NCBI RefSeq assembly: GCF_025399835.1
Contig: NZ_JAODVR010000001.1
Coordinates: 1,550,001-1,614,000 of the forward strand
Direction of reading: 5' to 3'
Origin: Haloarchaeobius sp. HME9146
Lineage (GTDB): Archaea > Halobacteriota > Halobacteria > Halobacteriales > Natrialbaceae
DNA length: 64,000 nt
In this document: in pieces, positions 1-64,000 of the stretch
How positions within the stretch are numbered: the first letter of the stretch is position 1
How the letters are laid out: each line of letters starts with the position of its first letter
Notes under the pieces: generated by a model
Seen by the model: the letters and a program-made list of their open reading frames with translations, nothing else
Databases searched by the model: none
What the model was told of the DNA's origin: nothing
Made by a program: the position numbers and the translations under genes

Positions 1-142
1 GCCAGACGAACGCCCAGAACAGCGCGGACCGGTCCCGGACGATTGTCCGGGTCGACCGGACGGCGAAACTTCGAACCTGCTGGGGCCACGGGACCGACTC
101 AGCGTCGGTGTGCCGGCGCGAGGTGTCTGTCTCCGTGGCCAT
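1..142 (-). CDS. ABC-2 type transporter permease, N-terminal fragment (cut by window edge)
   Basis: A minus-strand frame opens with ATG at 142 and stays open to the window edge, giving 47 residues. After about 30 polar residues it reads R-T-I-V-R-D-R-S-A-L-F-W-A-F-V-W. This is the usual entry into the first membrane helix of ABC-2 export permeases, where a V/R-R-D-R-S/P-x-L-F-W stretch precedes TM1. A TATA-like box lies at about 181-186, some 25 bp before the expected transcript start. The gene continues beyond the window, so the substrate and the partner ATPase cannot be seen. The family call rests on a short motif; another polytopic membrane protein is possible. Confidence 0.55.
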   Translation of the reverse strand, partial: MATETDTSRRHTDAESVPWPQQVRSFAVRSTRTIVRDRSALFWAFVW

Positions 143-180
143 CGTGGGAGGTTGTTACTACACTACATCTTTCGCGCTGA

Positions 181-186
181 ATAAAT
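181..186 (-). promoter_or_regulatory. TATA-like box of the ABC-2 permease gene
   Basis: On the minus strand the sequence reads TTTATT, about 40 bp upstream of the ATG at 142. This predicts a start near 157 and a leader of roughly 15 nt. No BRE-like purine stretch stands out. Confidence 0.35.
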
Positions 187-203
187 CTATCTGCCGATTC
201 GGC

Positions 204-416
204 TCAGGCGGGGTAGCCGATGAAGAACCGCTTCTCGGCGAGCAGACCGTCCTCGGTCTCGACCGTGAGGACCAGCCAGTTCCCGTCGTCGGAGTACTCG
301 TAGTCGACGTAGTCGTCCGGCCCGTACTCGACGACGTGGCCGGCGTCGTCGTCCGCCACGCGGAAGGTGGGATTCTCGTCCGGGCCGGTGGGTGGGTCAG
401 GTTGCTCGAGCGCCAT
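204..416 (-). CDS. small acidic hypothetical protein (70 aa)
   Basis: The 70-residue product starts MALEQPDP and ends RFFIGYPA. I chose ATG 416 because the residues before it in the same frame are Arg-rich and unlike haloarchaeal protein, while everything after it is strongly acidic. The pattern of Tyr/Asp clusters followed by W-L-V-L-T-V-E suggests a small beta-rich soluble fold. It has no signal peptide or membrane segment. I do not recognise the family. It lies between the epimerase gene upstream and the permease downstream, all on the minus strand. Confidence 0.65.
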   Translation of the reverse strand: MALEQPDPPTGPDENPTFRVADDDAGHVVEYGPDDYVDYEYSDDGNWLVLTVETEDGLLAEKRFFIGYPA

Positions 417-478
417 GCGAGTGATTGGCACTGTGCCGGTATAGCCACTGTCGCCGGCGTGGTGAGGTGTCAGTGCCG

Positions 479-1468
479 TCACAGCGTGTCCAGCACGCCC
501 AGCACGCGCTCTTCGTTCTCGCGGCCGGGGTCGTGCTCGCTGCCATCGCGGTCGGAATCCAGGTGGTCGTCGACGGCACGCTGCATCGCGTCTTCGAGGG
601 GGGTCGACTCCCAGCCGAGGGAGGCGAGTTTGTTCGTATCGAGCACGTGCGGGTAGTCGCGATACAGGATGTAGTCCTCGCCCGAGAGGTCGCCGATGGA
701 CAACTCGCGCTCGGAAGCGTGGACGACCTCCACACTCGTATCGAGACAGTCCGCCACGAGGTCGACCATCTCCTCCAGCGTCACGAGCCGCTGGTCGCCG
801 ACGTTGTACACCTCGCCCGCCTCGCCCTCCTCGGCGACGATGCGCAGTGCTGCGGCCACGTCCTCGACGTAGGCACGGTGCCAGACGTTCGTGCCGTCGC
901 CCGGGATGACGATTCGGTCGTACTCGTTCACCCGCGAAATCCAGAAGTCGAGGCGCTCGGAGTAGTCGTGCGGGCCGTAGACGATGCAAGGACGGACGGA
1001 CATCGCGTTGACGCCGTCCTCGGCGGCGGCGAACACCGCGCGGTCGCCCTCGGCCTTACGGTTCCCGTACGTCTCGTCGGAGTCGTCTTTCGCCTGCTCG
1101 TCAGTACACTCGCGCATCGGGGTGACGCCCTCGCGCTTTGGAATCTCCTCTCGCCCGTAGGCGTCGCCCGAGGAGATGTAGACGTAGGCGTCGGCGTCCG
1201 AGAAGACCCGACAGGCCATGCGCACCTCACGGGGCTTGTATGCCACGCAATCGATGACGACGTCCGGGTCGACTGCATGGGCGGCCGACGCGAGGTCGCC
1301 GTCGTCGGTGCGGTCGCCCTCGACGTGGGTCACGCGGTCGTCGTCCGCGAAGGGGTTCTCGTGGTTGCCGCGGTTGAAGATGGTGACCTCGTAGTCGTGT
1401 TCGAGGAGTTCCGAGACGGTGTGGCGGCCGATGAAGCGGGTCCCGCCGATGACCATCGCTGTGTCCAT
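479..1468 (-). CDS. NAD-dependent epimerase/dehydratase family protein
   Basis: This is a 329-residue extended short-chain dehydrogenase. The N-terminus carries the Rossmann motif G-G-T-R-F-I-G-R (residues 8-15), which binds NAD(P). An acidic-residue region at about 50 and a Y-G-N-R-K element match the YxxxK active-site pair. The late segment M-S-V-R-P-C-I-V-Y-G-P-H is the conserved RPxxVYGP signature that follows it. Such proteins epimerise, dehydrate or reduce nucleotide sugars, or act as RNA-binding relatives (CSP41-like). The G-G-T-R-F-I-G start is common in that second branch. The substrate is not deducible. It is a single gene with no sugar-nucleotide pathway around it. Confidence 0.85.
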   Translation of the reverse strand: MDTAMVIGGTRFIGRHTVSELLEHDYEVTIFNRGNHENPFADDDRVTHVEGDRTDDGDLASAAHAVDPDVVIDCVAYKPREVRMACRVFSDADAYVYISSGDAYGREEIPKREGVTPMRECTDEQAKDDSDETYGNRKAEGDRAVFAAAEDGVNAMSVRPCIVYGPHDYSERLDFWISRVNEYDRIVIPGDGTNVWHRAYVEDVAAALRIVAEEGEAGEVYNVGDQRLVTLEEMVDLVADCLDTSVEVVHASERELSIGDLSGEDYILYRDYPHVLDTNKLASLGWESTPLEDAMQRAVDDHLDSDRDGSEHDPGRENEERVLGVLDTL

Positions 1469-1603
1469 GCTCGGGGCGAAGGGAGCAGCGTGAAAAACCG
1501 TGGTGGTTGTGGTCGACAGTCGAGCCGAGGGCGCTGTGTCGAAGCCCTCGTTGTCACTGGACAGTCACAGGTTGTTCGAGCGTCGTGACCAGGGTCGAAC
1601 GGA

Positions 1604-1786
1604 TTACTCCTGCCGGAGCCGGTCAGAGAGCTCGACGATCTCGACGTCCCAACCGGCCTCACCGTTCGCTCCTTCGACTTCCCAGCCGCCTTCGAGTGCT
1701 ACCCCGCTGTCGTTGGCCCGCCGTACGAGGGCTACCAATTCCTCGTGAAACTGCTGTTCGGGACCGGTTGTATCACTGTCCGTCAT
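1604..1786 (-). CDS. small acidic hypothetical protein (60 aa)
   Basis: The 60-residue product begins MTDSDTTGPEQQ. It has an amphipathic helix (about 10-27) followed by two Trp-containing strands, G-G-W-E-V-E and A-G-W-D-V-E-I. The ATG at 1786 is preferred because the upstream in-frame residues look non-coding. It resembles the size and layout of small haloarchaeal one-domain proteins with a helix and a beta hairpin, but I do not recognise a named family. Its upstream region holds one copy of the TTGTGA-N7-AGTTAC palindrome that also occurs in front of the two TrmB-like regulators, so it may belong to their regulon. Confidence 0.6.
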   Translation of the reverse strand: MTDSDTTGPEQQFHEELVALVRRANDSGVALEGGWEVEGANGEAGWDVEIVELSDRLRQE

Positions 1787-1841
1787 TTTGTACACTCTAC
1801 GTCGTGTGCCTTGAGGTAGGGTAGCACACGATAAAGGTGTG

Positions 1842-1860
1842 TTGTGACTTCCCGAGTTAC
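1842..1860. promoter_or_regulatory. palindromic operator candidate, copy A
   Basis: The sequence TTGTGA-N7-AGTTAC is an imperfect palindrome (TGTGACT opposite AGTTACA around five bases). It is identical in both half-sites and spacing to copies at 2831-2849 and, inverted, 2877-2895. It sits 56 bp upstream of the ATG of the 60-residue protein. A further identical 10-mer, GCTATCGTCC, occurs downstream of both copies A and B. Confidence 0.6.
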
Positions 1861-1945
1861 AGAAATAACCGGCGGCTATCGTCCCGTTAGAGAATGTCCA
1901 CCCCACTGTCTGGCCTGTGCGCCGAGACCGTTCACCCGGGAGAGC

Positions 1946-2725
1946 TCACTCGGAAGACCTGTTCCCCGACCGCCACGACTTGAGTACCGGCAGATACGTC
2001 GACACGAGGACGTTTCGCGTCCCCTCGCCCCAGAGTCCAGAGAGGTTTCCCTCGTCCGGGGAGGTGACGAGTACAGCGGACTCGTCGACCATGAGGAGCG
2101 ACTCGATGAGCGACCCGGCCCAGATACCCGTGGACGGAATCACAGAGATTCCCTCGAAATCGCCTTCCAGCGGGTCGTCGACCCCACCGATGGTGACGTC
2201 CACTCCACGCCGAGTCGCCGCTCGAAGCGACCGTCGAATCGTTGCGGCGATGTCGCCGTCGACAGCGACGAAGACGACGCTCTCGGTCGCTTCGTCGATT
2301 AGCTTGACCGCACGGCTGTGGACCGCGTTCGTGCCCGTGGTGACCCAGACGCCGTCTACCTTCTGGGTCCCATCGAGCGGTGGGAAGCTGGCGAGGATCT
2401 CGAAGAGTTCCGTGATGGCTCGTTCGTACTCCTGCTGGAACCGCTGTCGCGTGGTCTCCTTCGACGTCGGGTAGAACTCCTGGGGATTCTTCCGGCGAAC
2501 CTCGACCAGGCCGAAGTCCTGGAGCTCTTCCACCGCGTCATACACTTTCGTCCGTGGGACCGACGACGAGTCACTGACCTCTCGCGCCGTCCCACCACTG
2601 AGCCGGTAGAGGGTCAGGAAGGTTCGTGCAGCGTACTTCGTGAGCCCGAGCTTGTTGAGCAGCGTGACTGCCTCGTTCATCGACTCGGTCGGAATACTGT
2701 CTCGGTCCTCGCTCGTCTCGTTCAT
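1946..2725 (-). CDS. TrmB-family transcriptional regulator
   Basis: The 259-residue protein has an N-terminal winged helix-turn-helix. It starts at about residue 15 (L-L-N-K-L-G-L-T-K-Y-A-A-R-T-F-L-T-L), followed by S-V-P-R-T-K-V-Y-D-A-V-E-E-L as the recognition helix and F-G-L-V-E-V-R as the wing. This is the TrmB/sugar-specific regulator signature. A coiled linker follows, then a C-terminal domain with V-V-F-V-A-V-D-G-D and G-V-D-V-T-I-G-G, typical of the TrmB effector half. ATG 2725 was chosen; an ATG six codons earlier is also possible. It is divergent from a homologous gene at 3024, and the shared region contains two copies of a palindrome, which suggests autoregulation. The effector is unknown. 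Confidence 0.88.
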   Translation of the reverse strand: MNETSEDRDSIPTESMNEAVTLLNKLGLTKYAARTFLTLYRLSGGTAREVSDSSSVPRTKVYDAVEELQDFGLVEVRRKNPQEFYPTSKETTRQRFQQEYERAITELFEILASFPPLDGTQKVDGVWVTTGTNAVHSRAVKLIDEATESVVFVAVDGDIAATIRRSLRAATRRGVDVTIGGVDDPLEGDFEGISVIPSTGIWAGSLIESLLMVDESAVLVTSPDEGNLSGLWGEGTRNVLVSTYLPVLKSWRSGNRSSE

Positions 2726-2830
2726 TCGTCGAATGCCTGCCAACCTGCGCGGCGGACTAGTTCGACACCAACTAAAGATGACATCAACTGGCTCCTTGCT
2801 TTAGATGGGCTTCCGACGGGTAATAGTGTT

Positions 2831-2849
2831 TTGTGATTATTCGAGTTAC
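2831..2849. promoter_or_regulatory. palindromic operator candidate, copy B
   Basis: TTGTGA-N7-AGTTAC lies in the intergenic region between the two divergent TrmB-like genes, about 105 bp upstream of the minus-strand start. It is followed directly by GCTATCGTCC, which is also found after copy A. Confidence 0.6.
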
Positions 2850-2876
2850 AGCTATCGTCCATCGAAACAGACTGTC

Positions 2877-2895
2877 GTAACTATCGTCGTCACAA
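2877..2895. promoter_or_regulatory. palindromic operator candidate, copy C (inverted)
   Basis: The plus strand reads GTAACT-N7-TCACAA, the exact inverse of copies A and B with the same seven-base spacing. It lies about 130 bp upstream of the plus-strand regulator start at 3024. A possible TATA-like stretch (CCTAAATCC, near 2906-2914) lies downstream. Confidence 0.6.
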
Positions 2896-3023
2896 AGATG
2901 AAGACCTAAATCCGCTCGTCCCGAATCTAGTAGCATGGAAACAGTGGAGACGGTGGCTTTCGAACGGTCCGTCCATCCCCCTCCTTGCCACGTCGCCCCG
3001 GTCGTCCGCAGGGCTGATTCGCG

Positions 3024-3821
3024 ATGAGCGACGAGGAGGGGAACGGGGAACGGGCAGTCGAGTTGTTACAGCAGGTCGGCCTCAAGGAGTACGAATCGAA
3101 GGCGTTCGTCACGCTGACTGGGGCACCGGAGGGTACTGCTCGGTCTGTCAGCGACCAGAGTGGGATTCCACGGCCACGCGTGTACGACGCGATGCGGGTA
3201 CTCGAGTCGAAGGGACTGGTCGAGACGCAGCACACGACCCCACAGAAGTTCAGGGCGGTCTCCATCGAAGAAGCGGTCGCTATCCTCCGACGTCAGTACG
3301 AGGCGCGCTTCACGGATCTGGACGACGCCCTCAAACAGATAGAGCGCGACCAGCGCCCGTCGGACCAGCCGTCCGAAGAAGTATGGAGCTTGTCCGGTAG
3401 CGAAGCGGTGACCAGTCGGATGCTCCGGGTGTTCGATAACGCCGATTCAGAGCTCGTCCTCCTGTTCGGTGACGACAGCCTCCTCACGCCGGACCTGTTC
3501 GAGAGCCTCCGCGACGCGGTCGAGCGAGACATGGACGTGACAATCGGTGTCCTCGACGACAAGAGCCGCAAGCGCATCGAGCAGTCTCTCCCGGGTGCGA
3601 CAGTGTTCGCGTCCGGATTGGACTGGCTCACTGTGCAGGGCGACGACAAGACGCAGGTCGGCCGGTTCCTCCTCGCCGACGGGAACGTGCTGTTGGTGAG
3701 TTCGCTCGGACCGCACAGGAGTCCAGCAGTAGAGTCGGCGGTATGGGCGGAAGGCGTCGGCAACGGACTGGTCGTGATCGCCCGTCGGCTGTTACGCGCG
3801 GGGCTGGGCGACAAAAAGTGA
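3024..3821 (+). CDS. TrmB-family transcriptional regulator (paralogue, divergent)
   Basis: The 265-residue protein matches the gene at 1946-2725 over its whole length. It has V-E-L-L-Q-Q-V-G-L-K-E-Y-E-S-K-A-F-V-T-L as the first helices, I-P-R-P-R-V-Y-D-A-M as the recognition helix and K-G-L-V-E-T-Q in the wing. A helical linker leads to a C-terminal domain containing L-V-L-L-F-G-D-D and M-D-V-T-I-G-V. The two genes probably arose by duplication and inversion. TrmB-like proteins sense sugars or other metabolites and bind DNA as dimers. No metabolic operon adjoins the pair, so their targets lie elsewhere or are themselves and the small gene at 1604. Confidence 0.88.
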   Translation: MSDEEGNGERAVELLQQVGLKEYESKAFVTLTGAPEGTARSVSDQSGIPRPRVYDAMRVLESKGLVETQHTTPQKFRAVSIEEAVAILRRQYEARFTDLDDALKQIERDQRPSDQPSEEVWSLSGSEAVTSRMLRVFDNADSELVLLFGDDSLLTPDLFESLRDAVERDMDVTIGVLDDKSRKRIEQSLPGATVFASGLDWLTVQGDDKTQVGRFLLADGNVLLVSSLGPHRSPAVESAVWAEGVGNGLVVIARRLLRAGLGDKK

Positions 3822-3853
3822 GTCGGTGACGATAAGGGAGCGACCCGGACCGG

Positions 3854-6800
3854 TCAGTCGTCGCTGGAGGCGAACCCGGCCGCGGCGGACTCGCTCACGA
3901 CGGTCGCGCTGTCTGGCAGGTTCTCGCGCACGTCCTCGGCGTCCTCCTCGGTCAGCACGCGCTCGTAGGCATCGGGCATGACCTTCACGAAGGCGTCGAG
4001 CGTCTCCTCCCAGTTCTCCAGCAGTTCCTCGGCGCGCCCGGAGTCGACGTAGGCGCGGTGGTTCTCGACGAGGCGCTTGAGCATCGCGCGGTCGCGCTCG
4101 TCGAGCTGGTGGTCGACGTGGACCATGCCGGTGTTGACGCGCTCCTCGAAGTCGCCCTCTTCGTCCAGCACGTAGGCGATACCGCCGGACATGCCGGCCG
4201 CGAAGTTCTTGCCCGTGTCGCCCAGCACCGCGACGACGCCGCCGGTCATGTACTCACAGCCGTGGTCGCCGACACCTTCGACGACCGCCGTCGCACCGGA
4301 GTTCCGGACCGCGAAGCGTTCGCCAGCGACGCCGTTGACGTAGCACTCGCCGTCGGTCGCGCCGTAGAGCGCGACGTTGCCGACCGCGACGTTCGTGGTC
4401 GGGTCGTACCCGGCGTCCATGGGGGTCTCGACGGCGATCCGGCCGCCGGAGAGGCCCTTGCCGACGTGGTCGTTCGCGCTGCCGTTGAGGTGGAGCGCGA
4501 CACCGGGGGCGAGGAACGCGCCGAAGGACTGGCCGGCGGTCCCGCGCAGCGAGACGTTGACCGTGTTGTCCGGGAGGCCGCGCTCGCCGTACTCGGTGGA
4601 GATGGCGTTGCTCAGCATCGCGCCGACGGTGCGGTCGGTGTTGGTGACCTCGGCGGCGATGCCGACCGGCTCCTCGCGTTCGATGGCCGGCTCGGCCTCC
4701 TCGAGGAGGTCGTAGTCGAGGTGGCCGTCGAGTTCGTGGTCCTGTTCGCGGACCTTGGTGCGCGGGCCCTCGCCGACGTCGGCCAGGACGGCCGAGAGGT
4801 CGAGGTGACGGGCCTTCTCGTGGTCGGTCTCGCGCTGGGTCAGGCAGTCGACCCGGCCGATCATCTCCTCGACGGTCTCGAAGCCGAGTTCGGCCATTAT
4901 CTCGCGCAGCTCCTGGGCCATGAACGTCATGTAGTTGATGACGTGTTCGGGCTGGCCGGGGAAGCGCTGGCGCAGGTCCTCGCGCTGGGTCGCGACGCCG
5001 ACCGGACAGGTGTTCTTGTGGCACTGGCGGGCCATCACGCAGCCGCCGGTGACGAGCGACGAGGTACCGAAGATGTACTCCTCGCCACCCAGGAGGGCGG
5101 CGACGGCCACGTCACGGCCGGTCTTCATGCCCCCGTCGACCGAGACGCGGATGCGGTCGCGCAGGTTGGTCTGGCGGAGCATCTGGACGGCCTCGGTGAG
5201 ACCGAGTTCCCAGGGCAGTCCCGCGCTCTTGATGGACGTACGCGGCGACGCGCCCGTCCCGCCGTCGTGTCCGGAGATGTGGACCACGTCGGCGTTGGCC
5301 TTCGCGACGCCGGCCGCGATGGTGCCGATGCCGGCCTCGGAGACCAGCTTGACGTTGATGTCGGCGTCCGGGCTGGAGGCCTTCAGGTCGAAGATGAGCT
5401 GCTTGAGGTCCTCGATGGAGTAGATGTCGTGCAGCGGCGGCGGCGAGATGAGGCCGACGCCGGGCGTCGACTTGCGCACGTGGGCGATCATCTCGTTGAC
5501 CTTCTCGCCGGGCAGGTGGCCACCTTCGCCGGGCTTCGAGCCCTGGGCCATCTTGATCTGGAGTTCGTCCGCGTTCGCGAGGTAGGTCGAGGTGACGCCG
5601 AAGCGGCCGGAGGCAACCTGCTTGACGTTGCACTCCTTCTCGGTGCCGAAGCGCTCCGGGGGTTCGCCACCCTCACCGGAGTTGCTCTTGCCACCGATGC
5701 GGTTCATCGCGATGGAGTTGTTCTCGTGGGCCTCGGGGGAGAGGCTGCCGAGACTCATCGCGGCCGTCGAGAAGCGCTCGACGATGTCGCTGATGGGTTC
5801 GACCTCTTCGACAGGAATCGGGTCGCGGTCGGAGTCGAACTCCAGCAGGCCGCGCAGCGACTGGAGCTCCTCGTTCTGGTCGTTGACGAGCTCGGCGAAG
5901 TCCTGGTAACGCTCGTAGTCGCCCGAGCGAACGGACTGCTGGAGCGTCCCGACCGTCTCGGGGTTCCAGCCGTGGCGGATACCGTCCGAGCGGTGCTCGA
6001 ACTCGCCGGAGCGGTCGAGCTGGGGGTCCTCGCCGTAGGCGACCTCGTGGCGGTCGCGCAGGTCGGACTCGATGTCGGTGATGCCGATGCCCTCGGTGCG
6101 GTTCTCGGTGCCCTCGAAGTACTCGGCGACGAAGTCGGAGTTCAGCCCGACGGCCTCGAAGATCTGGGCCCCCTGGTAGCTCTCCACCGTCGAGATGCCC
6201 ATCTTGGCCATCGTCTTCAGCAGGCCGCTCTCGACCGCGTTGATGTACGCGTCGACCGCGGCCTCGAGCTCTGCGCCGTCAGCGCCCGCGGTGATGTCCG
6301 CGATGGTCTGGAACGCGAGGTAGGGGTTGACCGCGTCGGCCCCGTAGCCGACGAGGGTCGCGACGTGGTGGACGGTGCGCGGGTCGCCCGATTCCACCAC
6401 GATGCCGGCGTGGTTGCGCAGTCCGTTGCGGACGAGGTGGTGATGCACCGCGCCCATCGCGAGCAGGGCCGGGACCGGCAGCCGGTCGGCGCCGATGTTC
6501 TTGTCCGAGAGGACGACGACGTCCGCGCCGTCGCGGATGGCCGCCTCGGCGTCCGCCCGGACGCGTTCGACGGCGGATTCGAGGTCGCTCTCGACGTCGA
6601 ACGTCGTGTCGACGACCTCGGTCGAGAGGCCGTTCGTCGAGAGGCCCTTGACCGCGTCGGTTTCGGCGTCGGTGAGGACGGGCGAATCGGCCACGAGTTG
6701 CCGGGCGTGCTCCGGCGACTCGTCGAGCATGTTGCGCTGGTAGCCCATCCGGGTCTCGAGGGAGGTGACGAGTTCCTCGCGGATGTAGTCCAGCGGCGGG

Positions 6801-8371
6801 TTCGTCACCTGCGCGAACAGCTGCTTGAAGTACGAGAACAGCGGGCGGTTGTAGTCCGAGAGCACGGAGAGGGGCGTGTCGTCACCCATCGAGCCGACGG
6901 GGTCCTTGCCCTTCTTCGTCATCGGCTCTATCATGTGCTGGAGTTCGTCGTGGGTGTAGCCGAAGACGGCCTGTCGCGAGCGCAGGTTCCCGTCGAACTC
7001 GCCCGGTCGCGGGTCGTCGTCGGCCTCGTCTTCCAGTTGCACCTGTTCGTTGGCGAGCCACTCGCCGTACTTCTCGTCGGTGAGGTCGTCGAAGACCTCG
7101 GCGTCGGGGACGACGCGGCCCTCGTTCGGGTCGGCGAGGAAGAGCTGGCCCGGCTGGAGCCGGCCGCGCTCTTCGATGTCCGCCTCGTCGATCTCGAGTG
7201 CGCCGGCCTCGCTGGCCATGATGAGTCGGTCGTCGGTGGTCACGTCGTACCGGCACGGGCGCAGCCCGTTGCGGTCGAGGACGGCACCGACGCGTTCGCC
7301 ATCGGTCGCCGCGACGAGCGCGGGCCCGTCCCACGGTTCGACGAGGGAGGCGTGGAAGTCGTAGAACTCCTTGCGAGCCTCGTCCATGTCGTCGTTGCCG
7401 CGCCACGCCTCGGGCACGAGCATCCGGAGCGCGTGGGGCAGGTCGCGGTTCTGGGTGAGCAGTTCGAGGGCGTTGTCGACGCTCGCGGTGTCGGACTGGT
7501 CCGGGTCCTGGATGATGGGCGTGACCGCGTCGAGGTCGAGGTCGTCGGATTCGAGGTCCGTCTCGCGGGCACGCATCCAGTTCACGTTGCCCTGGATGGT
7601 GTTGAACTCGCCGTTGTGGATGATGCCGCGGTAGGGATGGGCGAGGTGCCACGCGCCGAGCGTGTTGGTCGAGAAGCGCTCGTGGACCATCACGAACGTC
7701 GAGGTGACGCGCTCGTCGCGCAGGTCGGGGTAGTAGGATGGGACCTGTTCACCCGTGAGCAGGCCCTTGTAGACGACCGTCTTGCGGTCGAGGGAGCAGA
7801 TGTAGAAGCGGTCGGCACCGTCGTAGTCGCCGTCGTCGACGGTCGTCTCTATCTCGCGTCGGGCTTCGTAGAGCGCTCGGTCGAACGCCCGCTCCGAGCT
7901 GTCGGTGTCGGTCGGCTCGACGAAGGCCTGCCAGACGTCCGGTTCGGAGTCGAGTGCGGTCTGGCCGAGGCCGTCGTTGTCGGTCGGCACGTCGCGCCAG
8001 TGGAGCACGTCGACGCCGCGGTCGGCGAGCTGGGATTCGACGAGCGACTGGAACGACTCGCGAGCCGCCGAATCTTGCGGGAAGAAGAAGGACCCGACCG
8101 CGTATTCGTCGGGCAGGTCGACCGGGAGCGTCTCGGCGAAGAAATCGTCGGGAAGCTGGAGCAAGATACCCGCGCCGTCGCCGGTGTTCGGTTCTGCACC
8201 GGTCGTGCCGCGGTGTTCGAGGTTGTGCAGGAGCTGGAGTCCATCGGCGACCACGTCGTGGTCGGTCGCGCCGTCGAGGTTCATGACTACCCCGACACCG
8301 CAGTTCGAGCGTTCATCGGTGGGGTCGGCCAGGCCCTCGGTGGCAGGGGCTGCCCGGTGTGGCTGAGTCAT
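3854..8371 (-). CDS. gltB: glutamate synthase, large (alpha) subunit
   Basis: The product has 1505 residues and starts MTQPHRAAP, where the acidic coding pattern begins. Residue Cys24 (R-S-N-C-G-V-G-V) is the N-terminal nucleophile of a class II glutamine amidotransferase, so a 23-residue propeptide should be removed. The layout is as in GltB: amidotransferase (about 24-430), central linker domain, FMN/TIM-barrel domain (G-K-S-N-S-G-E-G-G and H-D-G-G-T-G-A-S-P), the iron-sulfur motif C-V-M-A-R-Q-C-H-K-N-T-C-P, and a C-terminal beta-helix rich in G-x-x-G. It transfers the glutamine amide to 2-oxoglutarate, giving two glutamates, probably with ferredoxin as donor. No gltD lies nearby. It is a single-gene unit with its own promoter. 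Confidence 0.97.
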   Translation of the reverse strand: MTQPHRAAPATEGLADPTDERSNCGVGVVMNLDGATDHDVVADGLQLLHNLEHRGTTGAEPNTGDGAGILLQLPDDFFAETLPVDLPDEYAVGSFFFPQDSAARESFQSLVESQLADRGVDVLHWRDVPTDNDGLGQTALDSEPDVWQAFVEPTDTDSSERAFDRALYEARREIETTVDDGDYDGADRFYICSLDRKTVVYKGLLTGEQVPSYYPDLRDERVTSTFVMVHERFSTNTLGAWHLAHPYRGIIHNGEFNTIQGNVNWMRARETDLESDDLDLDAVTPIIQDPDQSDTASVDNALELLTQNRDLPHALRMLVPEAWRGNDDMDEARKEFYDFHASLVEPWDGPALVAATDGERVGAVLDRNGLRPCRYDVTTDDRLIMASEAGALEIDEADIEERGRLQPGQLFLADPNEGRVVPDAEVFDDLTDEKYGEWLANEQVQLEDEADDDPRPGEFDGNLRSRQAVFGYTHDELQHMIEPMTKKGKDPVGSMGDDTPLSVLSDYNRPLFSYFKQLFAQVTNPPLDYIREELVTSLETRMGYQRNMLDESPEHARQLVADSPVLTDAETDAVKGLSTNGLSTEVVDTTFDVESDLESAVERVRADAEAAIRDGADVVVLSDKNIGADRLPVPALLAMGAVHHHLVRNGLRNHAGIVVESGDPRTVHHVATLVGYGADAVNPYLAFQTIADITAGADGAELEAAVDAYINAVESGLLKTMAKMGISTVESYQGAQIFEAVGLNSDFVAEYFEGTENRTEGIGITDIESDLRDRHEVAYGEDPQLDRSGEFEHRSDGIRHGWNPETVGTLQQSVRSGDYERYQDFAELVNDQNEELQSLRGLLEFDSDRDPIPVEEVEPISDIVERFSTAAMSLGSLSPEAHENNSIAMNRIGGKSNSGEGGEPPERFGTEKECNVKQVASGRFGVTSTYLANADELQIKMAQGSKPGEGGHLPGEKVNEMIAHVRKSTPGVGLISPPPLHDIYSIEDLKQLIFDLKASSPDADINVKLVSEAGIGTIAAGVAKANADVVHISGHDGGTGASPRTSIKSAGLPWELGLTEAVQMLRQTNLRDRIRVSVDGGMKTGRDVAVAALLGGEEYIFGTSSLVTGGCVMARQCHKNTCPVGVATQREDLRQRFPGQPEHVINYMTFMAQELREIMAELGFETVEEMIGRVDCLTQRETDHEKARHLDLSAVLADVGEGPRTKVREQDHELDGHLDYDLLEEAEPAIEREEPVGIAAEVTNTDRTVGAMLSNAISTEYGERGLPDNTVNVSLRGTAGQSFGAFLAPGVALHLNGSANDHVGKGLSGGRIAVETPMDAGYDPTTNVAVGNVALYGATDGECYVNGVAGERFAVRNSGATAVVEGVGDHGCEYMTGGVVAVLGDTGKNFAAGMSGGIAYVLDEEGDFEERVNTGMVHVDHQLDERDRAMLKRLVENHRAYVDSGRAEELLENWEETLDAFVKVMPDAYERVLTEEDAEDVRENLPDSATVVSESAAAGFASSDD

Positions 8372-8424
8372 GTGTACTGCTGCCACGCACTCGTATAAGA
8401 GGCTACTCCTCAATGACTAAGGGT

Positions 8425-8433
8425 ATTAATAAC
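8425..8433 (-). promoter_or_regulatory. TATA-like box of gltB
   Basis: The minus strand reads TTATTAATA, the most AT-rich stretch upstream of gltB. It predicts a start near 8403 and a leader of about 30 nt. The region up to 8522 is otherwise empty. Confidence 0.5.
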
Positions 8434-8522
8434 ACATATTAGTGGATTTAAGGTGTATAGTTGAGTGACTTGCAGAACCGAGAGAAATCGCCGACACAGT
8501 GGTGATTACACCGGAATTCGAC

Positions 8523-9662
8523 TCAGCAAGCACGGTCTACGCCGGTGAACTCGAAACGCGCCCCACCTGTCTCGCCGGCGGTCACCCGGGCCGACCAGCC
8601 GTGGGCGTCCGCGATGCGCTCGACGATGGCGAGTCCGAACCCGGTCCCACGAGGGACGGTCGTGTAGCCCGTCTCGAACACGGCGGCCTGTTCTGCAGGG
8701 GGGATGCCTGCACCGTCGTCTTCGACGTAGAACCCGTTCGACAGGGTACCGACGGTGACCGTGGTCGCCCCGTCGGCGTGGGTCGCTGCGTTCGCGAAGA
8801 GGTTCTCCAGCAGGCGTTCGAGCCGTGCGTCGTCCGCCTGCACGTCGACATCGTCCCCGACGTGGAGCGACAGCGAGGCCGTCTCCGCGGTCTCCCAGGC
8901 GTCCTGGGCCACGTCGGCGAGCCCGACCGCCGTCAGGTCGTCGACCGTCCGTCCGTCGCGGGCGAGCGAGAGCAGTTCGTCGATAAGACGCTCCATCCGG
9001 TCGAGACCGTTCCGAGCGTCGGCGACGTAGGTCGTCTGGCCGGTGTCTTCGATGAGGTCGAGGAACCCGCGGACCGCGCCCAGCGGGTTCTTCAGGTCGT
9101 GGGCGACCACCGACGCGAACTCGTCGAGGCGCTCGCGCTCCGTCTCGAGCTGCTGGCGCTGGTCGGCGCGGTCGAGCACCGCGGTCGTGTTCCCCGCCAG
9201 AATCTCCGCCAGGGCGACCTCCCGCTCGGTGAACCCGCCGTCGGTCTTCCCGACGCTCAGGAGCCCGTGGTCGCCGAGAGGGACGTACATCGTCTGGACG
9301 AAGGAGTCACGGTCGAACCGGTCGTCGTCCGGGATGTCCTCGACGACGGTCTCGCCACACTGGAACGCCCGACCGTGTGGCGAATCCGCGACGTCGTACG
9401 AGGGGCGGCTCTCGATGCCGCCGACCCGGCCCCCCAGCGCGACGTGCCGGAGCGTCTCCGACTCGGGGTCGTACGCCCGCACGCCCGACCCCGGGAACCC
9501 GAGTACGTCGTTCGCTGCCTCGCCGGCGACCGTCAGGATGGCCTCCGTCCCCTCGGCCCTGAGCAGCCGTCGCGTCGCCGCGTGGAGTTCGTCGAGCGCT
9601 TCGTCTTCGGTGTCGAGCGGGACGTCTCGCACCGCCGTCGCCGGTTCGTTGCTGTCACTCAT
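8523..9662 (-). CDS. GAF-domain sensor histidine kinase
   Basis: The protein has 379 residues. A GAF-type sensor domain (about 25-165) is followed by a short helix and a HisKA dimerisation domain with H188 in V-V-A-H-D-L-K-N-P-L. The ATPase domain comes next: N-box E-N-L-F-A-N-A-A-T-H, G1 D-D-G-A-G-I-P and G2 G-T-G-F-G-L-A-I-V. It has no membrane segment, so it is a cytoplasmic sensor. No response regulator or receiver domain lies within the window, so it is an orphan kinase, as is common in Halobacteria. The ligand is unknown. Confidence 0.9.
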   Translation of the reverse strand: MSDSNEPATAVRDVPLDTEDEALDELHAATRRLLRAEGTEAILTVAGEAANDVLGFPGSGVRAYDPESETLRHVALGGRVGGIESRPSYDVADSPHGRAFQCGETVVEDIPDDDRFDRDSFVQTMYVPLGDHGLLSVGKTDGGFTEREVALAEILAGNTTAVLDRADQRQQLETERERLDEFASVVAHDLKNPLGAVRGFLDLIEDTGQTTYVADARNGLDRMERLIDELLSLARDGRTVDDLTAVGLADVAQDAWETAETASLSLHVGDDVDVQADDARLERLLENLFANAATHADGATTVTVGTLSNGFYVEDDGAGIPPAEQAAVFETGYTTVPRGTGFGLAIVERIADAHGWSARVTAGETGGARFEFTGVDRAC

Positions 9663-9747
9663 CGTTCGTCGAGTCCCGTCCGTGGACCCGGTCGCCAGAT
9701 ACTGGAACGTGCTCGTACTTTGCTCTTGTTACCCGCCTGTCGCGTCG

Positions 9748-9756
9748 AAAAAGAAA
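9748..9756 (-). terminator. U-rich terminator candidate after proS
   Basis: On the minus strand TTTCTTTTT occurs about 14 nt past the proS stop codon. U-rich runs are the usual archaeal termination signal. There is no strong hairpin. Confidence 0.4.
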
Positions 9757-9769
9757 CGAGATCGCGGAC

Positions 9770-11224
9770 TCAGTACGACTTCGCGAAGTAGGCGATCTCG
9801 GTCGCTTCGTCGCCGCACATGGTACACTCGTCGGCGTCGGGGGTCTCCTCCTCGTCCATCGGGAGCATGACGATCTCCGCGTGGACCTTCTCCTTGACGG
9901 CGGCCTCACAGGCCTCGTCGCCACACCACGGCGTCTTCACGTAGCCGCCGTGCTGGCCGATGGTGCCGAGAATCTCGTTGACCTCGTCGACCTCGCGGAC
10001 GTTCTCCTCGAGGTTCTCCTCGGCCGCCTCGTAGAGCTTGTCGAACACCGAATCGAGGTGCTCGTGGGTCGCCTCGACGATGTCTGCGCGGTCCTCGACG
10101 ACCTCTTCGCCGTCGGGGCGGTGGACCACGGTGACCTCCTCGTCCTCGACCTCGTAGCCGCCGATCTCGAAGCGGACCGGGACGCCCTTGAGCTCCCACT
10201 CGTTGAACTTGAAGCCGGGGTTGCGCTCGTCGCGGTCGTCGAGGTGGACGCGCACGCCGTCCTCCTGCAGTTCCGCGGCGACCTCGTTGGAGTACTGGAG
10301 CACCTCGTCCTTGTTGTCCTCGTTGTAGATGGGGACGATGACGACCTGCTCGGGCGCGAGTGCCGGGGGCAGCACGAGCCCCTGGTCGTCCGAGTGCGTC
10401 ATGATGAGCGCGCCGAGTGCGCGCCACGAGAGCCCCCACGAGGTCGTCCACGCGGTCTGCTCCTCCTCGTCCTCGTCGGTGTAGGTGAGGTCGTACGCGT
10501 CGGCGAACGACTGCCCGAGGTGGTGGGAGGTACCGCCCTGGACCGACTTCCCGTCGGGCATCAGCGCCTCGACGGTCGTCGTCATGTTCGCGCCGGGGAA
10601 CTTGTCGTGGTCGGGCTTGCGGCCGCGCATCACCGGGATGGCGAGCACGTCCTCGTACAGCTGTTCGTACTGGCCCAGACGCATCATGACCTCGTCCCAG
10701 GCGTCCTCCTCGGTCGCGTGGGCGGTGTGGCCCTCCTGCCAGAGGAACTCCTTGGTGCGGAAGAACGGCTTGGTCTCCGTCGCCTCCCACCGGATGACGC
10801 TGCACCACTGGTTGAGCTGCAGGGGCAGGTCGCGGTGGCTGCGGATCCAGTCGCTCATGAAGGGCGTGATGATGGACTCGCTGGTCGGGCGGACCGCGAG
10901 GCGCTCCTCCAGCTCCTCGTGCCCGCCGTGGGTAACCCAGGCGACCTCGGGGTCGAACCCTTCGACGATGTCCTTCTCCTGTTCGAGATAGCTTTCGGGG
11001 ATGAGAACGGGGAAGTAGCTGTTCTGGACGCCGGTCTCCTTGAACCACCCGTCGAGGTGGTTCTGGAGTCGCTCCCAGAGTTCGTAGCCGCGGGGTCGCG
11101 TGACGATGAACCCACCCATGGGGGCGTAGTCCGCGAGTTTCGCCTTCTGGACGAGTTCGGCGTACCACTCGCCTGTGTTGTACTCCTTGCTCTTGGTCAT
11201 CCCAAGTTCCTGCTCTCCACTCAT
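9770..11224 (-). CDS. proS: prolyl-tRNA synthetase, archaeal type
   Basis: The 484-residue protein charges tRNA-Pro in the cytoplasm. It shows class II synthetase motif 2 (V-I-R-W-E-A-T-E-T-K-P-F-F-R-T) and motif 3 near L-G-A-L-I-M-T-H-S-D-D-Q-G-L-V-L-P-P. The anticodon-binding domain follows, then the C-terminal extension with cysteines (W-C-G-D-E-A-C-E and C-T-M-C-G-D-E) typical of the archaeal/eukaryotic type. The editing insertion of bacterial ProS is absent, which agrees with the length. A second ATG eight codons in (MTKSKEY) is possible, but the TATA box spacing fits a leaderless message starting at 11224. Confidence 0.97.
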   Translation of the reverse strand: MSGEQELGMTKSKEYNTGEWYAELVQKAKLADYAPMGGFIVTRPRGYELWERLQNHLDGWFKETGVQNSYFPVLIPESYLEQEKDIVEGFDPEVAWVTHGGHEELEERLAVRPTSESIITPFMSDWIRSHRDLPLQLNQWCSVIRWEATETKPFFRTKEFLWQEGHTAHATEEDAWDEVMMRLGQYEQLYEDVLAIPVMRGRKPDHDKFPGANMTTTVEALMPDGKSVQGGTSHHLGQSFADAYDLTYTDEDEEEQTAWTTSWGLSWRALGALIMTHSDDQGLVLPPALAPEQVVIVPIYNEDNKDEVLQYSNEVAAELQEDGVRVHLDDRDERNPGFKFNEWELKGVPVRFEIGGYEVEDEEVTVVHRPDGEEVVEDRADIVEATHEHLDSVFDKLYEAAEENLEENVREVDEVNEILGTIGQHGGYVKTPWCGDEACEAAVKEKVHAEIVMLPMDEEETPDADECTMCGDEATEIAYFAKSY

Positions 11225-11249
11225 TGTATGGAAGAACTCTCGTCGGTAT

Positions 11250-11255
11250 CTTAAA
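11250..11255 (-). promoter_or_regulatory. TATA-like box of proS
   Basis: The minus strand reads TTTAAG 26-31 bp upstream of the ATG, so transcription should begin at or next to the start codon (leaderless message). Confidence 0.5.
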
Positions 11256-11324
11256 CCCCTTGAAGGTGTGCCAGGCAGGCGCGAACGGCCTCGCTATCGG
11301 CTGGCACACCTCGTTACCCACGGC

Positions 11325-11333
11325 ATACTTATC
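11325..11333 (+). promoter_or_regulatory. TATA-like box of the gene at 11403
   Basis: TACTTATC lies about 75 bp before the start codon and predicts a leader of about 45-50 nt. It is the only AT-rich stretch in this short divergent region. Confidence 0.35.
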
Positions 11334-11402
11334 ACCTCAGCAAACCTCTCTACAGAACATGATATCGGGGGAACCGGTTCAGGGGGCGGCACAGTGACGA
11401 AG

Positions 11403-12086
11403 ATGCTCAAGGGCGAGTGGCGCGTGCTCGGCTTCCGCGCGGACGAGGAGAAACTGCTCCTCCACCCGCTGTTCGAGATCGAGGACTCGGGCAAGTACTG
11501 GGTCGGCGCTTCCATGCCCATCGGAACAGCGAACTACGGCGGCGAGATGCAGGACCTCGTCGACGACCTCGAACCCGGCAACCGCGTCAGGGCGGGCGTC
11601 TACCCCGGCAACCCGGGCCGCTTCGCCGAACTCGAACTGCTCGACGACCAGCGCCTGCTCATCGGCTTCGAGTCCGAGACGGTTCCGACGTTCGTCCACG
11701 ACGTGTGGCTCGAAGCGCTCTCGAACCACGACGGGTCCGGCCCGGTCGCCGCGACCAGGGCGCTCGACGTCCCCGGCACCATCGCGGAGCTGTACGTCGC
11801 CTCGTCGACGCAGGAGAGACCGAACGACCTCTGGTGGGTGTTCGTCGGCGGTGGCGGTGACGACGAGTTCTTCGAGTCCTTCGAGGTATACGAGGGTACA
11901 CCCGCGGAGTTCGTCGCGGCCAACCCGGCCTCGACCCCGTACTTCTGGGTCGTGAAGTTCGGCGAGCGCGACACCGAGGTGGCGACGAACCTCGCCAAGC
12001 AGACCGGCATCACCCGCGACCCCGAGGCGGCGCTCGAAGAACTGCTTGAGAAGCACGGACTGGGCGGAAGCGTCGTCACGAAGTAG
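11403..12086 (+). CDS. haloarchaeal conserved protein of unknown function (227 aa)
   Basis: The soluble, acidic 227-residue protein begins MLKGEWRVLGF. An in-frame GTG three codons earlier (VTKMLKG) is an alternative start. It has an N-terminal beta-rich half (Y-W-V-G-A-S-M, G-N-R-V-R-A-G-V-Y) and a C-terminal half ending in a helix (P-E-A-A-L-E-E-L-L-E-K-H-G-L-G). The pattern resembles a DUF family seen across Halobacteria (possibly DUF6663), but I cannot confirm this. There are no catalytic motifs, signal peptide or membrane segments. It is divergent from proS. Confidence 0.75.
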   Translation: MLKGEWRVLGFRADEEKLLLHPLFEIEDSGKYWVGASMPIGTANYGGEMQDLVDDLEPGNRVRAGVYPGNPGRFAELELLDDQRLLIGFESETVPTFVHDVWLEALSNHDGSGPVAATRALDVPGTIAELYVASSTQERPNDLWWVFVGGGGDDEFFESFEVYEGTPAEFVAANPASTPYFWVVKFGERDTEVATNLAKQTGITRDPEAALEELLEKHGLGGSVVTK

Positions 12087-12130
12087 CCGCACCGACGGAA
12101 TCTCCTGTTCAGTCCGTCAGTCAGGGGACA

Positions 12131-12138
12131 TTTATTTT
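12131..12138 (+). promoter_or_regulatory. TATA-like box of the lipoprotein gene at 12226
   Basis: TTTATTTT stands out in GC-rich surroundings and predicts a start near 12160 with a leader of about 65 nt. Confidence 0.4.
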
Positions 12139-12225
12139 GCGTTTCGATCTGGATGCAAGAACGAGGGGTCCCGGCAACAGCGCACCAGTCCTGCGCGCTA
12201 TCCCCCCAGAACCGAACGTCAACAC

Positions 12226-12588
12226 ATGTCCCCCACACGTAGAACCTACCTGAAAACCGTCGTCCCTGCCCTGGTCGGTGGGAGCACCGCTGGCTGTCTG
12301 TCCGGACAGAACCGTGGTGCCGCCGACATCGTCATCCACAACGAGGGCGACGCCGAACAGACCATCGACCTCACCGTCACCGGTTCCGACGGCACCGACA
12401 TCGTCACCGAGTCCGTCACCCTCGCCGGTGGTGAGCAATCGAAGATAAACAACGAAGTCGCGATGGAACAGACCGTATCGGTCACGGTTGCGGCCGATGG
12501 CGACACGGACCACACCGAAGACTGGTCGGTCGCCAGTACACTGCACGTCCGCATCCGGTCAGACGGTATCGTGTTCGACGAGGAGTAG
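12226..12588 (+). CDS. twin-arginine lipoprotein, unknown function (120 aa)
   Basis: The N-terminus reads S-P-T-R-R-T-Y-L-K, a Tat motif, followed by a hydrophobic stretch and the lipobox T-A-G-C-L with the cysteine at about residue 25. The protein is therefore exported folded and anchored by a lipid. The mature part is about 95 residues of Thr/Val/Asp-rich beta-sandwich-like sequence (T-I-D-L-T-V-T-G-S-D-G). This is typical of small haloarchaeal surface lipoproteins with an Ig-like fold. No enzyme motif is visible. Confidence 0.8.
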   Translation: MSPTRRTYLKTVVPALVGGSTAGCLSGQNRGAADIVIHNEGDAEQTIDLTVTGSDGTDIVTESVTLAGGEQSKINNEVAMEQTVSVTVAADGDTDHTEDWSVASTLHVRIRSDGIVFDEE

Positions 12589-12596
12589 GCCGGCGG

Positions 12597-13100
12597 TCAG
12601 TCAGTGAAACGGTCGACGACACGCACGTCGTACCCCAGTAACTCCTCGCCATCCTCGTCGAATCGGAAGGTCCCCTGTACCCGGTCACCGTCGAGCAGGC
12701 GCGGGAGCCAGTACTGGTCGTCTTCCCACATCTCGCCGTACGGGATGTCCCGGCGAATGACCCACAGCGGGTCCGCTTCGTCGGTTTCCGTCGCGGTGCC
12801 CTCGAAGGCACGAGAGACGTACGTGTGACAGCGGAACAGTGGGTCGGAACCGAAGTAGAACAGCAGTTCCGCACGCTTCTCCACTTCGATCAGTTCGAGG
12901 TGGACCTCCTCATCGACCTCACGCTTCACTGCTTCGAGCGGGGTCTCACCCGCTTCGACCTTTCCGCCGGGGCCGTTGTAGAGCCCGGCCCCGATACCGC
13001 GCTTTTTCTCGATGAGGAGGAGTTCGTCGTCCGGCGACAGCGGGAGGTCACCACGCAGGGGGAAACAGAGCGTCGCCTCGTCGGGCGAATCCTCGTCCAT
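12597..13100 (-). CDS. MTH1-like Nudix hydrolase (probable 8-oxo-(d)GTP diphosphatase)
   Basis: The 167-residue protein carries the Nudix box G-G-K-V-E-A-G-E-T-P-L-E-A-V-K-R-E-V-D-E-E (about 43-63). Downstream it matches the animal MTH1/NUDT1 layout: I-P-Y-G-E-M-W-E-D-D-Q-Y-W-L-P, then G-T-F-R-F-D-E-D-G and L-G-Y-D-V-R. In MTH1 the W-x-D-D residues grip the oxidised purine. It probably cleans damaged purine nucleotides from the pool. The Gly usually seen after the box glutamates is His here (E-E-V-H-L). It is convergent with the lipoprotein gene, 8 bp apart. Confidence 0.88.
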   Translation of the reverse strand: MDEDSPDEATLCFPLRGDLPLSPDDELLLIEKKRGIGAGLYNGPGGKVEAGETPLEAVKREVDEEVHLELIEVEKRAELLFYFGSDPLFRCHTYVSRAFEGTATETDEADPLWVIRRDIPYGEMWEDDQYWLPRLLDGDRVQGTFRFDEDGEELLGYDVRVVDRFTD

Positions 13101-13152
13101 ACGTCACGTCGGGACTGCCGGGCAATCATCCTTGCTGTCCCGACGGACCCGT

Positions 13153-13638
13153 CTAGGGAAGACGGCTCCTGTCGACCAGCCACACCACGCCCGCCGTCGG
13201 AATCGCCACCAGTGACGGCCACCGGCTCGAACTCAGGTACACGTCGACAGAGGGGAGTTCCGCCCACGTAAGAGGGTAGAGATACGGCGGGGCGACGCCG
13301 CTAGCCCGGATGACCAGGTAGTCCATCGCGACGTGGAGCGCGACCGCACCGAGCAGGACCCCGAGGACGACCCGGCGCTCCCGTTTCGGCACGAGCAGCG
13401 ACCCGGCCAGCGAGAAGCAGAACGCTGCCCCCACGGTCTGCAGGGCGTACCACGACCCGGTGACGCCCGCGACGGTGAACCGGTCCGTGCCGGTCAGCAG
13501 GTACACCTTCGCGGCGTCCGGGACGACCGCGCCGATCATCGCCACCGGAACGTGATGGGGTTCGAGCCAGTTCAGCGACCACGAGGCCACCGTCGCGAGG
13601 ACGTAGGCCGCGAGGACGTGGGTCAGCAGGTCACTCAT
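13153..13638 (-). CDS. membrane protein, YdjM/DUF457-like metal-dependent hydrolase family
   Basis: The 161-residue protein has four to five hydrophobic helices. It shows the family features M-S-D-L-L-T-H-V-L-A-A-Y at the N-terminus, V-V-P-D-A-A-K-V and a later L-H-V-A-M-D-Y. These His/Asp pairs in membrane-adjacent positions define the LexA-regulated YdjM group of predicted membrane-bound metal-dependent hydrolases. The ATG at 13638 overlaps the stop of the upstream gene by 8 nt, so the two are co-transcribed. An ATG three codons upstream is possible. Confidence 0.75.
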   Translation of the reverse strand: MSDLLTHVLAAYVLATVASWSLNWLEPHHVPVAMIGAVVPDAAKVYLLTGTDRFTVAGVTGSWYALQTVGAAFCFSLAGSLLVPKRERRVVLGVLLGAVALHVAMDYLVIRASGVAPPYLYPLTWAELPSVDVYLSSSRWPSLVAIPTAGVVWLVDRSRLP

Positions 13639-14140
13639 CCCGGTCACCCCACTCGTCGCCGTCCTGCGCTCCCCCGGCTCCCCGCGGGACGAACCGCAGT
13701 CGGGCGGGGTCGGGCCGCCACCGGCCGAACACCAGCCCGAGCGTCAGCACGACCGAGAGTCCCGAGACGGCGAGCATGTAGGTCCGGTTCCCCTGCTCGG
13801 AGACGACCAGCCGCTGCGGGTCGATGCGCTGGTCGGGCCGGGCGACGCCGTACACCTGGACCTCGTCACCGACGTCGACCGCGGCCCGGGTGTCGGTCAC
13901 CACGACACGGTCGTCCGTGGGGCCGAACTCGGCGACGAAACTCGCGTCACGCACCGCGACCACCTCGACCCAGATGAACACCTCGTCGCCGTGGAACCGC
14001 TCGAACGACCGGTCCAGCTCCTGGTCGGTCGGGTAGGTCGACACCGACTCCTCGGTGGCGGCGTAGTCCAGAGTGAACACGCCGACGGCACCGAGAAGGC
14101 AGACGACGAGGAGGAGGCGCGCGACCGGCCGACTATCCAT
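13631..14140 (-). CDS. membrane-anchored protein with OB-like extracytoplasmic domain, unknown
   Basis: The 169-residue protein has an N-terminal signal-anchor (A-R-L-L-L-V-V-C-L-L-G-A-V-G-V-F). A beta-rich domain of about 90 residues follows, with V-D-V-G-D-E-V-Q-V-Y-G-V-A, a pattern seen in NfeD/OB-like folds. A second membrane helix (L-A-V-S-G-L-S-V-V-L-T-L-G-L-V-F) and a charged tail complete it. The domain probably faces outward. The next gene starts inside its 3' end, so the two small membrane proteins form an operon. I do not recognise a named family. Confidence 0.7.
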   Translation of the reverse strand: MDSRPVARLLLVVCLLGAVGVFTLDYAATEESVSTYPTDQELDRSFERFHGDEVFIWVEVVAVRDASFVAEFGPTDDRVVVTDTRAAVDVGDEVQVYGVARPDQRIDPQRLVVSEQGNRTYMLAVSGLSVVLTLGLVFGRWRPDPARLRFVPRGAGGAQDGDEWGDRDE

Positions 14141-14192
14141 ACCCCGTCGTGTGCGGGCGGTCGGCTAACCGCTTGTGGTTCCTGGCACTCGC

Positions 14193-14651
14193 CTAGCTGG
14201 TTCCGTCGTCGGCCAGTCGTCGGTCGAGTTCCGCCCGGAGGATGGTCCGGTGGCAGTGCTTCTTCTCGGTGTTCTCGAAGCAGACGAGGACGAGTCCCTC
14301 GCCGTCGTGGACGCGTCGCAGGAGGTCGTCCATCGCCTCGCTTGCCTCTGGTGACTCTCGCAGGTGTGCCCGGTAGCGCGCGTCGAAATCGACGGCGTCC
14401 CAGGCCGCGTTGTGGGCCTCCTCGTCACAGATTCCTCGCATCTTCAGCGTCTCTTCCTCGTCTTTCACCGCGTCGAGCAGGTCAGCCGGCGGGCCGAGCG
14501 CCGGAACGTTCTCGTCGACCGCCCCGGCGAACCAGCGCGTCGGTCGGCGGACGACCCCGACGAGCGTCTCGTCGGGCTGTGGGTCGAACAGGTCGTGCTG
14601 GAGCGCGGCGAGATAGGTATCGCGGATGCGCGCTGAATCCGGTCCCGTCAC
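14193..14651 (-). CDS. DUF488 family protein
   Basis: The 152-residue product uses a GTG start at 14651, overlapping the upstream stop codon in a GTGA junction. A GGAGGAG stretch a few bases upstream is a good ribosome binding site. The C-terminal signature G-L-V-L-V-C-F-E-N-T-E-K-K-H-C-H-R matches the DUF488 pattern in which a Cys and a C-H-R triad-like set cluster. The biochemical role of DUF488 is unknown. The tight coupling to the gene at 14648 suggests a shared function. Confidence 0.8.
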   Translation of the reverse strand: MTGPDSARIRDTYLAALQHDLFDPQPDETLVGVVRRPTRWFAGAVDENVPALGPPADLLDAVKDEEETLKMRGICDEEAHNAAWDAVDFDARYRAHLRESPEASEAMDDLLRRVHDGEGLVLVCFENTEKKHCHRTILRAELDRRLADDGTS

Positions 14652-15151
14652 GGCTCCTCCTCGCCGACCGGGGGCACGGAGAACGGGCTCTCGCGTGCGG
14701 TCCAGCCCCAGCCCGGGATGACCTCCTGGAAGCCCGCGGCGAGGGCGGCGTCGAGGTCGTCCGCGCCGGCGGCGTCCCCTGCCTCGCCGTGGGTCATGAT
14801 GTCGGCGTAGTGGAACGTCGCCTCGCCGAGCAGTCGAAGCGGCTGTTTCCCGGCGATGGTCGCCGCGAGCTCGCGGCCGAGCACCTCGTCGACGATGAAG
14901 CCAGGATAGTCGCCGTCGACGTCGAGGTCGCGCAGGATGGCGACCATGGCCGCGACGTTCACCGCCCGGTCGCCGTCCGCGAACAGGTCGTCGACGGCGG
15001 CGTGGTACTGATCCGCCGAGATCGGATCGACCGACACGGCGAACTGCTCTGCCAGGGCAGCGCGGATGTCGTTGACCAGCGGAACGATGACGTTCGCACG
15101 CGCTCTGACCCAGTCTCGCTCCTGTGCGACGCGCTCGGGTGTCACTTCCAT
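14648..15151 (-). CDS. conserved hypothetical protein coupled to DUF488 gene
   Basis: The 167-residue, acidic, mostly helical, soluble protein starts MEVTPERVAQERDWV. Noticeable segments are N-V-I-V-P-L-V-N-D-I-R, V-A-A-M-V-A-I-L-R-D-L and F-H-Y-A-D-I-M-T-H. I do not recognise a family. The ATG at 15151 is chosen because upstream in-frame sequence runs into the control region of aCPSF1. It overlaps the DUF488 gene by 4 nt and is divergent from aCPSF1. Confidence 0.7.
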   Translation of the reverse strand: MEVTPERVAQERDWVRARANVIVPLVNDIRAALAEQFAVSVDPISADQYHAAVDDLFADGDRAVNVAAMVAILRDLDVDGDYPGFIVDEVLGRELAATIAGKQPLRLLGEATFHYADIMTHGEAGDAAGADDLDAALAAGFQEVIPGWGWTARESPFSVPPVGEEEP

Positions 15152-15193
15152 ACACCGATGTTCGGGGGTGAACCCCCTGAGTATTGCGAAGGC

Positions 15194-15201
15194 TTTTATA
15201 A
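15194..15201 (+). promoter_or_regulatory. strong TATA box upstream of aCPSF1 leader
   Basis: TTTTATAA, preceded by CGAAGGC as a possible BRE, predicts a transcript start near 15223. That is about 265 nt before the aCPSF1 start codon, unusually long for a haloarchaeal message. Confidence 0.55.
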
Positions 15202-15225
15202 CTCGAATGGCATACCGTCGAATAA

Positions 15226-15486
15226 GCGGGTTCTCCCTGGGTCCTCCCGCGCAGACGACTGTCTGGGACGGGCTCCAACCGCAGGTACCACGAACATGTA
15301 CCCGGCCGATACTACAGACTTCCAGCGATTCCAGTGTGACCGCCGACACGGTACACAGCGACGTGACCGTTCCGCGGTGGCCCCAGCGCCGGGCACTCCT
15401 GCGACCGGAATCCAAGGACCCGTCCGCAGGTGCGGTGACAGACACCGCCCGCATTCGGACATCATGGCACTACCTTTTCCCGAGAT
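15226..15486 (+). other. long structured leader (or small RNA) of aCPSF1, with a 64-codon upstream ORF
   Basis: The segment begins at the predicted start with a stem GCGGG/CCCGC (15226-15230 with 15246-15250), then CAGAC/GTCTG (15252-15256 with 15261-15265), then GGTAC/GTACC near 15283-15301. An upstream frame beginning ATG 15296 ends in TGA at 15488-15490, overlapping the aCPSF1 ATG as ATGA. Its predicted peptide is Arg-rich and basic, unlike the host proteome, so it may be translated for coupling rather than for a product, or not at all. No tRNA or known stable RNA signature is visible. Confidence 0.4.
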
Positions 15487-17406
15487 ATGAGTTCCGTAGA
15501 CCAACAACTCGAAGAACTACGAGCAGAGATCACGAGCGAAATCCCGAACGACATCTCCGTCTCCGCGGTCAAGTACGAAGGCCCGGAGCTGGTCGTCTAT
15601 ACGCGCGACCCGAAGAAGTTCGCCCAGCAGGGCGACCTCATCCGGAAACTCGCCTCGAAGCTACGCAAGCGCATCACCGTCAGGCCCGACCCCGACGTCC
15701 TCTCGCCGCCTGAATCCGCACGCGAAGAGGTCATGAGCGTCATCCCCGAGGAGGCCGGCGTCACCGACCTCGACTTCCACGCTGACACCGGCGAGGTCGT
15801 CATCGAGGCACAAAAGCCGGGGATGGTCATCGGCCGTCACGGCTCCACGCTCCGCGAGATAACGCAGAAGGTCGGCTGGACACCCGAGGTCGTCCGCACG
15901 CCGCCGATCGAGTCCTCCACCGTCTCGAACGTCCGTAACTTCCTCAAGCAAGAGCGCGAGGACCGCCGGGACATCCTCGAACGCGTCGGTCGACAGATCC
16001 ACCGCGACGAGATGTCCAAGGACGAGTGGGTCCGCATCACCACGCTCGGCTGCTGTCGCGAGGTCGGACGGGCTTCGTTCATCCTCTCGACGCCCGAGAC
16101 CCGCATCCTCATCGACTGCGGTGACAAGCCCGGTGCCGAGGACGAGGTCCCCTACCTCCACGTCCCCGAGGCGACCCCGCTCAACAGCATCGACGCGGTC
16201 GTGCTCACCCACGCCCACCTCGACCACTCCGCACTCGTCCCGCTGCTGTACAAGTACGGCTACGACGGCCCGATCTACACCACGGAGCCGAGCCGTGACC
16301 TGATGGGGCTGCTCACGCTGGACTACCTCGACGTGGCCGCCAAGGAAGGCCGTACCCCGCCGTACGAGTCCGAGATGGTCCGCGAGGCGATCAAGCACAC
16401 CATCCCGCTCGAGTACGGCGACGTGACCGACATCGCGCCCGACGTGAAGCTCACGTTCCACAACGCGGGCCACATCCTCGGCTCTGCGGTGTCGCACTTC
16501 CACATCGGCGACGGCCTCTACAACGTCGCGTTCTCCGGCGACATCCACTACAAGGACACCCGCCTGTTCAACGGCGCGGTGAACGACTTCCCGCGGGTCG
16601 AGACGCTCGTCATGGAGTCGACCTACGGTGGCAGAAACGACTACCAGACCGACCAGGAGGACTCCGAGCAGAAACTCATCGACGTCATCAACAAGACCCA
16701 CGACAAGGGTGGGAAGGTCCTCATCCCGGCGTTCGCGGTCGGTCGGTCCCAGGAGATCATGCTCGTGCTCGAACGGGCGATGCGCAACGGCGATATCCCC
16801 AGGATGCCCGTCCACCTCGACGGGATGATCTGGGAGGCGACCGCCATCCACACCACGTATCCCGAGTACCTGCGTGACGACCTCCGCGACCGCATCTTCC
16901 ACGAGGACGAGAACCCCTTCCTCGCCGAGGAGTTCAACCACATCGACGGCGGCGAAGAGGAGCGACAGGACGTCGCCGACGGCGGCCCGTGTATCATCCT
17001 CTCCACCTCAGGGATGGTCACCGGTGGCCCCATCATGTCCTGGCTCCGCCACGTCGGCCCCGACGAGGACTCCCGCCTCGTCTTCGTCGGCTACCAGGCA
17101 CAGGGGACGCTCGGTCGCCGCATCCAGAACGGCTGGGACGAGATTCCGGTCAACGGCCGCAACGGCGGCGGGCGCTCGGACACGATGAAGATGAAGATGG
17201 ACGTCGAGACCGTCGACGGCTTCTCCGGCCACGCCGACCGGCAGGGCCTGATGGACTTCGTCCGCACGATGAACCCGCGCCCCGAGAAGGTGCTCTGTGT
17301 CCACGGCGACGAGTCCTCGGTGCAGGACCTCTCCTCCGCGCTCTACCACGAGTTCAACATGCGGACGTTCGCCCCGAAGAACCTGGAGACGTTCCGGTTC
17401 AAGTGA
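15487..17406 (+). CDS. beta-CASP ribonuclease aCPSF1 (transcription termination factor FttA)
   Basis: The 639-residue protein has two KH-like RNA-binding regions at the N-terminus (about 1-145, including G-M-V-I-G-R-H-G-S-T). A metallo-beta-lactamase domain with zinc motif H-A-H-L-D-H (242-247) follows. It continues with a beta-CASP insertion (S-G-M-V-T-G-G-P near 507) and a final C-V-H-G-D-E motif near 605. This order and length are diagnostic of archaeal CPSF1. It cleaves nascent RNA after U-rich tracts and terminates RNA polymerase. The full set of metal ligands looks intact. It is monocistronic with an exceptionally long leader. Confidence 0.96.
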   Translation: MSSVDQQLEELRAEITSEIPNDISVSAVKYEGPELVVYTRDPKKFAQQGDLIRKLASKLRKRITVRPDPDVLSPPESAREEVMSVIPEEAGVTDLDFHADTGEVVIEAQKPGMVIGRHGSTLREITQKVGWTPEVVRTPPIESSTVSNVRNFLKQEREDRRDILERVGRQIHRDEMSKDEWVRITTLGCCREVGRASFILSTPETRILIDCGDKPGAEDEVPYLHVPEATPLNSIDAVVLTHAHLDHSALVPLLYKYGYDGPIYTTEPSRDLMGLLTLDYLDVAAKEGRTPPYESEMVREAIKHTIPLEYGDVTDIAPDVKLTFHNAGHILGSAVSHFHIGDGLYNVAFSGDIHYKDTRLFNGAVNDFPRVETLVMESTYGGRNDYQTDQEDSEQKLIDVINKTHDKGGKVLIPAFAVGRSQEIMLVLERAMRNGDIPRMPVHLDGMIWEATAIHTTYPEYLRDDLRDRIFHEDENPFLAEEFNHIDGGEEERQDVADGGPCIILSTSGMVTGGPIMSWLRHVGPDEDSRLVFVGYQAQGTLGRRIQNGWDEIPVNGRNGGGRSDTMKMKMDVETVDGFSGHADRQGLMDFVRTMNPRPEKVLCVHGDESSVQDLSSALYHEFNMRTFAPKNLETFRFK

Positions 17407-17534
17407 CCTGACCACCTGAAGATATTTTCGTCGGTCCGTCGAGACCGACACATCACACTGCGCTCCAGCCGTAGAGTCCTCGCGAGCACCGCGGCTCCGG
17501 GGCGAAAGCGGTGCGATGACCCCTTTGAAGAGCT

Positions 17535-17556
17535 GGCCGGGCTGTTGCTCCCGGCC
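17535..17556. terminator. hairpin between convergent genes
   Basis: GGCCGGG and CCCGGCC form a perfect 7-bp stem with an 8-nt loop, between the ends of aCPSF1 and the DUF1328 gene. A short TTTT run (about 17425) follows the aCPSF1 stop. The rest of 17407-17573 shows no other feature. Confidence 0.35.
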
Positions 17557-17573
17557 TTCCGCCTGCGAATCCG

Positions 17574-17786
17574 CTACAGGAGCACCGAGAGTATCGCGAG
17601 GATGAGGAACACGCCGACGAGTATCTTGGCGATCCGCATCGAGATTCCGGCGACTCCCTGCATCCCGACGACGCCGGCGACGATCGCCACGATGAAGAAC
17701 ACCACGCCGTAGTAGAGGAAGTCTCCCGAGAACAGCAGTGGGAGCAGGTCCCCGGCGGTCGTGGCTGCGAGCGATGCGAGCGTCAT
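17574..17786 (-). CDS. DUF1328 family small membrane protein
   Basis: The 70-residue, very hydrophobic protein has two helices. The first contains L-L-P-L-L-F-S-G-D-F-L-Y-Y-G-V-V-F-F, and the second half reads V-A-G-I-S-M-R-I-A-K-I-L-V-G-V-F-L. The A-K-I-L-x-x-x-F-L-I-L end is the DUF1328/YtjA hallmark. The function is unknown. ATG 17786 fits the family length of about 55-70 residues. Confidence 0.8.
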   Translation of the reverse strand: MTLASLAATTAGDLLPLLFSGDFLYYGVVFFIVAIVAGVVGMQGVAGISMRIAKILVGVFLILAILSVLL

Positions 17787-18136
17787 AGCCAGTCCTCCGT
17801 CGAACGGCGGTCGATGGTCGGTCCAGTCATGCTCGTACGACCGACTGCTCGCGCCAGCCGCATGAATCGGTGGCCGAACGTACATAGGGCCGGCAAGCCG
17901 GAGTGTCTCGGTATCGAGACAGTCGCGGCACGTGCAGGCCTCGTTCGGACCGGACGAACGGTCTCGCTACTCACCGTTGAAATACGAGGCCGCAGCCACA
18001 CCCGGTGTGCCGTAACCGATACCGCACGGTGGTCGCGGTCGTGTGACACTCCCACCGTGCCGGACGAGCAGCGAGTGTCGCCTGTTCGCCACCCCGAGTG
18101 ACAACGTTTTTCCACGCGCGAGCGGTCCGACAGACC
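17787..18136. other. 350-bp intergenic region without recognisable gene
   Basis: It lies between divergent small membrane-protein genes. Open frames here encode Arg/Ser-rich peptides unlike haloarchaeal proteins. A T-rich stretch (CGTTTTTCC, about 18102-18110) 26-34 bp before the ATG at 18137 may serve as that gene's TATA region. I see no RNA gene or repeat. Confidence 0.4.
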
Positions 18137-18550
18137 ATGCTCAACTCTCCCGTCTCGTGGGCGGTGCTGGCAATGCTCGCCTGGGGGCTCTGGGCCGTCG
18201 TCGCCGACCTCGCGACCCAGACCGTCTCTCCGACCGTCGCGATGGTCGTCTCCTACCTCGTCGGTGCCGGCCTCGCCCTGGGGTACGTGTTCACTCAGCC
18301 GGAGAGCATCGAGTACACCCGTGACGGGCTGGTCACCGCGGGAGTCGCCGGGGTGTTCGCCGGGCTCGGTGCGGTCGCGTTCTACGCCGGGCTCGCCCGC
18401 GGTTCGACCAGCGTGGTCACCACCGTCTCCGCGCTCTACTTCGTCGTCGCAGCAGCCATCGGCATCGCGGTCCTCGACGAGCCGGTGACCGTCCATCGCA
18501 TCGCCGGCATCGGGTTCGCGGTCGTCGCGGTCGTCCTGCTGGCGCGGTAA
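18137..18550 (+). CDS. EamA-type half-transporter (DMT superfamily)
   Basis: The 137-residue protein has four to five membrane helices and is a single EamA repeat: [14 protein letters not shown] near the start, A-F-Y-A-G-L-A-R-G in the loop, [11 protein letters not shown] and the final [14 protein letters not shown]. Full DMT carriers have two repeats in about 300 residues, so this probably works as a dimer, like other short members. The substrate is unknown. Confidence 0.85.
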
Positions 18551-18600
18551 GAATCCGGCACGCGCCAACATTCTTGTCGGTCGCCTTCGCACCGACGAGC

Positions 18601-18987
18601 ATGCGACTCGCGCTCATCGCCCACGACGAGAAGAAGCCAGACCTCATCGACTTCGCGAGCAGCCGGAGTGACGACCTCGCCCGCTTCGACCTGATGGCCA
18701 CCGGAACCACCGGCAAGCGGCTCATGGAGGCGACCGGTCTCGACATCGAGCGCAAGCAGTCGGGTCCCATCGGCGGCGACCTGCAGATCGGGGCCGAGAT
18801 TGCCGACGACGACTGCGAGGGTGTCATCTTCCTGCGCGACCCGCTCACGGCACAGCCCCACGAGCCCGACGTGGCGGCCCTGCTCCGCATCTGTGACGTA
18901 CACGAGGTCCCGCTGGCGACGAACCTCGCGAGTGCCGACGCCGTGCTGGACGAGCTGGTCGAGCGGCTGGAATCGCAGGCGGAGTGA
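18601..18987 (+). CDS. mgsA: methylglyoxal synthase
   Basis: The 128-residue enzyme converts dihydroxyacetone phosphate to methylglyoxal and phosphate, a bypass of lower glycolysis. It aligns with the bacterial enzyme throughout. It has L-I-A-H-D near the start with His8, A-T-G-T-T-G, G-P-I-G-G-D with catalytic Asp60, D-P-L, and P-H-E-P-D-V with His87 and Asp90. The N-terminus is shorter than in E. coli, but the active site is complete. It lies tail-to-tail, 6 bp from the endonuclease III gene. Confidence 0.95.
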
Positions 18988-18993
18988 CGACCC

Positions 18994-19800
18994 TCAGTCG
19001 GGCGCGTCGGCGGGGTCGACGACCTCGTCCGTCTCCGGGTAGACACCGACCTGGTCACAGACGTCCGCGAGTGGACACGCTTCCGGGTCGTCCAGGCACG
19101 CTGGCTTGCGGGCGGTGCAGTACTCTCGTCCAAATTGAATCATCGCGGTGTGTCCGAAGCCACATTTCTCGGCGGGCACGTCACGCTCCAGGTACTCGCG
19201 GACGTCCTCGTGGTCTGCATCCGCAGGAGCGAGCCCCATCCGGCGAGCGATGCGGTGGACGTGCGTGTCGACGGGGAAGACGCCGCCACGACCACCCGAG
19301 AAGAGGAGGACGCAGTCGGCGGTCTTCGGGCCGACGCCCTTGACGCCCAGCAGGGTTCCCCGAACGTCGTCGGGGTTGCCGTCTCGCACGTACTCGTCGA
19401 ACGCGGTGGTCGAGCCGAACTCGTCGAGGACCCACTCCGCGGCGCGCTGGATGACCGTCGACTTCTGGTTGTAGAGCCCTGCAGCGGAGATGGTCTCGGC
19501 GAGGTCGTCCTGGGAGACGTCGACCAGCGTCTCCGCCAGCTCGTCCTCGGGGCCGTACCGGGCCATCAGCTGGTCGTGGGCGGGCTGGCTCGCCTTGTCG
19601 CTCGTGTTCTGGCTCAGGATGGTGCGCACGAGGCACTCGAAGGCGTCCTGCCCACCGTACGCTTTCTGCCAGTACATCTCACCGAGGCGGTCCACGACCG
19701 CTTCGGCGGGGGTCGCACCCTCGCCGGGCTGGAACTCGGCGGCGATGCCGCCGCCACCGGGGCCGCCGGAGATGTTCTCCGTGGGTTCGTCGTCTGGCAT
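18994..19800 (-). CDS. nth: endonuclease III (bifunctional DNA glycosylase/AP lyase)
   Basis: The 268-residue protein starts with a Gly/acid-rich tail of about 30 residues. A helix-hairpin-helix L-G-V-K-G-V-G-P-K-T-A-D (151-162) carries the catalytic Lys159, and the catalytic Asp178 lies in V-D-T-H. The iron-sulfur cysteines are C228, C235, C242 and C248. The spacing is C-x6-C-x6-C-x5-C, whereas the classic enzyme has C-x6-C-x2-C-x5-C. It removes oxidised pyrimidines and nicks abasic sites. Confidence 0.94.
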   Translation of the reverse strand: MPDDEPTENISGGPGGGGIAAEFQPGEGATPAEAVVDRLGEMYWQKAYGGQDAFECLVRTILSQNTSDKASQPAHDQLMARYGPEDELAETLVDVSQDDLAETISAAGLYNQKSTVIQRAAEWVLDEFGSTTAFDEYVRDGNPDDVRGTLLGVKGVGPKTADCVLLFSGGRGGVFPVDTHVHRIARRMGLAPADADHEDVREYLERDVPAEKCGFGHTAMIQFGREYCTARKPACLDDPEACPLADVCDQVGVYPETDEVVDPADAPD

Positions 19801-19865
19801 GACTGGAGGTTGGGACGGGAGGGTGAAAACCGCCGCGCTCTCCGGGGTCGGACTCTACAACGAGT

Positions 19866-20282
19866 TCAGGCGTCGACTTCGAGCGTCACCGTCACCTCGG
19901 CTCCCTCGGCCAGCGCAGCGACCAGGTCGCGGTCGAAACCCTCGGCGGCGAACGGGGCGGCGAGCATGATGGTCCGGTCGTCGACGTAGTCGGAGGTACG
20001 CCCGACCATGCTCCGGTCGTTGGTGAACTCGAGCGAGGGGTGGCCGAGGCCGGTCACGGAGTCCGAGTAGCCGTCGGCTTCGATGGTGAAGGTGATACGC
20101 GAGCCCTGTGTCTGGCACGCCTCGACGAACTCGGGGTCGAAGTCGGCGGGGCTGCGGTCGGCGTCGATGGCGAGGATGCAGTCGCCGGCCGGGGTGAGAT
20201 AGTCGTCCGTGGTCACTTCGAACGTGCTCGTGTGCTCGGCGGAGACGTTCTCGTGGCCGCGGGCGTGGATGACCTCTTGCAT
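19866..20282 (-). CDS. DUF371 family archaeal protein
   Basis: The 138-residue protein has the DUF371 N-terminus E-V-I-H-A-R-G-H-E-N-V-S-A-E-H, T-S-T-F-E-V-T and G-D-C-I-L-A-I-D-A-D, then D-R-T-I-M-L-A-A in the middle. The family is nearly confined to archaea and has no known function; the conserved His and Asp residues suggest metal or nucleotide binding. It is followed closely by a small zinc-ribbon gene on the same strand. Confidence 0.88.
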   Translation of the reverse strand: MQEVIHARGHENVSAEHTSTFEVTTDDYLTPAGDCILAIDADRSPADFDPEFVEACQTQGSRITFTIEADGYSDSVTGLGHPSLEFTNDRSMVGRTSDYVDDRTIMLAAPFAAEGFDRDLVAALAEGAEVTVTLEVDA

Positions 20283-20307
20283 GCCCCGGCGTATCCGACC
20301 GGTGAAC

Positions 20308-20460
20308 TTAGTCCTCGCGAACGACCGTGACGGTCACCGCACCGCAGGTGCACTCGTAGGCGCGCCGTACGCCACCGTCGGTCCGCATGGTGAGCATCAG
20401 GCGGTCCGCGTCGAGTGTCGCGTCACAGCCCTCGCAGGTGCCGGTCAGATGTTCGAGCAT
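20308..20460 (-). CDS. small zinc-ribbon-like protein (50 aa)
   Basis: The 50-residue product starts MLEHLTGTCEGCDATL. The cysteines fall as C-x2-C near residue 9 and C-x-C near residue 38, a compact zinc-ribbon pattern. The gene is 25 bp upstream of the DUF371 gene on the same strand, so they probably share a message. Small one-knuckle zinc proteins are abundant in haloarchaea and are mostly uncharacterised. Confidence 0.65.
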   Translation of the reverse strand: MLEHLTGTCEGCDATLDADRLMLTMRTDGGVRRAYECTCGAVTVTVVRED

Positions 20461-20564
20461 GGATGGAGACACGACGCCACCCCATGTCAAGGTCCGCCAA
20501 CCGCGCGGTGAAAGTGAAAGTAGTCACAAGACCTTTCGTGATAGCGGTAGGTCTGTCTGTTCGT

Positions 20565-22418
20565 ATGACGAGCCAGTGGGAGGGGGCTACGATCGTGGAG
20601 GCACACGACGACGAGCCACCGGCGGTCGACTCGTGGGAACCCGTCACGGTTCCTGGTCGGCCGACCGCGTTCGCTGGCGACGATTCGGTCGCCTACCGGC
20701 TCCGGTTCGGCGACCCACGGTCGGCTAGCGACCAGCGGGTGCTCCTGGATTTCCGTGGCGTGTACGGACGCGCTCGTGTCTGGCTGAACGGCGAGTTGCT
20801 CGGCGAGCACGACACGTACTTCCAATCGGCGCAGTTCGAGTTCGATCCGGAGCAGGAGAACGAACTCATCGTAGAGTGCCACCGTCCGACGGACGGGTTC
20901 GGTGGCGTGTACGAGACGGAGATGGTGCCGGATTCCCTCGCAGTCCCCGGCATCTGGTGGGCGGCGCACCTTCGATTGCGCCCGCCCGCGTTCGTCACCG
21001 ACCTCATGATAAACCCGCGACTGACCGACGAGGGCGCGGTCATCGACACCGCGGTCTGTGTGGATGCGGCGGAGCCGGTCGACGAACCGGTGACGCTCTC
21101 CCTCCGCCCCGAAGGGTTCCGTGGTGGTGGCGCGATGGAACGTGTCCACGTCGACGCGGCCGCGGGAGAGCGCGTCACCGTCACCCGAACGCTGACGCTT
21201 CGTGACCCGGCGTACTGGTGGCCTCGTGGGTACGGGGACCAGCACCGGTACACGGTCCGGGCGAAGTTCCGCGACCACGAACGGAGCCGGACGACTGGGG
21301 TCTGTCCCGTCCGGTACGACGGCGGACTCTGGGCGAACGGCGAAAAGGTGCAGGCTCGCGGGGTGAACATCATGCCGAGTGACTCCCCCACTGCAGACCT
21401 CGAACGCGCCGCGGCGGCGAACTGTAACCTCGTCCGGGTTCACGCGCACGTGCTGCCGCAGTCGTTCTACGACGCGGCGGACGAGGCGGGGATACTGGTC
21501 TGGCAGGATCTTCCCCTCACTGGGACACAGACGGTCGACTCGGGGCGCGGGCAGGAACTCGCCCGGACGTTGTCGGGGGAATACGATCACCACCCGTCGG
21601 TCGCCCTGTTCGGCGTCCACGACGACCCCGTCGACCCGTTCCCGGAGCGACTTGGGAGCGGTCGCCTCGCTCGGCTTCGGTTCCGGCGGCGCGTCAGCGG
21701 GACCTCGTTCGACCGGTCGACCGCGGACACCATCGCGAGCGCGTTCCCCGAGAGCGCGACCGTGTTCCCGGTGTGTGGCCCGCCTGGCTGTTCCCCGGAT
21801 GCGGCGCACCTCTACCCCGGCTGGGACTACGGCGACGCCGACACGGTCGACTGGCTCCTCGACAAGTACCCCGAGTTCGGTCAGGTCGTGTCGGAGTTCG
21901 GCGCTGGCTCGCTCACGGAACGCGGGGCGACACCGGTCGGCCTCGACCGGGAACGACACGACGCGGTCGTCGGCGACGACGGGGCAGGGGCTTCGCAGAC
22001 AGCGCAGGCACGGCTTGTCAAGCGCGTCGCGGAAGCGCTCCGCCGCCATGGCACGGACATCCTCGCCGGATTCTGTCTGCGTGACGTCGACGCCGGCGGC
22101 GGCATGGGTATCGTCTCCGTCGACGGGACCGAGAAACCCGCGTACGACGCGCTGGCCGACTCGTTCCAGCCGGTCGTCGCGCTGCTCGACGGCGAGCCGA
22201 CGGGCACTGTCGGTGTCACGGTGGTCAACGATTCGCCCGCACAGGTCGATGGGACCTTCTCGTGGACCGCCGGAGACGCTGGTGAATCGATACCGGTCGT
22301 GGTCGCGCCGAGTGCCCGCGAGCCTGTTGGCACCATCTCGATTCCGAGTGGTGCGGACCGGCTCGAACTCGTCGTCGAGGCTGGTGGGACGCGGTACGTC
22401 AACGAGTACTCTTTATAA
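20565..22418 (+). CDS. glycoside hydrolase family 2-like protein with degenerate active site
   Basis: The 617-residue protein follows GH2/beta-mannosidase order. It has an N-terminal jelly roll (L-D-F-R-G-V-Y-G-R-A-R-V-W-L-N-G), an Ig-like domain, a TIM barrel (R-G-V-N-I-M-P-S-D, I-L-V-W-Q-D-L-P-L) and a C-terminal beta domain. The nucleophile position is present: E444 in V-V-S-E-F-G. The acid/base position, usually N-E after W-x-G, is occupied by G350-V-H-D-D354, so no Glu is found there. It may be inactive, or use Asp353/354. There is no signal peptide, so it is cytoplasmic. ATG 20565 is chosen because the upstream frame is basic and overlaps the zinc-ribbon gene. Confidence 0.82.
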   Translation: MTSQWEGATIVEAHDDEPPAVDSWEPVTVPGRPTAFAGDDSVAYRLRFGDPRSASDQRVLLDFRGVYGRARVWLNGELLGEHDTYFQSAQFEFDPEQENELIVECHRPTDGFGGVYETEMVPDSLAVPGIWWAAHLRLRPPAFVTDLMINPRLTDEGAVIDTAVCVDAAEPVDEPVTLSLRPEGFRGGGAMERVHVDAAAGERVTVTRTLTLRDPAYWWPRGYGDQHRYTVRAKFRDHERSRTTGVCPVRYDGGLWANGEKVQARGVNIMPSDSPTADLERAAAANCNLVRVHAHVLPQSFYDAADEAGILVWQDLPLTGTQTVDSGRGQELARTLSGEYDHHPSVALFGVHDDPVDPFPERLGSGRLARLRFRRRVSGTSFDRSTADTIASAFPESATVFPVCGPPGCSPDAAHLYPGWDYGDADTVDWLLDKYPEFGQVVSEFGAGSLTERGATPVGLDRERHDAVVGDDGAGASQTAQARLVKRVAEALRRHGTDILAGFCLRDVDAGGGMGIVSVDGTEKPAYDALADSFQPVVALLDGEPTGTVGVTVVNDSPAQVDGTFSWTAGDAGESIPVVVAPSAREPVGTISIPSGADRLELVVEAGGTRYVNEYSL

Positions 22419-22500
22419 CCCGAATCGTCGTGTGTGGTAGCAATTTACACACCCTGTGTCGGCGCTGTCTCCCGATTCCGGGAATATAGGCAATCGGTAC

Positions 22501-22527
22501 CTTTAAATTACTTGCCGTGGTAGTAAT
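22501..22527 (+). promoter_or_regulatory. TATA box plus adjacent inverted repeat, coiled-coil gene
   Basis: CTTTAAATTA is TATA-like. Overlapping its end is the inverted repeat ATTACT-N9-AGTAAT (22507-22512 and 22522-22527). The predicted transcript start near 22535 leaves a leader of about 130 nt to the ATG at 22666. The repeat lies where a repressor would block initiation. Confidence 0.4.
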
Positions 22528-22665
22528 CGATACCAGAACGCCGCCGGTGTTCCGGTAGCATCGCTAGCCGACCAGAATGACACGGAATCTTGTCCCCGAG
22601 AGGTCGCAGGCCGCCAGCGAGAGCTACCGTTCCGGCGCGGGACGGAATCGAGGTACGAATACACA

Positions 22666-23556
22666 ATGGCTGATTCGATAGACACATCCAAGAACGTAGA
22701 ACTCACAGAAGACGACCTTGCGAACAAATCCAAAGGTCAACTTATCAAGCTCGCAGGACAGCTGCGAGACCGACGTAACGATCTCAACCAGATGGCTTCT
22801 GAGCGGGCTTCCAGCCGTGACGACCTGAACGCGAAGACTCGCGAGAAGGTCGACGAGGCCCAGGAACACCGCGAGAAGCGTGACGAGCTCAACGAGCTGG
22901 TCCAGGAGCACAAACAGAAGCGTAACGACCTCAACGCCGACGCCAACGAGCTCTTCGACAAGGTCGAGGAGATGAAGTCCGACCTCGAGCTCGACGACGG
23001 CAAGGACCTCGAAGAGCTCGAGTCCGAGATCGAGGACCTGGAGTTCAAGCAGCAGACCGAGGTTCTCTCCTCCGAGGAGGAGAAAGAGCTCATCGAGAAG
23101 ATCGAGAGCAAGCGCGAGGAGTACCAGAGCCGCAAGGAGAAGATGGGACAGAACGACGACCTCGACGAGCTCGTCGAGGAGGCCGAGGAGGTCCGTTCTG
23201 AAGCATCCAAGCACCACCAGAAGGTCACGGAGCTCGCCGACAAGGCACAGGAGCACCACAACCAGATGATCGAGGCCTACCGCGAGGCCGACGACATCCG
23301 TGACGAGGCCGACGAGATGCACGAGAAGTTCGTCGAGGCCCAGGAAGCGGCCGACCGTCACCACGAAGACTTCGTCCGCGTCCAGAAGCGCCTGCGCGAG
23401 CTGGACAAGAAGGAGGAGGAGGCCAAGCAGTCCAAGCGCGACCAGAAGCGCGAGGAAGTCGAGGCCGAGGCCGAGGAGATCTACCAGAAGTTCAAGGAAG
23501 GCGAGACCCTCGACACCGAGGACCTGATGAAGCTGCAGAAGGCTGGCCGCCTCTAA
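22666..23556 (+). CDS. archaeal coiled-coil protein (COG1340-like)
   Basis: The 296-residue protein consists almost wholly of charged heptad repeats (E/K/R/D with periodic L), from about residue 25 to 290. Segments such as K-R-D-E-L-N-E-L-V-Q-E-H, H-H-Q-K-V-T-E-L-A-D-K-A-Q-E and M-H-E-K-F-V-E-A-Q-E match the archaeal coiled-coil family found beside phosphatase or structural genes. It has no membrane segment and no ATPase motif, so it is not an SMC. It is a probable scaffold or cytoskeleton-like protein. The long leader suggests regulated or abundant expression. Confidence 0.85.
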   Translation: MADSIDTSKNVELTEDDLANKSKGQLIKLAGQLRDRRNDLNQMASERASSRDDLNAKTREKVDEAQEHREKRDELNELVQEHKQKRNDLNADANELFDKVEEMKSDLELDDGKDLEELESEIEDLEFKQQTEVLSSEEEKELIEKIESKREEYQSRKEKMGQNDDLDELVEEAEEVRSEASKHHQKVTELADKAQEHHNQMIEAYREADDIRDEADEMHEKFVEAQEAADRHHEDFVRVQKRLRELDKKEEEAKQSKRDQKREEVEAEAEEIYQKFKEGETLDTEDLMKLQKAGRL

Positions 23557-23614
23557 GCGCCCGACTCGGGGACTCTCTCTGTTTGCGGTCCCGACGTGCA
23601 GCACTTTGATTGCG

Positions 23615-23619
23615 TTTTT
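23615..23619 (+). terminator. U-tract terminator candidate
   Basis: A T5 run (GCGTTTTTC) about 60 bp after the coiled-coil gene stop may end its transcript. A T6 run belonging to the next promoter follows at 23660. Confidence 0.3.
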
Positions 23620-23659
23620 CTCGACCGTCCGTGAGCGACAGCACCGCCGGTCACGGCAG

Positions 23660-23668
23660 TTTTTTATC
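23660..23668 (+). promoter_or_regulatory. TATA box of DUF373 gene
   Basis: TTTTTTATC, 24-32 bp before the GTG at 23692, predicts a leaderless message. Confidence 0.45.
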
Positions 23669-23691
23669 CCTTCTCGTGCTCGCATTGGGTA

Positions 23692-24840
23692 GTGGCTACG
23701 CTGGTCGTGTGCGTCGACCGTACCGACGACATCGGACGGAAGACGGGGTTGGAGACGCCAGTCGTCGGCTGGGAAGCCGTGCGCTCGCTCGTCACGGACG
23801 TGGGGTTGGCCGACCCGGAAGACTCCAACGTGAACTGCCTGCTGGAGACACTCCGGGTCGCGCGTGACCTGCGCGACGAGGACGAAGAGACCGTCGTGGC
23901 GGTCATCTCCGGTGCGAGCGAGAACGTCGTGGGGGCCGACCGGTCGGTCGCCCACCAGCTCGACGAGCTGATAGAGCGCTACGAGCTCGATTCCGCAGTC
24001 GTCGTCATCGACAGTGCACAGGACGAACGCCTGGTGCCGGTCGTCGAGTCACGACTCCGCGTCGATTCGGTCGACCGCGTCGTCGTGCGACAGGCCCGCG
24101 ACATCGAGTCGACGTACTACCTGCTGAAGCAGTTCCTCGCCGACGAGGAGCTGCGCCAGACCGTGCTGGTCCCACTGGGTGTGGCGCTGGTTGCCTTCCC
24201 GGCGCTGGCGCTCACCGCGGGGCCGGCCGTCGGCGCGGCGACCATCACCGCAATCGTGGGGCTGTTCCTGCTCTACAAGGGCTTCGCGGTGGACGAACTG
24301 GCCAAAGACGGGGCGGCGCAGGTCCAGACCGCGCTCTACTCCGGCAACGTCTCCGTCGTCACGTACGTCGTCGCGGCGGGGCTGACGATGGTCGGGATGT
24401 TCGTCGGGGCGCTCGAGGTCTCACGGATGAGCGGTGTCGAAGGCGTCGTGTTGCCGTCGATGATGTTCGTCTTCCACGCGGTGCCGTGGTTAGCGATGGC
24501 GGGGGCGACCGCGAGCATCGGGCGGGTGCTCGACGAGGCCATCGACTCCGAGGCCGTCCCGAACGCGATGTTGAACATGCCGTTCATCCTCGTCGCCGTC
24601 TCGCTGGTCATCCGCGGGTTCTCGGCGTACTTCCTCGAGCGCAGCGGTCTCATCGACGCGCTCCAGATTCCCCGGGTGACCGTCGGCCAGAGCGAGTTCG
24701 GTGCGTTCGCCTTGCTCCCGGGTGAGCGCCTCGCCGGGTTCGTCGTCGTCGCAGTCCTGCTCGCCCTCGTGGGCGTGCGCATCGCCGCGGCGCTCTCGGG
24801 GACGGGTATCGAGGAGGCCGAACTCGAACAGGGTTCGTAG
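23692..24840 (+). CDS. DUF373 family membrane protein
   Basis: The 382-residue product uses a GTG start supported by the TATA spacing. A soluble N-terminal half of about 150 residues opens L-V-V-C-V-D-R-T-D-D-I-G-R-K-T-G, the DUF373 signature. It also has N-V-N-C-L-L-E-T-L and V-V-A-V-I-S-G. About six membrane helices follow from residue 160. The family is archaeal, conserved and of unknown function; the Rossmann-like soluble part suggests nucleotide binding. It stands 51 bp upstream of the dph6-like gene on the same strand. Confidence 0.88.
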   Translation: MATLVVCVDRTDDIGRKTGLETPVVGWEAVRSLVTDVGLADPEDSNVNCLLETLRVARDLRDEDEETVVAVISGASENVVGADRSVAHQLDELIERYELDSAVVVIDSAQDERLVPVVESRLRVDSVDRVVVRQARDIESTYYLLKQFLADEELRQTVLVPLGVALVAFPALALTAGPAVGAATITAIVGLFLLYKGFAVDELAKDGAAQVQTALYSGNVSVVTYVVAAGLTMVGMFVGALEVSRMSGVEGVVLPSMMFVFHAVPWLAMAGATASIGRVLDEAIDSEAVPNAMLNMPFILVAVSLVIRGFSAYFLERSGLIDALQIPRVTVGQSEFGAFALLPGERLAGFVVVAVLLALVGVRIAAALSGTGIEEAELEQGS

Positions 24841-24891
24841 CGTCGTCCGCGGTCCGTCACACGTTTACTCTCGCGGTCCACTTGGTCAGCT

Positions 24892-25614
24892 ATGACAGCC
24901 GACGGTTCCTGGGTGAGCCTCTTCTCCGGCGGGAAGGACTCCTCGTGGGCGCTCTACCGGGCGCTCGAAGCGGGGCTTCCGGTCTCGCACATGCTGACGG
25001 TCCACCCCGAGGGCGAGTCGTACATGTACCACGTGCCGGCGACCGAACTCACGTCGCTGGCGGCCGAGAGCATCGGCCTGCAGCACGTCAACGTCACGCC
25101 CGAGGATTTCGACGCGATGACCGCGACGGACTCCGGCGAACAGGGTGATGCCGAACTGGAACCACTGGAGGCCGCGCTGGCCGACCTCAGCGACGACCTG
25201 GAGGGGGGCCTCGCGGGCGTCACCGCGGGTGCCATCGAGAGCGAGTACCAGACCTCGCGCATCCAGGCGATGGCCGACCGCCTCGGCTGCGACGTGTTCG
25301 CGCCGCTGTGGCAGCGCGACCCCTCCGAGCTGGCGCGCGAAATGCTCGACGCTGGCTTCGAGATAACCATCCTGCAGGTCGCTGCACACGGCCTCGACGA
25401 GTCCTGGCTCGGGCGCACCCTCGACGCCGACGCGTTCGCGGAACTGGAGGCGCTCAACGAGGAGTACGGCGTCCACGTTCTCGGAGAAGGTGGCGAGTTT
25501 GAGACGTTCGTGACCGACGGGCCGCACATGGACCGCCCAATCGAGCTGGAGTACGAGACGGTGTGGGAGGGGACGCGCGGACACATCGAGATTACGGACG
25601 CTCGGCTCGGGTAG
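24892..25614 (+). CDS. diphthine--ammonia ligase (Dph6-like ATP pyrophosphatase)
   Basis: The 240-residue protein carries the PP-loop V-S-L-F-S-G-G-K-D-S-S-W-A (8-20). The family motifs E-S-E-Y-Q-T-S-R, the D-V-F-A-P-L-W region and G-E-G-G-E-F-E-T-F-V-T-D-G-P also appear. It amidates diphthine on elongation factor 2, the last step of diphthamide formation. The length matches archaeal members, which lack the eukaryotic C-terminal extension. The neighbours give no further hint. Confidence 0.92.
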   Translation: MTADGSWVSLFSGGKDSSWALYRALEAGLPVSHMLTVHPEGESYMYHVPATELTSLAAESIGLQHVNVTPEDFDAMTATDSGEQGDAELEPLEAALADLSDDLEGGLAGVTAGAIESEYQTSRIQAMADRLGCDVFAPLWQRDPSELAREMLDAGFEITILQVAAHGLDESWLGRTLDADAFAELEALNEEYGVHVLGEGGEFETFVTDGPHMDRPIELEYETVWEGTRGHIEITDARLG

Positions 25615-25734
25615 GTTCGGGCTGGAATCGCTCGACACGGGCTCCTTGTGAACCAGTATCAGTACACTGAATAGCACACGCGCCGTCCTGGTAACTGGCC
25701 GTTCTTCCGACACACCGATGCGGATTGCCCAACA

Positions 25735-25754
25735 TTTACTATGTTGCGAGTAAA
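25735..25754. promoter_or_regulatory. TrmB-type operator overlapping TATA box of the dehydratase gene
   Basis: Within TTTACT-N8-AGTAAA lies an exact match to TACT-N7-GAGTA (25737-25752), the sequence described for the sugar-responsive regulator TrmB of Halobacterium salinarum. It overlaps the downstream edge of the TATA-like box ATTTACTA, which sits about 25 bp before the ATG at 25764. A site in this position would repress. Confidence 0.65.
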
Positions 25755-25763
25755 TCACGAGGT

Positions 25764-27002
25764 ATGGGAATCGATTACTCGGACCTTCACGATCCGAACG
25801 CGGAGTACACGATGCGTGAGCTCTCCGGCGAGACGATGGGAGTCACGCGCGAGCGCGGCGGCGGCCGGGACGTCCAGATAACGGACGTCCAGACCACGAT
25901 GATCGACGGGAACTTCCCGTGGACACTCGTGCGAATCTACACCGACGCAGGCGTCGTCGGCACCGGTGAGGCCTACTGGGGCGCGGGCGTCCCGGAGCTC
26001 ATCGAGCGCATGAAGCCGATGGTCGTCGGCGAGAACCCGCTCGACATCGACCGACTCTACGAGCACCTCATCCAGAAGATGTCCGGCGAGGGCTCCGTCG
26101 AGGGCGTCACCGTCACGGCCATCTCCGGCATCGAGATCGCCCTGCACGACCTCGCGGGCAAGATTCTCGACATCCCGGCGTACCAGCTGCTCGGCGGCAA
26201 ATACCGCGACGAGATGCGCGTCTACTGTGACTGCCACACCGAGGAAGAGGCCGACCCCGAAGCCTGTGCCGACGAGGCAGAGCGCGTCGTCGAGGACCTG
26301 GGCTACGACGCCCTCAAGTTCGACCTCGACGTGCCCTCCGGCTTCGAGAAGGACCGCGCGAACCGCCACCTTCGCCCTGGCGAGATCCGGCACAAGGCCG
26401 AGATCGTCGAGAAGGTCACCGAGCGGGTCAAGGACCGCGCCGACGTGGCGTTCGACTGCCACTGGACGTTCTCCGGTGGCTCCGCGAAGCGGCTGGCCAA
26501 CGCCATCGAGGACTACGACGTCTGGTGGCTCGAGGACCCCGTGCCGCCGGAGAACCTCGACGTGCAGGAGGAGGTCACGAAGTCCACCATCACGCCCATC
26601 ACGGTCGGCGAGAACCGCTATCGCGTGACCGAGGAGCGCCGCCTCATCGAGAACCAGGCGGTCGACATCATCGCGCCCGACATGCCGAAGGTCGGCGGCA
26701 TGCGCGAGACCCGCAAGATCGCGGACGTCGCCAACCAGTACTACATCCCCGTCGCGATGCACAACGTCTCCTCGCCCGTCGCGACGATGGCCTCTGCCCA
26801 CGTCGGCGCGGCCATCCCGAACGCGCTCGCCGTCGAGTACCACTCCTACGAGCTCGGCTGGTGGGAGGATCTGGTCGAGGAGGACGTCATCGTCGACGGT
26901 TACATCGAGGTGCCGGAGAAGCCGGGTCTCGGTGTCACGCTGGACATGGACGCCGTCGAGGAGCACATGGTCGAAGGCGAGACGCTGTTCGACGAAGCGT
27001 AG
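25764..27002 (+). CDS. enolase-superfamily sugar-acid dehydratase (probable gluconate dehydratase)
   Basis: The 412-residue protein belongs to the mandelate racemase/muconate lactonising group. The N-terminal capping domain is followed by a barrel. Visible are L-K-F-D-L-D-V-P (catalytic Lys region), F-D-C-H-W (metal Asp), W-W-L-E-D-P (metal Glu), V-G-E-N-R (metal Glu) and A-M-H-N-V-S-S (catalytic His). Length and motifs match the gluconate/galactonate dehydratase of the semi-phosphorylated Entner-Doudoroff route in haloarchaea; a pentonate substrate is possible. ATG 25764 fits a leaderless message. A TrmB-type operator sits on the promoter. Its final codons, F-D-E-A-stop, are repeated downstream. 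Confidence 0.87.
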   Translation: MGIDYSDLHDPNAEYTMRELSGETMGVTRERGGGRDVQITDVQTTMIDGNFPWTLVRIYTDAGVVGTGEAYWGAGVPELIERMKPMVVGENPLDIDRLYEHLIQKMSGEGSVEGVTVTAISGIEIALHDLAGKILDIPAYQLLGGKYRDEMRVYCDCHTEEEADPEACADEAERVVEDLGYDALKFDLDVPSGFEKDRANRHLRPGEIRHKAEIVEKVTERVKDRADVAFDCHWTFSGGSAKRLANAIEDYDVWWLEDPVPPENLDVQEEVTKSTITPITVGENRYRVTEERRLIENQAVDIIAPDMPKVGGMRETRKIADVANQYYIPVAMHNVSSPVATMASAHVGAAIPNALAVEYHSYELGWWEDLVEEDVIVDGYIEVPEKPGLGVTLDMDAVEEHMVEGETLFDEA

Positions 27003-27160
27003 CGAAGCGAGCCTGTCGGTGTTCGACGAGGAGTGAAACGACTCGTCGAGCCAGCAAATCTCCGATTTGCGTTGTTTGACGAGGCGTAAGCCGAAGTCAA
27101 GCTCGTGAAGCTCTGCTTCGCGGTGTTTGACGAAGCGTAGCGAAGCGGAGCTTCGTCAAA
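26984..27160 (+). repeat. repeated 3'-end cassettes and hairpins downstream of the dehydratase gene
   Basis: The gene's last codons, L-F-D-E-A-stop, recur as V-F-D-E-E-stop (27019-27036), L-F-D-E-A-stop (27072-27089) and V-F-D-E-A-stop (27123-27140). The last two are in the original frame. Interspersed hairpins are GCAAATC/GATTTGC (27054-27070) and an 11-bp perfect stem TTTGACGAAGC/GCTTCGTCAAA (27126-27136 with 27150-27160). GCGAAGCGAG- and GAACGAAGTGAG-like words, common in haloarchaeal intergenic repeats, follow up to about 27195. The rest, up to the kinase start at 27344, holds only a TATA-like region near 27314-27332. Confidence 0.7.
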
Positions 27161-27343
27161 TCAACGAGTCACTGCGCGAACGAAGTGAGCGACCGTCTCG
27201 TGCGATTCGGCGAGCAGGGAACTATTCGATCTCTCCGAATCCGTGCGCCGGTCTGCCCAGATAGCAATCACCACTGCCGAGTACCGTTCTGTGTGAATCC
27301 CGGCCAATCGAGCTTTGTATCTCAGGGTATAGTCTTTGATGAC

Positions 27344-29464
27344 GTGCCGAACACCTACGTTGTCTCCCTGGTGATCGCGGGAGGCATCAGTCTGGCACTG
27401 GCGGTTGTCGGGCTTCGTCGGTCCGAGGCGGTCGGGTCACGATGGTTCGTCCTCTTACTGACGAGCATCGCGGTCTGGTGTCTCGGAAACGCCGTCCGCT
27501 ACGGCCAGACCGACCCCGAAGCGTTCCTGTTCTGGTACCGCGTTAGCAGGTTCGGCGCACAGACGGCTGTCGCGCTCGGACTGGTGTTTGTCCTGGCCTA
27601 TGCGGGGTACGACCGATGGACCCGGTGGCCGCGGGTCGGCCTGTTCGTCGTCCCACCACTCGCAATGTTGACGGTCGTCTGGCTCGCACCGTCGATAATC
27701 TGGGCCGACACCACGGTCGTCCGGGAGTCGCCGGTGCTCGTGATGGACTTCACCTACACGCCGCTGTTCTCGGCGTGGTACTTCCTGCAGTACGCCCAGA
27801 TAGCGATAACGCTGGGAGTACTCGTCATGGTCGCGTCCCGGGACCAGCGCCTCTACCGGTTGCAGGCGTTGACCATGCTCGGGGGCGTCATGGTTCCGGT
27901 GTTCGGGAACCTCCTCTGGTGGTTCGGTGTCAGTCCCGTCGAACACCTCGACCTCTCTCCGTTCCTGTTGTTGGTGACCGGGGTGTCGTTCGCGGTGAGC
28001 CTGTTCTCGTTCGAGCTGTTGCGGGTCCTCCCGGTCGCCAGGCACACGCTGGTCGCGGAGATGCAGGACGGATTCGTCGCGCTCGACGACGACGGGCGGA
28101 TCGTCGACGCGAACGCCGCCATGGCGGGGATACTGCAGCGGTCCATGAACGATCTGGTCGGCGAGCAGTTCTCGGCAGTCGTGCCAGACGGCGGGAACGG
28201 GAACACGGCCGAGCGATACCCCGAGGACGTGGTCGTCACCGTCGCCGGGGAGCGCCGCCACTTCGATATGCGCCGGACGTACGTTTCCGAGAACTCCGAT
28301 CGAACCGACCAGTTGCTCGTCTTCCGGGATATCACGGCCAGGCGACGCGCCGAGAAGCGACACAGTCGGCTCGTCGAGGAGTCCTCGGACCTCGTGACTG
28401 TCTTCGACCACGAGGGCGTCATCGAGTACGTCAGCCCCTCGGTTCGGGGCGTACTCGGGTACAACCCGAACGCCATCCGTCGTAACTCGGTCGAGCAGTT
28501 CACGCATCCGGAAGACAGGGACCGGGTCTGGGCCGACATCGAGACGGTCCTCTCGGACCCGGGCGGGTCAGTGACGTTCGAGCATCGGCTCCGTCGGGCC
28601 GACGGCTCGTGGTGTCTCGTCGAGTCGAAGGCGCGCAACCTCGTCGAGGACCCCGTCATCGGGGGCATCGTCGTCAACTCCCGCGATATCACGGTTCGAG
28701 AGGACCGAAAGCGCCAGCTCGAAGCGCAGAACGAGCGCCTCGAACGCTTCACCAGCGTCGTGAGTCACGACCTGCGCAACCCCCTTGGCGTGGCCACGGG
28801 CTATCTCGAACTCGGTCGCCAGACCGGGGAGGATGCGGCCTTTGAGGAGGTGAACGACGCACTCAAGCGGATGGACCGGATGATACAGGACCTGCTGACC
28901 CTGGCGCGTGAGGGGCGGACCATCGACGACAAGCATCCAGTCGATCTCGAGAGCGTCGCTCGAGAGGCTTGGGAGGCGGTCCCGGACTCGACAGGCCACT
29001 TGCTGGTGGACGTGTCCGACACGGTTACGGCGGACCGACAGCGTCTCCGGGAACTGTTCGAGAACCTGTTTCGCAATAGCGTGGAACACGGTTCCACGAA
29101 CAGCCGGTCGGAGACCGGTGACGCCGTCGAGCACGGCTCGACGAACATTCGAGCAGGCCCAGACGACCCGCCCGGCGTCTCCGTCACGCTCGGGGAGACT
29201 CCGGGGGGATTCTTCGTCGAGGACGACGGCCCCGGCATTCCACCCGAGAAGCGCGACGCCGTCTTCGAGTTCGGGCACACCTCGACCGAGAGTGGAACCG
29301 GGTTCGGACTGAGTATCGTCAGTCGCATCGCGGAGGCACACGGCTGGTCCGTCACCCTCACCGAGAGCGACGCGGGCGGGGCACGGTTCGAGTTCGAGAC
29401 GGATGGCACGACCGGCGGCGTCGGAGAGGACCGGCCAGAACCCGAGTCGGTGATGGACGACTAA
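27344..29464 (+). CDS. 7TM-PAS-PAS sensor histidine kinase
   Basis: With the GTG at 27344 the product has 706 residues. Seven hydrophobic helices form the N-terminal 7TM kinase sensor (about 1-220). PAS 1 starts at M-Q-D-G-F-V-A-L-D-D-D-G and PAS 2 at S-S-D-L-V-T-V-F-D-H-E-G-V-I-E-Y-V-S-P-S. HisKA has its His in V-V-S-H-D-L-R-N-P-L-G. The ATPase domain has N-box E-N-L-F-R-N-S-V-E-H, D-D-G-P-G-I-P and G-T-G-F-G-L-S-I-V. An unusual insertion with two V-E-H-G-S-T-N copies lies just after the N-box. A start farther upstream (27185) is less likely. No partner regulator is nearby. Confidence 0.88.
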   Translation: MPNTYVVSLVIAGGISLALAVVGLRRSEAVGSRWFVLLLTSIAVWCLGNAVRYGQTDPEAFLFWYRVSRFGAQTAVALGLVFVLAYAGYDRWTRWPRVGLFVVPPLAMLTVVWLAPSIIWADTTVVRESPVLVMDFTYTPLFSAWYFLQYAQIAITLGVLVMVASRDQRLYRLQALTMLGGVMVPVFGNLLWWFGVSPVEHLDLSPFLLLVTGVSFAVSLFSFELLRVLPVARHTLVAEMQDGFVALDDDGRIVDANAAMAGILQRSMNDLVGEQFSAVVPDGGNGNTAERYPEDVVVTVAGERRHFDMRRTYVSENSDRTDQLLVFRDITARRRAEKRHSRLVEESSDLVTVFDHEGVIEYVSPSVRGVLGYNPNAIRRNSVEQFTHPEDRDRVWADIETVLSDPGGSVTFEHRLRRADGSWCLVESKARNLVEDPVIGGIVVNSRDITVREDRKRQLEAQNERLERFTSVVSHDLRNPLGVATGYLELGRQTGEDAAFEEVNDALKRMDRMIQDLLTLAREGRTIDDKHPVDLESVAREAWEAVPDSTGHLLVDVSDTVTADRQRLRELFENLFRNSVEHGSTNSRSETGDAVEHGSTNIRAGPDDPPGVSVTLGETPGGFFVEDDGPGIPPEKRDAVFEFGHTSTESGTGFGLSIVSRIAEAHGWSVTLTESDAGGARFEFETDGTTGGVGEDRPEPESVMDD

Positions 29465-29503
29465 GTCACCGACAGAATACTGGCGGTTCCCGACGGCCGA
29501 GGC

Positions 29504-30127
29504 TCAGCCGTGGGCCGCGCCGACGGGGTCCATCTTCCCGCCGGAGTAGACGAGGCTGGCAAGCAACAGCAGGACGCCGACGGGGAGGAGCCACTCGAAC
29601 ACGGTCAGGAGCGCGCCGGAGGCGGAGACCCCGAGCGCGATGAGGACGACCGGGCCACAGCACGCGCTCCCCGAGAGCAGCGCCGGAACCGCCGCGAGGA
29701 CGCTGGTCCCGGAGCCCGCGCCACTTCGGTCGATGCCACACGCCTTCGGGTGCCGCCACGTCAGGTACGTGACGCCGAGGTTGATGCCCACGAGGGCGGC
29801 GAGGACCAGCCCGAGCGCGATGTTCAGGGGCGAGACCAGCAGGCGGACGACTTCGAGGTTCACCAGCGCGATAGCCTCCCAGGCGAACCGGCTCGTCGTC
29901 GTCTCGAACATCCGTGCGACCGGGTCGCTGACGACGATATAGCCGACCCCGAAGCCGCTCCGAATCGCGAGGTCACCGATGGCCAGCAGGTAGATTGCGA
30001 GGTACAGGGCAGTCACGGCGAGCGTGACTGCAAGTGAGTCTCGACGACCGAGTGCGAGTCGGACCGCGTGACCGGTCCGGGACACCCTGGCGGGAACCGG
30101 CCAGGACCGCTGGTTCGTCTCAGACAT
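29504..30127 (-). CDS. polytopic membrane protein overlapping the DUF3179 gene
   Basis: The 207-residue protein has five to six hydrophobic helices. A conserved-looking pair sits in S-G-S-A-C-C-G-P-V-V-L-I-A-L-G at the start of a helix, with another Cys in K-A-C-G-I-D. A CCGP turn of this sort suggests a redox or metal-handling membrane protein, but I do not recognise the family. ATG 30127 overlaps the upstream stop by 8 nt, so the protein is made from the same message as the DUF3179 lipoprotein. Confidence 0.75.
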   Translation of the reverse strand: MSETNQRSWPVPARVSRTGHAVRLALGRRDSLAVTLAVTALYLAIYLLAIGDLAIRSGFGVGYIVVSDPVARMFETTTSRFAWEAIALVNLEVVRLLVSPLNIALGLVLAALVGINLGVTYLTWRHPKACGIDRSGAGSGTSVLAAVPALLSGSACCGPVVLIALGVSASGALLTVFEWLLPVGVLLLLASLVYSGGKMDPVGAAHG

Positions 30128-31259
30128 AGATCTCGGTCGAGGGGTAGAACGCGAACCAGGCGAACCACATCGCGTCGAACGCCGGAATCGACTCGAGCGG
30201 GAGGGCGTCGCCCGTGTAGGTCTCGCCGTCGACCTCGTACTGCTCGCCATCGGCGACGACCTCGCTGTCGGCCCGGTAGACGTAGCCCGTGTCCAGGTCG
30301 GGTTCGTACACCGCGACGACGGGCACGTCGCCGGCCATGCCGGTCACGACGCGCTCCTGGCTGAGGTGTATCTTCGAGGCGGCGAAGGCACCGCTGCCGG
30401 TCCGCGCGCCGATGACGACCATCTTCGGGGCGTGGCGGCCGTCCTGTTTCTCGGGCTCGAACAGCATCCCGTCGGTCTTGTAGTAGCCCGCTTTCGGGTT
30501 GTACGTCCCGTAGGGGTCACGCCCGTAGTCCCGGATGTAGCCGGTGTCCTCGGTGAGGAGTGTCGTGTCGGGGTGGATTGCCTTCCACTTGTCCCAGGTG
30601 GTCCAGGTGACCCGGACGTGCTGGAGGCTGTGGTCCCGGTAGCCGCCCGAGATGGCCGTGCCCATCACCTGTGGCCACCGGCTGTCGGTCTCGCGGTCGT
30701 ACATCACCAGGTTGGAGTTGAGCAGGTTACCGGAGACACCGAACTCCGTGTCGCCACGCAGGTAGCCGATGGCCGTCCCGGTCAGCGGACAGTACGAGAC
30801 GGCGACGTTCTCGTTACCGAAAGTATCGTTGACGATCTCGTGCCAGACCAGGATGGACTGGGGGTACGCCTTGGTCTCGCCGTTCAGTTCGACACCGAAG
30901 ACGGGGTCGCCCGGCCGGACCCGCGAGCCGACCTTCGATGCGGCCTCGAATTTGGGCTCGTCGATGGAGGGGATGCCGTCCTTTGGTGGTCCGCCCGAAC
31001 GGACCCAGTCGTTCAGCGTCGCGTAGTCGTACTCGACGGTGAACCGCTCGTCAGCCAGCGGAACGGCGGTTCCGGGGCTGCCGCCGCCGGTCGTGGGGTC
31101 GCTTCCGGTGTCGGCGGCCGTCGTGTCGGGTCCGCCGCCACCACCACCGCCACCGACCGAGGCGGTGTTCCCACCACCTGAACCGAGACATCCGGCGAGG
31201 GCGGCAAGGCCACCACCGGTCGCGGCGAGCATCGCTCGGCGCGTGTGTTTCTCTCCCAT
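30120..31259 (-). CDS. DUF3179 domain Tat lipoprotein
   Basis: The 379-residue protein begins M-G-E-K-H-T-R-R-A-M-L-A with a twin-arginine motif and lipobox L-A-G-C-L (Cys about 24). A Gly/Thr-rich linker follows (about 26-65). The remainder is DUF3179: F-G-V-E-L-N-G-E-T-K-A-Y-P, V-S-Y-C-P-L-T-G-T-A-I-G-Y and S-G-N-L-L-N-S-N-L-V-M-Y-D-R. The single conserved Cys in the second motif is the family hallmark. The protein is anchored outside the cell. Its function is unknown; coupling to a Cys-bearing membrane protein hints at extracytoplasmic redox or metal work. Confidence 0.9.
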   Translation of the reverse strand: MGEKHTRRAMLAATGGGLAALAGCLGSGGGNTASVGGGGGGGGPDTTAADTGSDPTTGGGSPGTAVPLADERFTVEYDYATLNDWVRSGGPPKDGIPSIDEPKFEAASKVGSRVRPGDPVFGVELNGETKAYPQSILVWHEIVNDTFGNENVAVSYCPLTGTAIGYLRGDTEFGVSGNLLNSNLVMYDRETDSRWPQVMGTAISGGYRDHSLQHVRVTWTTWDKWKAIHPDTTLLTEDTGYIRDYGRDPYGTYNPKAGYYKTDGMLFEPEKQDGRHAPKMVVIGARTGSGAFAASKIHLSQERVVTGMAGDVPVVAVYEPDLDTGYVYRADSEVVADGEQYEVDGETYTGDALPLESIPAFDAMWFAWFAFYPSTEIYV

Positions 31260-31329
31260 GCTGGTAGGGAGGTCGCGAGCCCTCTTACCCGTATCCGGAG
31301 CGTGCATCGTCGCCGCACGAGCGAGGGAC

Positions 31330-32262
31330 CTACATGTACCCCAACTCGCGCAGCCGCCGCATGTACGCTTCCGGCTCGTCTGCGCGGGCCGCGCGCTCTG
31401 GCACGCCGTTGCCCGCGAGCACCCAGGCTGGCCGGTCGGATTCCCGTCCCGAGCCCGACGCCGTACCCAGACTCCGGTAGCCGTGGAAGTACTGTGGAGC
31501 GACCGGCAGGTCCGAGACCGAGAGGTCCGGCGGCAGGTCCGCTGCGTTCCGGGGGATGTGGCCCATCGGGTACCCGACCACGGCCTCCGGGACCATCGTC
31601 TCCCAGGTCACCGCCCACACGTCGCGCTCGCCGAGCGCCAGCAGCGGCTGGACCCGGTCGTGCGGGACCGGTGCGTCTCGACGTGGCGAGAAGAACGTCT
31701 CGTCGGCCCTGGCGTACTGTTCGTCCCAGCGAACGCCGGTGAGCACTGCGTCGAACCCGTGGTTCTCGAGTTCGTCAACGAGTGCCCGCGTCGTCAGCAT
31801 GTGCGCCCCCTCGGTCGTGTCGGCACTGACGACGAACTCGTCACGGTCGTAGTCGAGGACGGTCCGGAGCTCTCGGCGGGCACGCTCGGGGAGCGCCCCG
31901 ACCGGGACCGATTCACCGGGTTCGAACGTTCGGAAGTCCCGGTTGCGCGCCACGTGCAGGTCCAGCTTCCAGCGGGTCGCCCAGCGTTCGACGAACGCCG
32001 CGGTCTCTCGGAAGTGCTGGTAGTGGTCGATGAAGACGACCGGCGGAATCGGGAGGTCCCGTTCGGCCGCGACCTGGCGGACCAGCCACAGCAACAGCGT
32101 GGAGTCCTTCCCGCCGGTCCAGCAGACGACGGGGTTGTCGTAGGTCGTGAGCGCCGTTGTGACCACCCCACGTGCCCGCTCGAGGCGCGATTCGACCGTC
32201 GGGTAATCCTCGGCTGTCTCGCCAGTACCGAGGGTGTAATCGACAGCAGGGGTGGATTCCAT
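31330..32262 (-). CDS. PP-loop protein, CysD/PAPS reductase-like (copy 2)
   Basis: The 310-residue protein has the PP-loop V-V-C-W-T-G-G-K-D-S-T (about 44-54), V-V-F-I-D-H-Y-Q-H-F, and T-G-V-R-W-D-E-Q-Y-A-R-A-D-E-T-F-F-S. In ATP sulfurylase small subunits the corresponding G-x-R-x-D-E segment binds the adenylate. It is homologous along its length to the gene just upstream (32323-33291), and both end L-R-x-L-G-Y-M. No CysN-like GTPase lies beside it. Possible roles are sulfate activation, PAPS reduction or RNA thiolation. Confidence 0.82.
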   Translation of the reverse strand: MESTPAVDYTLGTGETAEDYPTVESRLERARGVVTTALTTYDNPVVCWTGGKDSTLLLWLVRQVAAERDLPIPPVVFIDHYQHFRETAAFVERWATRWKLDLHVARNRDFRTFEPGESVPVGALPERARRELRTVLDYDRDEFVVSADTTEGAHMLTTRALVDELENHGFDAVLTGVRWDEQYARADETFFSPRRDAPVPHDRVQPLLALGERDVWAVTWETMVPEAVVGYPMGHIPRNAADLPPDLSVSDLPVAPQYFHGYRSLGTASGSGRESDRPAWVLAGNGVPERAARADEPEAYMRRLRELGYM

Positions 32263-32322
32263 ACCCCTAGAGAAGGGGTGTGAGAAAGTATCGCTATCGG
32301 GTGTGTGACTCGGCGGCCGAGC

Positions 32323-33291
32323 TTACATGTAGCCGAGGTCGCGCAGGCGCTCCATCAGGTCTTCCTTGTCCTGGGCGCGGCCGGCGCGTTCGGTCGTGTT
32401 CTCGAGGTCCTGCAGCCACGCGGGCTCCTGGTCGGCCTTGTCGGTCGACACTTCGGAGCCGAGCGAGCGGAAGCCCTCGAAGTACTTCGGCGAGACCGGG
32501 ATGTCGGCGTGGGTCAGGCCGTTCGGCAGGTCGTCGTAGTCCTGCGGGACGTAGCCCTCGTCGGGGTAATCCTCGACGGTCTCGGGCACCACGAAGTGCC
32601 AGAAGGCCTCCCAGACGTCGGCCTCGGCGAACTGGAGGATGGGCTGGATGCGGTCGTGGGGCGGGTAGATGTCGGGGTCGTGGCGCGGGCTGAAGAACGT
32701 CTCGTCGGCACGAGCTTCCTGCTCGTCCCAGCGGATACCGGAGATGATGCCGTCGATGCCCTCGGATTCGAGGGTGTCGTTCAGCGCGACGGTCTTGAGC
32801 AGGTGGTTGCCGACGTAGGTGTCGAGCAGGAACGGGAACGTCTCCTCCTCGTACTCGAGGATGTTCCGGATGTGGTGCTGGTTGTGCTCGGAGAGCGCGT
32901 CGACCGGGATGTCGTCGCCCGGTTCGAGGTCGTTCTCCTCGACGTACTGCCCGACGTCGGAGTTACGGGCCCACTTGACCTCGAGGTCCCACTCGTCGGC
33001 CCAGTGCTCGACGAAGTCCATGAGCTCGTCGAAGTGCTGGTAGTGGTCGATGAAGACCGTGGTCGGCAGGTCGAGGTCGTACTGCTCGGCGACCTCCTTG
33101 ACGAAGTAGAGCGTGAGCGTGGAGTCCTTGCCGCCGGTCCACATCACGGCCGGGTTCTCGTACTGTTCGAGACCTTTCTTGGTCACGTCGAGCGCTTTCT
33201 CGAGTTTGTGCTCGATGGACGGGTAGTCTGCGGGGGACTCGCCTTCGCCGTCCGTGTAATCGACGTCGAGGTAGTCGGGGAACTCGGACAT
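32323..33291 (-). CDS. PP-loop protein, CysD/PAPS reductase-like (copy 1)
   Basis: The 322-residue protein has the PP-loop V-M-W-T-G-G-K-D-S-T at about residue 50, V-F-I-D-H-Y-Q-H-F, and S-G-I-R-W-D-E-Q-E-A-R-A-D-E-T-F-F-S. The C-terminal P-H-D-R-I-Q-P-I-L-x-F motif precedes D-V-W, as in CysD. It is followed 60 bp later by its paralogue on the same strand. It lacks the Cys-Gly-Leu-His tail of true PAPS reductase, so an adenylyl-transfer or thiolation role is likelier. A GTAATTAC stretch lies just upstream of the start. Confidence 0.84.
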   Translation of the reverse strand: MSEFPDYLDVDYTDGEGESPADYPSIEHKLEKALDVTKKGLEQYENPAVMWTGGKDSTLTLYFVKEVAEQYDLDLPTTVFIDHYQHFDELMDFVEHWADEWDLEVKWARNSDVGQYVEENDLEPGDDIPVDALSEHNQHHIRNILEYEEETFPFLLDTYVGNHLLKTVALNDTLESEGIDGIISGIRWDEQEARADETFFSPRHDPDIYPPHDRIQPILQFAEADVWEAFWHFVVPETVEDYPDEGYVPQDYDDLPNGLTHADIPVSPKYFEGFRSLGSEVSTDKADQEPAWLQDLENTTERAGRAQDKEDLMERLRDLGYM

Positions 33292-33420
33292 CTGTAATGA
33301 GATGTAATTACGACCCTCGAAAAAGGTCTTTTGGGTTCGGCCTGCTGTGCCAGACCTTGTCGCACCCGCGTCACCCCGATAGCCGGAACCTTCTTAGCCG
33401 ACCGCGGGGACGTTCCGGAC

Positions 33421-34086
33421 ATGGATACGAGGCGCGGGATGGCCGCCGTGGCTATCGCCGCAGTGCTGGTTACGAGCGGATGTCTCGGCTTCGTCATGGG
33501 CGAGGAGCCGCTGGAGTACTCGGCGAACAAGGCGACGGTGGCCGACGGGGCACTCGGTGACAGCGGAACCGGCTACACAGAGCGCAGCGTCGAGAATCAG
33601 ACCATCGAGATCAACGGCACCGAGGTCGGTATCGGCGACCGGACCATCATCGTCGACAACTGGATCGCCCAGTACGAGAAGCAGGACGACTTCATCGACC
33701 AGCAGGTCGGGCTGTTCGCGGTCGTCTCCACCCACGAGGTCGACGTCATCGGCCAGCCGCAGAACCCGGTCAAGAACATGAGCAACAGCGACCTCATCGA
33801 CCAGGTGCTCGGCCAGTACCAGACGGGCTACGGCGACATCTCGAACGTCCGCCAGACCGGCACCGAGCAGGTGACCATGCTCGGCCAGCAGACCGAGGTG
33901 ACCATCTTCACCGGCGAGACCACCCTGGAGGGTCAGACGGTCGAGATCAACCTCTACGTCACGAAGGTCAAACACGGTGAGGACTACGTCATCGCCATCG
34001 GCGGCCACCCGACGAAACTACCGAACGAGGAGGCCGACATCTACACGATGATGCAGAACGTCCGCCACGACTCCGACGAGGAGTAG
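33421..34086 (+). CDS. secreted lipoprotein, DUF6517-like
   Basis: The 221-residue protein has an N-terminal hydrophobic segment (A-A-V-A-I-A-A-V-L-V-T-S-G-C-L) ending in a lipobox with Cys at about residue 21. The Arg-Arg near residue 4 would also fit Tat export. The mature part is beta-rich (V-E-N-Q-T-I-E-I-N-G-T-E-V, G-L-F-A-V-V-S-T-H). It ends Y-V-I-A-I-G-G-H-P-T-K-L, which resembles a haloarchaeal lipoprotein family I know as DUF6517. The role is unknown. Confidence 0.72.
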   Translation: MDTRRGMAAVAIAAVLVTSGCLGFVMGEEPLEYSANKATVADGALGDSGTGYTERSVENQTIEINGTEVGIGDRTIIVDNWIAQYEKQDDFIDQQVGLFAVVSTHEVDVIGQPQNPVKNMSNSDLIDQVLGQYQTGYGDISNVRQTGTEQVTMLGQQTEVTIFTGETTLEGQTVEINLYVTKVKHGEDYVIAIGGHPTKLPNEEADIYTMMQNVRHDSDEE

Positions 34087-34137
34087 GCCCGCCCACGGAC
34101 CGCAGCCGTTTTCAGTCGAATCTTCGTTCTCGCAGCA

Positions 34138-34857
34138 ATGACCGACGAGTCGGAGCGACCGCTGGCACACGACGCCTACGAGCGACTCGCCGAGGGGTAC
34201 GACGAGCTGGGCGACACGAAGCCCTGGAACGCGTATCTCGAACGCCCCGCGACGCTCTCTCTGCTCCCCGACATCGAGGGCGCGCGAGTCCTCGACGCGG
34301 GCTGTGGCGCGGGCCACCTCACGCGGGAACTCGGCACGCGCGGCGCGGCGGTGGTCGGACTCGACGCCAGCCCGCGGATGTTGCAGTACGCCCGGAAGCG
34401 GGCACCCGACGCCGACTTCCTCCGGGCAGACCTCGGGAGTCCACTCCCGTTCTCCGACGACTCGTTCGACGGTATCGCCAGTTCGCTGGCGTTTCATTAC
34501 GTTCGGGACTGGGACTCGCTGTTCGCCGAGCTTCGCCGCGTCCTCACGGAAGACGGCTGGGTCGTCTGCTCGGTCCAGCACCCCCACGCCGACTTCGAGG
34601 GCTACGACGATGCGGAGAACTACCACGAGATAGAGCGCGTCTCCGCGGTGTGGGAGTCCTTCGGCGAACCGGTCGAAGTCCCCGCCTACCGGCGCCCGCT
34701 CTCGGCCATAATCGAACCGGCGCTGACGAACGGATTTGGACTCGATGAGCTCAAGGAAGCGACGCCGGTCGAGGAGTTTCGAGAAATCGACCCGGAGGCA
34801 TACGAGCGCGCGGCGACGAAGCCGTACTTTCTGTGTCTGCGATTCCGCCTCGAATAG
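34138..34857 (+). CDS. class I SAM-dependent methyltransferase
   Basis: The 239-residue protein has motif I V-L-D-A-G-C-G-A-G-H-L-T (about 52-63), V-V-G-L-D-A-S-P-R-M-L as motif II, and D-S-F-D-G-I-A-S-S-L-A-F-H-Y as motif IV/post-I. It begins Y-E-R-L-A-E-G-Y-D-E-L-G, a common start in the UbiE/Methyltransf_11 group. The substrate cannot be deduced. The gene is monocistronic and ends in a hairpin and T-run. Confidence 0.9.
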   Translation: MTDESERPLAHDAYERLAEGYDELGDTKPWNAYLERPATLSLLPDIEGARVLDAGCGAGHLTRELGTRGAAVVGLDASPRMLQYARKRAPDADFLRADLGSPLPFSDDSFDGIASSLAFHYVRDWDSLFAELRRVLTEDGWVVCSVQHPHADFEGYDDAENYHEIERVSAVWESFGEPVEVPAYRRPLSAIIEPALTNGFGLDELKEATPVEEFREIDPEAYERAATKPYFLCLRFRLE

Positions 34858-34932
34858 GCGGGTCGATAGCTGGACAGAAAATACAATCGTCGACAGCACG
34901 AGCGGTTCGTAGAACCCGAGTGCTGTCGTTCA

Positions 34933-35044
34933 CTGGTCGCGAGTGAAACGAGCGACCAGCCTTTTTAGCGTAGCTTTTTGGACCGAGTGGTTCCCGCAGT
35001 GGTCGAACGAAGTGAGACCCGAGGAAACCCGAGGTCTAAAAAGG
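34933..35044. terminator. bidirectional terminator region with haloarchaeal repeat words
   Basis: An 8-bp perfect stem CTGGTCGC/GCGACCAG (34933-34940 with 34952-34959) is followed at once by CCTTTTTAG on the plus strand. The mirror word CTAAAAAGG (35036-35044) gives the same T5 run for the opposing korB message. Between them lie GGTC...GACC words around GAACGAAGTGAG, also seen at 27178-27190. Confidence 0.55.
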
Positions 35045-35049
35045 TCCTC

Positions 35050-35913
35050 TTAGTAGAACTCTCTCACTAAGTCCATCGCGTTCTCGGGCGCGCCGTCCGG
35101 AATCTCGGACATGTTCTCGGTGACGCCGTGGACCTCGTGGTACGGGACGGAGTCCTCGTCCTGGTAGAGGACGCCCATGTACTCCTTGTCGCCTTCGAGG
35201 ATCTTCTTCTTCGCGGCCTCGCGGTCGGTCGGGTCGTGGCCCTCTTCCTTGAGGTCGACGAGGGAGTCGCGGAAGTAGTCGTAGGTGTCGACGTCGTTGA
35301 ACGTCACGCAGGGGCTGAACGTGTTGACGAAGCCGAAGCCGTCGTGCTCGATGGCCTGCTGGATGATCTCGGCGTGGCGCATCGCGTCGGAGCTGAACGA
35401 CTGGGCGATGAACGTCGCGCCGGCGGCGAGGGCGAGCGCGAGCGGGTTGACCGGGGGCTGCTGCGGCCCTTCCGGGGTCGTGCTCGTCTCGAAGTCCGAG
35501 CGCGAGGTCGGGGAGGCCTGGCCCTTGGTCAGCCCGTAGATGCGGTTGTCCATGACGACGTAGGTCATGTCGGGGTTGCGGCGGACGGCGTGGACGAAGT
35601 GGCCGGCACCGATGGAGTAGCCGTCACCGTCGCCACCCGCGACCATCACTTCGAGGTCGGGGTTGGCGAGCTTGACGCCCGTGCCGACGGGGAGCGCGCG
35701 GCCGTGGACGCCGTGGAGCGCGTAGCTGTGCATGTAGGTGCCTATCTTACCGGAACAGCCGATACCGGCGACGACGAACGTGTTGTCGGGGTCGTTGCCC
35801 GTGTTCGCCAGTGCCTTCATCATGCCGTTCATCGTACCGAAGTCACCACACCCGGGACACCAGGTGGGCTGCTTGTCGGACTTGAAGTCGGTGAATCTAA
35901 CGTCTGAGCTCAT
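35050..35913 (-). CDS. korB: 2-oxoacid:ferredoxin oxidoreductase, beta subunit
   Basis: The 287-residue protein binds thiamine diphosphate. It shows T-W-C-P-G-C-G-D-F-G at the N-terminus, G-I-G-C-S-G-K-I-G-T, and the TPP motif G-G-D-G-D-G-Y-S-I-G-A-G-H with its closing M-D-N. Cysteines near residues 19, 22 and 51 are candidates for the iron-sulfur ligands. It pairs with the fused gamma-alpha subunit (overlap ATGA, 4 nt). The length and the order alpha then beta match haloarchaeal KorAB (2-oxoglutarate) rather than PorAB, whose subunits are longer. Confidence 0.92.
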   Translation of the reverse strand: MSSDVRFTDFKSDKQPTWCPGCGDFGTMNGMMKALANTGNDPDNTFVVAGIGCSGKIGTYMHSYALHGVHGRALPVGTGVKLANPDLEVMVAGGDGDGYSIGAGHFVHAVRRNPDMTYVVMDNRIYGLTKGQASPTSRSDFETSTTPEGPQQPPVNPLALALAAGATFIAQSFSSDAMRHAEIIQQAIEHDGFGFVNTFSPCVTFNDVDTYDYFRDSLVDLKEEGHDPTDREAAKKKILEGDKEYMGVLYQDEDSVPYHEVHGVTENMSEIPDGAPENAMDLVREFY

Positions 35914-37661
35914 TGGTCTGCCTCCTGGGAGATCGCGTCCTTGATGTCTGCAGCGAGTTCGTCCGCCTTGAACCGGACGCCGTTGTACTTGTTGATGCGG
36001 GTGACGCGCTGGAGCACGTCGTGTTCGATGAGGTCCGCGAACTGGCCGGTCGCGTTACACTCGACGACGACGACCTCGTCTGCGGCCTCGACCTCCTCGG
36101 TGAGGTCGGGGCGCGGGAAGATGTACGGGACGGAGAGGACGCGGACGTCGACGCCGTCTTCCTCGAGGTAGTCGAGCGCCTCGACGAGTGCGCCCTCGTT
36201 CGACCCCCACGAGATGACGAGGTTGTCGGCGTCCTCGTTCCCGAACTCGCGGTAGTCGAAGTTCTCCTGTTCCTTCGCGGTCTCGACCTTGCGGTTGCGC
36301 TTGTCGACCTGTTCGACGCGCACCTCGGTACTCTCGGTCCGGCGACCGAGTTCGTCGTGTTCGAGGCCGGTGCTCATGTGAGCGCCCTGGGCCGTTCCGG
36401 GGAAGGCGCGCGGCGAGACGCCGTCCTCGGTGTTGGCGTGGGGTGTGAAGCGGCCCTCGTCGTCGAGCCACTCGTCGATGGTGTCGTCGTCGACGACCTT
36501 GCCGCGGTCGACCTCGACGGCGTCCATGTCGAACGTGTCCGGCGTGAACGTCTGCTCGGTGACGGCGAGCGAGAGGTCGGCGAGCACGTAGACGGGCGTC
36601 TGGTACTTCTCGGCGAAGTTGAACGCCTCGACGGTCTTCCAGAAACACTCGGCGATGGTGGTCGGGGCGACAACGAAGCGCGGAATCTCGCCGTGGCCGC
36701 CGAACAGGGCCATGTTGATGTCGGCCTGCTCCTGCTTGGTCGGCATCCCGGTCGAGGGACCGGAGCGCATGACGTCGACGATGACCAGCGGGGTCTCGCT
36801 GGTGGCGACGAGGCCGAACGTCTCGGCCATGAGGTCGATACCGGGACCGGAGGTCGCCGTCATCGAACGGGCACCCGCGCGCGCCGCGCCCAGTGCCATG
36901 TTGATGGCGGAGAGTTCGTCTTCGGCCTGCACGACGTGCCCGCCGTACTGTTCGATGCGGCCGGTGAGGTACTCCATCACGTCCGTCGCGGGGGTGATGG
37001 GGTAGCCGGAGTAGAAGCGACAGCCGGCGGCGATTGCGCCCATCCCGATGGCCTCGTCACCGTTGAGCAGGACGTAGTCCTCGTCCGTGGTGTCGAGGTC
37101 GTAGTCGGTGTCGAGGTCGTAGTTCTCGCGGACGTACTCCGCACCCATGCGGGCCGCCTGCTTGTTGTTCTCGACGAGCTTCTCGCCCTTCGAGCCGAAG
37201 CGCTTCTTGAGCGCCTCGTCGAGGTTCTCGATGGGGAAGTTGGTGATCTCACACGCGGCACCGAGTGCGACGACGTTGCGCATGATGGCACCACCTGCGT
37301 CCACCGCGATGGATTTCAGCGGTACGTCGACGCCGGTTATCTCGTCGGGGTACTCGGCGTCCCACGAGCGCTCGCCGTCGTAGATGATGACGCTGTCCTC
37401 GTGGAGTTCGTCGAGGTTCTCGTCGATGGTGCGCTGCGTGAGCGCGACGAGCAGGTCCAGTCGGTCGACCACGCTCTGTACGGGGTCGACTGCTGTGCGG
37501 ATCTTGTAGGCTGTGTAGCCGCCGCGAATCCGCGATGCGAAGTCCTTCGAGGTGAATACGTGACGTCCAGCACGTGACAGTGCCTGGGCGAAAATCTTCC
37601 CGGTGGAGTCGATACCGTCTCCGGCCTCCCCGCCGATTGCCCAGTTTAAGTCCTCGGCCAT
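35910..37661 (-). CDS. korA: 2-oxoacid:ferredoxin oxidoreductase, fused gamma-alpha subunit
   Basis: The 583-residue protein has a gamma domain first (about 1-190; A-I-G-G-E-A-G-D-G-I-D-S-T-G and F-T-S-K-D-F-A-S-R-I-R-G-G). The alpha domain follows from about 205 (L-N-G-D-E-A-I-G-M-G-A, G-Y-P-I-T-P-A-T, A-T-S-G-P-G). With KorB it decarboxylates 2-oxoglutarate or a related 2-oxoacid, forming the acyl-CoA and reducing ferredoxin. This replaces the NAD-linked dehydrogenase of the citric acid cycle. A flavin reductase-like gene is divergent, 101 bp away, as in other Halobacteria. Confidence 0.93.
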   Translation of the reverse strand: MAEDLNWAIGGEAGDGIDSTGKIFAQALSRAGRHVFTSKDFASRIRGGYTAYKIRTAVDPVQSVVDRLDLLVALTQRTIDENLDELHEDSVIIYDGERSWDAEYPDEITGVDVPLKSIAVDAGGAIMRNVVALGAACEITNFPIENLDEALKKRFGSKGEKLVENNKQAARMGAEYVRENYDLDTDYDLDTTDEDYVLLNGDEAIGMGAIAAGCRFYSGYPITPATDVMEYLTGRIEQYGGHVVQAEDELSAINMALGAARAGARSMTATSGPGIDLMAETFGLVATSETPLVIVDVMRSGPSTGMPTKQEQADINMALFGGHGEIPRFVVAPTTIAECFWKTVEAFNFAEKYQTPVYVLADLSLAVTEQTFTPDTFDMDAVEVDRGKVVDDDTIDEWLDDEGRFTPHANTEDGVSPRAFPGTAQGAHMSTGLEHDELGRRTESTEVRVEQVDKRNRKVETAKEQENFDYREFGNEDADNLVISWGSNEGALVEALDYLEEDGVDVRVLSVPYIFPRPDLTEEVEAADEVVVVECNATGQFADLIEHDVLQRVTRINKYNGVRFKADELAADIKDAISQEADQ

Positions 37662-37687
37662 GTTGGTGCGGGGGTACCCCTCGTGGG

Positions 37688-37694
37688 AGTAAAA
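37688..37694 (-). promoter_or_regulatory. TATA-like box of korAB
   Basis: The minus strand reads TTTTACT, 27-33 bp before the korA ATG, so the message is nearly leaderless. Confidence 0.45.
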
Positions 37695-37733
37695 GGGTTC
37701 TGAAACATGGGGAAACGCGCCGGAACGGAAGGA

Positions 37734-37740
37734 ATTTACT
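37734..37740 (+). promoter_or_regulatory. TATA-like box of the reductase gene at 37763
   Basis: ATTTACT lies 23-29 bp before the ATG, consistent with a leaderless message. The two divergent promoters are only about 40 bp apart and may share control. Confidence 0.45.
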
Positions 37741-37762
37741 CAGGAACGTAATAACTAGAATT

Positions 37763-38401
37763 ATGGACGAGACGGCAGTCGCTGTGCGGGACGTTCGCAC
37801 GGTCGGTCCTGACACTGTGGCACTGGACCTCGAGACACCCGACGGATTCGACGCGCTCCCCGGGCAATTCGTGCTGCTCAGGGCCGAGGTCGACGGTGAG
37901 GAACTGAGCCGGTACTACACGCTGTCGTCGCCGACGGTCGGGGAGACGTTCGAGATAACCGTGGGCGTCGACCCCGACGGCGACCTCACGCCGTGGCTCG
38001 CCGACCTCGACGAGGGCACGGAGGTCCGCATCGAGGGACCGTTCGGCAACGTGAGCTACGACGACGCGGGCGACGTGGTCGTCGTCGCTGGTGGGCCCGG
38101 TATCGGCCCCGCGATCGCCATCGCAGAACGTGCGGTCGAGCACGGGCACGAGGCGACCGTCGTGTACCAGGACGACGAGCCGGCACACGAGGACCGCCTG
38201 GTCGAACTCGAAGACTCGGGAGCACTGGTACAGGTGTTCGACGACGACGCGGACGCCGAGGTCGGCGACGCGGTAGTCGCCGCCAGTGACCGCGGTGAAC
38301 TGTACGTCTTCGGTTTCCAGGACTTCTGCGAGCTGGTCCAGGACGCGCTCGAGGAGGCTGGGCTCGACCCCGACGAGGCCCACGTCGAGAGCTTCGGGTA
38401 A
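37763..38401 (+). CDS. FAD/NAD(P)-binding oxidoreductase (ferredoxin reductase-like)
   Basis: The 212-residue protein of the FNR fold has the flavin motif S-R-Y-Y-T-L-S-S (about 51-58). G-D-L-T-P-W-L then leads to the nucleotide-binding motif V-V-A-G-G-P-G-I-G-P (about 109-118). The C-terminus is short and lacks the plant-type Glu-Tyr end and any 2Fe-2S domain. The divergent korAB operon makes ferredoxin a plausible electron partner, but this is inference from context. Confidence 0.85.
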   Translation: MDETAVAVRDVRTVGPDTVALDLETPDGFDALPGQFVLLRAEVDGEELSRYYTLSSPTVGETFEITVGVDPDGDLTPWLADLDEGTEVRIEGPFGNVSYDDAGDVVVVAGGPGIGPAIAIAERAVEHGHEATVVYQDDEPAHEDRLVELEDSGALVQVFDDDADAEVGDAVVAASDRGELYVFGFQDFCELVQDALEEAGLDPDEAHVESFG

Positions 38402-38502
38402 CGACCGGTTACCTCCCGGTGACACCGGTCAGATTTTCGCACTCTCTAAACGAGAAATCGGGCTTCTTACCACTCAAAGAATGCTGAATTCGGCGTTTCA
38501 GG

Positions 38503-38540
38503 TACCCTAATGGTCTTTTATGAGGGATTCCATTAGGGTA
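38503..38540. promoter_or_regulatory. 11-bp perfect inverted repeat enclosing the TATA box
   Basis: TACCCTAATGG (38503-38513) and CCATTAGGGTA (38530-38540) flank 16 bases that contain TTTTATG (38517-38523). The ATG of the next gene begins two bases after the right arm, so the arm covers the expected transcript start. This is a good candidate for a repressor site or a DNA structural switch. Confidence 0.65.
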
Positions 38541-38542
38541 CT

Positions 38543-39424
38543 ATGCGACGCCGACAACTGCTCACAGCAATCGGTGGCACCGCATCACTCGCAGCTGTTG
38601 GCTCCGTTGGGGGAGCCACGGGGCGCGGCAACAACCGGTTCGACGCCAGACGGCGCTACTACCGGTCCAGGTACGGACGAAGGGCAGGTCACGAACCACG
38701 GGGCGGCACGTTCCCGGAGAGTGAACCGTTCGCGCGCGTGACGCTCGGCACGCGCGACGGAGTTGACTTCCCGGACAACCAGGTCGCACGGACGATCAGA
38801 CTCTGGAACGACAGTCCCGAGCCGCGGACCATCGGGGTCCGGATCAGGGACGGTAAGCGCATGCAGCTCTGGCAGATCCGTGAATACCCGGCGAACGGCT
38901 GGCTCGAGATAACCCTGAACCAGCCGAAGGAGTACGTCGTCGCCGTCGACGTCGAGGGACGGTTCGGCGGTCAGACCAAGATCACCGATTACGACTGCAA
39001 CACCGCGACCACGACCATCCGCGTCGAGCCGACGGGGACGGTCAAGTCGACCACGGCGACGACCCGCAAGGGATGTCCTGGAGCGGAACTCCTCGAGACG
39101 ACCCTCACCGCCGAGAGCGGTCGATGTGGCACCCTCGAAGATGCGGAGGTCATCCGCGAGAACGAGGAGGTGGTGGTCGACGGGCTCGTGCTGACGCCGA
39201 ACCCGTGTTACACCGCCAGGGTCACCGGGACCGAACTCAAGGACGACGTGTTGACGGTCACCATCGGTGCCACGAAGTCGGCCGATGCGGCCTGTATCCA
39301 GTGTATCGGACACGTCCCGTACCAGTCGCGGATGCGGTTCCGCAACGCCTACCCGAAGCGCGTGGTCGTCGACCACGAGGTCAACGGGCGCAAGACGCGG
39401 ATGGTCGACACCGAACTGGAGTGA
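38543..39424 (+). CDS. Tat-exported Cys-containing protein, unknown function
   Basis: The 293-residue protein begins M-R-R-R-Q-L-L-T-A-I-G-G-T-A-S-L-A-A-V, a twin-arginine signal without lipobox. An Arg-rich stretch (about 28-52) precedes a beta-rich domain (A-R-T-I-R-L-W-N-D-S-P-E-P-R-T-I-G-V-R-I). Cysteines follow in D-Y-D-C-N, K-G-C-P-G, G-R-C-G, N-P-C-Y and A-A-C-I-Q-C-I-G. The layout resembles that of the lipoprotein at 44134, so the two may be distant paralogues. Expression is probably controlled through the inverted repeat at its promoter. Confidence 0.78.
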   Translation: MRRRQLLTAIGGTASLAAVGSVGGATGRGNNRFDARRRYYRSRYGRRAGHEPRGGTFPESEPFARVTLGTRDGVDFPDNQVARTIRLWNDSPEPRTIGVRIRDGKRMQLWQIREYPANGWLEITLNQPKEYVVAVDVEGRFGGQTKITDYDCNTATTTIRVEPTGTVKSTTATTRKGCPGAELLETTLTAESGRCGTLEDAEVIRENEEVVVDGLVLTPNPCYTARVTGTELKDDVLTVTIGATKSADAACIQCIGHVPYQSRMRFRNAYPKRVVVDHEVNGRKTRMVDTELE

Positions 39425-39460
39425 GACGAACCACAGAGTGAACCGAACCGTGATGATGGG

Positions 39461-39880
39461 TCACTCGCCGACCGACTCGTCGTAACAGACGAACTCGACA
39501 CGGTTTTCTTCGGGGTCTGAGAAGTAGAGCGACCGCCACGACACCCACTCGTGGGTGGCGAAGTCGAGCTCGATACCCAGTGATTCGAGCCGGTCGCGTT
39601 CGGTCTCGAAGTCCGCGAGATCGATGGTGAACGCGAAGTGGTCGACCGTCGTGCGTGCCGGGTCCGGTGGGACGTACTCGTCGCCACCTGCGCGGTCGAA
39701 GAGCGCGACGATCTGGGTGTGGCCGCCGTAGCCCTCGCGCAGGCGGAAGAAGGTGCAGTCGTCGAAGCGTCGGAGCACCTCCAGGCCGACAACGTCGCGG
39801 TAGAATTCGGTCATCTCGTCGAGGTTCTCCACGCGCAGGGCCAGTTCACCGAGCTCCTTCACCGGTCTGTCGTCTGTCAT
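39461..39880 (-). CDS. VOC/glyoxalase-family protein
   Basis: The 139-residue protein shows the VOC pattern: L-G-E-L-A-L-R-V-E-N-L-D-E-M-T-E-F-Y-R-D-V-V-G-L-E-V in the first module, and D-H-F-A-F-T-I-D-L plus L-Y-F-S-D-P-E-E-N-R-V-E-F in the second. Potential metal ligands are His (D-H-F-A-F) and Glu (V-E-F). It may be a glyoxalase, a dioxygenase or a resistance protein of the bleomycin type. ATG 39880 gives the normal length. Upstream lies a dehydrogenase remnant. Confidence 0.85.
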   Translation of the reverse strand: MTDDRPVKELGELALRVENLDEMTEFYRDVVGLEVLRRFDDCTFFRLREGYGGHTQIVALFDRAGGDEYVPPDPARTTVDHFAFTIDLADFETERDRLESLGIELDFATHEWVSWRSLYFSDPEENRVEFVCYDESVGE

Positions 39881-39964
39881 GCTGCTCGACACGACTCGTC
39901 AACATATCGCCGTTTCGGTAGGACAGGTGTCAGCACGCCGCGAGGGGCGGGGTTCGGCTGGCCG

Positions 39965-40144
39965 TCAGCGCCGCGGTGCGAACGCATCGGCGTGGTCGGC
40001 GACGACCTCGGCGTCGGAAGGGAGGGTCGCAATCGCGGGGTTCCGGACGGCCGCCCGGACCTGAACGCCCCGGTCATGGAGGGCGTCGACCAGCGGCGAG
40101 CCGACGGTCCCGGTCGCGCCGGTCACGAGGACAGGGTCATCTAT
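39965..40144 (-). pseudogene. remnant of an NmrA/SDR-type NAD(P)-binding protein gene
   Basis: On the minus strand the frame reads I-D-D-P-V-L-V-T-G-A-T-G-T-V-G-S-P-L-V-D-A-L, then R-G-V-Q-V-R-A-A-V-R-N-P. This is a textbook Rossmann N-terminus of the NmrA-like NAD(P)H-binding family. It stops after about 59 codons (TGA at 39965-39967), although the family needs about 280 residues. No ATG lies at the expected start; an ATA occupies it, and a stop follows just upstream. I see no matching C-terminal half in the neighbourhood. The rest of 39881-40290 holds no further feature. Confidence 0.6.
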
Positions 40145-40290
40145 GCTGGACGTGATGGTGTCGAGTCACTAACGATAGCCCAATCAGTGCGCCCGATTCG
40201 AAGCTCGGAAGACCGGAACGTCGTGTGGGAACGATGGGCACGGAGGCCAACAGTTTCATCAAAGTCGTTCACGGAGTGCGACAGTAGGTA

Positions 40291-40905
40291 ATGCCGCCCG
40301 CCCGCTACAACGCGAACGAGGTCGCCAGACGTGTCGGTCGTCTCACGGACGAGTACGACGACGTGACCGTCGTCACCGAACGGGAGGAGCCACAGGACCA
40401 GTTCGACGAGCTCCGCCAGCACGCCGAGGAGGGGTATCTCGGGGGTGCCTACTGCTGGACGGTCCGGTCCGGTAGCGGTTCGGACGGTCGAGACCGGCAA
40501 CAGAACGAGGACTGCGAGGACGCCAGGAAGGAACGAAAGCGCGTCCTGCTCGGGATGGGCTGCGAGCGCGACAGCTGGTGTCCCCCCGGTGGTGGAGTGG
40601 ACGGGTACGACCCGGCCCAGCCCGGCAGTGGCGAACGCTTCGAAGAGACCGCGCGCCGGACGGTTCGCGAAGAGACCGGTATCGAGTGCGAGCCCACCGA
40701 GTGCGTGTTCGTCCACTGGGCCGTCGTCGGGGACCCGAACAGCGACGACGAGGTGCACCTCGCCTACGTCGTCTTCGACGCCGAGTACCGCGACGGGAGC
40801 GTCGCCATCGAACCCGAACAGCTCAACGGCGCGGCGTGGTTCGCCGAGTTGCCGCCGAACCTCCACTACTTCGCCCAGCGGCGGGCCGACCAGTGGCCGG
40901 TCTGA
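40291..40905 (+). CDS. Nudix hydrolase with extended Nudix loop (tandem copy 1)
   Basis: The 204-residue protein shares its N-terminal half (M-P-P-A-R-Y-N-A-N-E-V, F-D-E-L-R-Q-H-A-E-E-G-Y-L-G-G-A-Y) with the next gene. The Nudix box is present, but the Gly-to-Glu loop is 12 residues instead of 5 (G-V-D-G-Y-D-P-A-Q-P-G-S-G-E). The metal-binding R-E of the box is R-T here (R-T-V-R-E-E-T-G-I). A basic low-complexity insertion (about 62-84) precedes it. Activity may be reduced. The substrate is unknown. Confidence 0.82.
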   Translation: MPPARYNANEVARRVGRLTDEYDDVTVVTEREEPQDQFDELRQHAEEGYLGGAYCWTVRSGSGSDGRDRQQNEDCEDARKERKRVLLGMGCERDSWCPPGGGVDGYDPAQPGSGERFEETARRTVREETGIECEPTECVFVHWAVVGDPNSDDEVHLAYVVFDAEYRDGSVAIEPEQLNGAAWFAELPPNLHYFAQRRADQWPV

Positions 40906-40955
40906 CCGCGGAAACCGATAGTTTCTTTTCGGCTGACAGACTGCTCACGAAGTCC

Positions 40956-41576
40956 ATGCCGCCCACACGATACAACGCCGACGAGGTGACACGCCGCATC
41001 GAGCGACTGCAGGAGACGTACGAGGAGGTGCACGTGAGCCGCAGGCGCGACGACCCGATGGACGAGTTCGACGAGCTCCGCGGGTACGCCGAGGAGGGCT
41101 ACATCGGTGGCGCCTACGCCTGGGTCGTCCGGAGACCCGAGCAGGCACACGACCTCACCGAGTCGATGCCCGACGACGCCTTCGGGGACCAGGAGCGCGT
41201 GTTGCTCGGGATGGGTCGCGGGTCGAACCATTGGGGACCGTCCGGTGGGGGTCTGGAGGGATTCGACCCCGACGAGCCGGGCAGCGGTGAGACATACGAG
41301 GACGCCGCGGTTCGCGAGGTCGAGGAAGAGACGGGGGTCGAGTGCGAGGTCCACGGCCCGGTGACGGTCGACCGAGTGGTCGTCGCGAATCCCGAGGGAG
41401 AGGACGAGGTCCACCTCGCCTACGTCATCTTCGGCGGTCGGTACACCGGCGGCAGCATCGACGTCCAGCCGGGCGAACTCAACGGCGCGGCGTGGTTCGC
41501 TGCCCTCCCCGACGAGATCCACCCGAACGTCGAGTTCTGGCCGGAGTACTGGGAGGCCAGGCGAGACGACTCGTGA
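40956..41576 (+). CDS. Nudix hydrolase with extended Nudix loop (tandem copy 2)
   Basis: The 206-residue protein starts M-P-P-T-R-Y-N-A-D-E-V. The Nudix box has the same 7-residue loop extension (G-L-E-G-F-D-P-D-E-P-G-S-G-E), but the R-E-V-E-E-E-T-G-V core is intact. Its C-terminal half (E-L-N-G-A-A-W-F-A) matches copy 1, indicating duplication. Its TGA overlaps the GTG of the third Nudix gene (GTGA), so the two are translationally coupled. It probably hydrolyses a nucleoside diphosphate derivative. Confidence 0.85.
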   Translation: MPPTRYNADEVTRRIERLQETYEEVHVSRRRDDPMDEFDELRGYAEEGYIGGAYAWVVRRPEQAHDLTESMPDDAFGDQERVLLGMGRGSNHWGPSGGGLEGFDPDEPGSGETYEDAAVREVEEETGVECEVHGPVTVDRVVVANPEGEDEVHLAYVIFGGRYTGGSIDVQPGELNGAAWFAALPDEIHPNVEFWPEYWEARRDDS

Positions 41577-42067
41577 CGACCTTCTCGCGCGACTGGGACG
41601 ACTGCCCGGTCAACACGGAGACCTTCGCGGTCGACGCGGACCGGTTCGCGTCGGCCAGGCGAGAGGCAAAGCGCGGCATCCTCGGCGGCGGTCGCGTCCT
41701 CGTTGAAAACGAAACCGGCCTGCTGTTCTGCCGGGTCAAGGACGATTTCGACGGTTGGGACGTGGTCGGCGGGAGTTGCGAGCCGGACGATGGGTCGCTC
41801 GAAGCGACGGCCCGCCGCGAGGCCGACGAGGAGGTCGGCCTCGACGTAACCATCACCGACCTGCTCGCCATCAATCGGTTCTCGCTCGAACACGACGGCG
41901 AGACGGTCACGGGCGAGTGGGCCATCTTCGCCGGGACGACCCGAGAGTCGTCACTGGACGTGCAGACCGAAGAACTCCACGAAGCGCGGTGGTTCGAGTC
42001 ACCACCCGAGCACGTGAACCGACATCTGGAACCGGCACTCGCCCAGTTCTCGCGTCGTCGCCGTTAG
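41573..42067 (+). CDS. Nudix hydrolase, third in cluster (GTG start)
   Basis: The 164-residue protein has an ordinary Nudix box: V-G-G-S-C-E-P-D-D-G-S-L-E-A-T-A-R-R-E-A-D-E-E-V-G-L. The lead-in R-V-L-V-E-N-E-T-G-L-L-F-C-R-V-K is a typical Nudix beta-strand region. It is only distantly similar to copies 1 and 2. The GTG start is fixed by the 4-nt GTGA overlap with copy 2. Its stop overlaps, tail to tail, that of the epimerase gene at 42064. Confidence 0.86.
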   Translation: MTTFSRDWDDCPVNTETFAVDADRFASARREAKRGILGGGRVLVENETGLLFCRVKDDFDGWDVVGGSCEPDDGSLEATARREADEEVGLDVTITDLLAINRFSLEHDGETVTGEWAIFAGTTRESSLDVQTEELHEARWFESPPEHVNRHLEPALAQFSRRRR

Positions 42068-42450
42068 TGCTGGACGAACTCCAGCAACACGCCACCGGTG
42101 TCCTTCGGGTGCATGAAGGCCACGTCGTGCCCCCAGGCACCGGTTCGCGGCTCCTCGTCGATGAGCCGCACGTCGTGCGCACGGGCCGTCTCGAGGGCCG
42201 CCTCGATATCGTCGGTGGCGACCGCGAGGTGGTGGATGCCCGCGCCGCGGTTCCCGAGGTAGCGGGCGATAGTGCCCTCGTCCGAGAGCGGTTCGAGCAG
42301 TTCGAAGTAGCCGTTGCCAGTGTCGAGAAAGACGACCTGCATCCCGTCGAACTCCTCTTCGTGTGCCACGTCGAACCCGAACAGATCGGCGTACAGCGCG
42401 GCCATCGAGGTGGCATCGTCGGTCGCGATGCCGGCGTGGTCGAAGTGCAT
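42064..42450 (-). CDS. mce: methylmalonyl-CoA epimerase
   Basis: The 128-residue VOC protein begins M-H-F-D-H-A-G-I-A-T-D-D. It has F-L-D-T-G-N-G-Y-F-E-L-L-E-P, G-I-H-H-L-A-V-A-T-D-D-I and a final G-V-L-L-E-F-V-Q-H. The His/Glu ligands match the cobalt-binding site of methylmalonyl-CoA epimerase. It interconverts the (2R) and (2S) forms for the mutase, whose large subunit is coded at 45417-47099 in this window. Start ATG 42450 gives the family length. Confidence 0.92.
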   Translation of the reverse strand: MHFDHAGIATDDATSMAALYADLFGFDVAHEEEFDGMQVVFLDTGNGYFELLEPLSDEGTIARYLGNRGAGIHHLAVATDDIEAALETARAHDVRLIDEEPRTGAWGHDVAFMHPKDTGGVLLEFVQH

Positions 42451-42578
42451 ACGAGGACCGACACGTCGAGGGACCAAGAAGGTACAGAATCTGCGCTAGC
42501 GCGATACAGCAGGACCAGCAGTCGGCTGTCTGTTTTCGGTCACCACCTGGCCGACGTTCTCGGTGGACGGGAATGGTC

Positions 42579-42605
42579 TTGCACATTTATGGGCTTTGCG
42601 TGCAA
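42579..42605 (+). promoter_or_regulatory. promoter with TTGCA/TGCAA inverted repeat around TATA box
   Basis: TTGCA (42579-42583) and TGCAA (42601-42605) flank a 17-bp spacer containing TTTATG. The ATG at 42616 fits a leaderless message. The arrangement resembles the longer repeat at 38503-38540, but the arms are only 5 bp. Confidence 0.4.
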
Positions 42606-42615
42606 TATTACTGCT

Positions 42616-42855
42616 ATGGAACGCAATGTCGGCTCCACAGATCGGCTCGTCCGCCTCGCACTCGGTGCAGTACTCCTCGTCGCAGCCGCCGTCGTCGCTG
42701 CTGGCGTCGTCAGCCTCGGCAGCGGCACCGTCGCCACGGTCGTGGCTCCGTTGCTCCTGGCGGTCGTCGGGCTCGTCATGCTCGTCACCGGCTACACGCA
42801 GTCCTGTCCGGCCTACGGGCTCATCGGGATGCGGACCCTCCGCCGCGGGCAGTGA
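42616..42855 (+). CDS. DUF2892 (YgaP-like) small membrane protein
   Basis: The 79-residue protein has two hydrophobic helices and the signature M-E-R-N-V-G-S-T-D-R-L-V-R at the start and S-C-P-A-Y-G-L-I-G at the end. The C-P-A-Y motif after the second helix is the DUF2892 hallmark. The role is unknown; relatives accompany rhodanese or sulfur-related proteins. Confidence 0.88.
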   Translation: MERNVGSTDRLVRLALGAVLLVAAAVVAAGVVSLGSGTVATVVAPLLLAVVGLVMLVTGYTQSCPAYGLIGMRTLRRGQ

Positions 42856-42951
42856 GGCACTGACCGTCTCGCACCCGACTCCTCAGCACGTCCTGTTCTC
42901 CGACCACCACGAGCAGAAACACACACCTATCCACGCTACACACCTCACCAC

Positions 42952-44058
42952 ATGCACCCCTCCGACCTCCGCGACGACATGCCCGTCCTCGACCGAACAG
43001 TCTACCTGAACACCGGCGCGAGCGGCCCGAGTCCTCGCCGCGTCACCGACGCGGTCGAATCGTGGTACGAGTTCCACGAGTTCGAATCCCCCGCCGGCGA
43101 GGGGATGTACATGCCCGCGTTCGACCTGTTCGACGACGTGCGCGAGACCGTCGCCGGTCACATCGGGTCGCGCCCCGAAGAGGTCGCCCTCACCGGGAGC
43201 ACCACGGATGGAATCAGTCGCCTCCCGCTCGCGATGGACTGGGACTCCGACGACGTCATCGTCCGGACCGACGCGGAACACGCGGCGGGTATCCTCCCCT
43301 GGCGACGCCTGCGCGACGAGTACGGCGTCGAGGTCCGCGTCGTCGAGACTGACGACGGCCGAATCCCCCGCGAGGAGTGGAAAGAAGCGGTCGAGGGGGC
43401 CACGCTCGCCACGTTCTCCTCCATCTGTTGGACCTCCGGCGTGCTCGCACCGGTCAGCGACCTTGTCGACATCGCCCACGACGCCGGGGCCCGGGTGCTG
43501 GTGGACGCGGTCCAGTCGACCGGCCAGCACGCCTTCGACGTGCACGAGTGGGGTGCCGACGCCGTCGCCGGGTCGGCCCACAAGTGGCTGCTCGGGCCGT
43601 GGGGCGCGGGCTACCTGTTCGTCGAGCAGGACTTCGCGGAGACGCTCGAACCGGCCCAGCTGGGCTACCGGAACCTGGAGGACCCCTACGCCGACCCCTA
43701 CGAGTACGCGCCGGGCGCGAAGCGATTCGAGTTCGGGACGGTCGCGCCGGCCCCGTACGCCGGCTTGCAGGAAGCCATCGAGATGATGGAGGACATCGGG
43801 ATGGACACCATCGAGGACCACATCGCCGACCTCACGGACTATTTCAAGGCCGAACTCGGCGAGGACCGCCTGGTGTCGCCCCGCGAGTACCACTCCGGGC
43901 TGGTGTCGTTCTCGGACCCCGACCCCGAGGCGACGGTCGAGCAGGTTGCCGAACAGGGTATCAAGATTCGGTCCATCCCGACCGCGAACGTCGTCCGGGC
44001 GTCGCTGCACGTGTTCAACACGCGTGACGACGTTGATGCACTGCTGGACGCGCTCTGA
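42952..44058 (+). CDS. class V aminotransferase (cysteine desulfurase-like)
   Basis: The 368-residue PLP enzyme has L-N-T-G-A-S-G-P-S-P near the N-terminus and the PLP-binding V-D-A-V-Q-S-T-G-Q-H. The Schiff-base lysine lies in G-S-A-H-K-W-L-L-G-P, and R-F-E-F-G-T-V-A appears near the end of the core. No conserved Cys loop of IscS/SufS is seen, so it may be an isopenicillin epimerase-like or desulfurase-like member acting on an unknown amine. It stands alone. Confidence 0.87.
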   Translation: MHPSDLRDDMPVLDRTVYLNTGASGPSPRRVTDAVESWYEFHEFESPAGEGMYMPAFDLFDDVRETVAGHIGSRPEEVALTGSTTDGISRLPLAMDWDSDDVIVRTDAEHAAGILPWRRLRDEYGVEVRVVETDDGRIPREEWKEAVEGATLATFSSICWTSGVLAPVSDLVDIAHDAGARVLVDAVQSTGQHAFDVHEWGADAVAGSAHKWLLGPWGAGYLFVEQDFAETLEPAQLGYRNLEDPYADPYEYAPGAKRFEFGTVAPAPYAGLQEAIEMMEDIGMDTIEDHIADLTDYFKAELGEDRLVSPREYHSGLVSFSDPDPEATVEQVAEQGIKIRSIPTANVVRASLHVFNTRDDVDALLDAL

Positions 44059-44104
44059 GCGGGCGGGCGACAGAGCCAAACTCTCGTTTCAGTCTTCGGA
44101 CCTG

Positions 44105-44110
44105 TTTTAT
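44105..44110 (+). promoter_or_regulatory. TATA box of the lipoprotein gene at 44134
   Basis: TTTTAT, 24-29 bp before the GTG start, predicts a leaderless message and supports that start. Confidence 0.45.
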
Positions 44111-44133
44111 TTGGTGAGCGAGTCGAGGCGACT

Positions 44134-45009
44134 GTGCGACGACGTGCCCTCCTCTCAACGGTCGCAGGCGGCATCGGCGCTGGCGTACTCGCGGGCTGTC
44201 TCGGCTCGCAGGACAGGGACCGCTCCTCGTTCGACCCGGCCGCCGATAGCCCGGTCGAGACGCTCTCTGTCGGGTCACGCGAGTCGGTTGCGTTCCCTGC
44301 GAACAACCAGCCCCACCGTATCCACGTTCGGAACGTCGCTCCCGACCCGCAGACGTTCGAACTGTCAGTCGATGGGCTGTCCATCGACGAGCACGCGACG
44401 ACCGTGTCCGTCCAACCGGACGAGTACGCCAGCATCGTCCTCAACGGTCCCTCGGAGTACATGGTTCGCATCGGTCGTCCCGGAACCCCCGAACTGCAGA
44501 CGTTCTTCTTCGAGCCCGACCACTTCGACTGCAACGAGCAGGCCGCCATCGTCTCTGTGCCGGCCGACGACGCAATCGAGGTCCGCGGCGTCGGACCTGC
44601 CACAGTGTGCCCCTCCCCGACACCCGCCGACCACAGCATCGCGGTCACGGGTACCAGCTGTCGGCGGGAGGGCGCGAGCAGCGCCCGGGTCGCCTTCGGA
44701 CCCGACGGCATCGGCATCACGGGGGACTTCTTCTGGAAAGCCCGATGCGACACACTCTCGCTCGACTCGGTGGTCTACCGAGAAGAACCGGACAGCCTCG
44801 ACGTGGTCGTTGCGCCCGCGGGCGACGGGTCGTGTTCGTCCCCGGACGGAGACGCAACCTGTCCCGATAGCGACCCGATTGCGGTCACGGCGTACGAGGC
44901 CACCGTCGCGTTCGAGCACGACCTGCCGTCGGTCGTGCGTGTGTTCCATCTCGTTGCCGGCGGGAGCCAACACCTCGCCGCAGAAGTGACACGGGATATG
45001 TCGAACTGA
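44134..45009 (+). CDS. Tat lipoprotein with conserved cysteines, unknown function
   Basis: The 291-residue product has a GTG start. Its N-terminus is R-R-R-A-L-L-S-T-V-A-G-G-I-G-A-G-V-L-A-G-C-L, with the lipidated Cys at about residue 22. The mature part is beta-rich with cysteines in H-F-D-C-N-E, T-V-C-P-S, T-S-C-R-R and C-S-S-P-D-G-D-A-T-C. The order of elements resembles the protein at 38543: an F/Y-D-C-N turn, then a V-x-V-x-P strand, then spaced cysteines. Disulfide-stabilised extracellular domains are likely. No enzyme motif is visible. Confidence 0.78.
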   Translation: MRRRALLSTVAGGIGAGVLAGCLGSQDRDRSSFDPAADSPVETLSVGSRESVAFPANNQPHRIHVRNVAPDPQTFELSVDGLSIDEHATTVSVQPDEYASIVLNGPSEYMVRIGRPGTPELQTFFFEPDHFDCNEQAAIVSVPADDAIEVRGVGPATVCPSPTPADHSIAVTGTSCRREGASSARVAFGPDGIGITGDFFWKARCDTLSLDSVVYREEPDSLDVVVAPAGDGSCSSPDGDATCPDSDPIAVTAYEATVAFEHDLPSVVRVFHLVAGGSQHLAAEVTRDMSN

Positions 45010-45051
45010 GGAGTTTGGATAACCTACCCATGTGAAGGGCCCACCACAAAA

Positions 45052-45059
45052 ACTATAAG
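45052..45059 (+). promoter_or_regulatory. TATA box of YbjQ-family gene
   Basis: ACTATAAG, 23-30 bp before the ATG at 45082, fits a leaderless message. A second AT-rich stretch at 45069-45077 is too close to the start to act as TATA. Confidence 0.45.
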
Positions 45060-45081
45060 ATTACTGAATTTTATATCGGGC

Positions 45082-45396
45082 ATGCAGATAACCACGACAG
45101 AGACGGTTCCGGGGGCCGATATCGACCGCGTCCTCGGCGTCGCACAGGGGAGCACCGTCCAGTCCCGCGGCCTCGGCTCCGACATCGGGGCCGGGCTCAA
45201 GAACCTCGTCGGTGGCGAGTTGAAGGGATACTCGAAACTGATGACGAAAGCGCGCGACGAGGCGCTCGAACGCATGGAGGCCGACGCCCGAGAGATGGGT
45301 GCGGATGCCGTGGTCAACGTTCGGTTCGAAACCTCCGAGATAACGCAGGGCGGTGCCGAGATTCTCGCGTACGGGACGGCCGTGACGCTCCGGTAG
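45082..45396 (+). CDS. YbjQ family protein (DUF74)
   Basis: The 104-residue protein has the family layout: T-V-P-G-A-D-I-D-R-V-L-G-V-A-Q-G at the start, G-G-E-L-K-G-Y-S-K-L-M-T-K-A-R-D-E-A in the central helix, G-A-D-A-V-V-N-V-R-F, and Y-G-T-A-V at the end. The fold forms pentamers in known structures. A heavy-metal-binding role has been suggested but not shown. Confidence 0.9.
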   Translation: MQITTTETVPGADIDRVLGVAQGSTVQSRGLGSDIGAGLKNLVGGELKGYSKLMTKARDEALERMEADAREMGADAVVNVRFETSEITQGGAEILAYGTAVTLR

Positions 45397-45416
45397 GCCG
45401 CCCAAACTGCCCTCTC

Positions 45417-47099
45417 TCAGACCGTGCCGCCGGGGCGGTACTCCCCGAACACGTCCCGCATCACGTTACAGACCTCGCCGACCGTCCCGTACGCCTTCAC
45501 GGCATCGACGATGTACGGCATGACGTTCTCGTCACCTTCGCAGGCTTGCCGGAGCGCCTCCAGTTTCGCGTCGAGCTTCTCGTCGTCGCGAGCCTCACGG
45601 ACGTCTTCGAGGCGGCGAATCTGGCGCTGTTCGTCCTCCTCGGTGACCTCCTGGATGTCCATCTCGGGCTCCTCGTCGACCTCGAACTCGTTGACGCCGA
45701 CGATGATGCGCTCGCCCGATTCGATCTCCTGCTGGCGGTCGAACGCGGTGTCCTGAATCTGGCGCTGGACCCACTGGTTCTCGACAGCCTGGAGCATCCC
45801 GCCCTTCTCGTCGACCGTCTCGATGATGTCGAACGCCTCCTCCTCCAGCTGGTCGGTGAGCGCCTCGACGTAGTAGCTGCCGGCGAGGGGGTCGATGGTG
45901 TCCGCCGCACCGGACTCGTGGGCAAGTATCTGCTGGGTGCGCAGGGCGGTCCTGACGGACTTCTCGGTGGGCAGGGCGAGGGCCTCGTCCTTCCCGTTGG
46001 TGTGCAGGCTCTGGGTACCGCCCAGAACGGCAGCCAGGGCCTGGTAGGCGACGCGGACGACGTTGTTCTCTATCTGCTGGGCGGTCAGGGTCGAGCCGGC
46101 GGTCTGGGTGTGGAACTTGAGCTGCTTCGATTTCGGGTTCTCGGCGTCGAAGCGCTCCTCCATTATCGTGGCCCACATGCGCCGGGCGGCGCGGAACTTC
46201 GCGACCTCCTCCAGGATGTTGTTGTGCGCGTTGAAGAAGAAGGAGAGCTGGGGGGCGAACTCGTCGACGTCCAGTCCGGCGTCGAGCGCGGCTTCGACGT
46301 ACTCGATGCCGTCGCCGAGGGTGAACGCGAGTTCCTGGGCCGCCGTCGAGCCGGCCTCGCGGACGTGGTAGCCGGAGATGGAGATGGTGTTGAACTTCGG
46401 CGTCTCGTCGGCGCAGAACTCGAAGATGTCCGTGATGATGCGCATCGACGGCTCGGGCGGGTAGATGTACGTGTTCCGGGCGATGTACTCCTTGAGCACG
46501 TCGTTCTGGATGGTCCCGCGAAGCTCCTCGCGGTCGACGCCCTGCTTGTCGCCGACGGCGATGTACATCGCGAGGAGGACCGAGGCAGGGGCGTTGATGG
46601 TCATCGAGGTCGAGACCTCGTCGAGCGGGATGCCGTCGAACACTGTCTCCATGTCCTCCAGCGTGTCGATGGCGACGCCGGACTTGCCGACCTCGCCCGC
46701 GGACATGGCGTCGTCGGAGGAGTAGCCCATCTGGGTGGGCAGGTCGAACGCCATCGAGAGCCCGGTCTGGCCCTGGTCGAGCAGGTAGTGAAACCGCTCG
46801 TTGGTCTCGTCAGGCGTCCCGAACCCGGCGTACTGGCGCATCGTCCAGAGGCGACCGCGGTATCCCGTGGAGTAGACCCCCCGGGTGTACGGGTCCTGCC
46901 CGGGGAACCCGAGGTCCTCGTCGTAGTCCAGCTCTGCCACGTCGTCCGGCGTGTAGAGTCGGTCGACCGTCTGGCCCCCCGTATCTGTGGTGAACTCCTC
47001 TTTGCGCTCGCCGAAGCGGTCGACAACCGGGTCGACCGAGTCGGTCTCCCACTCCGATTTCCCGGAGCGAATCGCGTCGAGGTCGTCCTCGTCGAACAT
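45417..47099 (-). CDS. methylmalonyl-CoA mutase, large (catalytic) subunit
   Basis: The 560-residue protein starts M-F-D-E-D-D-L. It forms the substrate-binding TIM barrel: [36 protein letters not shown] and H-T-Q-T-A-G. The cobalamin-binding D-x-H-x-x-G domain is absent, as expected for archaea where it is a separate small subunit; that gene is not in this window. It converts methylmalonyl-CoA to succinyl-CoA together with the epimerase at 42064. An ATG six codons upstream is less likely. Confidence 0.95.
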
Positions 47100-47174
47100 A
47101 GGAAAACCGAGGGCCACCCCGGCCTTAACTGTTCACGAACGTCCGTGATATCCCCGAGCGTTCACCGACGCCGG

Positions 47175-47468
47175 TCAGACCTGGTCGTCGGGGTCGTGCG
47201 TGGCCGCCATCCGCTTCGCTTCGGTCGCGTACTGCTCGCGCTCGTCGGGGTCCGTGACCGGCCCGTACTTGCTCGCCGGAACGTCGAGGGCGGCGTGTGT
47301 CACCCGATGCTCGCCGGTGAAACTCGTCAGGGCGCGCTCGCGGCGATGGTAGAACTGTCCGTCTTCGCTGGCGTAGACGAGGATGACGATGTTCTGCTCG
47401 TCGTCCGAGTAGGTCCGTTCGACCAGCCACATCTGTTTCGTGTCGGTCTCTTCGGTCTGGGCTCCCAT
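47175..47468 (-). CDS. small acidic protein, unknown (97 aa)
   Basis: The 97-residue product starts M-G-A-Q-T-E-E-T-D. A beta-rich first half (K-Q-M-W-L-V-E-R-T-Y, I-V-I-L-V-Y-A-S-E-D-G) leads to a helical C-terminus ending D-P-D-D-Q-V. I do not recognise a family. The upstream in-frame residues are Arg-rich, so ATG 47468 is chosen. It is divergent from the membrane protein at 47540; only 71 bp separate their start codons. Confidence 0.68.
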   Translation of the reverse strand: MGAQTEETDTKQMWLVERTYSDDEQNIVILVYASEDGQFYHRRERALTSFTGEHRVTHAALDVPASKYGPVTDPDEREQYATEAKRMAATHDPDDQV

Positions 47469-47539
47469 ACTGTAGTTTCGCCGTCGAAACCCAAACCGGT
47501 ATCGGGTACTTTTTGGCGGTTCGAGCCCCAGAACCGGCC

Positions 47540-47857
47540 ATGGATGCGCCACTACCGGACGAGGACGGGGAGGCCGGCTCGGGACAGGCTGGCGCACCGA
47601 TTCCCGACGACGACGACGAGGTCTCACGCAAGCAGGCGTTCCTGTTCATCCTCCCGTTCTTGCTCCTCGGGCTCGCGGACGTCGTCTTGCTCCTTGGCTG
47701 GGGCCTCAACCCGCTCTGGGGGTTCATGATACTCCCGCCCATCCTCGCCATCAGTTTCATCGGCTGGATCGCGTTCAAGTACGGGTTCGTCAGCGACAAC
47801 AAGAACTACGACTACGCGGAGGATGAAGAGCCGAAAAATGCGGTCGAAGACGCCTGA
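47540..47857 (+). CDS. small membrane protein with acidic tails, unknown (105 aa)
   Basis: The 105-residue protein has an acidic N-terminus (P-D-E-D-G-E-A-G), two hydrophobic helices (F-L-F-I-L-P-F-L-L-L-G-L-A and W-G-F-M-I-L-P-P-I-L-A-I-S-F-I) and an acidic C-terminus. Positive charges between the acidic tail and the first helix (S-R-K-Q) suggest an N-in orientation. I do not recognise a family. Confidence 0.68.
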   Translation: MDAPLPDEDGEAGSGQAGAPIPDDDDEVSRKQAFLFILPFLLLGLADVVLLLGWGLNPLWGFMILPPILAISFIGWIAFKYGFVSDNKNYDYAEDEEPKNAVEDA

Positions 47858-47877
47858 TTCGCGGTTCCGTTCCCGTT

Positions 47878-48498
47878 CTAACTTCCAGTGTCGTACTTGT
47901 AGGTCGCCGTCTCGCTGTCGATACCGAAGTCCTCCGGTGAGACCTCGTCGGGGACTACTTCGGCCTTCGACGCCTGCTTGAACCGCTCGCGGAGCCGGTC
48001 GGGCATGGAGAACTCGTCGATTCCAAGCGTCATCGGGCGGGCGTTCGGCGCGGTCTCCTCACGTTTCTCCGAGAGCCGTTCCTGGAGAACCGGCGGAAGC
48101 TCGTCCTCTGCGATGGCGGTGAAGCCGAACTGGGCGAGGTACCCGCCCTCGTCGGTCAGCGAGTACACCGTCTCGAAGCCCTGGTCGCGAGCGTACTCGA
48201 TGAGTCGCTCGATGACGTGGGCACCGACACCCTGCTCTTTCCAGCCGTCGAGGACGCCGATACTGGTCAGTTCACAGATGTCCTCGGCGGCCTCGACCTC
48301 TCGGCGGCCGCTCTGTTTCCGGTCACCCTCGTCGGTCGTGTGGAGCCGGATGCGGCCGAAGCCAGCCTTCGACCCGGACTCTTCGTCCACAGCGATGACG
48401 TAGTCGCGGGACCGGAACGCTGTGTCGTCCAGACCCATCTCCTCGATGCGGTCGAGCAACCAGACCTCGTCCCTGTTTTTCGCGTCCCGGACGTACAT
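47878..48498 (-). CDS. GNAT-family N-acetyltransferase
   Basis: The 206-residue protein has an acetyl-CoA-binding stretch E-Q-G-V-G-A-H-V-I-E-R-L (motif A, Q/R-x-x-G-x-A/G), preceded by L-T-S-I-G-V-L. It is followed by G-F-E-T-V-Y-S-L-T and the motif B-like G-Y-L-A-Q-F-G-F. I prefer the ATG at 48498 (M-Y-V-R-D-A) over one nine codons earlier. The substrate is unknown; an amino acid or small amine is typical. Confidence 0.85.
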   Translation of the reverse strand: MYVRDAKNRDEVWLLDRIEEMGLDDTAFRSRDYVIAVDEESGSKAGFGRIRLHTTDEGDRKQSGRREVEAAEDICELTSIGVLDGWKEQGVGAHVIERLIEYARDQGFETVYSLTDEGGYLAQFGFTAIAEDELPPVLQERLSEKREETAPNARPMTLGIDEFSMPDRLRERFKQASKAEVVPDEVSPEDFGIDSETATYKYDTGS

Positions 48499-48570
48499 GG
48501 TAGTTGGTAGCTTCCCGAAGGGCATAGGATTTGTCCCCAGACTGGTGGCTGGTTAGGGGACGACGGCCCG

Positions 48571-49731
48571 TTATCGGTCGGCTCGAAGCGTGTCGAGCAC
48601 GACGGGCCAGGCGTCGATTGCGGCCTCGGCATCGCCCAGTGCGGACCCGCCGAAGCCAGCCACGCGCTCGCGGTAGTCGTGGTACGGTTCGACGATGCCG
48701 TGACCGCCATCGGGGTGGTCGACGTGGGTCGTGTCGCGGTCCGCCTGGTCGCGCCACATGGTGATGCGCTCGCAGAAGGCGGTCGCGGGCCAGACGGTGT
48801 CGTGGCCGCCGGAGACGACGGTCACGGTCTCGATGTCGGCCCAGGGAAGCGCGGCCGCCTCCATCGATTCGAAGTCGGCCTCGTCGATGGCGCGCTGGAA
48901 GCGGCTGGGCGCTGGGCCGTCGTCGTCCCCGGATTCGCTCTCCTCGTCGGGGAGCGAGATGGGCGACACGAACTCCGCTGCACCGTCGATGCCGGGGAAG
49001 GCGTACGCCGAGGGTGCGTAGCCGGCGACCGTGTCGACGGCGTCGTGGCTGGCACCGACGAGTGCGGCGGCCTCGGTCCCACGGCCAGCCCCGAACAGCG
49101 AGACCGGGGTCTGCACGTCGTCGCGGGCAGCCAACTGGTCGACCGCCTGCGTGACAGATGCCAGGGAGAGGTCGGCCGATTCGTCGTCGTGGTGGTCCGG
49201 CACCAGCACGGCGACTCCGGCCGTCGCGAGCATCTCGACCTGACGAGCCTGGTCGATGTCGTCGCCGCCGGATAGGAAGACCGCACCCGGATGCGGGCCG
49301 TCACCCGGCGGGCGGAAGAGGTCAGAATCGGCGTCGTCGGCTCCCAGGGAGTCGACTGTCACGCCGGAATCGACCAGCGTCCGGGTGGTGTCGCCGCGGT
49401 ACATCTCGTCGTCGACCTTCGCCGAGACCGCGATGGAGACCTGCTCGGACTCGTCGAAGATGGCATAGGGGAACTGGTACTCCTCCTCGGGCCGGACCTG
49501 CGAGAGGGGCAGCCGGCCACCGATGTCCGGCCCGCGGACGACGTTCGCTTTCGTGGTGTCGAGGTCGCCGTCGGTGGTCGTCCGGTAGATGGTCTGTGCG
49601 TTCAACTCCCGGCCGGCGTCGTCGGTGACGGTGAGTCGGACCGACACCTCGTCCATGGTGGGACCGCCGGAGAGCTGGATCGGCAGGGGCTCGCCAACGC
49701 GCGTTTCGTCGGGGAGCGAGAGTTCAGGCAT
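48571..49731 (-). CDS. BAAT/acyl-CoA thioesterase-like alpha/beta hydrolase, nucleophile position Gly
   Basis: The 386-residue protein has an N-terminal Ig-like domain typical of the BAAT group (P-E-L-S-L-P-D-E-T-R-V-G-E-P-L-P-I) and a C-terminal hydrolase domain. The nucleophile elbow, normally G-x-S/C-x-G, reads F-G-A-G-R-G-T-E, so the catalytic Ser/Cys is replaced by Gly. The acid (G-G-H-D-T-V-W-P) and His (G-G-H-G-I-V-E) are still present. It may bind acyl-CoA without cleaving it, or use another residue. It is divergent from an acyl-CoA synthetase gene, 108 bp away. Confidence 0.78.
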   Translation of the reverse strand: MPELSLPDETRVGEPLPIQLSGGPTMDEVSVRLTVTDDAGRELNAQTIYRTTTDGDLDTTKANVVRGPDIGGRLPLSQVRPEEEYQFPYAIFDESEQVSIAVSAKVDDEMYRGDTTRTLVDSGVTVDSLGADDADSDLFRPPGDGPHPGAVFLSGGDDIDQARQVEMLATAGVAVLVPDHHDDESADLSLASVTQAVDQLAARDDVQTPVSLFGAGRGTEAAALVGASHDAVDTVAGYAPSAYAFPGIDGAAEFVSPISLPDEESESGDDDGPAPSRFQRAIDEADFESMEAAALPWADIETVTVVSGGHDTVWPATAFCERITMWRDQADRDTTHVDHPDGGHGIVEPYHDYRERVAGFGGSALGDAEAAIDAWPVVLDTLRADR

Positions 49732-49839
49732 GCTGGTTCGGTGGCCCGCCAACGGGGTAAGGGTCACGACCGAGGGCGGAAAGCATCACGAAAGAAGAGG
49801 GCAATTTCTTTGTCACCCCCACGAGTTTTTTCGGACGAG

Positions 49840-51846
49840 ATGGAATCCCTGGAAGACGTATCCGAGGTGGCGTTCGAACCGTCCCGCGAGTTCGTCGAGT
49901 CGACGAACGTCTGGGCGTTCATGCAGGACCACGATATCGCCGACTACGACGAACTCATCGAGCGAACCACGCAGGAGGTCGAGGGGGTCGACGAGAGCGG
50001 GGTCGACTGGTTCTGGGACGAACTGGTCGACTACCTCGACATCGAGTTCTACGAGTCGTACGACTCAGTGCGAGACGACAGCGACGGGCCCCAGTTCACG
50101 GACTGGTACCCCGGCGGGAAGATAAACATCGCCCACAACACGCTCGACCGCTGGGCCGAGGTCGACGAGCCGACACGGAACTCGGTCGCCTGCATCTGGG
50201 AGGGCGAACCGGGCGACGTGCGCGAGGTCACGTACCACGAACTCCACCGGCAGGCGAACAAGGTCGCGAACTACCTCGAATCGACCGGCATCGAGACGGG
50301 CGACACGGTCGGGCTGTACATGCCGATGGTGCCCGAGGTCATCTCCATCCTCTACGGCTGTTTCAAGGTCGGGGCCATCGCGGTACCCATCTTCTCGGGC
50401 TTCGGGGTCGACGCGACCGCGACCCGCATCGCGGACTCGGAGTGCTCGGTGCTGTTCACCGGTGACGGGTTCTACCGCCGCGGCGGCGAGATCACGCTCA
50501 AGGGTGCCGCGGACGAGGCCATCGAGGAGGCCGGCTACGTCGAGCACACCGTCACCTTCCAGCGCCTCGGCCACGAACCGGGCGAGGAGCTTCCCTGGGA
50601 CGCCGACCGCGACGAGACGTGGGACGAGGCGGTCGAGACGCAGGACGACGACTACGAGACGAAGGAACTCGACGCCAGCCAGGAGTCCATGCTGCTGTAC
50701 TCCTCGGGGACGACGGGCACCCCGAAGGGTATCGTCCACACCCACGCTGGCGTGCAGATGCAGTGCGCGAAAGAACTCTACTTCGGCTTCGACCTGAAGC
50801 CCGCCGATCGGTTCTTCTGGGTTAGCGACATCGGCTGGATGATGGGCCCGTGGACGCTCATCGGGAACCACAGCTTCGGGAACACGATGTTCATGTACGA
50901 GGGCGCGCCGGACCACCCCGAGCCCGACCGGTTCTGGGAGATGGTCGACCGCCACAAGCTCACCCAGTTCGGCATCTCGCCGACCGCGATTCGCGCCCTG
51001 CGCAAGCACGGCGACGAGTGGCTCGAGGGCCACGACCTCTCCAGCCTCCGCATCCTCGGCTCGACCGGGGAACCGTGGGACCCCGAGTCCTGGCAGTGGT
51101 TCATCGACGAGGTCGGCCGCGGCGAGGCACCCATCATCAACATCTCCGGCGGCACCGAGATCTGTGGCTGCTTCCTCATGCCGATGCCCATCAACGACCT
51201 CAAGCCCTGCACCCTCGGCGGGCCGGGCCTCGGGATGGACATCGACATCGTGAACTCCGCGGGCGAGTCCATCGCGGACACCCACGAGCGCGGCTTCCTC
51301 GTCGCCCGTGACTCCTGTCCGAGCATGACCAAGAGCCTCTGGTCGGGCGACGAACGCTACCTCGAGGAGTACTGGTCCTCCTTCGAGGACCCGCCGATGT
51401 GGGACCACGGCGACTGGGCCCAGAAGGACGAGGACGGCTTCTGGTTCCTTCACGGCCGCGCCGACGACGCCCTCAACGTGGCCGGTCGGAAGGTCGGCCC
51501 CGCGGAGGTCGAGGGCGCGCTCATCGACCACGAGGCAGTGAACCAGGCCGCGGCGGTCGGTGCGCCCGACGACACGACCGGTACCGCCGTCATCGCCTAC
51601 GTCATCCTCGAGGACGGCGTCGCGGAGACCGACGACCTCAAGGACGAACTTCGCGCACAGGTCGGCGAGGAACTCGGCAAGCCGTTCCGCCCGCGGGAGG
51701 TCCTGTTCGTCGACGAGTTCCCGAAGACCCAGTCCGGGAAGATAATCCGGCGTGCCATCGGTGCGACCTACAAGGGCGAAGAGCTCGGTGACATGTCCAG
51801 CATCGAGAACCCCGAGGCGCTCGAGAACCTCGAAGACGCGCGCTGA
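49840..51846 (+). CDS. acyl-CoA synthetase, AMP-forming (acetate/propionate-type)
   Basis: The 668-residue ANL enzyme has the P-loop Y-S-S-G-T-T-G-T-P-K-G-I (about 287-298), then a T-E-I motif (S-G-G-T-E-I), G-R-A-D-D-A-L-N-V-A-G as the hinge, and the catalytic lysine in T-Q-S-G-K-I-I-R-R. The motif D-I-G-W-M-M-G-P-W suits short-chain acids. It activates acetate, propionate or related acids to CoA thioesters. The window also carries methylmalonyl-CoA mutase and epimerase, so propionate is a plausible substrate. The start is set by the change from basic to acidic coding at 49840. Confidence 0.93.
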   Translation: MESLEDVSEVAFEPSREFVESTNVWAFMQDHDIADYDELIERTTQEVEGVDESGVDWFWDELVDYLDIEFYESYDSVRDDSDGPQFTDWYPGGKINIAHNTLDRWAEVDEPTRNSVACIWEGEPGDVREVTYHELHRQANKVANYLESTGIETGDTVGLYMPMVPEVISILYGCFKVGAIAVPIFSGFGVDATATRIADSECSVLFTGDGFYRRGGEITLKGAADEAIEEAGYVEHTVTFQRLGHEPGEELPWDADRDETWDEAVETQDDDYETKELDASQESMLLYSSGTTGTPKGIVHTHAGVQMQCAKELYFGFDLKPADRFFWVSDIGWMMGPWTLIGNHSFGNTMFMYEGAPDHPEPDRFWEMVDRHKLTQFGISPTAIRALRKHGDEWLEGHDLSSLRILGSTGEPWDPESWQWFIDEVGRGEAPIINISGGTEICGCFLMPMPINDLKPCTLGGPGLGMDIDIVNSAGESIADTHERGFLVARDSCPSMTKSLWSGDERYLEEYWSSFEDPPMWDHGDWAQKDEDGFWFLHGRADDALNVAGRKVGPAEVEGALIDHEAVNQAAAVGAPDDTTGTAVIAYVILEDGVAETDDLKDELRAQVGEELGKPFRPREVLFVDEFPKTQSGKIIRRAIGATYKGEELGDMSSIENPEALENLEDAR

Positions 51847-51859
51847 CACACGTAGCAGG

Positions 51860-51864
51860 TTAAA
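51860..51864 (+). promoter_or_regulatory. TATA-like box of the kinase gene at 51888
   Basis: GGTTAAAC centred 26 bp before the GTG start fits a leaderless message. Confidence 0.4.
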
Positions 51865-51887
51865 CGTCCGCGGAGCCTACACACTCC

Positions 51888-52988
51888 GTGGACGGAACGT
51901 CCAGAAAGACACAGGGTCCGGGCGCGGAACTGAAGCGGTGGTCGCTCGTCAGCATCGGCACGATCGCGATCGTATTCTCCATCGGTAGCTACGCCATCGA
52001 ACAGGACGCCGGTCTCTTCGATGTACTCATCGCACTCCTGCCGTCCCTCGTCGGCCTCTGGATCGTCGCGACTGGCTATCGCGTCGCGCGAAGCGACATG
52101 GAGCCTGCCCGTGTCTGGAAACTGACCCGGCGGGCACTGCTCGGTGCGGCTGTCGCCGGCTTCGGGACGGTCGGCATCATCCTGCTCCTCGCGCTCTCCC
52201 TGGTCGGTCCCGACATGGCCCAGCTCCTCTTCGAGAACGTCCTCGAGCTGAACACCTCCTTCCTCGGCCAGCTCGTCATCATCGACGTCATGCTCGCGAC
52301 CATCATCGGCGAGGGCGGCGGGCTACTCGTCGGCATCTACGAGGACCGGATGGAGCAGCGGGCGCGCGAACTGGAACGGGCCAACGAACGCCTCGACGAG
52401 TTCGCTGGCGTGGTGACCCACGACCTTCGCAACCCACTGACGGTGGCGGACCTCAACATGCACCTCGCCCACGAGACCGGGGACGAGAAGTACTTCCAGG
52501 CGGTCGACCGGGCCCACAGTCGCATGGAAGCGATAATCGAAGACGTGTTGACGCTCGCCCGGAACAGCGAGGAGGTCACGGCGCTCGAACCGGTCGACAT
52601 CTTACAGGCTGCGCGTGACGCCTGGGGGACCACCGACACGAGAGCCGGCACCGTCGACGTGTCGGTCACGGGGGTGGTCACGGCCGACCCGGCACGCCTT
52701 CGGACGCTGTTCGAGAACCTGTTCCGGAACGCGCTCGACCACGGCGGCCCGACGACGCACGTCGTCGTCGGCAACCTCCAGGGCGGCGGGTTCTTCGTCG
52801 CCGACGACGGTCCCGGCATCCCCCTGACCGAGCGCGAACACGTCTTCGATGCGGGGTACACGACCAGCGACGATGGCACGGGGTTCGGCCTCGCTATCGT
52901 CAAGCGAATCGCCGACGCCCACGGCTGGACGGTCGGTGTGTCTGAGGACCCAGAAAGCGGGGGCGCCCGGTTCGAATTCCGTCGGTGA
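51888..52988 (+). CDS. membrane-bound sensor histidine kinase
   Basis: The 366-residue product (GTG start) has an N-terminal region with four hydrophobic helices (about 20-155), then a short coiled helix. HisKA carries H178 in V-V-T-H-D-L-R-N-P-L. The ATPase domain shows E-N-L-F-R-N-A-L-D-H, D-D-G-P-G-I-P and G-T-G-F-G-L-A-I-V. There is no PAS or GAF domain, so sensing would occur in the membrane part. The kinase core closely resembles those at 8523 and 27344. No response regulator is nearby. Confidence 0.88.
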   Translation: MDGTSRKTQGPGAELKRWSLVSIGTIAIVFSIGSYAIEQDAGLFDVLIALLPSLVGLWIVATGYRVARSDMEPARVWKLTRRALLGAAVAGFGTVGIILLLALSLVGPDMAQLLFENVLELNTSFLGQLVIIDVMLATIIGEGGGLLVGIYEDRMEQRARELERANERLDEFAGVVTHDLRNPLTVADLNMHLAHETGDEKYFQAVDRAHSRMEAIIEDVLTLARNSEEVTALEPVDILQAARDAWGTTDTRAGTVDVSVTGVVTADPARLRTLFENLFRNALDHGGPTTHVVVGNLQGGGFFVADDGPGIPLTEREHVFDAGYTTSDDGTGFGLAIVKRIADAHGWTVGVSEDPESGGARFEFRR

Positions 52989-53005
52989 GGCGGGCTAGCA
53001 ACGTT

Positions 53006-53719
53006 CTACAGCGACACGTCGTCCAGCGACAGCACCGTCGCCTCGGGTGCATCTCCTGCAGCGACAGCCACGTCGCCAGCCGTCTCCTCGTCGGGGAACA
53101 GTATCTCGGCACCGACCAGGAGCGGCGCGAGGACGCCAGCAGTGACCGTCCGCGGGTCCGACAGTGGCGTCCGAACCGCGACGCGCTCCTCGCCCGTCAG
53201 CGAGAGCGCCTCCTTCGCCCTGCGAGCACCCGCGAGCAGGTCTGCATGCGAGTACACCCGCTCGTCGGCCCAGAGGATTCCATCGGCGGGGTGACACGGC
53301 TCCGGCGGCATCGTCGGATTCTCGCTCCACACGCCGCCCTCCCAGTACCAGTACGCCGGGTTCTCGGGGTCGTCCACGTACCCGATACGCTGGGTCCCGG
53401 CCGGCAGGTCGTAGTCGTCGAGGGCCGCGGTCGGCCCGACGAGGAGCTTCGCGTCGACCGACGCGGGCGGGTCGAACCGGGTCTGTGCGCCGAGCAGTGA
53501 CGCGCCGAGGAAGGCGAGGACGGGCTGGGCGCGGGGCTCCGTGACGACCGCAACGGTCGAGCCGGTCCGGACCCCGTGGTGGTGCATGAAGTTCCCGGCC
53601 TTCCAGGCCGTCGTCAGGAACCGACGGTAGTCGTAGCGCTGGACGCCCGCCCCGGTCGCGTACAGGGCAGGGGCGTCGCTCCGGCGGTCACGGGCGAGCA
53701 CGTCGGCGAGCGTCTCCAT
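53006..53719 (-). CDS. truncated AMP-ligase-like protein (N-terminal ANL half only)
   Basis: The 237-residue protein starts M-E-T-L-A-D-V-L-A-R-D and resembles the first third of AMP-dependent ligases: Y-D-Y-R-R-F-L-T-T-A-W-K-A-G-N-F, G-V-R-T-G-S-T-V-A-V-V and V-L-A-F-L-G-A-S-L-L-G-A. The S-G-T-T-G P-loop, the A8 hinge and the catalytic lysine are all missing. The frame is intact and ends cleanly, and base use matches the neighbours, so it may be a stable pseudoenzyme rather than a broken gene. The active synthetase at 49840 lies nearby. Confidence 0.72.
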   Translation of the reverse strand: METLADVLARDRRSDAPALYATGAGVQRYDYRRFLTTAWKAGNFMHHHGVRTGSTVAVVTEPRAQPVLAFLGASLLGAQTRFDPPASVDAKLLVGPTAALDDYDLPAGTQRIGYVDDPENPAYWYWEGGVWSENPTMPPEPCHPADGILWADERVYSHADLLAGARRAKEALSLTGEERVAVRTPLSDPRTVTAGVLAPLLVGAEILFPDEETAGDVAVAAGDAPEATVLSLDDVSL

Positions 53720-53757
53720 ACGCCACGCTTCGGTTCACCTCGGCAAAAACGCCCCGT

Positions 53758-54189
53758 TTACTCGATGTCGACGTGGAGGACGGAGTCGTCCCCGTCTCGT
53801 GATTCGGTCGTCTCGTCGTCCGCGGCCCGTCGACCGCTTCCGACCCGGGCGAGCACCGTCCCGGCGAGGACGGCCCCCACGACGAGGCCGGCGAGTACCC
53901 CGCGCGCCACGTTCCGACGCTCGTCGAACCGGACGAACCGGGTCTCGCCGTCCGAGATGTCGAGCGCGCCGACCGGAGTCGAGACCACGCCACCGCCGTA
54001 CCCACCGCCGCTTCCGCTGCCTTCTGTGCCGTCGCCCGACCCGAACCCGCCGCCGTACCCGTAGGCCACGCGCGCCACCGGGACGACGGTCCTGTCGCCG
54101 TGCTCGACCGGGTCGCCGTACACCGTCCGGACGTGGGCGCTGTCGCGCAGGTTCTCTACGGTCGCCTGGAGCGTCTCCGAGAATTGCAT
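53758..54189 (-). CDS. GerW/YtfJ-family protein with C-terminal membrane helix
   Basis: The 143-residue protein has the family opening L-R-D-S-A-H-V-R-T-V-Y-G-D-P-V-E, then R-T-V-V-P-V-A-R-V-A-Y-G-Y-G-G-G-F-G-S-G. A Gly-rich stretch and T-P-V-G-A-L-D-I follow. A single hydrophobic helix (V-A-R-G-V-L-A-G-L-V-V-G-A-V-L-A) near residue 105 anchors it. The family was named from spore proteins of bacilli, but it is widespread in non-sporulators and its role in archaea is unknown. It is divergent from the Yip1-like gene. Confidence 0.85.
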   Translation of the reverse strand: MQFSETLQATVENLRDSAHVRTVYGDPVEHGDRTVVPVARVAYGYGGGFGSGDGTEGSGSGGGYGGGVVSTPVGALDISDGETRFVRFDERRNVARGVLAGLVVGAVLAGTVLARVGSGRRAADDETTESRDGDDSVLHVDIE

Positions 54190-54255
54190 GTAATTGATAC
54201 GTCGGGGAAGCTGATAACCGTTCGCGCGCGAGATGTCCGGAATAGTTTATATCGG

Positions 54256-54291
54256 GGCCAGTACAGTTTAGTATCCGTTCTGCAACTGGCC
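54256..54291. promoter_or_regulatory. 7-bp inverted repeat in divergent promoter region
   Basis: GGCCAGT (54256-54262) and ACTGGCC (54285-54291) form a perfect inverted repeat with 22 bases between them. It lies just after a TATA-like AGTTTATATC (54244-54253), so it occupies the expected start site and leader of the gene at 54305. Confidence 0.4.
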
Positions 54292-54304
54292 TGTATAGGG
54301 GCCT

Positions 54305-55102
54305 ATGTCACGACGGATTACAACCGGTATCGTACGCGAACTATACCAGGCTATTTTCAGGCCATCGGACTTCGTGCAGGCGCGGACGAGTTCGTACACC
54401 CAGTCCCGGGTCGGAACCCTCGTCGAGGTGAACCGGCTGGTCGTCGTCTATATCGTGAACCTGCTGATGTACGCGATTCCGCTCACGCTGGCCGGCGTCG
54501 GTATCCAGAAGAGCCAGCCAGCGCCGGAGTGGTTCGCGAACTCGATGTTCGCCTTGCTCGCCGAACCGACGCCACTGTGGCAGTTCTGGACCGCCCTCAT
54601 CGAGAACTGCTCGTTCATCACGGTCGCGCTCATCATCACGCTCGTCAACTACCACGCGGCTGTCGCGTTGCTGTTGAGCTCGCGGGGTATCCTCCAGACC
54701 ATGCACACCGTCGTCTACACGACGAGTGCGTACCTGGCGGCTATCTTCACGCTCGTGATGCACCTCTCGACGAGTCCGTCCATCCAGGTCGCAGACGACC
54801 TGGTCATCAACGTCCAGAAGGCGTTCTTCTACTTCTTCATCGACACGCTCGGGTCGAACCTCGAGCTACCACAGGGCCGACCCGAACAGATACTCATCAC
54901 GAACGTCACGCAGGAGGGCCAGCTCGTCATCGCCGGGCTCGTGCTCTCGCTGCTGTACTACCTCTACTCGCTGTACCTCGGCGCTCGCCTGAACCACGGC
55001 ACGTCGCGAGTGACGGCACTGCTCGTCATCGGTGCCGTCGGTGCCGCTCCGGCGCTGTACGTCGTCGGAATCATCCTCGCGAACACCTACGGAGCAGTCT
55101 AA
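54305..55102 (+). CDS. Yip1-like membrane protein
   Basis: The 265-residue protein starts M-S-R-R-I-T-T-G-I-V-R-E-L. An N-terminal amphipathic part contains F-R-P-S-D-F-V, a Yip1-domain opening. Five to six membrane helices follow, with Y-I-V-N-L-L-M-Y-A-I-P-L-T-L and the final A-L-Y-V-V-G-I-I-L-A. The next gene starts one base after its stop codon (TAA C ATG), so they form an operon with the bPH2 gene. The function in archaea is unknown. Confidence 0.75.
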   Translation: MSRRITTGIVRELYQAIFRPSDFVQARTSSYTQSRVGTLVEVNRLVVVYIVNLLMYAIPLTLAGVGIQKSQPAPEWFANSMFALLAEPTPLWQFWTALIENCSFITVALIITLVNYHAAVALLLSSRGILQTMHTVVYTTSAYLAAIFTLVMHLSTSPSIQVADDLVINVQKAFFYFFIDTLGSNLELPQGRPEQILITNVTQEGQLVIAGLVLSLLYYLYSLYLGARLNHGTSRVTALLVIGAVGAAPALYVVGIILANTYGAV

Positions 55103-55103
55103 C

Positions 55104-55736
55104 ATGGCAGGAGATACACATACCAACGTCGCATCGGCACGTGAACAGGGGCTCGGCTCGGACGCCGTCATGCGGGTCACCCCGACGACCAAACTCGTCC
55201 TGATATACATCGGGGTGCTCGCGGTCGTCGGGACCGGCCTCGGCCTGTACTTCCTCACGAACAAGGAGGCCCTCGGCGAACAGGGCTACGGGGGTATCGC
55301 CGGGTGGGTCATCATCCTCCTGACGGTCATCGGACTGATCCGACTGACCATCCAGTTCCTCGTACTCCGGCGGACGGAGTACGTCCTCACGCGCGACTCC
55401 ATCCGCCGCGAGTACGACCTGCTCTACAGCGAGAAATCGCGCGAACTCCCCATCTCGAAGGTCCGTGGCGTCGAACTCCGCCGTGGCCGACTGCAGGCGA
55501 TGCTCGGCTTCGGCGACGTGTCGTTCCTCGCGGCGGGGACCAACCGGAGTATCGGCTACATCGACTTCGAGAACACCGACAATCCGCACAAGGTTCGCGA
55601 GAAGGTGTTCGAACTCATGGAGACGTACGACGGGCACGACCGGTACCAGCAACGGACTGCAGAGCCGACCGCCGGGGCAGTCCAGCAGGGACAGTCGCCG
55701 CCGGAGCACGCCGATGCGCCGGAAGCCGACGACTAG
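55104..55736 (+). CDS. bacterial-type PH domain (bPH2/DUF304) membrane protein
   Basis: The 210-residue protein has two membrane helices (L-V-L-I-Y-I-G-V-L-A-V-V-G and V-I-I-L-L-T-V-I-G-L-I-R-L). A PH-like domain follows: R-T-E-Y-V-L-T-R-D-S-I-R-R-E-Y, then L-P-I-S-K-V-R-G-V-E-L-R-R-G, typical of bPH2. The C-terminus is a disordered Gln/Pro-rich tail. It is co-transcribed with the Yip1-like gene. Its stop overlaps the dnaJ stop by 4 nt, tail to tail. Confidence 0.87.
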   Translation: MAGDTHTNVASAREQGLGSDAVMRVTPTTKLVLIYIGVLAVVGTGLGLYFLTNKEALGEQGYGGIAGWVIILLTVIGLIRLTIQFLVLRRTEYVLTRDSIRREYDLLYSEKSRELPISKVRGVELRRGRLQAMLGFGDVSFLAAGTNRSIGYIDFENTDNPHKVREKVFELMETYDGHDRYQQRTAEPTAGAVQQGQSPPEHADAPEADD

Positions 55737-56914
55737 AACGAGTTCTTGATCTTCTTCCAGAAGCCCTTCTTCACTTCGACCTCTTCCCCGCCAGCTTCAG
55801 CGAACGCCTCCAGCGCCTCGCGCTGTTCCTCGTTGAGGCTGTCGGGCGTCACGACCTGCACCTGCACGTAGAGGTCGCCGTGGCCGCTGCGGCGGAGCCG
55901 GGGCATCCCCTCACCGCGGATGCGGATGGTCTCACCGCTCTGGGTGCCCTCGTCGATGTCTATCTCGACCGACCCACCGAACGTCTCTATCTCGATGGTG
56001 TCGCCGAACACGGCCTGCGGGAACGAGATGGGCAGGCGGTAGTACAGGTCGTCACCGTCGCGTTCGAAGTCGCCGCTCTGGTCGACGGAGACCTCGATGA
56101 GGAGGTCACCCTTCGGCGCGCCGGGGTCGCCCGGTGCGCCCTCGCCGCCGAGGCGGACCGACTGGCCGTCGCGGATACCGGCGGGAATCTCGACGGTCAG
56201 CGTCGTCTCCGCCTCGACGATGCCGCGCCCGCGACAGTCGTCACAGGTCTCGTCGTATATCTCGCCCTCGCCCTCACACTGGCGGCAAGCCTGGGTCTGC
56301 TGGACGCGGCCGAGTGGCGTCTGCTGGACCTTCGTCACCCGACCCTGCCCGTTACAGTTCGCACAGGTCTCGGAGTCGGCCTCGGGCGGGTGCCCGTGAC
56401 CCTCGCAGGTGTCACAGTGCTCGGGCCGGGTGATGGTCACCTGTTTCTCGATGCCGTGATACACGTCCTCGAGGTCGAGCGTGGTCCGCGTCCGGAGGTC
56501 GCGGCCCGGGCGGGGACCCCGGTCGCGCTGGCCCTGCCCGCGCTGGCCACCGCCACCGAAGAACTGCTCGAAGATGTCGTTGATGTCGCCCATGCCGCCG
56601 GCGCCGCCGCCGAAGGGACCACCGCCGCCGCCGAAGCCGCCGGCACCACCGCCCATGCCGCCACGACCGTCGAAGCCGCCGCGCTTCTCGGCCTCCTTGA
56701 AGCGGTCGTGGCCCATCTGGTCGTAGGCCTGGCGTTTCTCCTCGTCGGTGAGGACCTCCTTGGCCTTCTTCACCTGCTTGAACTTCTCTTCGGCGTCCTC
56801 CGCGTCGGAGACGTCGGGGTGATACTCGGCGGCCTTCTTTCGGTAGGCCTGCTTGATCTCGTCCTCGGACGCGTCCCTGCTCACGCCGAGGGCGTCGTAG
56901 AAGTCCTCGCTCAT
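55733..56914 (-). CDS. dnaJ: chaperone DnaJ
   Basis: The 393-residue protein has a J domain (Y-D-A-L-G-V-S-R, with H-P-D in A-E-Y-H-P-D-V) and a Gly/Phe-rich linker (about 75-120). Four C-x-x-C-x-G-x-G zinc repeats begin at C-D-T-C-E-G-H-G, and two substrate-binding beta domains complete it. It stimulates DnaK ATP hydrolysis and delivers unfolded proteins. It is the last of three chaperone genes on this strand, 93 bp after dnaK. Confidence 0.97.
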   Translation of the reverse strand: MSEDFYDALGVSRDASEDEIKQAYRKKAAEYHPDVSDAEDAEEKFKQVKKAKEVLTDEEKRQAYDQMGHDRFKEAEKRGGFDGRGGMGGGAGGFGGGGGPFGGGAGGMGDINDIFEQFFGGGGQRGQGQRDRGPRPGRDLRTRTTLDLEDVYHGIEKQVTITRPEHCDTCEGHGHPPEADSETCANCNGQGRVTKVQQTPLGRVQQTQACRQCEGEGEIYDETCDDCRGRGIVEAETTLTVEIPAGIRDGQSVRLGGEGAPGDPGAPKGDLLIEVSVDQSGDFERDGDDLYYRLPISFPQAVFGDTIEIETFGGSVEIDIDEGTQSGETIRIRGEGMPRLRRSGHGDLYVQVQVVTPDSLNEEQREALEAFAEAGGEEVEVKKGFWKKIKNSF

Positions 56915-57007
56915 TCGTTACCAGTCGATAGCAGATTGAACCACTTGAAAAGAACGGGTTTGGTCGGCGAGTCGGTGAACCGCTAGCGAGCGCCGGGTCG
57001 GGCGGCG

Positions 57008-58885
57008 TTACTCGTCCTTCTCGTCCTTCTCGTCGACGTCCTCGAAGTCGGCGTCGACGAACTCGTCGTCGTCACCGCCGGGTGCCGCACCACCCATGTC
57101 GCCGCCCATGCCGCCACCCATGCCACCGCCCTGGGCTGCGGCCTCCTGGTCGTACATCTGCTTGCCGATCTCCTGAAGCTCCGTCGAGAGAGCCTTGGTG
57201 GCCTCCTCGATGTCCTCCTTCGTGGACTCGGAGTCCGCGACGACCTCTTCGACGTTCTCCATCTCGGCCTCGATGGCGTCGCGGAGGTCGTCGTCGACGT
57301 TCTCCTCGTTCTCCTCGAGGATGGTCTCGGCGCGCTGGAGCGTCGCCTCGGCGCTGTTCTTCGCCTCGATGCGCTCACGGCGCTGGCGGTCCTCCTCGGC
57401 GTGCTCTTCGGCTTCCTCCTGCATCCGCTTGACCTCGGCGTCCGAGAGGCCGGCACCGCCTTCGATGGTGATGTCCTCGCGGTTGCCCGAGCCCTTGTCC
57501 TCGGCGGAGACGTTCACGATACCGTTCTCGTCGATGCTGAAGGTGACCTCGATCTGGGGCGTGCCTGCCGGTGCCGGCGGGATGCCGGTGAGGTGGAACT
57601 CGCCGAGCAGCTCGTTGTCCTGAGCCATCTCGCGCTCACCCTGGAAGACGCGGACCTGGACGGACGTCTGGTTGTCCGCGGCGGTCGTGAAGATCTTCGA
57701 CTCCTCGGTCGGGATGGTCGTGTTCTTCTCGATGAGGCGCTCGAAGAGGCCACCCTTGACCTCGATACCGAGCGAGAGCGGCGTGACGTCGAGGAGGACG
57801 ATGTCGTCGACCTCGCCGCCCAGCACACCACCCTGGATGGCCGCGCCCAGCGCGACGGCCTCGTCGGGGTTGACGTTCTTCTTCGGCTCGCTGCCGATCA
57901 TCTCCTCGACCTTGTCGAGGACCTGCGGCATGCGCGTGGAGCCACCGACGAGGAGCACCTCGTCGATGTCGTCCATCTCGTACTCGGCGTCCTCGAGGGC
58001 CTGCTCCGTCGGAGCGACCGTGCGCTCGATGAGGTCCTGGGTCAGGTTCTCGAACTTCGCACGGGTCAGGCTCTTCTCGAGGTGGATGGGGCCGTCGTCG
58101 GTCGCCGTGATGAACGGCAGGTTGATCTCGGTCTCCTTGCGCGAGGAGAGCTCGATCTTGGCCTCCTCTGCGGCGTCCTTGAGGCGCTGGAGCGCCTGCC
58201 GGTCGTCGCGGAGGTCGATGCCGTGGTCGTCCTCGAACTCATCGGCGAGCCAGTCGATGATGGCCTCGTCCCAGTCGTCGCCACCGAGGTCGTTGTCCCC
58301 GTTCGTGGCGACGACCTCGTACACGCCGCCACCCAGGTCGAGGATGGAAACGTCGAACGTGCCACCACCCAGGTCGTACACGAGGATGGTCTGGTCGGAG
58401 TCGTCGTCGAGCCCGTACGCCATCGCGGCGGCGGTCGGCTCGTTGATGATGCGCTCGACCTCGAAGCCGGCGATCTCGCCGGCGTCCTTGGTCGCCTGGC
58501 GCTGGCGGTCGCTGAAGTAGGCGGGCACCGTGATGACGGCCTTCTCGACGTCCTCACCGAGGTACTCCTCGGCGTCACGCTTGAGCTTCTGGAGAATCAT
58601 CGCGGAGATCTGCTCAGGCGTGTAGTCCTCGCCATCGATATCGACCGCGTAGTCGTCGCCCATGTGGCGCTTGATGGACGCGATGGTGCGCTCGGGGTTC
58701 TGGATGGCCTGGTTCTTGGCCGGTTTACCGACGAGTCGCTCACCGTCTTCGGTAAACGCGACGACGGAGGGAGTCGTCCGGTTACCTTCGCTGTTCACGA
58801 TAATCTCGGGGTCGCCACCTTCCATCACGGCGAAGGCGGAGTTCGTCGTCCCGAGGTCGATACCGAGAATCTTGTTGCTCGCCAT
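57008..58885 (-). CDS. dnaK: chaperone DnaK (Hsp70)
   Basis: The 625-residue protein starts [16 protein letters not shown]. The nucleotide-binding domain carries the three Hsp70 signatures ([19 protein letters not shown] and [11 protein letters not shown]). The substrate domain begins near residue 380 ([10 protein letters not shown]). The lid ends in an acidic tail with a Gly/Met-rich stretch. It folds proteins with DnaJ and GrpE. Its own TATA box indicates a leaderless start. Confidence 0.98.
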
Positions 58886-58913
58886 GTTACAGGATTATAC
58901 CTCCCTTGAAGGT

Positions 58914-58919
58914 TTAAAA
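58914..58919 (-). promoter_or_regulatory. TATA box of dnaK
   Basis: The minus strand reads GTTTTAAACC around this position, 29-34 bp before the ATG, with AAAGCAAG just upstream as a possible BRE. A second TATA-like stretch (GTTTTATAGCC, about 58963-58973) could be an additional, perhaps heat-induced, promoter. The 147-bp region between grpE and dnaK has no other feature. Confidence 0.5.
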
Positions 58920-59032
58920 CTTGCTTTACCTAACTATCTGACGAATTAAAGGTGTCAAAAGGCTATAAAACGGCGCTACGGCCCAATTTTCACGATTTCT
59001 TCGATAACGTTTAGTCTCGTTGAGAGAAATCT

Positions 59033-60013
59033 TCAGTCCTTCTCGCCGACAGTTTCACCGGACTCCCCGTCGCCCGGCTGTGGCTGCTCGGCAGCGTCGC
59101 CGACCTCGCCACCGTCGGAGGCCGTCGAGTCAGCCGTTTCGGGGCTCCCCTCTTCGACCTCGCCGCCGAGCGGGACCGCTTCCTCCTCGCCCTCGTAGTC
59201 GGAACCGTTGCTCACGGTGACCTGAGCGGTCTGGATGACCTTCCCGCCCATCTCGTACCCCGGCCGGTAGACGTCGACGATGGAGCCGTCTGGTTTGTCG
59301 CTGTCCACTCGGACCATCACCTCGTGGCGCTGGGGGTCGACTTCCGTGCCAGGCTCCGGCGAGACCTCCTCGACGTTCTCGTCCTCGAGGACGCGGTCGA
59401 ACTCACGGAGCGTCGCCTGGATACCGTCACGGATGTCGGCACCCTCGTCCTGGTCGAGGGCGCGGACCAGGTTGTCCCGGACCGGGACGATTCGCTCGAC
59501 GAGGTCCTCGGTCGCACGCTCTTGAATCTGCTCTTGCTTCTTCTTCGAGCGCTCCTTGTAGTTCTTGAAGTCGGCCTGCTTGCGGACCAGGCGCTGCTTG
59601 AGGTCCTCGCGTTCCTCGCGAAGCTCGTCGCGCTCGGCCTCGAGTTCGTCCACGGTCTCGCGGAGGGTCTCGGCTTCGTCCTTCAGCTCGAACGCTCGCT
59701 GGATTATCGTCTCCACCTCGGAGCCAAGCTCGTCGTCGAGGGCCGTGATGCGGTCGACGAGGTCGTCGCCGACCTGGGTCTCGCCGACCGGTTCGGCATC
59801 CGTCTCGGGAGCCGCGGAGTCGGTCCACTCGAACTCGTCCTCGGTGTCGTCGTCCGCCTCGCCGTCGGATGCGGCTGTGTCCGCTGTCTCCGCCTCGGCG
59901 TCACCCGCCGCCTCGGGAGCGTCGACGGGGGCCGACTCCGCATCCTCTGGAGCGTCTTCGCCTGCCTCCGTCGCCTCGGAGGGCGGCGTCTCCGTGTCCT
60001 CGTCTTCGTCCAT
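59033..60013 (-). CDS. grpE: nucleotide exchange factor GrpE
   Basis: The 326-residue product is longer than most GrpE proteins because of a very acidic Ala/Glu/Asp-rich N-terminal tail (about 1-110). A coiled coil then runs D-E-A-E-T-L-R-E-T-V-D-E-L-E-A-E. R-K-Q-A-D-F-K-N-Y-K-E-R-S-K-K opens the GrpE domain. V-R-V-D-S-D-K-P-D-G-S-I-V-D-V-Y-R-P-G-Y is the beta-wing signature. A second acidic tail (about 275-326) ends the protein. It releases ADP from DnaK. ATG 60013 is chosen; residues upstream are Arg-rich. Confidence 0.95.
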   Translation of the reverse strand: MDEDEDTETPPSEATEAGEDAPEDAESAPVDAPEAAGDAEAETADTAASDGEADDDTEDEFEWTDSAAPETDAEPVGETQVGDDLVDRITALDDELGSEVETIIQRAFELKDEAETLRETVDELEAERDELREEREDLKQRLVRKQADFKNYKERSKKKQEQIQERATEDLVERIVPVRDNLVRALDQDEGADIRDGIQATLREFDRVLEDENVEEVSPEPGTEVDPQRHEVMVRVDSDKPDGSIVDVYRPGYEMGGKVIQTAQVTVSNGSDYEGEEEAVPLGGEVEEGSPETADSTASDGGEVGDAAEQPQPGDGESGETVGEKD

Positions 60014-60146
60014 GTGCGGAACAAAACCCGCCAGACACCAAAAGGGTTCAGGTACGACGACGATGGGCACCGCCAGCCGGTCGGAGATGGTGACCGGGTA
60101 CTCCCCAACGTACGTCTTATACCGCCCGCGTGGCAACCTCCGACCG

Positions 60147-61508
60147 ATGACGGTCACGCTCCGGTACGAGAACGGGACAATCCGGGTCGAGAGCGACGGC
60201 TCCCAGCCCCTCCCGGGCGTGATCACGGACGACCGAAGTGGGACCGGCCGGGTTCCGGGGGCAGCGTACGCGGAACTCGTCAACGACCTCGACCAGCACG
60301 GCATCGAGTATCGTGACGAGGTGCTCCACCTTCCCGCAGTCGGCGACCTCACCTCGACGTACGAGCTTCGGGACTACCAGCACGAGGCGCTGGCGGCGTG
60401 GGCAGGTGAATCAGCCGACACGGGACTCTCGCGTCGTGGCTGCCTCGAACTCCCCACGGGGAGTGGGAAGACCGTGATCGCCATCGCAGCCATCGAGGAG
60501 TGCGCAACGCCGACGCTGGTCGTGGTGCCGACGCTCGACCTCGTCGACCAGTGGCGGACCGAACTCGCTACGGAGTTCGACCAGCCAATCGGGCAGCTCG
60601 GGGGCGGCGAACAGCGAATCGAACCGCTCACCGTGTCCACGTACGACTCGGCGTACCTCCGGGCCGACGACATCGGTGACAGGTTCGAACTGCTCGTCTT
60701 CGACGAGGTCCACCACCTCGGGGGCCAAGGCTACCGAGACATCGGCCACCTCTTCGCCGCGCCGTACCGGCTGGGCCTCACTGCGACGTTCGAGCGCCCC
60801 GACGGTGCCCACGAGGCCATCGAGGAGCTCGTCGGGCCGCTCGTCCACCAGCTTTCGGTCGCGGACCTCGCCGGTGACCACCTCGCCGACTACGACGTGA
60901 AACGACTCCGGGTCGAGCTCACACCCGACGAACGCGAGCGCTACGAGGAGAAACAGGGTGTCTTCACCGACTACCTCGCCCACAGCAACATCCAGCTACG
61001 CAGCGGGAGCGACTACCAGGAACTGGTCAAGCGCTCGGGCACCGACCCCGAGGCGCGAAACGCACTGCTCGCCAAGCAGGAGGCAAAGCGCATCATGATG
61101 GGAAGCGAGGCGAAACTCCAGGCGCTCGCCGACGTCCTCGACAGACACCGCGACGACCGGGTCATCCTCTTTACGGCGCACAACGACCTCGCCTACGACA
61201 TCTCCGAGCGCTTCCTCGTTCCGGTCATCACGCACCACACTGGAACCGAAGAGCGCCGCGACATCCTCGACCGGTTCCGTGACGGCCGGTACTCCCGGGT
61301 CGTCACGTCGAACGTCCTCGACGAAGGAGTGGACGTCCCCGACGCGAACGTCGCGGTCATCCTCTCCGGGACGGGGAGCGAGCGCGAGTTCACACAGCGA
61401 TTGGGCAGAATCCTCCGCCCGAAAGCGGACGGCGGGCGGGCGCTCCTCTACGAGATAATCAGCAAAGAGACGGCGGAGACGCGGGTCGCCGACCGTCGCC
61501 GCGGGTGA
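60147..61508 (+). CDS. XPB/Rad25-type DNA helicase
   Basis: The 453-residue SF2 helicase has an N-terminal DNA-recognition-like region (about 1-85). The Walker A L-P-T-G-S-G-K-T is at about 103-110. Motif II is D-E-V-H-H, motif III L-T-A-T-F, and motif VI Q-R-L-G-R-I-L-R. After motif III the sequence reads F-E-R-P-D-G at the site of the RED motif that defines XPB. A thumb-like insertion (E-E-K-Q-G-V-F-T-D-Y) follows. The Bax1 partner gene is 519 bp downstream on the same strand. Archaeal XPB with Bax1 unwinds and nicks DNA bubbles in repair. Confidence 0.92.
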   Translation: MTVTLRYENGTIRVESDGSQPLPGVITDDRSGTGRVPGAAYAELVNDLDQHGIEYRDEVLHLPAVGDLTSTYELRDYQHEALAAWAGESADTGLSRRGCLELPTGSGKTVIAIAAIEECATPTLVVVPTLDLVDQWRTELATEFDQPIGQLGGGEQRIEPLTVSTYDSAYLRADDIGDRFELLVFDEVHHLGGQGYRDIGHLFAAPYRLGLTATFERPDGAHEAIEELVGPLVHQLSVADLAGDHLADYDVKRLRVELTPDERERYEEKQGVFTDYLAHSNIQLRSGSDYQELVKRSGTDPEARNALLAKQEAKRIMMGSEAKLQALADVLDRHRDDRVILFTAHNDLAYDISERFLVPVITHHTGTEERRDILDRFRDGRYSRVVTSNVLDEGVDVPDANVAVILSGTGSEREFTQRLGRILRPKADGGRALLYEIISKETAETRVADRRRG

Positions 61509-61521
61509 CCCCCGCGGGACC

Positions 61522-61932
61522 TCACGGGCGTTCCCAGTCGACCGAGAGGTCGCCGGCCGCCTCGAACTCGAAGGTGTAGCGCTGTTCCTCGCCGGGGGCC
61601 TGCTGGACCCGTCGTCGCCGACGCTCGACCGCGTCGTCCTTGGACCAGACGAGAACCAACACGGCGTCCACTGCCTGCGTCCCGGCATTGGTCACCACCA
61701 CGTCGACCACGAACCCCTCCGCTGCGGTGGGGAACTCGAACCCGACCTCGACGCCCGGTGCGACGGCCTGCGTGCCGGTTGGCGTCGACCGGTCTTCCGT
61801 CGGCTCCTCGTACCCCTCGCTGCCTGGCGGGGTGTGTTCTGCCCCCGGCTGGTCGCCCGGGAGCCGGCCCGTACAGCCGGCGAGTCCCGCGAGGGTGCTT
61901 CCGACGGCGGCACAGAAGACGCGGCGCTGCAT
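61522..61932 (-). CDS. Tat lipoprotein, unknown (136 aa)
   Basis: It begins M-Q-R-R-V-F-C-A-A-V-G-S-T-L-A-G-L-A-G-C-T, a twin-arginine motif with lipobox and the lipidated Cys at about residue 20. A Pro/Thr/Gly-rich linker (about 22-60) leads to a single Ig-like beta domain (V-V-D-V-V-V-T-N-A-G-T-Q-A-V-D). The gene lies on the opposite strand between the XPB and Bax1 genes, an unusual interruption of that pair. Confidence 0.8.
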   Translation of the reverse strand: MQRRVFCAAVGSTLAGLAGCTGRLPGDQPGAEHTPPGSEGYEEPTEDRSTPTGTQAVAPGVEVGFEFPTAAEGFVVDVVVTNAGTQAVDAVLVLVWSKDDAVERRRRRVQQAPGEEQRYTFEFEAAGDLSVDWERP

Positions 61933-62026
61933 CGGCGCTGGGTTCGCAGTGGGGGGACGAAACCCTTGTGCCTCGCCACGGGGCCCGAGTGACAGGTTTT
62001 TGCGGGCCGCGCCCGGACGTTGAGCC

Positions 62027-63553
62027 ATGCTGACCAAGGACCTGCTTCGGGTCTCGCGCGCCGGTGGTGGCTACCAGCCCCGCTTCGTCGGCGACGACGC
62101 CGAAGCGGTCGCTGCCCGCGTCCTCGGCGTGTTCCAGGGCCACGTCGGTGAGACCTACGGCGACCTGCAGGACGCGCTGACCGACCTCGAAGGGGAGGAG
62201 GCTGATTTCAAGCTCGTCCGGGGGTTCGCGAAGCTGGTCGAGCGCGAGGCCACCGTCGAGACCAGCGCGCCGATTCCGCCGGAGCGCGCGCGTCGAGCCG
62301 CCTTCACTGCGGCCGAGGAGGTGGGCGTGGTCACCGACTCGGAGCGGGAGACGGCCATGGCCCAGGCCGCCTCCTCGCTCGGGACGAGCCCCGATGCGGT
62401 CGCCGGGTCGCTGTACGCTGACCTCCCGGACGAGCAACTCGTCACGGCGGTCGACGCGCGCTGGACTCCCACAGAGCTGGTGGCCCAGTACAACCTCTCG
62501 CTGGCGCAGACGGCGCTGTTCGACGCGACAACGGTCCGGGTTCGGTCGTCCGACCCCAAGGCGCTCATCTCGGCGGTCAAACGGTTGCGCCTGATGTACG
62601 AGATCGAGCAGACGCCCGACGGCCGGGAGGTCGTCGTGACCGGCCCGGACAGTCTGTTCCGGAACTCGCGGCGCTACGGGACGCGGTTCGCTCGGCTGTT
62701 GCGGACCGTCGCGAAGACCGACGACTGGCGGCTCTCCGCGACCATCGACGACCGCGGCACCGAGCGCCAGCTGGTGCTCTCGGACGACGACCCGGTTCGC
62801 GTGCCGGGGAGCGACCCCGTCGCCGAAGTGAGCTACGACAGCGATGTAGAGGCCGATTTCGCTGCCCGGTTCGCGTCGCTCGACCTCGACTGGGACCTCG
62901 TCCGGGAGCCGGAACCGCTCGCGACCGGAACGAGGGTGATGATCCCGGACTTCGCGTTCGACTGGGCACCCACTGGCGGGGACACCGGCGACGAGTTCCG
63001 CGTCTACTTCGAGGTGATGGGCTTCTGGACGCCGGAGTACGTCGGGAAGAAGCTCTCCCAGCTGAGCGACCTCGAGGAGGTCGAGATGCTCGTCGCGGTC
63101 GACGAGTCGCTGGGCGTCGGCGAGGCTATCGAGTCCCTCGACCATCGAGCGATTCCCTACTCCGGCGGCCGAATCCGGGTGAAGGACGTCCGCGACGCGC
63201 TCCGGCGGTACGAGGACGAGCTGGTCGCTGCCAGCGCGGCCGCGCTGCCCGACGAGCTCGAACCCGACGAGGACGTGGTGACGCTGGCGTCGCTCGCGGC
63301 GGAACTGGGCGTTAGCGAAGACGTGGTCGAAGACAAGGCGTTCCCGGCACACGAGCGCGTCGGACGGACCCTCATCCGACCCCCGGTGCTGGAGACGGTC
63401 CGCGCGAATCTCACGGCCGGACTGTCCCTGGACGAGGCCGAAGCAGTGCTGGCAGACCACGGCATCGGCGAGACGAGCGCGGTGCTCTCGCGACTCGGGT
63501 ATCGCGTCGAGTGGGAGGGTTTGAGTGGTGGGACCCTCCACAGGACGGACTGA
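62027..63553 (+). CDS. Bax1 nuclease (DUF790), partner of XPB
   Basis: The 508-residue protein is of the DUF790 family. The N-terminus L-T-K-D-L-L-R-V-S-R-A-G-G-G-Y-Q-P-R-F is diagnostic. The middle contains L-V-A-Q-Y-N-L-S-L-A-Q-T-A-L-F and L-K/R-L-M-Y-E-I-E. The nuclease core shows I-P-D-F-A-F-D-W followed by V-Y-F-E-V-M-G-F-W-T-P-E-Y, consistent with a PD-(D/E)xK-like arrangement of D, E and K (V-G-K-K). A C-terminal helical part follows. It binds XPB and cuts one strand near the bubble junction. Confidence 0.92.
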   Translation: MLTKDLLRVSRAGGGYQPRFVGDDAEAVAARVLGVFQGHVGETYGDLQDALTDLEGEEADFKLVRGFAKLVEREATVETSAPIPPERARRAAFTAAEEVGVVTDSERETAMAQAASSLGTSPDAVAGSLYADLPDEQLVTAVDARWTPTELVAQYNLSLAQTALFDATTVRVRSSDPKALISAVKRLRLMYEIEQTPDGREVVVTGPDSLFRNSRRYGTRFARLLRTVAKTDDWRLSATIDDRGTERQLVLSDDDPVRVPGSDPVAEVSYDSDVEADFAARFASLDLDWDLVREPEPLATGTRVMIPDFAFDWAPTGGDTGDEFRVYFEVMGFWTPEYVGKKLSQLSDLEEVEMLVAVDESLGVGEAIESLDHRAIPYSGGRIRVKDVRDALRRYEDELVAASAAALPDELEPDEDVVTLASLAAELGVSEDVVEDKAFPAHERVGRTLIRPPVLETVRANLTAGLSLDEAEAVLADHGIGETSAVLSRLGYRVEWEGLSGGTLHRTD

Positions 63554-63622
63554 AATGTCGGTCCGGTCCGACAGAACGGCAGGTGGGTGGATAGAGCGAA
63601 CAGACGGCACTGCTGTGGTGGT

Positions 63623-63696
63623 CCCGTGGCGGTGTGCCGTGCAACCGCTGGCCGCCACGGGGCGATGATCAGGTCACGGCGGGCATTGCTGCCCGC
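63623..63696. terminator. two strong hairpins between convergent genes
   Basis: CCCGTGGCGG and CCGCCACGGG (63623-63632 with 63652-63661) form a perfect 10-bp stem with a 19-nt loop. GCGGGC and GCCCGC (63679-63684 with 63691-63696) form a 6-bp stem with a 6-nt loop. They lie between the ends of the Bax1 and CBS genes. Neither is followed by a U-run, so a role in 3'-end stability is as likely as termination. Confidence 0.4.
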
Positions 63697-63709
63697 TCGC
63701 GTTTGAACC

Positions 63710-64000
63710 CTAGTACGGCGGTGACTCCGTCTTGATGACCTCGGAGAGGTCGGTCATCTCCTGGTCGATGAGCACGACGAGGTCGTCGAGCGTGACGAAC
63801 CCGGCGAGTTTCCCGTTCTCGGTGACGGGCATCCGGCGGACGCTGTGCTCTTTCATCTTCGCACAGAGTTCACGGACGCCGGTGTTGGCATCGACGCTGA
63901 CGATGTTCTTCTCCATCACGTCGTTGGCCGTCGTCGTCTTCGGGTCCTTGCCCTCGGCGACGACTTTCACGGCGATGTCCCGGTCCGTGACGATGCCGAT
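63710..64000 (-). CDS. CBS-domain protein, C-terminal part (cut by window edge)
   Basis: The visible 96 residues run I-G-I-V-T-D-R-D-I-A at the window edge, the end of a first CBS motif. A complete second motif follows: V-M-E-K-N-I-V-S-V-D-A-N-T-G-V-R-E-L and R-R-M-P-V-T-E-N-G-K-L-A-G-F-V-T. The G-I-V-T-D-R-D repeat suggests a stand-alone CBS pair that binds adenine nucleotides. The start codon is outside the window. Confidence 0.88.
   Translation of the reverse strand: MGIVTDRDIAVKVVAEGKDPKTTTANDVMEKNIVSVDANTGVRELCAKMKEHSVRRMPVTENGKLAGFVTLDDLVVLIDQEMTDLSEVIKTESPPY

Follow-up and report, generated by a model that had tools for sequence, protein, structure and literature searches.

The promoter of a predicted sugar-acid dehydratase gene of Haloarchaeobius sp. 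HME9146 overlaps a palindrome that is very likely the operator of the genome's own TrmB orthologue, through which the dehydratase would be repressed when sugar is lacking and released when sugar is present. This reading draws on the window (the whole stretch of DNA analysed, 64 kb in length), on the remainder of the genome and on comparisons among related genomes.

A predicted TrmB operator on the dehydratase promoter

The palindrome reads TTTACTATGTTGCGAGTAAA and contains an exact TACT-N7-GAGTA core (25737-25752), the operator pattern of Halobacterium salinarum TrmB being TACT-N7-8-GAGTA (PMC4158304, PMC3794607). An exact core at this place had been claimed in the initial annotation, and it proves to be the sole match on both strands of the window, where 0.08 would be expected; the longer form, TTTACT-N8-AGTAAA, likewise occurs once even when up to two mismatches are allowed (expectation 0.07). 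Since 6 of 100 shuffled windows also contain at least one exact TACT-N7-GAGTA, the site by itself is only mildly unlikely by chance, and on the comparisons presented below it is position and conservation, not sequence rarity alone, that set the box apart from a chance occurrence.

Haloarchaeal transcription usually starts at or near the ATG. The left half-site would thus be the TATA element, which on a presumed leaderless mRNA would occupy -29 to -22 relative to the ATG, and the right half-site would fall between TATA and the start (Table 1). The operator ends 9 bp before the ATG, which bears out the earlier description of a palindrome overlapping a TATA-like element ahead of the start codon.

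Table 1. Features of the dehydratase locus, the TrmB orthologue and its predicted boxes (positions refer to the window unless a contig is given)
Feature	Position	Strand	Basis or remark
BRE-like CAAC	25730..25733	+	Adjoins TATA element; role inferred; AAA in most relatives
Palindromic TrmB-type operator (predicted), TTTACT-N8-AGTAAA	25735..25754	+	Sequence and conservation in relatives
TATA-like element, TTTACTAT	25735..25742	+	Bases common to left half-site; box-to-ATG distance fixed in relatives
Right half-site, GAGTA	25748..25752	+	Between TATA and start codon; columns CGAGTAAA conserved
Sugar-acid (probable D-gluconate) dehydratase, 412 aa, enolase superfamily	25764..27002	+	PF13378 206 bits, PF02746 53 bits
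TrmB orthologue	contig C1:2712309-2713355		NF047392 614 bits, cut-off 500
Exact boxes			Before trmB, glucokinase, pyruvate kinase (pyk), MFS/Usp pair, dehydratase and alpha-amylase MalA
Related box, TTCACTCAGGGCCGAGTGAG			Before ppsA
Related box, TTACTCGACTCCGAAGTA			Before gapII

The product of the gene has both the N and C domains of the enolase superfamily. In NCBIfam, models of sugar-acid dehydratases give the highest scores, none of which reaches its cut-off, and NF040790, the equivalog for bifunctional gluconate/galactonate dehydratase, gives 209 bits against a cut-off of 750. The haloarchaeal dehydratase is a branch separate from NF040790, and for that reason gluconate as the substrate is a probable assignment that we infer from homology. 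Orthologues are about 92% identical in many Haloferax species, and the gluconate dehydratase of the semi-phosphorylative Entner-Doudoroff pathway was characterised in Haloferax according to the account in PMC10817205, which cites Sutter 2016. At the other end of the gene, the last codons, CTGTTCGACGAAGCGTAG, are repeated as three more degraded copies just 3' (26983-27147 of the window, at a spacing of 34-53 bp), and comparable repeats are present 3' of the dehydratase gene in several other genera.

Conservation of the box among relatives

In 69 of 80 named dehydratase loci, the palindrome stands 8-10 bp ahead of the start codon, and 63 of these 80 relatives show zero to three mismatches to TTTACT-N6-CGAGTAAA, a level (three mismatches or fewer) reached by 0.2% of shuffled promoters. 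Across 58 distinct promoters, conservation amounts to 1.5 bits per column in the half-sites, 0.36 in the spacer and 0.2 in the flanks; three A columns at -5 to -3 before the box are also conserved and resemble a BRE. The box is absent from the dehydratase promoters of Haloarcula-type genomes, Halonotius and some others. Haloarcula-type dehydratase promoters (L094, L095, L096, L100, L124, L125, L128) share a different block, roughly CTCTAnACTTTTGTnACGGGG, situated some 40-60 bp ahead of the start codon.

The TrmB orthologue and its predicted regulon

The initial annotation had made its TrmB link depend on an orthologue in the genome, and had cautioned that the regulators in the window need not include it. 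Both points are settled by a single gene: a TrmB equivalog well above the NF047392 cut-off is present, so the link does not fall for want of a regulator, and it lies outside the window, 1.1 Mb from the dehydratase gene. The protein carries the HTH domain PF01978 and the sugar domain PF11495. When contact residues were assigned by position and spacing from the table in PMC4158304, Tyr56-Asp57 fell in the HTH recognition helix and Gly331/Glu337 were spaced as in that table; the DNA- and sugar-contact residues thus appear to be kept. PF11495 has five strong matches in the genome (the orthologue and at least four more), and no paralogue scores above 156 bits against NF047392, leaving the orthologue alone above the equivalog cut-off. 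Within the window itself, 2063-2350 and 3063-3545 give weak TrmB-family matches (23 bits to PF11495; 65 bits to NF047392), neither of which is the orthologue.

Pattern searches of the genome, combined with inspection of chosen promoters, placed exact TACT-N7-GAGTA at 17 distinct places (24 strand matches, vs 5 for the reversed pattern), six of which are promoters of sugar genes or of trmB. MalA has a divergent neighbour that weakly resembles an oligosaccharide amylase. A variant of the box is found in the promoter of gdh, which is followed by gfcR. In line with the promoter scan proposed in the initial annotation, the same or a closely related box lies at trmB, ppsA, gapII, pyk, glucokinase and gdh. 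With two mismatches allowed, the genome was no richer in matches than the reversed control (190 vs 204), and for this reason the analysis kept to sites that were exact or had one mismatch, or whose position is fixed across species.

A scoring matrix trained on dehydratase promoters alone was then applied to trmB, ppsA and gdh. The trmB promoter has the box at one fixed distance in 26 of 30 relatives (mean score 9.1 vs -1.9 when shuffled; none of 100 shuffles reached it), and at ppsA it keeps a constant place some 61 bp upstream in 13 of 24 (7.2 vs -3.2; 0/100). At gdh, in the gdh-gfcR arrangement, all 14 promoters scored high (mean 23.3 vs -2.8; 0/200), and five of five further cases bring the total to 19/19. 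Matches at trmB and ppsA are weaker than at the dehydratase and gdh. The ppsA box stands above the TATA element, about 61 bp before the start, as expected for activation, while the gdh box adjoins BRE/TATA about 31 bp before the start, a repressing arrangement by the Haloarcula criterion. At pyk, about 41 bp separate the end of the box from the assumed start. This genome has glucokinase, gdh and the dehydratase, yet the bacterial-type GAPDH domain PF00044 was not found above cut-off and only a weak match to the archaeal type II was obtained.

Co-occurrence of the box and trmB

The trmB orthologue is missing from 56 of 391 genomes of the order. Among the genomes that hold the dehydratase (47 with trmB and 16 without), the dehydratase box occurs in 37 of 47 vs 1 of 16, giving a Fisher p of 3e-7 in which shared ancestry is ignored; the trmB-less genomes come from about five genera, which limits the independent cases to about five. 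By the strict rule, the box is lacking in ten genomes that have both trmB and the dehydratase, in G036 by a narrow margin. G356, of genus g11, is a genome with trmB and no box. The lone trmB-less genome with a box, G346, is an assembly of 160 contigs from a genus that otherwise has trmB, and a gap in the assembly may explain this exception. Some of the dehydratase copies found where trmB is lacking are more divergent (69-80%), and these may not be orthologues in the strict sense. At the level of sequence, the link between TrmB and the dehydratase that the initial annotation had drawn is supported by the presence of the orthologue, the shared boxes, their conservation between genera and the lack of the box in nearly all trmB-less genomes that have the gene.

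Alternative readers of the box

The gfcR genes were identified with the dedicated model NF045507; a PF00156 search did not name GfcR. The g11-type order, with gfcR directly before the dehydratase gene, is seen at L283, L304, L307, L316 and L303, the order elsewhere being gdh-gfcR, and the genus with gfcR directly before the dehydratase is mostly trmB-less. At L275 (G000:C1:1491200-1493300) gdh and gfcR overlap, the gdh box is near-invariant, and gfcR has an apparent conserved TATA-like promoter of its own, CACTATAAAAACTGCC, inside the gdh end. That gfcR stands strictly under the gdh box is a proposal weakened by this internal promoter and by the boxless stand-alone gfcR genes.

GfcR, a phosphoribosyltransferase-like activator of glucose catabolism, is reported to activate the gluconate dehydratase in Haloferax, and the box could in principle be its operator, with TrmB not acting on the dehydratase. 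Gene order lends this some weight: gfcR immediately follows gdh, a gene with a very strong box in its promoter, and in genus g11 it immediately precedes the dehydratase gene. In the 58 distinct promoters, moreover, no conserved element other than the box was seen within the 30 bp upstream of it, and in Haloferax GfcR has been reported to activate genes of sugar catabolism (PMC11519228). However, boxes also occur at ppsA and gapII, both TrmB targets, and at trmB itself, whereas gfcR genes with their own promoter have none, and a site on the TATA element fits a repressor rather than an activator. Genomes of g11 keep gfcR without the box and, G356 excepted, without trmB. G015, a single contig, has no trmB, an intact dehydratase with gfcR retained directly upstream of it, and no box at either the dehydratase or ppsA. 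Since GfcR is kept here while trmB and box are both absent, TrmB rather than GfcR is the likely reader, and we regard an assignment of the box to GfcR as improbable.

Another TrmB-family protein of the genome might instead use the box, either by itself or competing for it with the orthologue, given that the at least four further proteins with PF11495 belong to a wider family with a common fold and perhaps common half-sites. We consider this very improbable: the orthologue has a box in its own promoter and alone passes the equivalog cut-off, and in G015, which is without the orthologue but has weaker family members, the box is absent. That the palindrome reflects no regulator, merely a constrained TATA element joined by chance to a right half-site, would account for the TATA-like left half, where such an element is expected anyway. 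Yet conservation of the right half (CGAGTAAA) comes close to that of the left, unlike that of the spacer and flanks, the spacing is fixed, and most trmB-less genomes that keep the gene have no box, so that chance seems scarcely credible.

Proposed mechanism and comparison with known systems

Its position over the TATA element suggests that the box serves repression relieved by sugar, and TrmB sites that overlap or lie at the promoter are associated with repression at Pyrococcus furiosus malE and at repressed targets generally (PMC4158304; PMC10817205). In the model we favour, with the TrmB orthologue as reader, a TrmB dimer would occupy the two half-sites when glucose is lacking, covering TATA together with the sequence as far as about -10, and would keep TBP/TFB or RNA polymerase away so that the dehydratase is off. 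Binding of sugar would cause TrmB to leave the DNA and the gene to be transcribed. From boxes well upstream of TATA the same protein would activate ppsA and gapII, a single regulator thereby toggling between sugar breakdown and gluconeogenesis.

The predicted regulon resembles that of H. salinarum TrmB (VNG1451C) in operator sequence, in the orthologous regulator and in the targets ppsA and pyk, and there, too, TrmB activates from upstream sites and represses from sites at or below the promoter (PMC4158304, PMC3794607, PMC10817205). Unlike in H. salinarum, which itself does not use sugars for energy, the operator here lies on a gluconate-dehydratase promoter, and glucokinase and amylase genes have the same box. 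The promoters of gdh, the MFS transporter, Usp, ppsA and gapII, boxed here, are bound in Haloarcula hispanica by ChIP; in contrast, TrmB is mainly an activator in that species and has no ChIP peak at gluconate dehydratase (PMC10817205), and Haloarcula-type dehydratase promoters are without the box. P. furiosus TrmB at malE offers a further parallel, in that its repressor palindrome lies on BRE/TATA and blocks polymerase recruitment (PMC4158304), although its spacer is shorter (TACT-N3-AGTA) and the sugars and genes are others.

The dehydratase would accordingly be a new target of a known TrmB regulon, although it may already be listed in a Haloferax TrmB study. More tentatively, and with more doubt than conviction on our part, TrmB in sugar-using haloarchaea might control all of the entry into the semi-phosphorylative Entner-Doudoroff pathway by holding down gdh and the dehydratase and limiting GfcR via the gdh-gfcR operon, forming a coherent feed-forward switch. 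The parallel absence of box and trmB offers natural comparisons for testing. Haloarchaeal TrmB is known chiefly as a regulator of gluconeogenesis; if the present reading is true, it would be a two-way switch in sugar users, acting via a conserved operator at gdh and at the dehydratase, the first two steps in breaking down glucose.
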